A stretch of 39,160 nucleotides of DNA from Sphingomonadales bacterium. GTDB lineage: Bacteria; Pseudomonadota; Alphaproteobacteria; Sphingomonadales; Sphingomonadaceae. The notes below the pieces were generated by a model. It had not been told where the DNA came from, made no database searches, and worked only from the letters and a program-made list of their open reading frames with translations. The DNA lies in NCBI GenBank assembly GCA_019750455.1, contig JAIEOM010000007.1, forward strand, positions 1 to 39,160. The letters run 5' to 3'. Each line of letters starts with the position of its first letter. Positions within the stretch are counted from its first letter, which is position 1. Positions 1-39,160 of the stretch are shown here, in pieces. The position numbers and the translations under genes are program-made.

Positions 1-2
1 GT

Positions 3-494
3 GGTCGCAAGCGCCGCGATGGCAGCGATGGCGGTGAAGGCAACGAAGCGGATGCGCAGGACACCGATGCCGAGGCCGTGACCGACGGGGAAGCCCCGGC
101 GGACGCCGAAGCCGAGGCCCCGGCCGCAGAACCGGAAGCCGAAGCGGTTGTGGAAGAAGCGCCCGCCGAAAAGCCCAAGCGCGTGCGTGCACCGCGCAAG
201 AAGAAGGTGGCAGAACCGGTCGCGGAAGAAGTTCCCGCAGAACTCGCTCCGGAAATTGCTGCCGAAGCCGCCGATGCAGCCGTAGATGCCGCGCCTGCTG
301 CGGAAGAGGCTCCGGCCGACAAGCCCAAGCGCAAGCGCGCGCCCCGCAAGGCCAAGGTTGCCGAAGCCCAGCCTGCGGAAACTGCCGAGGTGAGCGAACC
401 GGCTTCTGCTCCGGCAGCGGATCCGGCGCCCGAAGCGCCCGAAACCGAAGCCAAGCCGCGTCGCGGCTGGTGGCAGCGGACCTTCGGCGAGTAA
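3..494 (+). CDS. rne: Ribonuclease E/G C-terminal region (partial, starts upstream of window)
   Basis: Frame 3 is open from the window start; Ala/Glu/Pro-rich tail with two basic KPKRxRAPRK blocks and a terminal RGWWQRTFGE, typical of sphingomonad RNase E C-termini. Confidence 0.7.
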   Translation, partial: GRKRRDGSDGGEGNEADAQDTDAEAVTDGEAPADAEAEAPAAEPEAEAVVEEAPAEKPKRVRAPRKKKVAEPVAEEVPAELAPEIAAEAADAAVDAAPAAEEAPADKPKRKRAPRKAKVAEAQPAETAEVSEPASAPAADPAPEAPETEAKPRRGWWQRTFGE

Positions 495-516
495 GCCGGG
501 TTCAGAACGAAAACAG

Positions 517-553
517 AAAAGGGCGGGGAAGAGCGATCTTTCCCGCCTTTTTC
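517..553 (+). terminator. Rho-independent terminator after rne
   Basis: aaaagggcggggaa-gagcgatct-ttcccgcctttttct: G/C stem followed by a T-tract, 23 bp after the stop codon. Confidence 0.75.
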
Positions 554-573
554 TCGGGCGTCTGCGCCAGCTC

Positions 574-1206
574 TCAACCGGTCTTGCGCGCCACCCCCCA
601 CTCCATCCATCCGGCAAAGCGGGGCGCCTTGGGGGTATAGCCCTCCCCCAGCTTCTCGACCGTGAAGCCCGCTCCGGCAAGGGCGCTGGCGATGGGCCGG
701 GTCAGATGGCAGCCACCTGCAAGGCGCTGCCACACCGGCTCGATCCGCTCCTGCCACCCGCGCACCGACGCATCGGGTGCGCGGCCATGCTCCAGAAACA
801 GGGCCTCGCCGTCAGGGCGCAGGATACGCCGCAACTCGCGCATGACCTGCGCCGGGTCCTCCACCGAGCATAGGGTGAAGGTGCACACCACACAGTCGAA
901 GCTGGCGTCTGCGAAGGGAATTGCCTCGCCCCGCCCCTGCCGCAGGTCCGCCGCCCAGCCCTTCTCGCGCGCCGCCGCCCGTGCGCCATCAAGCAGCCCT
1001 GAATGCGGGTCGACCCCGGCATAGGACGTGATCGCCGCCGGATCATAGAACTGGTGGTTGATCCCGCCCCCGCAGCCCAGTTCGAACACATCGCCCCGCG
1101 CGCGTGGCACCACCGCGGCGCGGCGCTTCATGACCTGTCCCTGCGAGCACGCGCAGGTGATTAGGCGCGGCATGATGTTCGCTTCGTACCAGCCTGCAAT
1201 CCCCAT
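574..1206 (-). CDS. Class I SAM-dependent methyltransferase
   Basis: FELGCGGGINHQFYD SAM motif I, VCTFTLCSVEDPAQVMRELRRILRPDGEALFLEHG; start placed at MGIAGWYEANIMPR rather than the longer ORF start. Confidence 0.8.
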   Translation of the reverse strand: MGIAGWYEANIMPRLITCACSQGQVMKRRAAVVPRARGDVFELGCGGGINHQFYDPAAITSYAGVDPHSGLLDGARAAAREKGWAADLRQGRGEAIPFADASFDCVVCTFTLCSVEDPAQVMRELRRILRPDGEALFLEHGRAPDASVRGWQERIEPVWQRLAGGCHLTRPIASALAGAGFTVEKLGEGYTPKAPRFAGWMEWGVARKTG

Positions 1207-1302
1207 CCCCGTTCTCCTTCGCGCGGCCTCTTCCCCGACGCAGCAATGCGTGGCACGATATGCCCCAATTGCCAAACCGGCTTTCTGGGAGGGATGCCAG
1301 CC

Positions 1303-1605
1303 ATGACCACCACCAACCCCGGCGCCGCTGCGCCCAAAGCGGGTTTCCGCTTCCATCCGAAGCTTTGGATCGGCGCGGCGATGCTGTTCGCCTTTCCCGC
1401 GGTGGGCACGGCGATGAGCCCCGAGGTCAACTGGGGGCGGGAAGATTTCGCGGCCATGGGCCTGCTGCTCGCCCTGCTGTGCGGCGCAATCGAGGCGGCG
1501 ATCCACTTTCTCGATGCACCGCGATGGCGGATCGGCGGAATCATGCTGGCGGTGCTGCTGTTCCTGACGGTCTGGGCGCACCTTGCCGTGGGGCTGTTCG
1601 ACTGA
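1303..1605 (+). CDS. Small integral membrane protein of unknown function
   Basis: Three to four hydrophobic segments; ATG at 1303 (or 1294) preceded by gggaggg. Confidence 0.6.
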   Translation: MTTTNPGAAAPKAGFRFHPKLWIGAAMLFAFPAVGTAMSPEVNWGREDFAAMGLLLALLCGAIEAAIHFLDAPRWRIGGIMLAVLLFLTVWAHLAVGLFD

Positions 1606-1636
1606 TCCTGTGTCCGCGTTTCCCGCGAGGAACGCT

Positions 1637-2392
1637 CTAGGCTGGCACTTCCTCGCCCCGGTAATCGAACACCCGGCCCGATTGGGCGGGCGTGAGGCGT
1701 GACAGCACGCCGAGCAGGCTCGCCGCCGCATCGCCCGGCATGGTCAGCTGACCATCCGGCAGGCCCGACTGGAAGGGCGCCGACAATGTGCTGTCGACCG
1801 TGCCCGGATGCAGGCCGACAATCACGCTGTCCGGATGGGTGCGTGCCATTTCCAGCGCGAAGTTCCTCAGCAGCATGTTGAGCGCCGCCTTGCTCGCCCG
1901 GTAGGAATGCCACCCGCCGAGCCGGTTGTCGGAGATCGAACCGACCCGCGCCGAAAGCGCCGCGAAGGTGAAGGGCTTGCCGCGCGGCATCAGCGGCAGC
2001 ACGTGCTTGGCAATCAGGGCTGGCCCGATGGTGTTGAGTGCGAAAACTTCGGCCATCGCCGCCGGATCGAGCCGCTTGTAGGTGCGCTCCGGCCCTGTTC
2101 CATCAGCCAGCGTCAATACGCCAGTGGCCACGATCACCCACTCGGGAGGCGCATCGCGCATCGCTTTGGCGGCGGCGGCGATGCTGGCCTCGTCAGCCAG
2201 ATCGAAAGCGAAGGGACGTACGCCTGCGAGTGAAGGTCCCTCCCCTCGCCGCGATCCGGCATGAATGACCTGCGTGCCGCCCGCCGCCAGTGCCGCGCAC
2301 AGCGCCGCACCGATCCCGCCACTCGCCCCGAACACCGCTGCCGTGAGCGGCCAGGATGCTGGCAATTCCGATACTTGTTCGATCCGTTCCAT
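1637..2392 (-). CDS. SDR family NAD(P)-dependent oxidoreductase (C-factor/CsgA-like)
   Basis: VFGASGGIGAALCAAL Rossmann motif, WHSYRASKAALNMLLRNFALE catalytic YxxxK. Confidence 0.85.
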   Translation of the reverse strand: MERIEQVSELPASWPLTAAVFGASGGIGAALCAALAAGGTQVIHAGSRRGEGPSLAGVRPFAFDLADEASIAAAAKAMRDAPPEWVIVATGVLTLADGTGPERTYKRLDPAAMAEVFALNTIGPALIAKHVLPLMPRGKPFTFAALSARVGSISDNRLGGWHSYRASKAALNMLLRNFALEMARTHPDSVIVGLHPGTVDSTLSAPFQSGLPDGQLTMPGDAAASLLGVLSRLTPAQSGRVFDYRGEEVPA

Positions 2393-2478
2393 TGATGCTC
2401 AAAGCGCATGAGTGCCCCGACGGTTCCGACCGGTGAGGCTGGCTCAACCCCTGTGCAAAAGGCTGCAACACCGCCCGC

Positions 2479-2506
2479 TTGCGTGCGCGCGCGATGCCGC
2501 TAGATA
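2479..2506 (+). promoter_or_regulatory. Candidate sigma70-type promoter for sdhB
   Basis: TTGCGT - 16 bp - TAGATA, 29 bp upstream of the sdhB ATG in a divergent intergenic region. Confidence 0.35.
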
Positions 2507-2534
2507 GGGGGCACATCGCAACCGGGATCACGTA

Positions 2535-3314
2535 ATGGCGACCTTCACTCTCCCCAAGAATTCCAAGATCAACAATGCCGGCAAGACCCACAAGGCATCC
2601 GGCGGGCGCGTGAAGGCGTTCAAGATCTACCGCTACGATCCCGACAGCGGCGAGAACCCGCGTTACGACAAGTTCGAGATCAATCTCGACGAATGCGGCC
2701 CGATGGTCCTCGACGCGCTGTTCAAGATCAAGAACGAGATCGATCCCACCCTGACCTTCCGCCGTTCGTGCCGCGAAGGTATCTGCGGTTCGTGCTCGAT
2801 GAACATGAACGGCAAGAACGGCCTCGCCTGCACCACCGCGATCGAGGACCTGAAGGGCGAAATCCGCATCACGCCGCTGCCGCACATGGACGTGATCAAG
2901 GACCTCGTGCCCGATTTCACGCATTTCTATGCGCAGTACGCCAGCATCCGCCCCTGGCTGCAAACTGTCTCCCCCACCCCGAGCGGCAAGGAGCGTCTGC
3001 AATCGCCCGAACAGCGCGAGAAGCTGGACGGCCTTTACGAGTGCATCCTGTGCGCCTGCTGCTCGACCTCGTGCCCGTCCTACTGGTGGAACTCCGACAA
3101 GTTCCTCGGCCCGGCGATCCTCCTGCAAGCCTATCGCTGGCTGGCTGACAGCCGCGACGAGATGACCGGCGAGCGTCTGGACGATCTTGAAGATCCGTTC
3201 CGCCTCTATCGCTGCCACACCATCATGAACTGCGCGAACGTGTGCCCCAAGGGCCTCTCGCCGGCCAAGGCAATTGCCGAGACCAAGAAGATGATGGCCG
3301 AACGTGCTATCTGA
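2535..3314 (+). CDS. sdhB: Succinate dehydrogenase iron-sulfur subunit
   Basis: [23 protein letters not shown] and [32 protein letters not shown] Fe-S cluster motifs. Confidence 0.97.
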
Positions 3315-3334
3315 CTTTTTGGCGGTCTGATCCG

Positions 3335-3805
3335 GTGAGTTTCAAGGACGACGTGTTCGAACACGGGCCATGCCCGGATAATCCCGGCTGGAATCGCTGG
3401 GATCTGAAGGACGAGACGCTGTTCAACGGCGCGGTGATGGGCAAGCTCATCACACGCGTCGATGCAGACGGGAAGGCGCGCCTGCGCATGTTCCCCGAAC
3501 GGCGCCACATGAACCTGCAAGGCGTGATCCACGGCGCGGTCACTCTGTCGCTGATCGACATTGCGCTGTTCGTGACCATGCACCGGATCGGCACCGGCAA
3601 TGCCGGGCCTTCGGTGACGCTGGAGCTTTCCACGCAGTTCGTGGGCGGCGGTGATGTGGACCGGCCCTTGGACGCTGTCACCGAGATCGTGCGCGAAACT
3701 GGCAAGCTGGTCTTCATCCGCGGCATGGTGGTGCAGGACGAGGATGTGGTCGCCAGCTTCTCGGGCATCGTGCGCAAGATGCTGCCCCGCGCCCCTTCAG
3801 CTTAA
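3335..3805 (+). CDS. PaaI-family (hotdog fold) thioesterase
   Basis: MNLQGVIHGAVTLSLIDIALF hotdog helix; GTG start (MSFKDDVFEHGPCP). Confidence 0.75.
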   Translation: MSFKDDVFEHGPCPDNPGWNRWDLKDETLFNGAVMGKLITRVDADGKARLRMFPERRHMNLQGVIHGAVTLSLIDIALFVTMHRIGTGNAGPSVTLELSTQFVGGGDVDRPLDAVTEIVRETGKLVFIRGMVVQDEDVVASFSGIVRKMLPRAPSA

Positions 3806-3813
3806 GGCGCGGC

Positions 3814-4935
3814 GTGCCCGGTCTCCTCGCCCGCTACGACGCGCTGATCGCCAGCGGCGAGTTGCGCGCCGACCCCGACCAACGCGCGGCGGCCGAGCGG
3901 TTGGCACGCTTGCAGGACGAGCTTGAGGCCCCGCCCCCACCCAGACGCTGGTATGCCGCGATCCTCGGCAGCGGGCCGACCGCGCCGGACCCGCGCGGGG
4001 TCTATCTGTGGGGCGGTGTCGGGCGCGGCAAGTCGATGCTGATGGACCTGTTCGTCGACACGCTCGCCCTTTCCGAAAAGCGCCGCGTCCACTTCCATGC
4101 CTTCATGCTTGAGGTCGACCGCCGCATTGCCGAAGCGCGCAAGGCCCAGCTGAAGGACCCGCTGGTCGCCGTAGCGCAGGACATGGCGGCGGGCCTGAAG
4201 TGCCTCGCCTTCGACGAAATGGTGGTCACCAACACCGCCGATGCCGCGATCATGGGCCGCTTCTTCACCGCGCTGATGGAAGCCGGGACGGTGATCGTCA
4301 CCACCAGCAACCGGCCCCCGCGCGATCTCTACAAGGACGGGCTCAACCGTTCGCTGTTCCTGCCTTTCATCGATCTGGTCGAGCGACGGATGGACGTGCT
4401 GAGCCTCAACGGGCCGACCGACTACCGGCTCGACCGGATCGGCGGGCTGGCCATGTGGCACGCACCGCTGGGCGATGCGGCAACCGCGCAGGTGCGCGAG
4501 GCCTTCTTCCGCCTTACCGACTTCGAGCCGGAGGATGCCGCCCACGTGCCCTCGGGCGAGCTGGATCTGGGCGGCGGACGGACGCTCTACGTGCCCAAAA
4601 GCCTCAAGGGCGTGGGCGTGTTCAGTTTCAGGAAGCTGTGCGGGGAGAACCGCGGCGCGGCCGATTACCTCGCCATCGCGCAGACGTTCCACACGGTGAT
4701 CCTCGTCGGCATCCCGAGGATGGGGCCGGAAAACCGCAACGAGGCGATCCGCTTCACCAAGCTGATCGACGCGCTCTACGAACACCGCGTGAAGCTGTTC
4801 GTCACCGCGGCGGCGGCTCCCGAAGACCTTTACCAGTCGGGTGATGGAGCCTTCGAATTCGAACGCACGGTAAGCCGGCTGAACGAGATGCAGAGCGAGG
4901 AATACATGGCGCTCGGCCACGGGGTGGAGAACTAG
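3814..4935 (+). CDS. zapE: Cell division protein ZapE (AFG1-like ATPase)
   Basis: GVYLWGGVGRGKSMLMDLF Walker A, LAFDEMVVTNTADAAIMGRFF, TSNRPP; GTG start. Confidence 0.9.
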   Translation: MPGLLARYDALIASGELRADPDQRAAAERLARLQDELEAPPPPRRWYAAILGSGPTAPDPRGVYLWGGVGRGKSMLMDLFVDTLALSEKRRVHFHAFMLEVDRRIAEARKAQLKDPLVAVAQDMAAGLKCLAFDEMVVTNTADAAIMGRFFTALMEAGTVIVTTSNRPPRDLYKDGLNRSLFLPFIDLVERRMDVLSLNGPTDYRLDRIGGLAMWHAPLGDAATAQVREAFFRLTDFEPEDAAHVPSGELDLGGGRTLYVPKSLKGVGVFSFRKLCGENRGAADYLAIAQTFHTVILVGIPRMGPENRNEAIRFTKLIDALYEHRVKLFVTAAAAPEDLYQSGDGAFEFERTVSRLNEMQSEEYMALGHGVEN

Positions 4936-6827
4936 GCGCTCACCCCCAGCTGCCCCAGCGACTTTTCCAGCATCAACAGCTGCCACAGCGTGCGCGAATG
5001 ATCGGCACGGCCTGCGATATGTGCTTCGGCCAGCCCCGCCATGGCCCTGGGGTCAAAGAACCCTGTCTGCGCTAGGCCGCCGGTTGCGATCCCCCGCGAT
5101 GCATCGGCCAGCGGTCCCCTCAACCATTCGGCAATCGGCGTGACGAAGCCCTGCTTGGGGCGGTACAGAATGTCGTGCGGCAGATAGCGTTCGAGCGTCT
5201 TCTTGAGCAGGTATTTGCCGGTGCCACCCTTGACCCGCATCCCTTCGGGCAAGCGTGCCGCGAATTCCACCAGACGGTGATCAAGCAACGGCTCGCGCGC
5301 TTCGAGGCTGACCGCCATGCTGGTGCGGTCGACCTTGGTCAGAATGTCGCCGGGCATCCAGAAAGTGAGATCAGCATATTGCGCACGGTCCAGACCGCTG
5401 CGTCCCGGCGCCGCACGCATAATCGCGATCAACTCGTCCTCGGCGCGGAACCCGTCGAGGCTGGCAGCAAAGGCATCGGTATAGAGCGCGCGGCGCGCGC
5501 CCGGCAGAGTCACCGACAGGCCGCGCACATAACCTTCCTCGCCGCTTTCCGCGAGCGCCAGCAGGGTCGCCTTGGCGCGCAGGGGACGCGGCGCCCAGTC
5601 GGCCTTGGGCCAAGCCCGGCCCAGCGCACCGAACAGCGGCGCGCGCAGCCCTGCAGGCAGCACCGAACGGGCGCGTTCCTCATGGTGATGGAACACCTGA
5701 CGGCGATAGCCCGCAAAGGCCTCGTCCGCCCCGTCGCCTGACAGGGCAACCGTCACCCGCTCGCGCGCCAGCTGGCACACCCGCCATGTCGGCAGGGCCG
5801 AGGCATCGGCGAAGGGTTCATCGAACATCGCGGCAAGCTGGTCGATGGCGGCGAAATCGTCAGTGGCGACAATCCGCTCCTGATGGTCCGCGCCGAATTT
5901 GGCCGCGACCTGACGCGCGTAACTCGTCTCGTCATAGGCGGCGGCATCGAAGCCGATCGAGCAGGTCTGCACCGGCGAGGCGCTTGCCTCTGCCATCAGC
6001 GCGACCACGCCCGAACTGTCGACGCCGCCCGACAGGAACGCCCCCAGCGGCACATCCGCAACCATGCGCGAGCGCACGCCTTCGCGCAGATGATGGACGA
6101 GCTGCGCGGAAAGGTCCGCCTCGCTCCCGCGCTCGCGGTTCGAGAAGTCGATATCCCACCACCGCTGCGGACGGCCCGGCGCGCGGCCTTGCTCCAGCAG
6201 CCAGAAGTGCCCGGCGGGCAGCTTCTCCACCCCGGCGAGGATCGAGTGGCTATCGGGGACATAGCCCCAGGCCATATAGGCCTCGATCGCCTGCGGGTTC
6301 ACCCGGCGGCGCAGCAGCGGATGCGCCAGCAGCCCCTTCAGTTCCGAGGCAAAGGCGATGCTGCCGTCAGACAGATGCGCCACGAACAGCGGCTTCACCC
6401 CGAAACGGTCGCGGGCGAGGAACAGCCGGCGCGTGGCCAGATCGAAGATCGCGAAGGCGAACATCCCGTCGAGGCGCTTGAGGCAATCGGGGCCCCACTT
6501 CTGCCATGCGGCGAGAATCACCTCGGTATCGCCATTGGTGCGGAAGGTGAAACCCGCCTGTTCCAGCTCGCGGCGCAGCTCGCGGAAATTGTAGATCTCG
6601 CCGTTGAAGACGATCACCGCGCGGCCATCGGCGGCGTGCATCGGCTGCGGCGAGCCAGCGAGGTCGATGATCGAGAGGCGGCGGTGGCCCAGCCCCACGC
6701 CATGATCGGTCCATACGCCCGACCCGTCAGGCCCGCGGTGCGCGATCGCATCGCACATGCGCACCACCCGCGCCGGATCGACCGGCTTGGGCGTTTCGGC
6801 ATGGAATATCCCGGCAATCCCGCACAT
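4932..6827 (-). CDS. asnB: Asparagine synthase-type amidotransferase, XrtA/PEP-CTERM system-associated
   Basis: MCGIAGIFH N-terminal nucleophile, SGGVDSSGVVALMAE ATP-pyrophosphatase motif; adjacent to the exosortase gene. Confidence 0.9.
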   Translation of the reverse strand: MCGIAGIFHAETPKPVDPARVVRMCDAIAHRGPDGSGVWTDHGVGLGHRRLSIIDLAGSPQPMHAADGRAVIVFNGEIYNFRELRRELEQAGFTFRTNGDTEVILAAWQKWGPDCLKRLDGMFAFAIFDLATRRLFLARDRFGVKPLFVAHLSDGSIAFASELKGLLAHPLLRRRVNPQAIEAYMAWGYVPDSHSILAGVEKLPAGHFWLLEQGRAPGRPQRWWDIDFSNRERGSEADLSAQLVHHLREGVRSRMVADVPLGAFLSGGVDSSGVVALMAEASASPVQTCSIGFDAAAYDETSYARQVAAKFGADHQERIVATDDFAAIDQLAAMFDEPFADASALPTWRVCQLARERVTVALSGDGADEAFAGYRRQVFHHHEERARSVLPAGLRAPLFGALGRAWPKADWAPRPLRAKATLLALAESGEEGYVRGLSVTLPGARRALYTDAFAASLDGFRAEDELIAIMRAAPGRSGLDRAQYADLTFWMPGDILTKVDRTSMAVSLEAREPLLDHRLVEFAARLPEGMRVKGGTGKYLLKKTLERYLPHDILYRPKQGFVTPIAEWLRGPLADASRGIATGGLAQTGFFDPRAMAGLAEAHIAGRADHSRTLWQLLMLEKSLGQLGVSA

Positions 6828-6839
6828 CGTGTGTCGCGC

Positions 6840-7844
6840 CTAGAGCAGCAGCGACAGCGCGGCAACGCCCGCAAGGGCGATGATCGCGAGGCCGGCGCTC
6901 TTCGGCGCAATTGTCAGGGTTTCGGCCCGCACGGTCCAGCCCCAGCGGTCGATGGTGGAAAGCGGCCAGCCATAGTTCTCCGGCTCGCGCTCGACGAAGC
7001 GCCAGGCCGCGCTCAGCAACACCGCAACGATGATCGCAAAGAACACCCAGCCATAGACGATGTGGTCGAAGCCCGTGGCCTTTTCGGCACCGACATATTG
7101 CGCGACATAGATCGTCGCCCAGGCGCGCACCCCGTTGGCGAGGACGGGGACGATGATGCAGGCGGCCATGAAAGCGGCGCGCGTCGTCCAGCGCCGGAAG
7201 CGCGTGGCGCATACCAGAACGCCCAGCGTCACCATCGCGACGAGGAACTTCACCCCCGAACAGGCCTCGGCAACGATGAACAGGCCGGCGGGGGTATCGA
7301 TATGGATGCCCTCGATCTTCGCGGGCACGCCGCTGGCATGGGTCAGCGCGATGGCGATTTCGGCGGTGATGTGCTGGAGCGGCGGGATGATCTCGTCGCC
7401 GAAGGGCACCATGAAGGCGGCAAAGGCGATCGGCAGGGCCAGCACAAGGCTCGCCCGCAAGCCCAGCATCGTCACCGCCGCCGCCTGCAGCGCGCCCACT
7501 GCACCGGCCTGCGCAACGAGGTTGATCCCGGCGCCCTCGCCCACACGCCATAGCATCAGCCCGGCCGCCACGCCGGCAAGGCCGGGGAGGAACGGTTGCG
7601 GCGCGATGCGGGCAAGCTCGTCCTCTTTCAGTCCGACGAGCCAAGCGACGATGAAGGGAACCAGCAGCAGGTGGTTGTAGGTGTCGATATTCCACCACTG
7701 GTGGGCCATCGCGCCCCATGCCTGTCCGGTGACGGCGATAAGAGCAAGCGACGCCGCGCCCAGCATCGCAAGCGGAACGCGCCACGCTGCGGGCAGGTGC
7801 GCGTTGCGGCGCGGAGTGTCCATGGTGGCGGTTTCAGGCGGCAT
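6840..7844 (-). CDS. xrtA: Exosortase (XrtA-like)
   Basis: Multi-pass membrane protein with VAEACSGVKF (Cys), LANGVRAW (Arg), GFDHIVYGWVFF (His) exosortase motifs; locus context. Confidence 0.88.
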   Translation of the reverse strand: MPPETATMDTPRRNAHLPAAWRVPLAMLGAASLALIAVTGQAWGAMAHQWWNIDTYNHLLLVPFIVAWLVGLKEDELARIAPQPFLPGLAGVAAGLMLWRVGEGAGINLVAQAGAVGALQAAAVTMLGLRASLVLALPIAFAAFMVPFGDEIIPPLQHITAEIAIALTHASGVPAKIEGIHIDTPAGLFIVAEACSGVKFLVAMVTLGVLVCATRFRRWTTRAAFMAACIIVPVLANGVRAWATIYVAQYVGAEKATGFDHIVYGWVFFAIIVAVLLSAAWRFVEREPENYGWPLSTIDRWGWTVRAETLTIAPKSAGLAIIALAGVAALSLLL

Positions 7845-9054
7845 CGCGCCGGCCCTCGCGGCCCTTGCCCAGCAATCCGGCGAGCGGGGCCAGCATCGCT
7901 TCCCACCCGTGGTGATCGAGAACGAAGCGCCGCGCCGCGCTGCCGATGCGGGCGGCGGTCTCGGGCGCGGCGATCAGGCCGGCAATCCGATCCGCCATCG
8001 CTGCCGGATCGGGCGGGCAGACCAGCCAATGCTCTCCATCCACGGCGGCGATCCCGGTCGCGGCTTCGGGGGTGAGGACCACGGGCCGCGCCATCGCCAT
8101 CGCCTCCAGCACCTTGTTCTGCACCCCGCGCGCGATCAGCAGTGGGGCGAGCACCGCGTCGGCGGCGACGATGAAGGGGCGCACGTCAGGCACAGCCCCC
8201 CACACCCGCACGCCCGGCGCGCCGTCATGCGCCATCAGGCGGGGCGTAGGGTTGCGGCCGACGACATGGAACGTCGCCTCCGGTACCCGCGCGCGCAGGT
8301 GCGGCAGCAGCGCCTCGATCACCCACAGAGCGGCCTGTTCGTTGGGGCGGTAATCCATCTGCCCGGTGAAGACGAAATGCGCCCCCGCTGCACCCGCCAG
8401 ATCGGGATGGGGCGAGACAGCGGAAGGATCGAAGAAGGCGGCATCGATCCCGTTGCCGATCACCTCCACGCGGACCTTGTCGGGCGCGCTGAGCCGGCTG
8501 CGGTAAAGCGCCGCTTCGGCTTCTGAAATCAGGATCGTCGCATCCGCGCGCTGGCCGAGCCGTTCCTCCTCGCCCGCCAGCAGGCGCCCCTCGCGGGCGT
8601 TCAGCCACACGCGTTCGCCCGCCGCAGCGTAGGATTCGAACTTTGCGCTGTCGACATCGCACAGGTCGATCACCACCGGCCCGGCAAAGTCACCGGGGAC
8701 ATATTGCCCCATCTGGCCGGAGAAGACGACGATCGCCTCGATCCGCTCGCGCGCGATGGTCTCGCGCACCCAAGCGGCCAGTCGGCGGGAGTGGAAGGCG
8801 GTGAGGCTGACCGGCTTGCCCGCCAGCACCGCCTCGACCCCGGCCAGCGCGAGCGGTTTCGACCGCGCCACCACACAGGCCGAAGCAGCGACAGCGGCCA
8901 GCGCCTCCTCTCCCGTCCCGTCTTCCGAGGCGAAGCAGCCGACATGCACCGGCCCCGACCGCGCGAGCGCCTTTAGCAGATGGTGCGAACGGATGCGGTC
9001 GCCGCGATCCGGCGGAAAAGGCACGCGGTGGGCAAGGAACAGCACGCCCGCCAT
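7834..9054 (-). CDS. Glycosyltransferase, PEP-CTERM/XrtA system-associated (Stp1-like)
   Basis: MAGVLFLAHRVPFPPDRGDRIRSHHLLKAL N-terminus, GT4-like C-terminal domain; start set at 9054. Confidence 0.85.
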   Translation of the reverse strand: MAGVLFLAHRVPFPPDRGDRIRSHHLLKALARSGPVHVGCFASEDGTGEEALAAVAASACVVARSKPLALAGVEAVLAGKPVSLTAFHSRRLAAWVRETIARERIEAIVVFSGQMGQYVPGDFAGPVVIDLCDVDSAKFESYAAAGERVWLNAREGRLLAGEEERLGQRADATILISEAEAALYRSRLSAPDKVRVEVIGNGIDAAFFDPSAVSPHPDLAGAAGAHFVFTGQMDYRPNEQAALWVIEALLPHLRARVPEATFHVVGRNPTPRLMAHDGAPGVRVWGAVPDVRPFIVAADAVLAPLLIARGVQNKVLEAMAMARPVVLTPEAATGIAAVDGEHWLVCPPDPAAMADRIAGLIAAPETAARIGSAARRFVLDHHGWEAMLAPLAGLLGKGREGRRDAA

Positions 9055-10115
9055 TACGCGAGCCCGCGTGCGATCCACGGCCCCAATGCGTTGGCGACAG
9101 GCAGCGGCAGCTTTTTCCAGAGCTCGATCTTGCGGCTGTAACTGGTGTCGGTCGGATCGATGTTGCGCTGGCGTGCCCCCGGCGCGGTCCACGCCGCATA
9201 GGTCAGCGGCTGCGGCTCGAAGCCCCAGTTCTTCTTGAAGGCAAACGGTCCGCTGCCTGTCTTGGAACGCCCGAAATCGAAGCGCTGCATGCCCTGCCGC
9301 CGCGCGTGGAGCATCAGTTCGTAATACATGACCTCGTTGGCCCGCGCTGCGCGTGCGGCGAACACGCCGCCGCCCCAGAAGGGCAGCACCGCGCCATCAT
9401 GGTAGAAGCTGAGCACGCTGGCCAAAGGGGTCTCGCCCGCCCACACGGTGAGGATGTCGCCGCTGTCCGGGAAGGCTGCCAGCATCGCGCGGAACAGCGC
9501 GCGCGGGAAGACCGGCGTGCCGAGATTGCGCACGCTTTCGCTATAGCAGGCATAATGCGCGGCCAGATCGGCGGCGCTGCGCCCGATGGTCACGCGGTGC
9601 CCGAAACCGAGGCCCTTGCGCACCTCGGCGCGGGCCTTGCGCGGGATGGCGAGCAATTCCGCTTCGTCATCGGCGGCCAGCATCCGTTCGAAGGCGCAGT
9701 GCTTGTCCGACCAGCTTTCCCAACCTTCAGGAACCGCACCGCCGCGCAGTTCGATGCTTGAAAATCCGCCGCTTGTCGCATGGGCCTGAGCGCCCTCGGC
9801 AAGGCAGCGCGCGGCCGCGTCACCTTCAGCCAGCACACCGCCGCCTACGCCGAATCCGCTCGATACCAGTGCCTTCCCGAACAGCGCGGAACGCACTTCG
9901 GTGAGTGGCAGCCAGCCCGTGATCGTGCCGAGCCGTTCGGTCACCAGCCCGGCGGCGCGCTGGCCTGTTCCGGCCTCGATGCCCAGCAGCCATGCCGGGC
10001 AGTGGAACAGGCTGCCGCCAGCTTCGGCCACGAAAGCCTCGATGCGGCGAACCTCGCCTGCGTCACGCAAATCGGGAGCGCGCAGCGTGGTGGCGGCCTT
10101 GACCGGCGCGTTCAT
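9054..10115 (-). CDS. FemAB-related protein, XrtA/PEP-CTERM system-associated
   Basis: GNAT/FemAB-like sequence (MYYELMLHARRQGMQRFDFGRSKTGSGPFAFKKNWGFEPQPL); position in cluster. Confidence 0.85.
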   Translation of the reverse strand: MNAPVKAATTLRAPDLRDAGEVRRIEAFVAEAGGSLFHCPAWLLGIEAGTGQRAAGLVTERLGTITGWLPLTEVRSALFGKALVSSGFGVGGGVLAEGDAAARCLAEGAQAHATSGGFSSIELRGGAVPEGWESWSDKHCAFERMLAADDEAELLAIPRKARAEVRKGLGFGHRVTIGRSAADLAAHYACYSESVRNLGTPVFPRALFRAMLAAFPDSGDILTVWAGETPLASVLSFYHDGAVLPFWGGGVFAARAARANEVMYYELMLHARRQGMQRFDFGRSKTGSGPFAFKKNWGFEPQPLTYAAWTAPGARQRNIDPTDTSYSRKIELWKKLPLPVANALGPWIARGLA

Positions 10116-11044
10116 GCCGCGACCTCTTCCTCCGGTGCGCCCAGCACCAGATCACCGGCCCGTGCCGCCTCGCGGTGGGCGACAAGATCCATCCGGCCCC
10201 AGCGGAAATCATGCACCAGATCGCGCAGCTTGCCCGCCATCTTCGATAGGCCCGTGTAATGCCGGAATCGCGAGCGCAGCGGCGCATGGCCCACGCGCGG
10301 CTGCTGCGGATCGACTTCCCACGGGTGAAAATAGAACACCGCCGGGCGGCCATCAGTGCGGTTCACCTGCCGGATCGCCCAGCGCGAAAAGGCATAGGGC
10401 AGCACCCGGAAGAACCCGCCGCCACCCGCCGCCACGCGCCGCTTGCCGAGCATAGCGGTGGTCACCGGAATCTCGATCATCGACGACCACGGCAATGGGC
10501 GGAAGGCAAAGCGCGGCGCTTCGGGCCAGCCATAGTGATCGTGCACCACCGGCGCGACGCTGGAGGAATAGGCATAGCCCTGCTCGGCCAGTTCGGCGAA
10601 AGCCCAGGGGGTGCGCTGGTCGATCGAAAAGCTCGGCGCGCGGTAGCCGGTGACGCGCACGCCGCTGCAATCCTCGATGATTTCGCGCGCCTTGCGCATA
10701 TCCTCGGCGAATTCCTTGCGCGTGAAGGTGAACACCCGTGCATGGTCATAGCCGTGGCTGGCGATCTCGTGCCCGGCATCGACGATGCGGCGGATCATGT
10801 TGGGATGGCGTTTCGCCACCCAGCCCAGCGTGAAAAAGGTCGCGCTGACATCGGCCTCGGCAAACAGGTCGATCACGCGGTAGACATTGTCTTCGACGCG
10901 GGTCCGGATCGAATCCCAGTCACCGCGCGCAATCACGTTTTCGAAGGCGCCGACCTGGAACCAGTCCTCGACATCGACCGACAGGCCATTGACGATCGCG
11001 GAGGCGGGGCCGTGGCCCGCAGGGTCGGAAAAGGGTGCGTTCAT
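10112..11044 (-). CDS. Polysaccharide deacetylase (DUF3473 type), XrtA system-associated
   Basis: NGLSVDVEDWFQVGAFE, HEIASHGYDHARVFTFTRKEF, FYFHPWEVDPQQPR. Confidence 0.92.
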   Translation of the reverse strand: MNAPFSDPAGHGPASAIVNGLSVDVEDWFQVGAFENVIARGDWDSIRTRVEDNVYRVIDLFAEADVSATFFTLGWVAKRHPNMIRRIVDAGHEIASHGYDHARVFTFTRKEFAEDMRKAREIIEDCSGVRVTGYRAPSFSIDQRTPWAFAELAEQGYAYSSSVAPVVHDHYGWPEAPRFAFRPLPWSSMIEIPVTTAMLGKRRVAAGGGGFFRVLPYAFSRWAIRQVNRTDGRPAVFYFHPWEVDPQQPRVGHAPLRSRFRHYTGLSKMAGKLRDLVHDFRWGRMDLVAHREAARAGDLVLGAPEEEVAA

Positions 11045-11048
11045 GGCC

Positions 11049-12227
11049 TTACGCGGCCCTGCGCGACGGATCTTCCTCGAGCCATTCGATCAACATGGTC
11101 AGCACATGGCGGAAGGATTGCTCCTGCTCCTCGAGCCGCGCTTCGATCCGCTCCAGTGCGGCGGCGAGGCGGGCGGCATCTTCGGGCGAGGCGGTCTCGT
11201 CACCGGCGGCACGGCGGCCCATGCCGGCGGCCTGCAATTCGCCGATCGCCGCTTCCAGTTCGGCGGTGCGAGCGTCGCGGGTGGCGAGCAGTGCGGCAAC
11301 TTCGGTGGCCGGCACGCTGCCCGGCGCGGCGGGCGCTGCCGGGGCTGCGGATGCCGCGACGGGCGCGCTGCGCAGGTCGCTTGCCGAACGCGCGCCGCGG
11401 TTCTGGTCGGCCGCCATCTCGGCGATGACATCGCCCAGCATGGCCAGCGCCAGCGTCTCGCGCTCCTCGATCGCGCCGAGCAGCAGCAGGCGGTTCATCA
11501 CCTGGTTGACCCGGCGCGGAATGCCGCCGGTGTGGCGATAGAGCGCATCAAGCAGGCCCGGCTCGAACTCCGGCCGTCCGTCCCACCCGACATGGGCAAG
11601 GCGGTGGCGCACGTATTGCTCGACCTCGCCGGCATCCAGCGCCTCAAGGTGGTGAGAGGCGATGATCCGCTGGCGCAGCTGTTCCAGCCCCGGATGCTGG
11701 GCCAGCATGGTGCGGAATTCCGGCTGCCCGAGCAGCAGGCTTTGCAGCAGCGGGTGCGAGCCGAGCTGGAAGTTGGAGAGCATCCGCAGCTCTTCCAGCG
11801 CGGTCAGATCAAGGGACTGGCATTCGTCCACGATCAGCAGGCAGCGCCGCCCGGCGCGCGCCTCGTCCTGAAGGAACCGCTCGATCACGCCGAGTGCGGT
11901 GGCCTTGTCGTGCCCCTCGACCGAAAGGCCGAACGCCTGCGCGATCACGTGGACGATCTCGGCCCCGTCCAGCGCCGAGGTGACGACCTGCGCCGCAGTC
12001 AGCGCGGCGGGATCGATCCGTTCCATCAGGTGCGCGACCAGCGTCGATTTGCCCGCGCCGACCTCGCCGGTGATGACGATGAAGCCCTCACCCTGCGACA
12101 GGCCATAGCCGAGGTAGCTCATCGCCTTCTTGTGGCTGACGCTCTCGAAATAGAATTGCGGATCGGGAGTCAGCTGGAAGGGGCGCCCGCTGAAGCCGTA
12201 GAACTGTTCGTACATGTGCTCTTGCAC
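11049..12227 (-). CDS. AAA ATPase, XrtA system-associated (ExeA-like)
   Basis: MYEQFYGFSGRPFQLTPDPQFYFES, GEVGAGKSTLV Walker A, LLIVDECQSL Walker B. Confidence 0.9.
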   Translation of the reverse strand: MQEHMYEQFYGFSGRPFQLTPDPQFYFESVSHKKAMSYLGYGLSQGEGFIVITGEVGAGKSTLVAHLMERIDPAALTAAQVVTSALDGAEIVHVIAQAFGLSVEGHDKATALGVIERFLQDEARAGRRCLLIVDECQSLDLTALEELRMLSNFQLGSHPLLQSLLLGQPEFRTMLAQHPGLEQLRQRIIASHHLEALDAGEVEQYVRHRLAHVGWDGRPEFEPGLLDALYRHTGGIPRRVNQVMNRLLLLGAIEERETLALAMLGDVIAEMAADQNRGARSASDLRSAPVAASAAPAAPAAPGSVPATEVAALLATRDARTAELEAAIGELQAAGMGRRAAGDETASPEDAARLAAALERIEARLEEQEQSFRHVLTMLIEWLEEDPSRRAA

Positions 12228-12232
12228 TCCCC

Positions 12233-13909
12233 TCAGAAATCGTAGCGCAGGCCGACCAGCGCCGTGGCGAAGGCGAAGTCCTGGGCGGTGAACTCGCTGT
12301 CGACATAGTCGACGGAGATCGCGGCCCGGCCCGTCAGGCGCTGGGTGATCGACTGGCTGTAGGCCGCGGATACGCCGGCAGCCGTTGCATCATTGTTTAC
12401 GCCGGCCCCGTCGAACCAGTTGACGTAAGCGTTGGTGGCGATGTTGGCGTTGGGGCCGATGTTCCGGCTCAGGCCGCCGGTGATGTAATAGGCCTCGTCG
12501 GTCACCCCGTTGAGCGGAGCGAGCACGGAGCCCGCCGCGGCGATGAAGGTGCGCCTGTCGTAACCCGCGCCGAAAGCCGCGGTGGTCCGGCCCATCTGTC
12601 GCTGGTAGGACGCGTTGACCCCGCGCCCGCGGAAGGCTGCCGAACGGACCGAGCCGAGCGCGCCGACCAGCGCCTGCCCCTGCGTGCCGCTCACCAGCCC
12701 GCCGAAATCGCCGGTCACCGGGTTGCGGATCGCCTCGAAATCGCTGTCGAGCCGCGCAAGGCCATTGTTCAGCACGCCGCCGAAGCCGCTCACCCCGTCA
12801 TAGGCGGCCAGCGCAAAGGCACTGCGCTCGTTGGGGACGTAGGTGAAGGTGCCGTAATAGGTGGTCGAATCGTAACGCCGGCCCACCGCCGCCTGAAGGC
12901 TGGTGCGCGAGGACGGGCGCCACAGCACGCCGACATCCCACAGCAGACCATCGACGGCAAAGGCAATCTGGCGCGGGGCGCTGCTGTCGGTGACGAAGCG
13001 TCCATCGGTGCCGATCACCGGCGCGCCATTGGCATCGCGCAGCGCATCGCGGCTGGAAATCTCCACATCCTCGTAACCGGCACCCGCCACCAGCGCGAGG
13101 CTTTCGGTCAGCGGCACGGTCACATCGCCGCGCACGTAAAGATCGCGCACCCGCTGGTCGAGATTGGCGATGTCTTCCTGGAATCCGCCCGCCGTGACGG
13201 CAAGGCCCACCGGCAGCGGTTCGCCCGGACGCGTCGCGGCGCGCAGCTGGCCCATATAGGTCACGCTGTCATCGAAGGCATCGACGACATTGCCCTGCTG
13301 GTTGACCAGCGCGTTATCGGTTTCAAAGCGGTTGTAGCCTACACGCGCCACGCCCTGCACGCCGACATCGCCAACGCGGGTGTTGAGACTCGGCCCGGCA
13401 TAGGCGCTGTAGATGCGCGCCTCGGCATCCTCGCGGACCAGCGGGTTGGACGTTACCGCGCCGCCGCCGTCGGCCCGCGTGCGCGAAGCGAGCGCCCCTG
13501 CCTCAAGGCTCAGCGCGCCGGGGATCACCCCCAGCGTACCGCGCGCGATCCCGCTCACCGTGTCCGTATCGAGCGCGTTGTCATCATAGGCGATATTGCG
13601 TTCGTAACGCAGCGAGACCGCCGCGCCGCTGTTGCGCCCCTGCACATTGATATCGACCCCGGCGGCGATCTGCGTGAAGGTCAGCACGTCATCGCCCGGG
13701 CTCAGTTCGGCAGAGACGACCTGACCGACCTCGATATAGGGCTGGACGATGCGCTGGGTGCGCTGGCCGCCCCCGGTGTCGCCTTGCCCCTGCCCCTGTC
13801 CCTGACCCTGACCGAAACCCTGAGCCTGTGCGAAAGCGGGCGCGGCGGAAATGGCGGCAAGGCCGGCGGTCAGCATCGCGCAAGTGATGGTGCGGGCACG
13901 CATGGTCAT
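12233..13909 (-). CDS. Outer-membrane beta-barrel protein, PEP-CTERM system-associated (TIGR03016-like)
   Basis: Signal peptide MTMRARTITCAMLTAGLAAISAAPAFA, alternating beta-barrel pattern, terminal FATALVGLRYDF; ATGA overlap with the upstream kinase. Confidence 0.82.
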   Translation of the reverse strand: MTMRARTITCAMLTAGLAAISAAPAFAQAQGFGQGQGQGQGQGDTGGGQRTQRIVQPYIEVGQVVSAELSPGDDVLTFTQIAAGVDINVQGRNSGAAVSLRYERNIAYDDNALDTDTVSGIARGTLGVIPGALSLEAGALASRTRADGGGAVTSNPLVREDAEARIYSAYAGPSLNTRVGDVGVQGVARVGYNRFETDNALVNQQGNVVDAFDDSVTYMGQLRAATRPGEPLPVGLAVTAGGFQEDIANLDQRVRDLYVRGDVTVPLTESLALVAGAGYEDVEISSRDALRDANGAPVIGTDGRFVTDSSAPRQIAFAVDGLLWDVGVLWRPSSRTSLQAAVGRRYDSTTYYGTFTYVPNERSAFALAAYDGVSGFGGVLNNGLARLDSDFEAIRNPVTGDFGGLVSGTQGQALVGALGSVRSAAFRGRGVNASYQRQMGRTTAAFGAGYDRRTFIAAAGSVLAPLNGVTDEAYYITGGLSRNIGPNANIATNAYVNWFDGAGVNNDATAAGVSAAYSQSITQRLTGRAAISVDYVDSEFTAQDFAFATALVGLRYDF

Positions 13910-14901
13910 TTCCCCTTCGCGCCATAATAGGAACCAAAGCGCCGGCCCGAGGGGCTGTAGCGCGCGGCGTTGAGAAGCAGTTTGATATCCGGGCATGCTG
14001 AAAGCAGTTGCTGCGCATCATCCAGCGCCGCGCGAGACGTTTCGTCGGCGCGGACCACGAGCAGCGCCTGCCCGACATGCTTGGCAAGCTCGGCAGCCGC
14101 CGATGCGGCGAGCGCGGGCGGCGTGTCGAAGATCAGGATCCGGTCGGGCGCGCCCTCGGTCAGCCGGTCGAGCACCTCGGCAGTGCGGGTGCTGGCGAGA
14201 TATTCGGCATCCAGCGAGGATGCAGTCCCGGCGGGCAGCACGAACAGGCCTTCGATATCGGTGCGGATCACAAGGCTTTCCGGCAGCAGCGCGGGGTCAG
14301 CGAGTGCATCCATCAGGCCCTGCTCCGCTTCGATCCCGAAGCGGTCGGTGATGCTCGGCTGGACCACATCGGCATCAACCAGCAGCACCTCCAACCCGCG
14401 CTCGGCGGCGAGCGCGATGGCGAGGTTGGTGGCGCAATAGGTCTTGCCCTCGCCCGAATGGGGCGAACACACCAGAATGCGGCGCGCACGGGCCGATGCA
14501 CCGCTGCGGGCATCGGCGAGCAGCTCGCGCTTGACGATGCGGAACTCTTCCAGAAGCCCCGTCACCGGGTCTTCGGGGACGATCAGGCCCTGTTCGCGCA
14601 GATGCTCGCGGTCGATAGCGACATAGGGCCCGCTGAAAGCGACCGCGCGGGGCGCTTCGGGCGCGGGTGCGGGCTCGGGCGCATACGGGGTCGCGGCAGG
14701 AGCGGTGTGCACGGCAGGCCGGGCGGCAGGCTGCGGCGCAGGGGCGCGGCGCACCGCCTGCGGCACCGGCGGAATATCCAGCGGCACTGGCGGAAACTTC
14801 GGCGCACCGGCCCGCGGATCGAGCCCGTAGGCCGCATCCGCCCGCTCGAACAGCGATGCCGGCCTTGCGCCCTCGCGATTGATCTTGCCCTGTTCGGTCA
14901 T
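13906..14901 (-). CDS. CpsD/CapB-type tyrosine autokinase, XrtA system-associated
   Basis: ILVCSPHSGEGKTYCATNLAIALAAERGLEVLLVDADVVQPS (Walker A/A'). Confidence 0.9.
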   Translation of the reverse strand: MTEQGKINREGARPASLFERADAAYGLDPRAGAPKFPPVPLDIPPVPQAVRRAPAPQPAARPAVHTAPAATPYAPEPAPAPEAPRAVAFSGPYVAIDREHLREQGLIVPEDPVTGLLEEFRIVKRELLADARSGASARARRILVCSPHSGEGKTYCATNLAIALAAERGLEVLLVDADVVQPSITDRFGIEAEQGLMDALADPALLPESLVIRTDIEGLFVLPAGTASSLDAEYLASTRTAEVLDRLTEGAPDRILIFDTPPALAASAAAELAKHVGQALLVVRADETSRAALDDAQQLLSACPDIKLLLNAARYSPSGRRFGSYYGAKGK

Positions 14902-14916
14902 TTACCGGCCCCGTCC

Positions 14917-16437
14917 TCAGGCCATCGCCCCGACCGAGACGAACTCGATCGCAAGCAGGATCACGAAGATTGCGCCAAGGCCCGCGCAGGCCCCGGCAAA
15001 CTGCTTCAGCCGCCGCTGCTCCACCGCCCGCGCGGCTTCGGAGACGGTCAGCGAGATCGCGCCGATGACCGGCAGATCAAAGGCGCGTTCCAGCTTCTGC
15101 GGCGTGGCGAAGCTCGATTTGAGCTGGCTGAGCGCATAGGCAGCAGCCACGCCCGCACCGATGCCCACGAACAGTACGCCCAGCAGCAGCAGCGGCCGGT
15201 TGGGAGCGGCAGGCTTTTGCGGCACGGCGGGTTGCTGGATCACGTCGAAGCGGAACTGGCCCGCCTTGTCCTCGACCTTGCCGCGAGTCTTGAGCGCCTC
15301 GCGGTCTTCGAGCAGCTTTTCGTAGTTCTTGCGCAGCACGTCATAATCGCGGCTGATGCGGTTGGCCTCGGCAGCGACCGCAGGCTCGCTCGCCTGGCTC
15401 GCCATCAGTGCGGCGAAGTTGCTCTGCAATGCGGCGCGGCGGGCTTGCAACGCCTCGACGCTGGCCTGCCGCTCGCTCTTGATCGCGACCAGCGAGGCAT
15501 AGGCCGGGTTCGGCGCACCGCCGGCATCATCGCCGGCCGCGGCTGCCTGCTTGGCGAGCAGGGCGACCTGCTTCGTGGTGGCGACGACATCGGGGTGGCT
15601 GTCGGTCAGCCCGCGTGCGCGCAGTTCGGCCAGCTGGGTCTGTGCCTGGAGCAGCGCCGCACGCGGACCGGTGGCATCGCGCCCGCCCGCAATCGTGCGC
15701 GGCGTGCTGGCAATCTGGCCGGAAATGGCCGCGAGCCCGCTTTCGGCGGCGGCCAGATCGGCCTCGACATTGCGCACTTCGGCGCGTGCCTGCTGGACCT
15801 TGCTCGACAGGCTGTCCGAACCGCCGACCAGATCGGGATATTGTGCTTCGAACGTCAGGCGGCGCTGTTCGGCCTGCTCCAGCTCGGCCTTGCGTTCATC
15901 GAGCTGGCGATCGAGGTCTTCGATCGCGGTGCTGATGCCGACGCGGTTGCCGATCACATATTGCTCGCGCATGATGTCGAGCAGCTTCTGCACCACATCG
16001 CGCGCCAGCACGGCGTTTTCGGCATCGCTGAGATCGCTCTTGGCGATTTCGGCAGTGATTTCGAACAGGGTTTCCTGCTCGCTCGTCACCTTCACCCGCT
16101 TTTCCAGATCGGCCACTGCGGCATCGATCGCGCCGCGGCTGGTCAGGCCCTCGCCCAACCGCGTGGTGGTGACGACCTTTTCGAGATGCTTGGCGCTCGA
16201 AAGCGTCTGGCGGACCTGCGCAATCTGTTCTTTGCTGTCACCGGCAATGCCGAGCTGCTTGGACAGATAATCCTCGACATCGACATAGACGCGGGCCTTG
16301 GATTCGTAGGAATTGGGGATCATGCTGACCACCAGCCACCCGGCAAGGCACACTGCCCAGGCAACGGCAATCGCGATCCAGCGCCGGTGCCATACCGACC
16401 ACAGTGCCGCGCGCAGTTCGTCGAAGATCTCGCTCAT
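14917..16437 (-). CDS. Polysaccharide chain-length determinant (Wzz/GumC-type), XrtA system-associated
   Basis: N- and C-terminal TM segments, long coiled coil, MSEIFDELRAALWSVWHRRW N-terminus. Confidence 0.9.
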   Translation of the reverse strand: MSEIFDELRAALWSVWHRRWIAIAVAWAVCLAGWLVVSMIPNSYESKARVYVDVEDYLSKQLGIAGDSKEQIAQVRQTLSSAKHLEKVVTTTRLGEGLTSRGAIDAAVADLEKRVKVTSEQETLFEITAEIAKSDLSDAENAVLARDVVQKLLDIMREQYVIGNRVGISTAIEDLDRQLDERKAELEQAEQRRLTFEAQYPDLVGGSDSLSSKVQQARAEVRNVEADLAAAESGLAAISGQIASTPRTIAGGRDATGPRAALLQAQTQLAELRARGLTDSHPDVVATTKQVALLAKQAAAAGDDAGGAPNPAYASLVAIKSERQASVEALQARRAALQSNFAALMASQASEPAVAAEANRISRDYDVLRKNYEKLLEDREALKTRGKVEDKAGQFRFDVIQQPAVPQKPAAPNRPLLLLGVLFVGIGAGVAAAYALSQLKSSFATPQKLERAFDLPVIGAISLTVSEAARAVEQRRLKQFAGACAGLGAIFVILLAIEFVSVGAMA

Positions 16438-16452
16438 CCCCCTCGCGCTCCC

Positions 16453-17094
16453 TTAGAACCGGCTCTCGGGGATGATGATCGTGTCACCGGGCTTGAGCAT
16501 GACATTGGCGCTGGCGTCGCCCTTGCGGATCAGATCGGCGAGACGCAGGCGGTATTCTGTCTGGGTGCCCTTTTCGCGATCAAGGCGGATCAGCTTGGCG
16601 CGATTGCCCGCGGCGAATTCGCCCAGCCCGCCAACCGCGATCATCGCGTCGAGGGCCGTCATGTTGGCGCGGAACGGCAGCGAAGCCGGCTGCGGCGTCG
16701 CGCCGATGATACGCACCTGCTGCGTGAAATTGCCTTCCGGCGTGTTGACGATCACCGAGACGATCGGCTGTTCGATATACTTCGACAGCTCGCCGGCGAT
16801 GTAGTTCTGCAGCTCGGTCGCGGTCTTGCCCACGGCCGGGATGTCCTGCACCAGGGGGATCGTGAGCCGGCCATCGGGGCGCACGCGCACCTTGTCGGCG
16901 CTGAGTTCGGGGTTGCGCCAGACGTGGATGGTGATCTCGTCGAGCGGGCCGATGGTGTATTCCTCGGACGGCGCGACGCTGCCGTCGCCATAGCTGGCCG
17001 AAGGCAATTCCTTCCCGCCGCTTGCGCAGGCAGCCAGCAGAGCTGCCAGACCGCTGGCGAGAGCAAGGCGCGAAAGACGGAGACGGTGCGACAT
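16453..17094 (-). CDS. Polysaccharide export lipoprotein (Wza/poly-export), XrtA system-associated
   Basis: Lipobox LLAAC, YTIGPLDEITIHVWRNPELS, VMLKPGDTIIIPESRF; start at MSHRLRL favoured by AAGGA about 10 nt upstream (alternative start 17115). Confidence 0.88.
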   Translation of the reverse strand: MSHRLRLSRLALASGLAALLAACASGGKELPSASYGDGSVAPSEEYTIGPLDEITIHVWRNPELSADKVRVRPDGRLTIPLVQDIPAVGKTATELQNYIAGELSKYIEQPIVSVIVNTPEGNFTQQVRIIGATPQPASLPFRANMTALDAMIAVGGLGEFAAGNRAKLIRLDREKGTQTEYRLRLADLIRKGDASANVMLKPGDTIIIPESRF

Positions 17095-17294
17095 TGGTGG
17101 TGGATCCTTGGCCATTTCGTTCGGGCGTCCCGTGACCGCGCAGGAGCGACCTGCACCACGAAAAACGCCCGGATATCGGGGTTCTTGTGGCCGGAAATGG
17201 TGAACATATTGTTAGTTATACAGGGACGAATCCCGCCCTATCCCGGATCGGGACAGCGGCGCGGCAGCCCTTAACGCAGGCGGTTAACGCATGC

Positions 17295-18521
17295 TCAGAC
17301 GAGCATCTCTGCTGCCGGGCCATGGCCGAGAAAGGCGCTCGGGCTGGCAGTCGCACCATAAGCCCCGGCGCAGAACACCGCGACCAGATCGCCCACCTCC
17401 GCGCGCGGCATCATGGCATTGTCGGCAAGCCGGTCGAGCGGGGTGCACAGGCAGCCGACGATGTTGACCTCCTCCTCGCCTTGCGCCCCGTAACGCGTTG
17501 CAATCGCGGAAGGATAATTGCGCCGCACCACGGTGCCGAAATTGCCCGAGGCCGCCAGCTGGTGGTGCAGGCCCCCGTCAGTTACGAGGAAGGTCACCCC
17601 GTGGCTCTCCTTGCGGTCGATGACGCGGCACAGATAGACCCCCGCCTCGCCGACGAGATAGCGCCCGAGTTCCATGCACAGTTCGGTCTCCGCCAGCACC
17701 GGCGGCAGGTTCGCGACCCGCTCGGCCAGCGCCGCGCCGACCTTGGGCAGATCCACCGGAGTATCGCCGGGGAAATAGGGAATCCCCAGCCCTCCGCCCA
17801 TATTGAGTTTGGGGCAGCCGTGGCCGATCGCCTCGGCCAGTTCGGCGGCCAGCGCCAGCACGTTGGCCTGCGCCTCGATGATCGCGTCCGCCCCCAGGGT
17901 CTGGCTGCCGGTGAAGATATGCAGTCCCCGCCACTCGGCCCCCTCGGCGATCAGACGCTTTGCCAGCGCGGGGACCTTCTCGGCATCGACCCCGAACTGC
18001 TTGGCCCCGCCGCCCATCTTCATACCCGATCCGGTCATCACGAAAGACGGATTCACCCGGATCGCGATGCGCGGCGCGATGCCGAGCCCCTGACCGATGG
18101 CAAGCGCGCGCAGCCCCTCCCCTTCGCTCTCGCAATTGAGGGTGACGCCTGCGGCAATGGCAGCCTCCAGCTCGTCATCGCGCTTGCCCGGCCCCGCAAA
18201 GCTGATGCGGCGCGGGTCAATCCCCGCCGCGACGCAGAGCTGCAATTCGCCCGCAGAGGCAATGTCGAACCCGTCTACCAGCGGCGCCATGTGGGCGATG
18301 ACAGCGGGGTGCGGATTGGCCTTGACCGCAAAGTTCACGCCCACCCGCGCCGGAAGCGCCGCGCGCAATTCCGCCATCCGGGCATCGAGCATCGCTTTCG
18401 AATAGACGAATAGCGGGGTGCGCCCCGCTTCGGCCACCAACTCGCTCGCGCGGCGTCCGGCGATGGCAAGTTCGCCATCGATGGCTTCGAAGCCGGGAGG
18501 GATCGGGCCGACGGGCTTCAT
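17295..18521 (-). CDS. PLP-dependent decarboxylase, exosortase A system-associated (Orn/DAP decarboxylase fold)
   Basis: VGVNFAVKANPHPAVI (PLP lysine), MGGGLGIPYFPGD, CELGRYLV-like segment MELGRYLVGEAG. Confidence 0.9.
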   Translation of the reverse strand: MKPVGPIPPGFEAIDGELAIAGRRASELVAEAGRTPLFVYSKAMLDARMAELRAALPARVGVNFAVKANPHPAVIAHMAPLVDGFDIASAGELQLCVAAGIDPRRISFAGPGKRDDELEAAIAAGVTLNCESEGEGLRALAIGQGLGIAPRIAIRVNPSFVMTGSGMKMGGGAKQFGVDAEKVPALAKRLIAEGAEWRGLHIFTGSQTLGADAIIEAQANVLALAAELAEAIGHGCPKLNMGGGLGIPYFPGDTPVDLPKVGAALAERVANLPPVLAETELCMELGRYLVGEAGVYLCRVIDRKESHGVTFLVTDGGLHHQLAASGNFGTVVRRNYPSAIATRYGAQGEEEVNIVGCLCTPLDRLADNAMMPRAEVGDLVAVFCAGAYGATASPSAFLGHGPAAEMLV

Positions 18522-20071
18522 GCGCCAAATTCCTTGTTGAGTTCGCTCTGGAGCGCGGTGCGATCGATCTTGCCATTGGGGTTGAGGGGCATCGCCCCAC
18601 GCCAGTGGATCATCTGCGGCTGCATGAAATTGGGCAGGTCGCGCTGGAGCCGCTTGGCCAGCTCATCGCCGTGGCTCTCGTCTCCGCGCACCACCAGATG
18701 CACCGCCTGCCCCAATCGCGCGTGAGGCACACCCAGCGCCACCGCCTCGGCGGCAAGGCCCGTGGCCAGCGCGGCCTCCTCGATCTCCTGCGGGGAGATG
18801 CGGTTGCCCGCGCTCTTGATCATCGCATCGCGCCGCCCCGCGAAATAGAGCAGGCCGTCCGTATCGCGCCTGACCCGGTCGCCCGACCACACCGCCATCC
18901 CGCCATAATGCGAAGCCGCAGGCGCGGGCTTGAAGCGTTCCGCGGTGCGCTCCGGGTCCTGCCAGTATCCCTGCGCGACCAGCGGGCCGCAATGGACCAG
19001 CTCGCCCTCCTCGCCATCGGCGGCAACCTCGCCCGCATCGTTCACAACGAGAATCTCCGCAAAGGGGATCGCTGTGCCCATCGAGGTGGGGTGCGTATCG
19101 ACCAGCGAGGGATCGAGATAGGTCGAACGGAACGCCTCGGTCAGACCATACATCGGGAACAGCCGCGCCTGCGGGAACATGCCCCGAAGGCTGCGAACCA
19201 GATCCACTGTCAGCGCGCCGCCGCTATTGGTCAGCCGCCGCAAGGGCGCGCGCGCGTCCTCGGGCCATTCCGCCTCGACCAATTGCACCCACAGTGGCGG
19301 CACGGCGGCGAGTGTTGTCACCCCGTGCTTCGCGCAGGCCTTGGCGACATCCTTGGGGAACAGAAAATCGAGCGGCACCACGCTCCCGCCCGCGTACCAC
19401 GTGCTCAGCAGCTGGTTCTGCCCGTAATCGAAGGACAACGGCAGCACGGCCAGCGTCACATCATCGCGCTCCAGCCCGAGGTAATCCGCCACGCTCACCG
19501 CGCCCAGCCACATGTTGGCATGGCTGAGCATCACGCCCTTGGGACGCCCCGTGGAGCCGGACGTGTAAAGGATCGCCGCAAGTTCGTCCGGATCAGCCTG
19601 CGATGGCTCCAGCGCCAGCCCCGCGTCGTCCGCTGCCGCCAGCGCCTCGGCCTCGCCCAGGGCAGCACAGCCCGCGGGCAGATCGCCCGGCTCCAGCGAG
19701 GCGAGGCGCGATCCCGTGCCGATCAGCAGCCGCGTGGCGCTGTCGGCAAGGATGTGCGCGACCTGCGCGCGTTTCAGCAGCGGGTTGACCGGCACATGCA
19801 CCAGCCCGGCCCGCGCGGCGGCGAGCGGCAGCAGGCAGGTCAGCTCGCCCTTGGCCGCCCAGCTGGCGATGCGCGCGCCCTTGGCAGGCACCATCTGCGC
19901 CAGCCAAGCGGCAAGCCGCGCGACACGCTGTCTTAACTGATTGTGGTTAAGGGTCCCGTCCCGAAGCACCAGCGCCGGGTCCTCGCCCCGCCCCGCCGCC
20001 ACCGCCCGTTCGGCGATGTGGTCGAGCGGAAAGGCAGGGGGATCGGCGCGCGGGTGCATGGTTGGGAGCAT
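18518..20071 (-). CDS. AMP-forming acyl-CoA ligase, exosortase A system-associated
   Basis: AILYTSGSTGRPKGVMLSH and NPNGKIDRTAL motifs; alternative ATG at 20059. Confidence 0.92.
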   Translation of the reverse strand: MLPTMHPRADPPAFPLDHIAERAVAAGRGEDPALVLRDGTLNHNQLRQRVARLAAWLAQMVPAKGARIASWAAKGELTCLLPLAAARAGLVHVPVNPLLKRAQVAHILADSATRLLIGTGSRLASLEPGDLPAGCAALGEAEALAAADDAGLALEPSQADPDELAAILYTSGSTGRPKGVMLSHANMWLGAVSVADYLGLERDDVTLAVLPLSFDYGQNQLLSTWYAGGSVVPLDFLFPKDVAKACAKHGVTTLAAVPPLWVQLVEAEWPEDARAPLRRLTNSGGALTVDLVRSLRGMFPQARLFPMYGLTEAFRSTYLDPSLVDTHPTSMGTAIPFAEILVVNDAGEVAADGEEGELVHCGPLVAQGYWQDPERTAERFKPAPAASHYGGMAVWSGDRVRRDTDGLLYFAGRRDAMIKSAGNRISPQEIEEAALATGLAAEAVALGVPHARLGQAVHLVVRGDESHGDELAKRLQRDLPNFMQPQMIHWRGAMPLNPNGKIDRTALQSELNKEFGA

Positions 20072-20079
20072 TCTATCCT

Positions 20080-21051
20080 GTGATCGAAGCGCGGTATCAC
20101 GATAGCGTTAACGTCTTGCAAGCCCTGTGTGGTGCGCAGGCCGCTGCGCCCTTCGACCGCGCGGAGTGGTTTGCGCTGCTGGCAGAGACCGGGCTTGTCC
20201 CGCTGGTCGCCATCGCGAGTGACGCGGGCGAGACCGCCGCCCTCGCCCTGACCGAGGCGAACGGGCACATCACGCCCCTGCGCAACTGGTACAGCTTCAC
20301 CTGGCGCGAGCTGGCGCCTGCCGGCCCCGCCGGTGACCGGCTGCTGGAAGCCATCGCCCGACAGTTGAAGAGGCGCGGGCACCGCGTCACGCTGGAACCC
20401 GTGCCGGGGGAGGATGGCTCGGCAGACCGCCTCGCCCGCGCCTTTCGCGCTGCCGGGTGGCAGGTCGCGGTGGAGCCTTGCGACATCAACCACGTGCTCA
20501 ACGTCAGGGGGCGCAGCTTTGCCGAATACTGGGAAAGCCGCCCCGGCCCCCTGCGGACCACGCTGAAGCGCAAGGCCAAGAAGGTCGAGGTGGAAGTGCT
20601 CACCCGCTTCGATGCGGGCGTCTGGGCCGATTACGAGACGATCTACGCCGCCAGCTGGAAGCCCGCAGAGGATCAGCCCGCGATGCTGCGCGCCTTCGCC
20701 GAGGCCGAGGGCGCGGCGGGGCGTCTGCGCCTCGGCATCGCCCGCGCCGAAGGGTTGGCGGTCGCCGCGCAGGCATGGACGGTGGAGAACGGCACGGCCT
20801 ACATCCACAAGCTCGCCTATCTGGAAAGCCACAAGGCGCTGTCTGCGGGGACCACGCTGACCGCCGAACTGTTCCGCCATGTGATCGATGTGGACGGCGT
20901 GGCGCTGGTCGATTTCGGCACTGGCGACCAGAGCTACAAGGCTGACTGGATGGACGGGGTGCGCAAGCGGTTCCGCATCGATTGCCTCGATGCCGCCTCG
21001 CCCCGCGCGTGGTTGCCGCTTGCCAAGCGGATTTTGCGGCCCTGGCGCTGA
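20080..21051 (+). CDS. GNAT/BioF2-like acyltransferase, exosortase A system-associated
   Basis: AIARAEGLAVAAQAWTVENGTAYIHKLAYLESHKALSAGTTLTAELFRHVID; start uncertain (GTG 20080 or TTG 20062). Confidence 0.75.
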   Translation: MIEARYHDSVNVLQALCGAQAAAPFDRAEWFALLAETGLVPLVAIASDAGETAALALTEANGHITPLRNWYSFTWRELAPAGPAGDRLLEAIARQLKRRGHRVTLEPVPGEDGSADRLARAFRAAGWQVAVEPCDINHVLNVRGRSFAEYWESRPGPLRTTLKRKAKKVEVEVLTRFDAGVWADYETIYAASWKPAEDQPAMLRAFAEAEGAAGRLRLGIARAEGLAVAAQAWTVENGTAYIHKLAYLESHKALSAGTTLTAELFRHVIDVDGVALVDFGTGDQSYKADWMDGVRKRFRIDCLDAASPRAWLPLAKRILRPWR

Positions 21052-21152
21052 CCGGCCGCGCCCGGGCATGAGGGCTGCAAAACTTGCACCTCGCCCCGCG
21101 CATGGCTAAGCCCCGCCGCCACGGCACGACAACAGGGACTTTTGCACAGCCG

Positions 21153-21437
21153 ATGACCATTTCGCACGACCTGGACGAAGCTGGCCTTGACCGCGAACTC
21201 AAGGGCTTGATCGCCGATGTGCTGGGCCTCGATCCGGCGCAGGCGGAGGCTTTCGGGCCGGAGTCGGGCCTGTTCGGTCACCTGCCCGAACTGGATTCGA
21301 TGGCAGTCGCCGGGCTGCTGACCGAGATGGAAGACCGGCTGGGCATCGTTATCGAGGATGACGATGTCGATGGCGAGATGCTTGAAACCTATGGCGGGCT
21401 GCTGGCCTTCGCCAAGGCCAAGCTAGACCCCCGCTAG
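21153..21437 (+). CDS. Acyl carrier protein, exosortase A system-associated
   Basis: About 94 aa, phosphopantetheine site LPELDSMAVAGLLTEME. Confidence 0.9.
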   Translation: MTISHDLDEAGLDRELKGLIADVLGLDPAQAEAFGPESGLFGHLPELDSMAVAGLLTEMEDRLGIVIEDDDVDGEMLETYGGLLAFAKAKLDPR

Positions 21438-21480
21438 CCCCCTTCCAGACCCCTCCAGACCCGGCCCAGACCCCCCTCAG
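21424..21480. repeat. C-rich phased element, copy A
   Basis: tagacccccgctagcccccttccagacccctccagacccggcccagacccccc; C-runs start at 21428, 21438, 21450, 21460, 21471. First 31 nt match copy B at 28/31 without gaps. Confidence 0.8.
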
Positions 21481-21493
21481 GGTATCCTCCAGA

Positions 21494-22183
21494 GTGATTT
21501 TCACGTGGAACACACCGGCCCGTGACGGGAAGGACGGCAGCGAGGAAATGCTGCTCGCCTTTGATCGCGGGCGGCCGGTCAGGGTGCTCGTGTGCCCGGC
21601 ATGGTTCGACGAAGCAAACAAGCTGCGACGCTTCACCGTAGAGGTGATGCGGCGGCTGGACAGCGCCGGGATCGACAGCCTTTTGCCAGATCTACCCGGC
21701 TGCAACGAGAGCATGGTTCCGCTTGCGGAACAGACGCTTGAGGGGTGGCGTTCAACCATGGCCGCAGCTGCGGGAGCCTTGCGCGCGACCCATGTTCTCG
21801 CCATCCGCGCCGGAGCTCTGGTTGCGCCCGAGGGGCTGCCCGGCTGGCACTATGCCGCCCAAAGCGGGCCGAAACTCCTGCGCGGCATGATCCGCGCCCG
21901 CACCATCGCCGCGCGCGAGGCTGGAATTTTCGAGACTTCCGAGGACCTTATGGCGCAGGGCCGGGCCGCCGGCCTTGTCCTTGGCGGCTGGTCCATCGGC
22001 GGTGCCATGTTCGCCGCGCTGGAAAGCGCCGAGCCCGCCCTCGGCCCCGGCCAGTCCGACATCGCCCAGAGCACGGTGGGCGGCCCCGGCCCGTGGCTGC
22101 GTGCCGAACCAGGCGAGGATGCAGGTCAGGCCGGACGGCTCGCCGCGCTGATCGACGAAAGTGTCGGGAATCCAGCACCGTGA
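21494..22183 (+). CDS. Alpha/beta-hydrolase-like protein, probably exosortase A system-associated (hydrolase 2-like)
   Basis: VRVLVCPAWFDEANKLRRFTVEVMRRLDSAGIDSLLPDLPGCNES; GTG start overlapping a parS-like site; GTGA overlap with the next gene. Confidence 0.6.
   Translation: MIFTWNTPARDGKDGSEEMLLAFDRGRPVRVLVCPAWFDEANKLRRFTVEVMRRLDSAGIDSLLPDLPGCNESMVPLAEQTLEGWRSTMAAAAGALRATHVLAIRAGALVAPEGLPGWHYAAQSGPKLLRGMIRARTIAAREAGIFETSEDLMAQGRAAGLVLGGWSIGGAMFAALESAEPALGPGQSDIAQSTVGGPGPWLRAEPGEDAGQAGRLAALIDESVGNPAP
21497..21512 (-). other. parS-like ParB-binding site, copy A (14/16)
   Basis: Minus strand TGTTCCACGTGAAAAT; differs from TGTTCCACGTGAAACA only in the last two bases. Confidence 0.55.
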
Positions 22184-22980
22184 CCCGTCTTTCGCACACC
22201 TTCGGCTGCGGCAGCCTGTTGCTGGCAGGCACGCTCGATACCGCGCCCGGTACCACGGGATTGCTGATCGTCAGCGGCGGGAACGAGATCCGCGCCGGTG
22301 CCTTCGGCGGTCAGGCCGACATGGCCGCGCGGATCGCCGCCGCGGGGTTTCCGGTGTTCCGCTTCGACCGTCGCGGCGTCGGTGACAGCGAAGGCGAGAA
22401 CCGCGGGTTTCGTCATTCAGCCAAGGACTTGAGCGCCGCGATTGAGGCCTTCCGTGCGATGGTTCCGCAGCTGTCGCGGGTGGTCGCTTTCGGCAATTGC
22501 GATGCGGCCTCGGCCCTGATGTTGGCGAAGGGTGCAGGGGTCGATGCGCTGGTGCTGTCCAACCCGTGGACCATCGAACAGGGCGAAGGCGGGCCAGACC
22601 ATAGCGGCGCGCACAGTACCCCTCCCCCCGCCGCGATCCGTTCCCGCTATCTCGAGAAGCTGACGAATCCGCGCGAAATCATGCGATTGATTGGCGGAGG
22701 TGTCGATCTGCGCAAACTCGGTCGCGGGGTGATCCATGCGCTGAAGCCGCCCCCGCCGCCCTCCAGCCTCGCGCAGGACATGGCCGCGGGTCTGGCGGAA
22801 TTCGGCGGGAAGGTCGCGATCCTCCTCGCCACAGCAGATCGCACCGCGCAGGTCTTTGAAGCGGCATGGGACAGGAACGATCCCCGCATCCGCCGCTGCG
22901 AGGGCGCGGGCCACGCCTATGTCGAGCCCGAACACCGCACCTGGCTGGAAGCGCAACTGCTTGAAATGCTGCGCACTTAA
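22180..22980 (+). CDS. Hydrolase 1, exosortase A system-associated (alpha/beta hydrolase)
   Basis: TGLLIVSGGNEIRAGAFGGQADMAARIAAAGFPVFRFDRRGVGDSEGENRGF; GTG start. Confidence 0.85.
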   Translation: MTRLSHTFGCGSLLLAGTLDTAPGTTGLLIVSGGNEIRAGAFGGQADMAARIAAAGFPVFRFDRRGVGDSEGENRGFRHSAKDLSAAIEAFRAMVPQLSRVVAFGNCDAASALMLAKGAGVDALVLSNPWTIEQGEGGPDHSGAHSTPPPAAIRSRYLEKLTNPREIMRLIGGGVDLRKLGRGVIHALKPPPPPSSLAQDMAAGLAEFGGKVAILLATADRTAQVFEAAWDRNDPRIRRCEGAGHAYVEPEHRTWLEAQLLEMLRT

Positions 22981-24185
22981 CGCTCGAAAAGGCTTACCAG
23001 CTCGACATGGGTCGACCAGCGGAACTGGCCCACGGGGCGGAGTTGGGTCAGCCGGAAACCGGCCTCCCGCAGGGCCGCAGCATCACGCGCCCAGCTGGCG
23101 GGATTGCAGCTGACATAGACCACGCGAGAGAGCTTGCTCGCCGCGATTTCAGCGACCTGCGCCCGCGCTCCGGCCCGCGGCGGATCGAGCAGCACCGCAT
23201 CGAAGCGGTTGAGCTCGGCCGGTTGCAAGGGCGAGCGGAACAGATCGCGGTGCAGCGCCAGCACCTGCCCGCCGCTTCGCGCTCCGGCAGCCTTGCAAGC
23301 GAGGTGCGCGGCCTGATCGGCCTCGACCGCAAGCACCTTGCGCCCGACCGTCTCCCCCACGCGCAGCCCGAAAGCGAAGGTGCCAAGCCCGGCGAAGAGA
23401 TCCGCCACCATCCGCGATCCCTCCAGCCAGGCGGCGGCATCGGCGAGCATCCGGCTTTCCGCATCCTGCGTCGCCTGAAGGAAGGCACCGGGCGGCAGGC
23501 CGACTGGCACGCCCGCTAGCGTCACGGTCACGGGCACCGGCTCCCACACCGTTTCCGGGCCGTAGCCCTGATCGAAGGAAAGGCGCGCAAGCCCTTGTTC
23601 CCGGGCGAAATCCAGTGCCGCCTCGGTCGGCCCAAGCCCCTCCATCGGGAAGTGCGAAAGGCTGGCCTCCACACCCTGATCGGCCAGCGTCAGATCAATG
23701 CCGACCATTGCCTTGGGTCCATGGGCGGCCACAAACGCCCGCAGCGGCGCGATCAGCGTGGTCAGCGCGGGATGCAGCACCGGACACTCGGCCAGATCGA
23801 CTACGCGGTGCGATCCGCCCTCGCGATAGCCCAGCACTGCACCCTTGGCAGTCCGCAGCCCGTGCAACCCCGCGCGGCGGCGGCTGTGGGGGGGCGAGAG
23901 GTGGACGGGGAGCAGTTCGGCAGGCTCCAGCCCTTGCCCGCTCGCGGCGTTCACAACCCGGTCGCGGACAAAATCAGAAACTGCATTATCGTCAGCATTT
24001 TGCAGCTGGCACCCGCCACAATTGGTGAAGTGCCGACAGGGTGCCGCCTGATGGTTCGGCCCGGGCGTGACGTTGCCCGCCTCGTCCACCCTGTCCCCCG
24101 GCACGGCGCGCGCGACATGGCGGCCCGAGGGGGTTACGCCGTCACCCTTGGCGGCAATGCGGATAATCTGTTCGGAAAGGCTCAC
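22977..24185 (-). CDS. TrmA/RlmD-type class I SAM RNA (uracil-5-)-methyltransferase
   Basis: CRHFTNCGGCQLQ Fe-S cysteines, DLFAGLGTFAF, DAVLLDPPRAGA, VVYVSCNPASWARD; GTG start. Confidence 0.9.
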   Translation of the reverse strand: MSLSEQIIRIAAKGDGVTPSGRHVARAVPGDRVDEAGNVTPGPNHQAAPCRHFTNCGGCQLQNADDNAVSDFVRDRVVNAASGQGLEPAELLPVHLSPPHSRRRAGLHGLRTAKGAVLGYREGGSHRVVDLAECPVLHPALTTLIAPLRAFVAAHGPKAMVGIDLTLADQGVEASLSHFPMEGLGPTEAALDFAREQGLARLSFDQGYGPETVWEPVPVTVTLAGVPVGLPPGAFLQATQDAESRMLADAAAWLEGSRMVADLFAGLGTFAFGLRVGETVGRKVLAVEADQAAHLACKAAGARSGGQVLALHRDLFRSPLQPAELNRFDAVLLDPPRAGARAQVAEIAASKLSRVVYVSCNPASWARDAAALREAGFRLTQLRPVGQFRWSTHVELVSLFER

Positions 24186-25570
24186 ACACAGGCCGCTAGC
24201 GCCGCAGACACTGCTTGCGCAAGGGCCGATGGCGTGAAAGCCGGGCCAGCCCGCCGCGCCGCCTCTGCGTGGAGCCACACGGCCTCGCAGGCAGCGGTGA
24301 AGGGATCGCGGCCTGTCGCCATCCGGCTCGCGGCAATTCCGGCCAGCACATCGCCCGTTCCGGCGACCGACAGCCAGGACGGCGCGGGCGGTGCCAGCGC
24401 GAGCCTGCCATCAGGCGCGGCAATGCAGGTATCCGGCCCCTTGGCGAGGACCACCATGCCACTGACCTTCGCCAGTGCCAGTGTGCGGGCGCGGCGCCCT
24501 TCAGCAATGATGCCGAAACTGCGGCACAGGGCCTCCAGCTCGCCATCGTGCGGCGTCGCCAGCACAGGCCGGCCCTCGGGCAGCATCCCGGGCGCGAGCA
24601 GCATCAGCGCGTCAGCGTCGATCACCACTGCGCGGGATTGGGCGAGCGCCTCGGTCAGCGTCATTTGCGCGCCCTCCCCGCGTCCGAGGCCGGGACCGAC
24701 CAGCACCGCGGCGAGGCGGGTGTCGGCCAGAGCCTCGGGCAGCGGCGCCGTGTCGGTCACCACGTCGGGGGGCGTGCGCGGGTCGGCGGTGGGCACGAGG
24801 AGCTTCACATAGCCCGCCCCCGCATGCTGGGCTGCGGCGGCCGCCAGCAGGCTCGCCCCCGGCATGGCGCCGCCGACGATACCGAGCAGCCCGCGCCGAT
24901 ACTTGTGGCTGTCCGCAGCAGGCGCGGGGATGCGGGGGCGCGCGATGAGCTGTGCCGCCCTCTCGACCGGGCCAATCCCGATCGGCACGAGCCGCATCTG
25001 CCCCATCAAGGCGCGGCCCGGCAGGCTCCAATGGGCATATTTCCATGCCCCCAGCGCCAGCGTCAGATCAAAGGCGGGCAGGCGCTCGTTCAGCACCACG
25101 CTACTGTCTGTCGCGATTCCGGAGGGCAGATCCACCGCCACGGACAAGCGGTGCCGCGCCGCCAGATCGCGCAGCAGCAGCGCGTGTTCGGGGATCAGCG
25201 GTCGGGCAAGACCAGAGCCGAACAGGCAATCGACGAAGACCTCCCCGCTCGCCCCGGCCGCTGTGCCGACAGGGCCATTCCACCGTGCGCGGGCATCCTT
25301 CGCCGCCTCGGTCTTCGGGGCGAGCGGGGCGATGACCGTCACCGCGTTGCCTGCCTCGCGCAAGGCACGGGCGATGACATAGCCATCCCCGCCATTATTG
25401 CCGGGGCCGCACAGGACGGTGACCGCCCGTCCCGCCGCGACGCGGCGAATCCACTCAGCCGCGCCGCCCGCGGCAATTTCCATCAGCGCGCCAACCGTGG
25501 TCCCCATGTCGAACAGCGCCTGCTCGGCAGCGCGCATCTGTCCGGCGGTGAGGACCTGAGCGAGGGTCAC
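24182..25570 (-). CDS. nnr: Bifunctional NAD(P)H-hydrate epimerase / ADP-dependent dehydratase
   Basis: N-terminal YjeF_N (CGPGNNGGDGYVIARAL) and C-terminal kinase-like domain (TPHDGELEAL, VAGTGDVLAGIAA). Confidence 0.92.
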   Translation of the reverse strand: MTLAQVLTAGQMRAAEQALFDMGTTVGALMEIAAGGAAEWIRRVAAGRAVTVLCGPGNNGGDGYVIARALREAGNAVTVIAPLAPKTEAAKDARARWNGPVGTAAGASGEVFVDCLFGSGLARPLIPEHALLLRDLAARHRLSVAVDLPSGIATDSSVVLNERLPAFDLTLALGAWKYAHWSLPGRALMGQMRLVPIGIGPVERAAQLIARPRIPAPAADSHKYRRGLLGIVGGAMPGASLLAAAAAQHAGAGYVKLLVPTADPRTPPDVVTDTAPLPEALADTRLAAVLVGPGLGRGEGAQMTLTEALAQSRAVVIDADALMLLAPGMLPEGRPVLATPHDGELEALCRSFGIIAEGRRARTLALAKVSGMVVLAKGPDTCIAAPDGRLALAPPAPSWLSVAGTGDVLAGIAASRMATGRDPFTAACEAVWLHAEAARRAGPAFTPSALAQAVSAALAACV

Positions 25571-25900
25571 GGTGCGGGCGGGGCGGGCGGTTCGCGCGAG
25601 ATGCGGTAGCGGTCCGGACCGATAGCGAACTGCACCGCGCCCGCGCCCTGTCCCTCCTCGATTACCAGCGGTTCGGCCCCGTCAAGCGGGGTGACCGCGC
25701 CGGAGGCCGGATCGATGCTGACGCGCCGGAAGCCGCCATCGGGGTGATGCAGAACCACCTCGGTCGAACCCGCCACACGCTCAAGCGTGCAGACCTCGGC
25801 AAAATCGGCATCGCCGCCGATGGCGCAGGCGATGGTATCGCCCGCAGGCGCGGGGCTTCCCGCGCCGCATCCCGCCAGCGCAGCAATCGCAGCGAGCGCG

Positions 25901-25920
<20 letters not shown>
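25567..25920 (-). CDS. Small putative lipoprotein of unknown function
   Basis: [21 protein letters not shown] lipobox; about 117 aa; 20 bp overlap with the ilvD 3' end. Confidence 0.7.
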
Positions 25921-27622
<1,702 letters not shown>

Positions 27623-27664
27623 AAGATTTCCTGAAGGAGCGGGTTTGTGAAACGCCCCCTGCCT

Positions 27665-28381
27665 TCAGGCAAGCGCCGACGCAACCCTTTGCGCAATATC
27701 TGCCAATATTGCGGCCCAGCGGCAGTTATCGGCGGGGGTGGCCACAAGGTCCTGCCGCAGCTCGATGCCGAGATAGGCGCGACCCGCAGCCTCGGCATGG
27801 CGGTTCATGGTGTAATTGAGATCGCGCCCCGAATAGGGGAGATTGTCGCCCACCATCAGCCCCTCGGCCTCCAGTAGCGGGATCGCGATGCGGGCGGCGC
27901 GATCGTCCTGATTGTAGAGCACCCCCACCTCCCACGGCCTTGCGGCATCCGAGGTTTCAAGGCGCGGGGTGAAGCTGTGAAGCGAGAGAATCAGCGCCGG
28001 TGGGGCCGCTTCCAGCCATTTGGAAAGCGCAGTGTGATAGGGGCGGTGGAAGCGGGCGAGCCGCGCCTCACGGTCCGCGCCGAAATTGCCGGGGATGGGG
28101 TGCCCGTCGCTCTCGGGCGGAACGAGGCCGGGGGCGGTTTCTTCGCGGTTGAGGTCGCACACGAGGCGGCTGACGGCGGCGATGTGGGCGGGGATGGCGT
28201 GATCCTTCGCCAGCAATTCGGCGATCGCCTCGGTGCCGACGTCGAGGGCGATGTGCTCGTGGAGCAGATACTCGGGGATGCCGAGATCGATGTCAGCGGG
28301 TACGGCGTTGGAGGCGTGATCGGCGACCAGCACGATCCCGCCGGGGGTGGGCGTGCCGATCTGGCGGAAGACTTCGTTCAC
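27665..28381 (-). CDS. N-formylglutamate amidohydrolase
   Basis: GIVLVADHASNAVPADI, CDLNREET, ILSLHSFTPRLE, GIELRQDL; GTG start overlapping the ispE stop. Confidence 0.9.
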   Translation of the reverse strand: MNEVFRQIGTPTPGGIVLVADHASNAVPADIDLGIPEYLLHEHIALDVGTEAIAELLAKDHAIPAHIAAVSRLVCDLNREETAPGLVPPESDGHPIPGNFGADREARLARFHRPYHTALSKWLEAAPPALILSLHSFTPRLETSDAARPWEVGVLYNQDDRAARIAIPLLEAEGLMVGDNLPYSGRDLNYTMNRHAEAAGRAYLGIELRQDLVATPADNCRWAAILADIAQRVASALA

Positions 28382-29178
28382 CGCAGCCGCCCCGCCATGG
28401 TCCACCACGCGGACGGCATGGTAGCCGCCGCCGCATCGCGGGCCTCGGGCGTATCGTAGAGCGCAAAGCAGGTCGCGCCGGAGCCGGACATGCGGGCGAG
28501 CCACGGGTTGGTGGCTTGCAGCGCCGCGAGCACCTCGGCGATCACCGGGCAGAGCGAAATGGCGGGGGCTTCGAGATCGTTGCGCCCTTCCCTAGCAATC
28601 TTCGAGGCTGGGCCTTCGGGGAGCGCACCGCGATCCTCGCCATCCCACGCCTTGAACACGGGGCCGGTCGAGAGCGGCACGCGCGGGTTGACCAGCAGGA
28701 CGGGGGTTCCGGCGAGGTCGTCCTCGACGCTCTCCTGCTCGGTGCCGGTGCCGGTGCCGATATGGGTGCGGCTGAGCACGCAGGCAGGCACATCCGCGCC
28801 GAGCTTGGCCGCGCGCGCCTGCCAGTCGTCCGGCAGGCCGTGCAAGGCCTCGACCATCCGGAACACCGCCCCCGCATCCGCCGACCCGCCGCCGAGACCA
28901 GCCGCGACGGGCAGGTTCTTCTCCAGCGTCACCGCAAGGCCCTGCGTGCGCGGGAGGGCGTTCAGCGCGCGGGCGACGAGGTTATCGAAAGGATTGTCCA
29001 GCCCGCCCGCAAACTCGCCCAGCGTGGTGACGCTGTCCTGCGTGGCCGGCTTTGCCGTCAGTACATCGCCCGCATCGACAAAGGCGAACAGGGTTTCAAG
29101 CTCGTGATACCCGTCCTCCCGCCGCCTGCGAACATGCAGCGCGAGGTTGATCTTGGCGTAGGCGGTTTCGGTCAACAC
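28378..29178 (-). CDS. ispE: 4-diphosphocytidyl-2-C-methyl-D-erythritol kinase
   Basis: AYAKINLALHVRRRREDGYHELETLF, NLPVAAGLGGGSADAGA GHMP motif. Confidence 0.96.
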   Translation of the reverse strand: MLTETAYAKINLALHVRRRREDGYHELETLFAFVDAGDVLTAKPATQDSVTTLGEFAGGLDNPFDNLVARALNALPRTQGLAVTLEKNLPVAAGLGGGSADAGAVFRMVEALHGLPDDWQARAAKLGADVPACVLSRTHIGTGTGTEQESVEDDLAGTPVLLVNPRVPLSTGPVFKAWDGEDRGALPEGPASKIAREGRNDLEAPAISLCPVIAEVLAALQATNPWLARMSGSGATCFALYDTPEARDAAAATMPSAWWTMAGRLR

Positions 29179-29199
29179 AACGAGATAGGCATGGCTGGG

Positions 29200-29478
29200 T
29201 CAGTCATCCTGAGCTTTTATCCATGGAAGCCCCCGCCCTTTTCGCTCCGCCGTCCAACCCGGAGGAAGATCGGCAAGCTCGTGCAGATCCGGATGAGCAG
29301 ACAACACCGATGACATGGACACGAGAAGTGCCTCATCCATGTCCAATGGCTTTCCGTCGAGAAAGGCCCACGAGTGGTCTTCTTCGTAGTGGGAAACCAG
29401 AAGCACTTCGGCCCCGGCAAGAATTGACTTGCAGGTGAAGCAGGCCGTGTCCGGAGATTGGTCGAATTCCCAGCCCAT
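29200..29478 (-). CDS. Hypothetical protein, 92 aa
   Basis: MGWEFDQSPDTACFTCKSILAGAEVLLVSHYEEDHSWAFLDGK...ELADLPPGWTAERKG; resembles a small widespread uncharacterised family. Confidence 0.65.
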   Translation of the reverse strand: MGWEFDQSPDTACFTCKSILAGAEVLLVSHYEEDHSWAFLDGKPLDMDEALLVSMSSVLSAHPDLHELADLPPGWTAERKGRGLPWIKAQDD

Positions 29479-29484
29479 TGACCC

Positions 29485-31134
29485 TCACATATTCGGATAG
29501 TTCGGCCCGCCGCCACCCTCAGGCGTCACCCAGTTGATGTTCTGGTTGGGGTCCTTGATGTCGCAGGTCTTGCAGTGGACGCAGTTCTGCGAGTTGATCT
29601 GGAATTTCGGCTCGCCGGTCTTCTCGTCCACCAGCCATTCGTAGACCCCCGCCGGGCAGTAGCGCGCCGAGGGGCCACCGTAGACGCCGAGCTCGCTCAC
29701 CTTCTGGAGTTCCATGTCCTTCACCTGCAGGTGGCAGGGCTGATCCTCGGCGTGGTTGGTGTAGCTGTAGGCGACGTTGGTGAGGCGGTCGAAGGTGATC
29801 ACGCCATCGGGCTTGGGGTAGTCGATCTTCGGGTAAAGATCGGCGCGGCCCGTCGCTTCGTAGTCGCGGTGGTGCTTCATGCTGATCGGCAGGCCGATCT
29901 TCAGCGTGCGCATCCACATGTCGATCCCGGCGAGCGCGGTGCCGATATCGCCGCCGTATTTGGCGACCGCCGGCTGGGCGTTCTGCACGAGCTTCAACTC
30001 GTCCGCGATCCAGCTGGAGCGCACGGCGGTGTCGTAGTCCATCAGCTCGGTCTTTTCATGACCCGCTGCGATCGCCGCCGCGATGCTTTCGGCGGCCAGC
30101 ATCCCGCTCTTCATCGCGGTGTGGCTGCCCTTGATGCGCGGCACGTTCACAAAGCCCGCCGCGCAGCCGATCAGCGCCCCGCCGGGGAAGGCAAGCTTGG
30201 GAACGGACTGCCAGCCGCCTTCATTGATGGCGCGAGCGCCGTAGCTCACCCGCTTGCCGCCTTCGAGATACTCGCGGATCGCAGGGTGGTTCTTCCAGCG
30301 CTGGAATTCCTGATAGGGCGAGACCCAGGGGTTCTTGTAATCGAGCGCGGTGACGAAGCCGAGCGCCACCTGACCGTTCGCCTGATGGTAGAGGAAGCCC
30401 CCGCCCCAGCTGTCGCTCTCGGTCAGCGGCCAGCCCTGCGTGTGGATCACGCGGCCCGGCTTGTGCTTCTTGGGATCGATGTCCCACAGCTCCTTGATGC
30501 CCAGGCCATAGACCTGCGGCTGGCAGTTTGCCTCAAGGTCGAACATGGCCTTCATACGCTTGGTCAGGTTGCCGCGCGCACCTTCGGCGAACAGGGTGTA
30601 CTTGGCGTGGATCTCCATGCCGGGCGTGTAATCACCCTTGTGGCTGCCATCGGCGGCAACGCCCATGTCCTGCGTGATCACGCCGGCGACGCGGCCTTCA
30701 TCGTCGATCATCACATCGGCGGCGGGGAAGCCGGGGAAAACCATCACGCCCAGCGCTTCGGCCTGTTCGGCGAGCCAGCGGGTGAGGTTGCCGAGGCTGC
30801 CGGTGTAGCAGCCGTGATTGCTCATCAGCGGCGGCATGATCGCGTGCGGCATCGAGGTCTTGCCGGTCTTCGAGAGCACCCAGTGCCAGTTATCGGTCAC
30901 CGGGGTCTGCGCCATCGGACACCCCTGCTCGCGCCATTCGGGGAGCAGTTCGTCGAGCGCCTTGGGATCAACCACCGCGCCCGACAGGATGTGCGCGCCG
31001 ATCTCCGAGCCCTTTTCCAGCACGATCACTTCCAGATCGGCGTTGATCTGCTTCAGCTTGATCGCCGCGGAAAGCCCCGCCGGGCCGCCGCCCACGATCA
31101 CCACGTCGCAGGGCATTGATTCACGTTCGCTCAT
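29485..31134 (-). CDS. Electron transfer flavoprotein-ubiquinone oxidoreductase
   Basis: CDVVIVGGGPAGLSAAIKLKQ FAD motif, C-terminal QINSQNCVHCKTCDIKDPNQNINWVTPEGGGGPNYPNM. Confidence 0.96.
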   Translation of the reverse strand: MSERESMPCDVVIVGGGPAGLSAAIKLKQINADLEVIVLEKGSEIGAHILSGAVVDPKALDELLPEWREQGCPMAQTPVTDNWHWVLSKTGKTSMPHAIMPPLMSNHGCYTGSLGNLTRWLAEQAEALGVMVFPGFPAADVMIDDEGRVAGVITQDMGVAADGSHKGDYTPGMEIHAKYTLFAEGARGNLTKRMKAMFDLEANCQPQVYGLGIKELWDIDPKKHKPGRVIHTQGWPLTESDSWGGGFLYHQANGQVALGFVTALDYKNPWVSPYQEFQRWKNHPAIREYLEGGKRVSYGARAINEGGWQSVPKLAFPGGALIGCAAGFVNVPRIKGSHTAMKSGMLAAESIAAAIAAGHEKTELMDYDTAVRSSWIADELKLVQNAQPAVAKYGGDIGTALAGIDMWMRTLKIGLPISMKHHRDYEATGRADLYPKIDYPKPDGVITFDRLTNVAYSYTNHAEDQPCHLQVKDMELQKVSELGVYGGPSARYCPAGVYEWLVDEKTGEPKFQINSQNCVHCKTCDIKDPNQNINWVTPEGGGGPNYPNM

Positions 31135-31260
31135 CGAGGCTTTCCTGATCCTTGTTGGTTTTGCCGCGCGCTCCGCACAGCCTGACGATATGCCTTGCCT
31201 GTCCACTTGCTAAGCGCTCGGCAGACAGTCAAGACCCGCATTGGATAGCATGACCCCCTG

Positions 31261-32070
31261 ATGAGCCGGCACGACCCTTCCCTTGCGCACGAATTCGAGG
31301 CGGCGCTGGCCTGGTGGCACATGGCCGGGGTGGACTGTGACTTCAACGATGACGCTACGGCGTGGTTGGCAGACCGGCCCGCAGCCGCCGCGCAGGATGA
31401 TGCCGCAAAGGCCGGCATGCCCTCCGCGCGCAAGGCTCAGGCTGCCGGACCGGCGGGCGCACCGCCGGCGGGCCGCAGCGCACCCGTGCCAGCCGACAGC
31501 ACCCTCACCGCCACACCGCGCCGGGATTGGCTGGGCGATTCGCCGCCGGCCGATCTTGCCGCTTTCCACAGCTGGTGGATGGAAACCCCCGATCTTGCCC
31601 CGTCGCGCAGCTTTGCCCGCATTCCTCCGCGAGGCAGCCGGGGCGCGGCGCTGATGGTGCTTGTCCCCCAGCCCGAGGCTGCCGACACCGATCGCCTGCT
31701 GTCCGGCCCGCAAGGCCGCCTGCTGGCTGCGATCCTCGCCGCGATGGGCCTGGATGACAGCGCGGTCTACATTGCCGCCGCCCTGCCCTCGCACACGCTG
31801 ATGGCTGATCTGCCGGCCCTTGCCGCAGGTGGCATGGACGCAGTGACCTTGCACCACATCGGGCTGGTCGCGCCGGCACGGGTGCTTGCCTTCGGCACCG
31901 GCCTTGCCCCCATGCTCGGCGCGGTCGGCGATCATCCTTTACGGGAAATCAACCATGCCGGGCGCAAGATACCCGCAACCCTGAGCGAAACGCTCGATGC
32001 CCTTATGGAAATGCCCCGGCTGAAAGCCCGGTTCTGGCGGAGATGGATGGAATGGTCGGCCACAAACTGA
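31261..32070 (+). CDS. Uracil-DNA glycosylase superfamily-like protein, degenerate
   Basis: SGPQGRLLAAILAAMGLDDSAVYIAAALPSH and IGLVAPARVLAFGTGLAPMLG resemble family-4 UDG, but catalytic and Fe-S motifs are missing. Confidence 0.65.
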   Translation: MSRHDPSLAHEFEAALAWWHMAGVDCDFNDDATAWLADRPAAAAQDDAAKAGMPSARKAQAAGPAGAPPAGRSAPVPADSTLTATPRRDWLGDSPPADLAAFHSWWMETPDLAPSRSFARIPPRGSRGAALMVLVPQPEAADTDRLLSGPQGRLLAAILAAMGLDDSAVYIAAALPSHTLMADLPALAAGGMDAVTLHHIGLVAPARVLAFGTGLAPMLGAVGDHPLREINHAGRKIPATLSETLDALMEMPRLKARFWRRWMEWSATN

Positions 32071-33824
32071 AGCGTCCGGGCGCGGCGCTGGCGGCACTGG
32101 TGGTGGCCTGTATCGGCCTGCCCGCCCCTGCTTCGGCGCAGGCGGGTGACCTCGTGGCCCGCTGGAACGGCGCCAGCCCGGCAGAGCGCGCGCTGCCAGC
32201 CGTGCTTTCCGCCGATGACCGCAATACCTATCGCCAGCTCTTCGCCGCGATCGATGCGCAGCAGTGGGGCGTTGTCGAAGGCCTGATCGCCCAGCGTCCC
32301 GATGGCCTGCTGACCCAGGCCGCCCTTGCCGAATATTACACCCACGCCAACAGCCCCAAGGTCTCCGCCGAGCAGATCGCCGCATGGTTCGCCGCCGGGA
32401 CCGATCTGCCCCAGGCCGAACAGCTCGCCAAGATGGGCGCCATGCGCGGGCTGACCGTCCTGCCCGCCCTGCCGACCGGGCAGGGTTTCCAGCGCCAGCC
32501 CTATGCCCCCAAGCGCATCCAGCCGCGCCCGGTGAATGATGGCACCATGCCCGCCGCCACCGCGAGCGCCATTCAGGCCGCGATCAAGGCCGACAATCCC
32601 GGCGAAGCGCAGCGCCTTCTGGCCGAAATCGATCCGATGCTGTCCAGCGATGCCCGTGCCGAATGGCGCCAGCGCGTGGCGTGGAGCCACTATATCGAGA
32701 ACAATGACAACGCCGCGCTGGAACTGGCGCGCACGGTTGGCGAAGGCTCGGGCGAATGGGTGGCCGAAGGCGCATGGGTCGAAGGGCTGGCCGCGTGGCG
32801 GATGGGCTATTGCTCGCTGGCGGGCGAGGCCTTTGCCCGCGTTGCGGACCGCGCCTCGAATGTCGAGCTTGCCGCTGCCGGGCACTACTGGGCCAGCCGC
32901 GCAGCGGTGCGCTGCCGCGAACCGGGTCAGGCACAGCAGCACCTTTCTGCCGCCGCGCGGCTAGACGAGACGCTTTACGGCATGCTCGCCGCCGACCAGC
33001 TCGGGGTGGAACTGCCGCAGCACGCCCCGCCCGCTCCGATGAGCCGCGATGACTGGGGCCAGCTGCAACAGCGCCCCAATGTGCGCGTTGCCGCCGCGCT
33101 GATCGAGATCGGCCGCCCGTCGCTCGCTGACGAGGTACTACGGCACGAAGCGAAGATCGGCCCGGCCTATCAATACGGCGCGCTCGCCCGGCTGGCGCGC
33201 GAACTGGGCCTGCCTTCCACGCAATTGTTCATGGCGCACAACGCGCCTTACGGCACGAGCAGCGATCCCTCGCTGCGCTTCCCGGTCGCCTATTGGCAGC
33301 CGGTTGGCGGGTGGCAGGTCGACCCTGCGCTGGCCTTTGCCCACGCGCTTCAGGAATCGAACTTCCGCGCCGCCGCCGTCAGCCCGGCCAATGCGCGCGG
33401 GCTGATGCAGATCATGCCCGCTGCGGCACGCGATCATACCGCCCGGCTCGGCCTCGGGGCGACTTACGAGGATCTCAACGATCCGCAGGTCAACCTCGCC
33501 TATGGCCAGCGCCATCTGGAAATGCTGCGCGATCATCCTGCCACGGGCGGCGCGCTGCCCAAGATCATGGCCGCCTACAACGCCGGCCTGACCCCGATCG
33601 GGCGCTGGAACTCCGAGATCAACGATCAGGGAGATCCGCTGCTGTGGATGGAGTCCATCCCCTATTGGGAAACGCGCGGCTATGTGGCGATCGTGATGCG
33701 CAATTACTGGATGTACGAGCGTGCCGCCGGGGTGCAATCGCCCAGCCGCCGCGCGCTGGCGCAAGGGCGCTGGCCGGAGTTTCCCCGCGCTGCTACGACC
33801 CGTTCGGCACGATTGGAGCCGTAA
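32043..33824 (+). CDS. Soluble lytic murein transglycosylase (Slt-type)
   Basis: ALQESNFRAAAVSPANARGLMQIMPAAARDHTARLG, NLAYGQRHLEML, IMAAYNAGLTPIGRW. Confidence 0.94.
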   Translation: MDGMVGHKLKRPGAALAALVVACIGLPAPASAQAGDLVARWNGASPAERALPAVLSADDRNTYRQLFAAIDAQQWGVVEGLIAQRPDGLLTQAALAEYYTHANSPKVSAEQIAAWFAAGTDLPQAEQLAKMGAMRGLTVLPALPTGQGFQRQPYAPKRIQPRPVNDGTMPAATASAIQAAIKADNPGEAQRLLAEIDPMLSSDARAEWRQRVAWSHYIENNDNAALELARTVGEGSGEWVAEGAWVEGLAAWRMGYCSLAGEAFARVADRASNVELAAAGHYWASRAAVRCREPGQAQQHLSAAARLDETLYGMLAADQLGVELPQHAPPAPMSRDDWGQLQQRPNVRVAAALIEIGRPSLADEVLRHEAKIGPAYQYGALARLARELGLPSTQLFMAHNAPYGTSSDPSLRFPVAYWQPVGGWQVDPALAFAHALQESNFRAAAVSPANARGLMQIMPAAARDHTARLGLGATYEDLNDPQVNLAYGQRHLEMLRDHPATGGALPKIMAAYNAGLTPIGRWNSEINDQGDPLLWMESIPYWETRGYVAIVMRNYWMYERAAGVQSPSRRALAQGRWPEFPRAATTRSARLEP

Positions 33825-33841
33825 CGGGGGAGTGACGCAGC

Positions 33842-34372
33842 GTGGCGATTGACGAGAGCCGGGTCTTCAAGCCGATCAACATTGCCGTGCTGACTGTCTC
33901 CGACACCCGCACGCCGGAAACGGACACTTCGGGCGATATTCTCGCCGCCCGCGTGACCGGGGCCGGGCACAATCTGGCGGCGCGGATGATCGTAAGGGAT
34001 GATGCCGCGCTTCTCGCCGCGCAGTTCGAAGCGTGGATTGATGATCCGGCGGTCGATGCAGTGGTCTCAACCGGCGGCACCGGCCTTACAGGCCGCGATG
34101 TGACACCCGAGGCGCTGGCGCGGATCGAGGGTGGGCGCGAAATCCCCGGCTTCGGCGAGCTGTTCCGCTGGCTCAGCTTCAAGACCATCGGGACAAGCAC
34201 GGTGCAAAGCCGCGCGATGGCCATGGTGGCGCGGGGGACGTATATCTTCGCCCTCCCGGGATCGAACGGCGCGGTGAAGGATGGCTGGGACGGGATCCTC
34301 GCCGAGCAGCTCGACAGCCGCAATCGCCCCTGCAACTTCGTGGAGCTGATGCCGCGGCTCAAGGAAGTATAA
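33842..34372 (+). CDS. moaB: Molybdenum cofactor biosynthesis protein B
   Basis: NIAVLTVSDTRTPETDTSGDIL, VVSTGGTGLTGRDVTPEAL, FALPGSNGAVKDGWDGIL; GTG start. Confidence 0.95.
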   Translation: MAIDESRVFKPINIAVLTVSDTRTPETDTSGDILAARVTGAGHNLAARMIVRDDAALLAAQFEAWIDDPAVDAVVSTGGTGLTGRDVTPEALARIEGGREIPGFGELFRWLSFKTIGTSTVQSRAMAMVARGTYIFALPGSNGAVKDGWDGILAEQLDSRNRPCNFVELMPRLKEV

Positions 34373-34386
34373 GCCCGTCAGCTGCA

Positions 34387-34462
34387 CCCCGAGCGGTCCA
34401 GACCCGGGTTAGACCCCGCCTAGCCCCCCTCCAGACCCCTGCTTGCCCCCGACTCGCCCCCC
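34387..34462. repeat. C-rich phased element, copy B
   Basis: C-runs start at 34387, 34403, 34414, 34424, 34436, 34446, 34457; the last five have the same 10-12-10-11 spacing as copy A. Confidence 0.8.
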
Positions 34463-34470
34463 ACTTGCCG

Positions 34471-34502
34471 CGGCATTTTGCCTTGGCAAAGGCCGTTTTG
34501 TT
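34471..34502 (+). terminator. Rho-independent terminator after moaB
   Basis: CGGCatTTTGCCttGGCAAAgGCCG followed by TTTTGTT. Confidence 0.55.
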
Positions 34503-34506
34503 CCGT

Positions 34507-34528
34507 AAATGTTCCACGTGAAACATTT
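34507..34528 (+). other. parS site, copy B (16-bp core 34510-34525)
   Basis: AAATGTTCCACGTGAAACATTT; core TGTTCCACGTGAAACA fits the widely conserved TGTTNCACGTGAAACA parS consensus; near-perfect 22-bp palindrome. Confidence 0.88.
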
Positions 34529-35594
34529 GCCGGTCAAAGGTCGCGGAGCGCAATCCGGATTGGTCCCCACCCGCTTCGGGCTCGCCGAACGGGAGGTCGA
34601 TGGCGACTGGCGCGATCATGTGCAGACGCTGGATGGTCCTCCGGTCAAACTGCGCACCACGGTGACCGAGGAACGACCGAAGTCGATCCTGACCTTCAAC
34701 CAGTCCCCCGATGTGCCCTTCGACCGCTCGATCAACGCCTATCGCGGGTGCGAACACGGCTGCATCTATTGCTTTGCGCGGCCAACCCACGCCTACCACG
34801 ATCTCTCCCCCGGCCTCGATTTCGAGACGAAGCTTTTCGCCAAGCCCGAGGCGGCATCGCTGCTGCGCAAGACACTGGCGAAAAAGGGCTATTCTCCGAA
34901 GCCGATCGCGATGGGGACCAACACCGATCCCTATCAGCCGATCGAGCGGGATTGGCGGATAACCCGCCAGATCCTCGAAGTGTGCCTCGAGGCCCGCCAT
35001 CCGGTGACGATCACCACCAAGTCCGACCGGGTGCTGGCGGATGCCGATCTGCTGGAGGAGATGGCGCGCGAAAAGCTGGTGGCGGTGTCAATCTCGGTGA
35101 CAAGCCTCGATCCGGTGCTGTCCGCCAAGCTCGAGCCGCGCTGCGCTGCGCCTTCCAAACGGTTGGCGGCACTGGGGAAACTGGTCGAACGCGGCGTTCC
35201 GGTGCACTGCTCGCTGTCGCCCGTCATCCCCGCGATCACCGACGAATTCATCGAGAGCATCATCGCCCGCGTGGCGGAACTGGGGGTGCGCAGCGTCAAC
35301 TGGATTCCCCTGCGCCTGCCCCACGAAGTCGCCCCGCTGTTCCGCGAATGGCTGGCGGTCCATTACCCCGATCGCGCCGGGAAAGTGATGGGGACCGTCC
35401 GCGAAATGCGAGGGGGCCGCGACAACGATCCCAACTTCCACAGCCGCTTCAACCCGCAGGGCGTCTGGGCCGATCTGATCCGCGCGCGCTTCAATGTGGC
35501 GTGCAAGCGGGCGGGCATAGGGAAGGCGCGGTTCGAACTCGATTGCTCGCGGTTCAGAGCGCCCGAGGTGGGCGGGCAGCTGCGGCTGATCTAG
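34509..35594 (+). CDS. PA0069-family radical SAM protein (SplB-like)
   Basis: YRGCEHGCIYCFARPTHAYHDLSPGLDFETKLFAK; N-terminus MFHVKHL encoded by parS. Confidence 0.92.
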   Translation: MFHVKHLPVKGRGAQSGLVPTRFGLAEREVDGDWRDHVQTLDGPPVKLRTTVTEERPKSILTFNQSPDVPFDRSINAYRGCEHGCIYCFARPTHAYHDLSPGLDFETKLFAKPEAASLLRKTLAKKGYSPKPIAMGTNTDPYQPIERDWRITRQILEVCLEARHPVTITTKSDRVLADADLLEEMAREKLVAVSISVTSLDPVLSAKLEPRCAAPSKRLAALGKLVERGVPVHCSLSPVIPAITDEFIESIIARVAELGVRSVNWIPLRLPHEVAPLFREWLAVHYPDRAGKVMGTVREMRGGRDNDPNFHSRFNPQGVWADLIRARFNVACKRAGIGKARFELDCSRFRAPEVGGQLRLI

Positions 35595-36028
35595 CCGAAC
35601 CCCGTCCCCGCCTCGCCCGGCGCAAAACGGACCAGACGGCTATCCACCAGCGCCGCCGTGCGGTTGACCACGGCAATCTGGTATTCCGGGTCCTTGATCA
35701 TCGCGAAGAAGGCCCCCGCATTGGGATATTGCGCGATGAAACCGTCGTGCCAGCGTTCGCCCTCGGGTCCGGTCACGACCGTCTCGAACCGCCCGCGCCA
35801 CAGGATCTGCCCGCCGAGCTTGCGAAAGATCGGGCCGCTGGTCACCCCGTATTCCTCGTAGGCGCGCCGCCCGCTCCAGCCCTTGCCGGCGTGCTCGTGG
35901 CCCTCGGGATACTCCGCGACATCCCTGTAAAGCAGCAGGTTGAGCATGTTGATCGGCGTGTCGCGCGGCAGGTCCTTGAAGGCCTGAAAGTTCGCTGCCG
36001 AAGGGTCGATATAGGTCTCGCAGGTCAT
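35591..36028 (-). CDS. DUF1330-like protein
   Basis: INMLNLLLYRDVAEYPEG, YGVTSGPIFRKLGGQILWRGRFETVVTGPEGERWHDGFIAQYPNAGAFFAMIKDPEYQ. Confidence 0.75.
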   Translation of the reverse strand: MTCETYIDPSAANFQAFKDLPRDTPINMLNLLLYRDVAEYPEGHEHAGKGWSGRRAYEEYGVTSGPIFRKLGGQILWRGRFETVVTGPEGERWHDGFIAQYPNAGAFFAMIKDPEYQIAVVNRTAALVDSRLVRFAPGEAGTGFG

Positions 36029-36543
36029 GGTGTGGGGTCCTCCTCCCGCAAATCGCATTGCATGTAGACGGTATCGAGCAGCCGTCCGAACTTGCGGCCG
36101 ACATTGCGCATCCGGCCCGCGTGGACAAAGCCGCATTTTCCGTGGAGTGCCACAGAAGCAGGCTCGCCCCCGCCGATCACTGCGATCATCTGTTCGAAAC
36201 CGCTCGCCCGCGCCGCATCGACCAGCGCGCCGAGCAGGCGTGTGCCGATCCCCGCCCCGCGCGCGTCATCGGCGATGTAGATGCTGTTCTCGCAAGTGTG
36301 CGCATAGGCCGCGCGCGGGCGGAACTGCGTGGCATAGGCATAGCCGACCACCGCACCGCCGCGTGTCGCCACGAGGAAGGGCCAGCCTTGTGCACGCACG
36401 TCGGCGATCTTCACTGCCCATTCGGCCACACTCGGCCCCGCGCTATCGAAGGAGGCGGTGCCATGGGCCACGTGAAAATCGTAGATGGTACAAACGGCCT
36501 GCGCGTCACTTTCACGCGCAGGCCGGATCGCGACTTCAGGCAA
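36025..36543 (-). CDS. GNAT N-acetyltransferase (phosphinothricin acetyltransferase-like)
   Basis: IRPARESDAQAVCTIYDFHVAHGTASFD, YIADDARGAGIGTRLLGALV; probable TTG start overlapping the upstream stop codon. Confidence 0.82.
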   Translation of the reverse strand: MPEVAIRPARESDAQAVCTIYDFHVAHGTASFDSAGPSVAEWAVKIADVRAQGWPFLVATRGGAVVGYAYATQFRPRAAYAHTCENSIYIADDARGAGIGTRLLGALVDAARASGFEQMIAVIGGGEPASVALHGKCGFVHAGRMRNVGRKFGRLLDTVYMQCDLREEDPTP

Positions 36544-38143
36544 GCGTGTAGTCCGCAAAGCGGTCGCGCAGGTCCTTCTTGCTGATCTTGCCGGTGGCGG
36601 TGTGCGGGATGTCGTCGACGAATTCGACCGCATCGGGCATCCACCACTTGGCGATCTGCGGGCGCAGGTGATCGAGGATGTCGTCGGCAGTGACCTCGGC
36701 TCCGGCCTTCTTGACCACGAAGAGCACGGGCCGCTCGTCCCACTTGGGGTGGAAGATGCCGATGCACGCGGCCTCGGCCACGGCAGGGTGGCCGCAGGCA
36801 GCGTTCTCGAGCTCGACCGAGCTGATCCACTCGCCGCCCGACTTGATCACATCCTTGGTGCGGTCGGTGAGTTGCAGCGTGCCGTCGGGGTGTATGATCC
36901 CGACATCGCCGGTGTCGAACCAGCCGTCATTGCCAACAGCGTCCTTCTCCGCCTTGAAATACCGCTTGATGATCCACGGCCCGCGGATCTGGAGCGCGCC
37001 GCTGGTCTTGCCGTCACGCGGCAGTTCGGTGGACATGTCGGAGAGGTCCACGGTGCGCAGCTGCACGCCGAAGATCGGGCGTCCCTGCATCGCGGTCTTC
37101 TCGATCCGTTCTTCGAGGGAGAGCTGGTCCCAGTCCCAGGTCGGCCCGCCGACGGTGCCGATGGGCGAGGTCTCGGTCATCCCCCAAGCATGCTGGACGC
37201 GGGTGCCGTTCCGCATCAGCCGCTCGATCATGAACTTGGGCGCCGCCGAGCCGCCGATCGTGGCCGCCTTGAGCGGCGGCAGATCGAGGCCATTGGCATC
37301 GCAATACTGGAAGTGCGCCAGCCACACGGTCGGCACCCCCGCGCTGTCGGTCACCCCTTCGCGGATCATCAGATCGTGCAGCACCGCCGGATCGTTGACC
37401 GCCGAGAACACGAACTTGATCCCCGCCATCGCGCCCGCATAGGGCAGGCCCCAGCTTGCGGCGTGAAACATCGGCACGACGGGCAGCATCACCGAGGCGC
37501 TCGAGAAGTTGAACGCTGCCGATTGCAGCCCCGCCAGCGCGTGCAGCACGGTCGAGCGGTGTTCATATTGCACGCCCTTGGGATTGCCGGTGGTTCCGCT
37601 CGTGTAGCAGATCATGCAGGGATCGGTTTCCGGCCCCGTGACCCACTCGAAATCGCCGTCTTCCGCGCCGATCCAGTCCTCGAAAGCGGGGGCGTGTGCG
37701 CCGCTATCGTAGCAGATGTAATGCTCGACCGTGGGCCAGCGGCTCTTCATCCGGTCGACGATCGGCTGGAAGGCCGCGTCATAACACAGCACCCGGTCCT
37801 CGGCATGGGTGACGATGTATTCGAGCTGGTCGTCAAACAGGCGCGGGTTCACGGTGTGAAGCACCCCGCCCATGCCGGCCACGCCATACCAGCTGACGAG
37901 ATGGCGCGAATGGTTCATCGCCAGGCTCGCAACCTTGTCACCCGGCTTGATGCCGAGCCGCTGCAATGCCTGCGCCATCTTGAGCGCATCGCGCCGGATG
38001 CCCGCCCAATCGGTGCGGGTTTCGCTGCCATCGGCCCAGCGGCTGACGATCTCGCGCCCGCCCGCCTCGCGCGCGGCGTGATCGATCACCGCGGTCACCC
38101 GCATCGTCCAGTCCTGCATTGCCCCAAGGCGCGTGGTCGCCAT
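36536..38143 (-). CDS. Long-chain fatty-acid/acyl-CoA synthetase (AMP-binding)
   Basis: CMICYTSGTTGNPKGVQYEHRS, GDVGIIHPDGTLQLTDRTKDVIKSGGEWIS; start with AGGAGAGAG ribosome-binding site. Confidence 0.93.
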   Translation of the reverse strand: MATTRLGAMQDWTMRVTAVIDHAAREAGGREIVSRWADGSETRTDWAGIRRDALKMAQALQRLGIKPGDKVASLAMNHSRHLVSWYGVAGMGGVLHTVNPRLFDDQLEYIVTHAEDRVLCYDAAFQPIVDRMKSRWPTVEHYICYDSGAHAPAFEDWIGAEDGDFEWVTGPETDPCMICYTSGTTGNPKGVQYEHRSTVLHALAGLQSAAFNFSSASVMLPVVPMFHAASWGLPYAGAMAGIKFVFSAVNDPAVLHDLMIREGVTDSAGVPTVWLAHFQYCDANGLDLPPLKAATIGGSAAPKFMIERLMRNGTRVQHAWGMTETSPIGTVGGPTWDWDQLSLEERIEKTAMQGRPIFGVQLRTVDLSDMSTELPRDGKTSGALQIRGPWIIKRYFKAEKDAVGNDGWFDTGDVGIIHPDGTLQLTDRTKDVIKSGGEWISSVELENAACGHPAVAEAACIGIFHPKWDERPVLFVVKKAGAEVTADDILDHLRPQIAKWWMPDAVEFVDDIPHTATGKISKKDLRDRFADYTLA

Positions 38144-38165
38144 GTCTCGTCTCTCTCCTGGTGGT

Positions 38166-38195
38166 ATGGTTCGCGGCACCATGCGCGGCATGGTG
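38166..38195. promoter_or_regulatory. Candidate operator: phased ATGGT/ACCAT inverted repeats
   Basis: ATGGTtcgcggcACCATgcgcggcATGGTg; contains perfect IR CACCATGC-GCG-GCATGGTG, 33 bp upstream of the acyl-CoA synthetase start. Confidence 0.45.
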
Positions 38196-38395
38196 TAACA
38201 TCGTCTCTCATGCCTCGGCCCTCGCGGCTTGGCAATCGCTTCGGCCAATCGCCGGCACGTCCCGCCGCGCGGCAATGAACAATTCAGGCCTGCCGGGGCT
38301 TGCCCCCTACCCGCCGGGAACCGCCGCGCCTGCAAGCGCGGTCGGGGGCTCCTCTCCGGGATCCGGCGGACCAGCGAATTGCAAGGGACTAGGAC

Positions 38396-39160
38396 ATGAA
38401 AAAGACGACGTTACTGATGGTCGGAGCAGCCGCCGCTGCCTTTGCTGCGCCGGCCCACGCCGATGGCCCCTATTTCGGGATCGAAGGCGGCGTCAGCTTC
38501 AGGGACAGGGTGACAGTCGACATCGAAACGCCCACGGTCGAAGGCACCTTTGATCGCGCCGCGACTGCGCGCACCAAGGTGGGCGTCGATGGCGATATCA
38601 TCCTGGGCTATGACTTCGGCGCGTTCCGGCTCGAGGCCGAGGGCGGGTACAAGAACAACAAGTACCGCAGCCTGACGGTCGATAATCCGGCAATCCTTCC
38701 CGCCGGTGTGACCGTGCCGGCCGGCACCGTGGTCGAGAACGAGCGCGATCTCGAAATCTGGAGCGGGATGGTCAATGCGCTGTTCGAGTTCGGGCCCGAT
38801 GACGGCCTTCGCATCTATGGCGGCGGCGGCGCGGGTATCGCCCGGCTTGAACTGCCGGTGACAGTTGCGGGCGTCGGCACGGTGATCGACGACAAGAAGA
38901 CCGATTTTGCCTGGCAGCTGATCGGCGGCCTGCGCTTCCCCGTCACCGAAACCATCGATCTGGGGCTGAAGTACCGCTATTTCGATGTGGAAGGCTTCAG
39001 CCTGCGCGCGGCGAACGGCGCGAATCTGGAGGCGGATTATTCGGCTCATTCCGTGCTGGCGAGCGTGATTGTCAACTTCGGCGGTCGCCCGCAGGCCGAG
39101 CCCGCGCCGGTTGCCGCCCCCCCGCCGCCCCCTCCGCCGCCCCCGCCGCCTCCACCCCCG
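38396..39160 (+). CDS. OmpA-like outer membrane beta-barrel protein (partial, runs off window)
   Basis: Signal peptide MKKTTLLMVGAAAAAFAAPAHA, barrel strands, then poly-proline linker; open to the window end in frame. Confidence 0.85.
   Translation, partial: MKKTTLLMVGAAAAAFAAPAHADGPYFGIEGGVSFRDRVTVDIETPTVEGTFDRAATARTKVGVDGDIILGYDFGAFRLEAEGGYKNNKYRSLTVDNPAILPAGVTVPAGTVVENERDLEIWSGMVNALFEFGPDDGLRIYGGGGAGIARLELPVTVAGVGTVIDDKKTDFAWQLIGGLRFPVTETIDLGLKYRYFDVEGFSLRAANGANLEADYSAHSVLASVIVNFGGRPQAEPAPVAAPPPPPPPPPPPPPP

Follow-up and report, generated by a model that had tools for sequence, protein, structure and literature searches.

The window – the whole 39,160-nucleotide stretch of DNA analyzed here, from contig JAIEOM010000007.1 of a Sphingomonadales bacterium – contains two copies of a C-rich array, each lying upstream of a 16-bp palindrome that matches or resembles parS. 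The relevant features are as follows.

21153..21437, + strand: acyl-carrier-protein-like (ACP-like) gene (PP-binding, PF00550), upstream of copy A
21424..21476, + strand: C-rich array copy A, sequence TAGACCCCCGCTAGCCCCCTTCCAGACCCCTCCAGACCCGGCCCAGACCCCCC, supported by position weight matrix (PWM) units and whole-genome matches
21497..21512, no strand: parS-like palindrome ATTTTCACGTGGAACA, two mismatches to TGTTYCACGTGRAACA, in register with copy A
33842..34372, + strand: molybdopterin-binding MoaB/MogA-type gene (PF00994), upstream of copy B
34398..34462, + strand: C-rich array copy B, CCAGACCCGGG TTAGACCCCGC CTAGCCCCCCT CCAGACCCCTG CTTGCCCCCGA CTCGCCCCCC
34500..34514, + strand: LexA-box-like GTTCCGTAAATGTTC (GTTCN7GTTC), overlapping the start of the copy-B parS, upstream of the radical SAM gene
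34510..34525, no strand: parS TGTTCCACGTGAAACA next to copy B, perfect match
34560..35594, + strand: radical SAM gene (PF04055), downstream of copy B; start as called, with the ORF open from 34509

Copy A begins within the final codons of the ACP-like gene (phosphopantetheine domain PF00550) and comprises five units of an 11-bp type (CTAGACCCCCG, CTAGCCCCCTT, CCAGACCCCTC, CCAGACCCGGC and CCAGACCCCCC), whose C-runs start at 21428, 21438, 21450, 21460 and 21471, that is, at intervals of 10, 12, 10 and 11 bp. Measured upstream from the parS-like site, the PWM units lie at 74, 63, 52, 42 and 31 bp: these are positions on the genome-wide lattice described below. The two copies align without gaps (21424–21454 against 34410–34440, 90% identity over 31 bases). 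The units of copy B lie 112, 101, 90 and 79 bp from their parS and are off the common lattice, probably because a promoter segment carrying the LexA-like box separates array from palindrome. An initial annotation, made from the sequence alone, had claimed the same C-run intervals for copy A, a start inside the last codons of the ACP gene, and recurrence of the element before the other parS (28 of 31 positions, gapless): all three claims held, the first of them exactly. At the end of the contig (39098–39157) the window also contains a low-complexity CCGCC/CCCCCGCCG repeat, which is apparently coding.

Pairing of arrays with parS: side, orientation and register

The array consists of 11-bp units with the consensus YYAGACCCCYN, in which the bases between C-runs (A, G, A) are conserved; the number of units varies between copies. 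A two-unit pattern (CCAGACCCC N0-12 CAGACCC) is found at 23 places in the 3.06-Mb window genome (G000, both strands), 21 of them with exact 11-bp unit spacing, while the reversed control of the pattern is found at none. The same pattern occurs at 58, 20, 9 and 8 places in four congeners and at few or none in most other tested relatives; a three-unit search of named genomes returned records mostly from Erythrobacter and Porphyrobacter. Arrays were further identified with a three-unit weight matrix, trained on the arrays of G024 and G000 without reference to parS (the complete genome G003 was outside the training set), for which the reversed-sequence control gave 0–1 matches at the cut-off. In further genomes the spelling of the unit drifts (CTAGACCCC, CTTGACCCC, CTAGACCTAC) and the lattice remains unchanged. 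Some array copies are located inside called genes (L032:8155–8209; L102:9805–9860), and in L102 the array is followed by a perfect parS within an apparent coding region.

Arrays and parS are paired, and the pairing is one-sided. In G024 (788 kb sampled) a parS lies no more than 150 bp downstream, in the orientation of the array, of 35 of 41 strong arrays, and upstream of none; in the window genome (409 kb sampled) the corresponding numbers are 10 of 14 and zero. For the two genomes combined, 45 of 55 strong arrays are accompanied by a same-side parS within 150 bp, where chance predicts a parS near an array in about 0.3% of cases. Because the stretches from G024 and G000 were picked for containing arrays, the reverse fraction – parS sites that carry an array – is biased in these two genomes; the whole-genome fraction from G003, where arrays are found at 47 of the 57 non-origin parS sites, is free of this bias. 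Not one of 22 parS sites in the origin clusters of three genomes has an array. The association is not absolute: approximately one fifth of dispersed parS sites are without a recognizable array, and approximately one fifth of arrays are without a nearby parS.

The distance between array and palindrome is equally constrained. At the 53 dispersed sites evaluated, array units begin 20, 31, 42, 53, 64, 75 and 85 bp ahead of the parS 16-mer (±1) and almost never in between, with a best lattice period of 10.75 bp. Since units within one array are not independent, phase was evaluated using only the unit closest to each parS, which contributes one value per site: the register is strong for the 53 dispersed sites (R=0.87, Rayleigh p 4e-18), for those taken from eight additional genomes (R=0.85, p 3e-11) and for the whole of G003, which played no part in training (R=0.93, n=47). 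Insertions and deletions in the arrays are confined, such that phase is kept within about 1 bp over 5–6 units. It nevertheless remains possible that the register stems from exact 11-bp duplication off a fixed anchor, without helical selection.

These data bear on two further claims of the initial annotation. Helical phasing held, being evident as a register of units with parS in several genomes, and so did association with parS: arrays and parS are paired on one side, in one orientation and in one register. The annotation had named two outcomes that would refute it. One – copies common across the genome and unrelated to parS – is met only in part: copies are indeed common, but so is parS, and the two go together. 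The other, C-rich drift without conservation, is excluded by the absence of reversed-pattern matches and by the register, which together rule out chance as the source of the arrays. Beyond the view of that first reading were the roughly 20-fold amplification of parS itself and the lack of arrays at origin parS; the original observation thus holds, and understates the extent of the element.

The palindromes of dispersed sites are themselves asymmetric. Position 0 of the 16-mer, its last base toward the array, is G or C, not T, in 20 of 53 cases, and A occupies the distal end in 50 of 53: the weaker half-site is the one facing the array.

Dispersed parS across the chromosome and within one ParB clade

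On the 3.09-Mb chromosome of the congener G003 about 57 non-origin parS sites are spread with a mean gap of 55 kb, the terminus included (there are at least 64 distinct parS sites in all). The expectation of origin-proximal clustering was not met: counted per tenth of the distance from the origin cluster, dispersed sites number 6, 9, 4, 5, 5, 6, 4, 7, 5 and 5. Nor is there depletion around the terminus (approximately 2.5 Mb, set by the position opposite the origin cluster), where sites are found at 2403, 2476, 2504 and 2555 kb. An ordinary origin parS cluster is also present, flanked in the window genome by parA, parB, gidB, gidA, trmE, rho and hemE; at C289:19539–20165 of this genome, origin parS lies inside the gidB coding sequence, reading as VSRET and FHVKH peptides.

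Replichore polarity of the kind known from KOPS was considered and rejected, given that 23 arrays in G003 point toward and 24 away overall. Around the origin cluster (G003:C1, 600–1340 kb) arrays at distances of up to 400 kb point to the origin in a ratio of 11:2, and those farther away in a ratio of 12:22; this is no more than a lead, because the 400-kb limit was set after inspection of the data.

With respect to genes, 30 of 53 sites are located at convergent gene ends (p 8e-11), and sites are rare between divergent genes. For tandem gene pairs (three genomes) the direction from array to parS agrees with that of transcription 25 times out of 35 and is antisense the other 10 times; in complete G003 the bias is weak (11:7). 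Gene contexts were taken from sampled stretches, with genes called by our own caller.

Positions are conserved between species, so far as they can be compared. When flanks with clear synteny were projected among three sampled genomes, the site was present with its array in most cases, the comparison being limited to few loci. Counting the window genome, 10 of 12 genomes of the parS-rich clade have a parS at the copy-B locus, 8 of these 10 with an array, and none of seven parS-poor genomes has one there; in four of the latter type (G224, G169, G020 and G018) a LexA-like box without parS lies downstream of MoaB. The parS sequence, moreover, has changed in concert in one species: in G021, TGTTCCACGTGGAACA replaces the common TGTTTCACGTGAAACA at the listed exact sites of both classes, one mixed site excepted, showing that at the listed sites origin and dispersed copies changed together. 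This joint change and the conservation of positions give the dispersed sites the appearance of genuine ParB sites; for binding by ParB in vivo the support is indirect, consisting of the joint change and of the agreement, described next, between parS richness and the ParB clade.

The extra parS sites, which extend over the whole chromosome and number about 15–80 non-origin copies per genome, are restricted to one clade of Erythrobacter-type bacteria. The window genome has 63 sites at up to one mismatch, compared to no more than 12 in any of 397 further genomes sampled from the phylum (same threshold); five congeners have 61–89 sites at up to two mismatches, and within the order more than eight sites are found only in members of the genus to which the window genome belongs. 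A survey of 100 genomes of this genus revealed a bimodal distribution of parS counts that follows the sequence of ParB: each of the 41 genomes whose chromosomal ParB shares 78% identity or more with the window genome's ParB is parS-rich (11–88 sites, with G021 counted by its own parS type), while genomes with a complete ParB at most 75% identical have 1–5 sites in the setting of the genus survey (at two mismatches parS-poor genomes have 4–12, chance matches included). The 34 parS-rich species form one group in a ParB tree, and parS-poor G185 is placed next to it; support is 0.99 with G185 included and 0.45 with it excluded. The position of G185 therefore implies either one gain, or one gain and one loss, of parS richness. 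Allowing for that single loss, the spread of parS arose once, in one ParB clade.

Two apparent exceptions were examined and set aside. G021 seemed to be a parS-poor member of the clade; it has 63 sites, which the first pattern missed (those listed are of the TGTTCCACGTGGAACA type). The apparent loss of ParB from parS-rich G207 is an assembly break, the contig ending inside trmE beside parAB. A comparison of ParB residues between parS-rich and parS-poor genomes gave nothing convincing and clade-specific in the DNA-binding domain: residues meeting the criteria are three in a PRR/KKK stretch near the N-terminus, plus a one-residue insertion (four of the 33 parS-rich rows in this comparison were wrong reading frames).

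A composite parS element, its possible role and alternatives

The sequence evidence shows that most non-origin parS sites of this clade are composite, each joined to a one-sided, phased array that the origin cluster lacks. In this layout a row of 11-bp YYAGACCCC units is followed, after a gap of about 20 bp or more, by parS. The closest known system is the chromosomal ParABS centromere (parS, the ParB CTPase clamp and SMC recruitment), with which it shares several components: the 16-bp parS is identical (TGTTYCACGTGRAACA), ParA and ParB of the usual kind are encoded beside gidAB, and there is an origin parS cluster. It differs in having about 15–80 extra parS sites, the terminus included, each usually with the phased array on one side. 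Textbook ParABS keeps parS at the origin because it is there that ParB nucleates segregation and SMC loading. In experiments with Pseudomonas and Caulobacter extra parS was tolerated only near the origin; outside the clade described here the zone of tolerance is put at about 600 kb around the origin, and no natural set that is quoted exceeds 20–23 sites, which lie near it (PMC7333895). Bacillus subtilis likewise has parS beyond a tight cluster, an arrangement called counterproductive through SMC collisions (PMC8357415), but this amounts to eight sites over 0.75 Mb, as against 57 over 3.09 Mb here, and phased arrays are not known to occur at B. subtilis parS.

Extra parS at a long distance from the origin does harm in those species where it has been tested, and in this clade the non-origin copies are the ones that bear arrays; we therefore propose an array-bound factor that modifies ParB. 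According to this hypothesis the chromosomal ParB-CTP clamp would load at dispersed parS (an inference, in the absence of binding data), and the array would most simply be a platform next to ParB, on one face of which a DNA-binding protein, as yet unidentified, binds with one protomer per helical turn. The protein so bound would be predicted to contact or block ParB on the array side, and dispersed parS would then behave unlike its counterpart at the origin. The likeliest routes to such a difference are a brake on one-sided ParB sliding and on SMC loading, and the exclusion of incoming transcription. Sites far from the origin would thus be tolerated and usable as chromosome-wide anchoring or organizing points. 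A comparable arrangement is known from plasmids: the iteron-type centromere parC of ParMRC consists of direct repeats of about 11 bp that are bound by ParR. The arrays described here share with iteron centromeres direct repeats of approximately one helical turn and (by inference) recognition by a DNA-binding protein, but have a different sequence, are chromosomal, and are fused in register to parS.

We lean, by a modest margin, toward the explanation that the array sets non-origin parS apart or allows it to be tolerated: the job of the array is inferred and there are no functional data. A bolder reading is that the origin centromere of this clade became a chromosome-wide ParB-loading network, in which each site is paired with a phased array and an undescribed partner gives direction and renders parS harmless at places remote from the origin. 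Taken as a whole, this reading falls a little short of what we would be prepared to favor; if true, it would mean a new chromosome-organizing system and not just a larger set of parS sites. At issue in either case is parS that has spread across entire chromosomes in some 40 sampled species, with most non-origin copies carrying a specific phased element. The system makes it possible to test why parS is normally confined to the origin and what can lift that confinement, and may reveal a new partner of ParB. Our search of the open-licence literature found no paper on dispersed parS in Erythrobacter or Sphingomonadales.

Alternative explanations must account for the same facts. One is that the array is an RNA signal, namely a C-rich, G-poor Rho-utilization (rut) sequence following stop codons, with parS acting as a pause or road-block: the composite would be a Rho-dependent terminator that shields parS from transcription. 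The resemblance is real, in that pyrimidine-C occurs every 11 nt or so on the C-rich strand and arrays follow gene 3' ends, and the C-strand is the sense strand in the 25 of 35 tandem pairs noted above (one-sided p about 0.008). But an RNA signal does not require a register of about 1 bp with parS, and the register seen here is one fixed in DNA, between the array and a palindromic protein site; it is this register that makes a signal acting in RNA only unlikely. The strand bias, moreover, is weak: about 30% of tandem cases are antisense, the excess in complete G003 is slight, and single motifs look strand-neutral in the 409-kb window-genome sample, the bias emerging in array-level counts. A hairpin or terminator formed in RNA by the parS dyad was also rejected: covariation is weak (p about 0.01, two positions), the MFE change is 0.8 kcal/mol and, while there are extended dyads, no T-run follows parS in the listed flanks, so that weak paired changes and the missing T-run together speak against an intrinsic terminator. 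The initial annotation had raised the possibility of a G-quadruplex, and as a rival this would have the G-rich strand fold beside parS and stop polymerases or sliding clamps. The pattern (C3 N1-7)x4 is satisfied on the array side at 32 of 53 sites, compared to one of 53 on the other side. It is present, however, at just three of nine sites in the G003 sample, where the lattice is intact, and a quadruplex has no need of the conserved A, G and A between C-runs. Because the register persists at sites without the pattern, this part of the annotation is not needed, and we think it very improbable as the explanation. A role for Rho or a G-quadruplex in addition is conceivable; neither explains the register.

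Two further alternatives concern the nature of the sites themselves. Array and parS could be a selfish or drifting extragenic repeat, similar to REPs or BIMEs, that captured parS and multiplied, in which case register and side would reflect copying from a single ancestor and not function. Consistent with this are dozens of extragenic copies with a preference for gene 3' ends, the one-sided composite structure, the variable number of units and the single origin in one clade. Against it, the copies, when compared, share no common sequence beyond lattice and parS core, and have neither conserved flanks nor conserved element ends; sites occupy projected orthologous positions in different species (at the few loci that can be compared); array indels preserve phase; and the species-wide sequence change in G021 takes in the dispersed copies. 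We regard this possibility as unlikely. Less likely still is that the dispersed palindromes are targets of some other factor that prefers the parS sequence, in a manner resembling nucleoid occlusion by Noc or SlmA. Noc is a ParB paralogue whose own site differs from parS by two bases (PMC7333895). Noc sites are excluded from the terminus. In number and genome-wide spread the sites described here resemble those of Noc in B. subtilis (the Noc/NBS system of Bacillus), which likewise are dozens of dispersed 16-bp ParB-type sequences. They differ in that the 16-mer is the parS consensus itself, and ParB should therefore bind it (this is inferred, there being no binding data); in that a ParB search of G000 and G003 returned the chromosomal ParB as the sole strong match, with no close paralogue in either; in that G003 shows no terminus gap; and in that dispersed and origin sites changed together in G021.

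The composite element accounts for most non-origin sites, and not all dispersed parS need belong to it. Array-free parS sites are present at apparently the same place in three species (L120, L123 and L129, which have similar upstream sequence), and these may represent a second, array-free class of dispersed parS.
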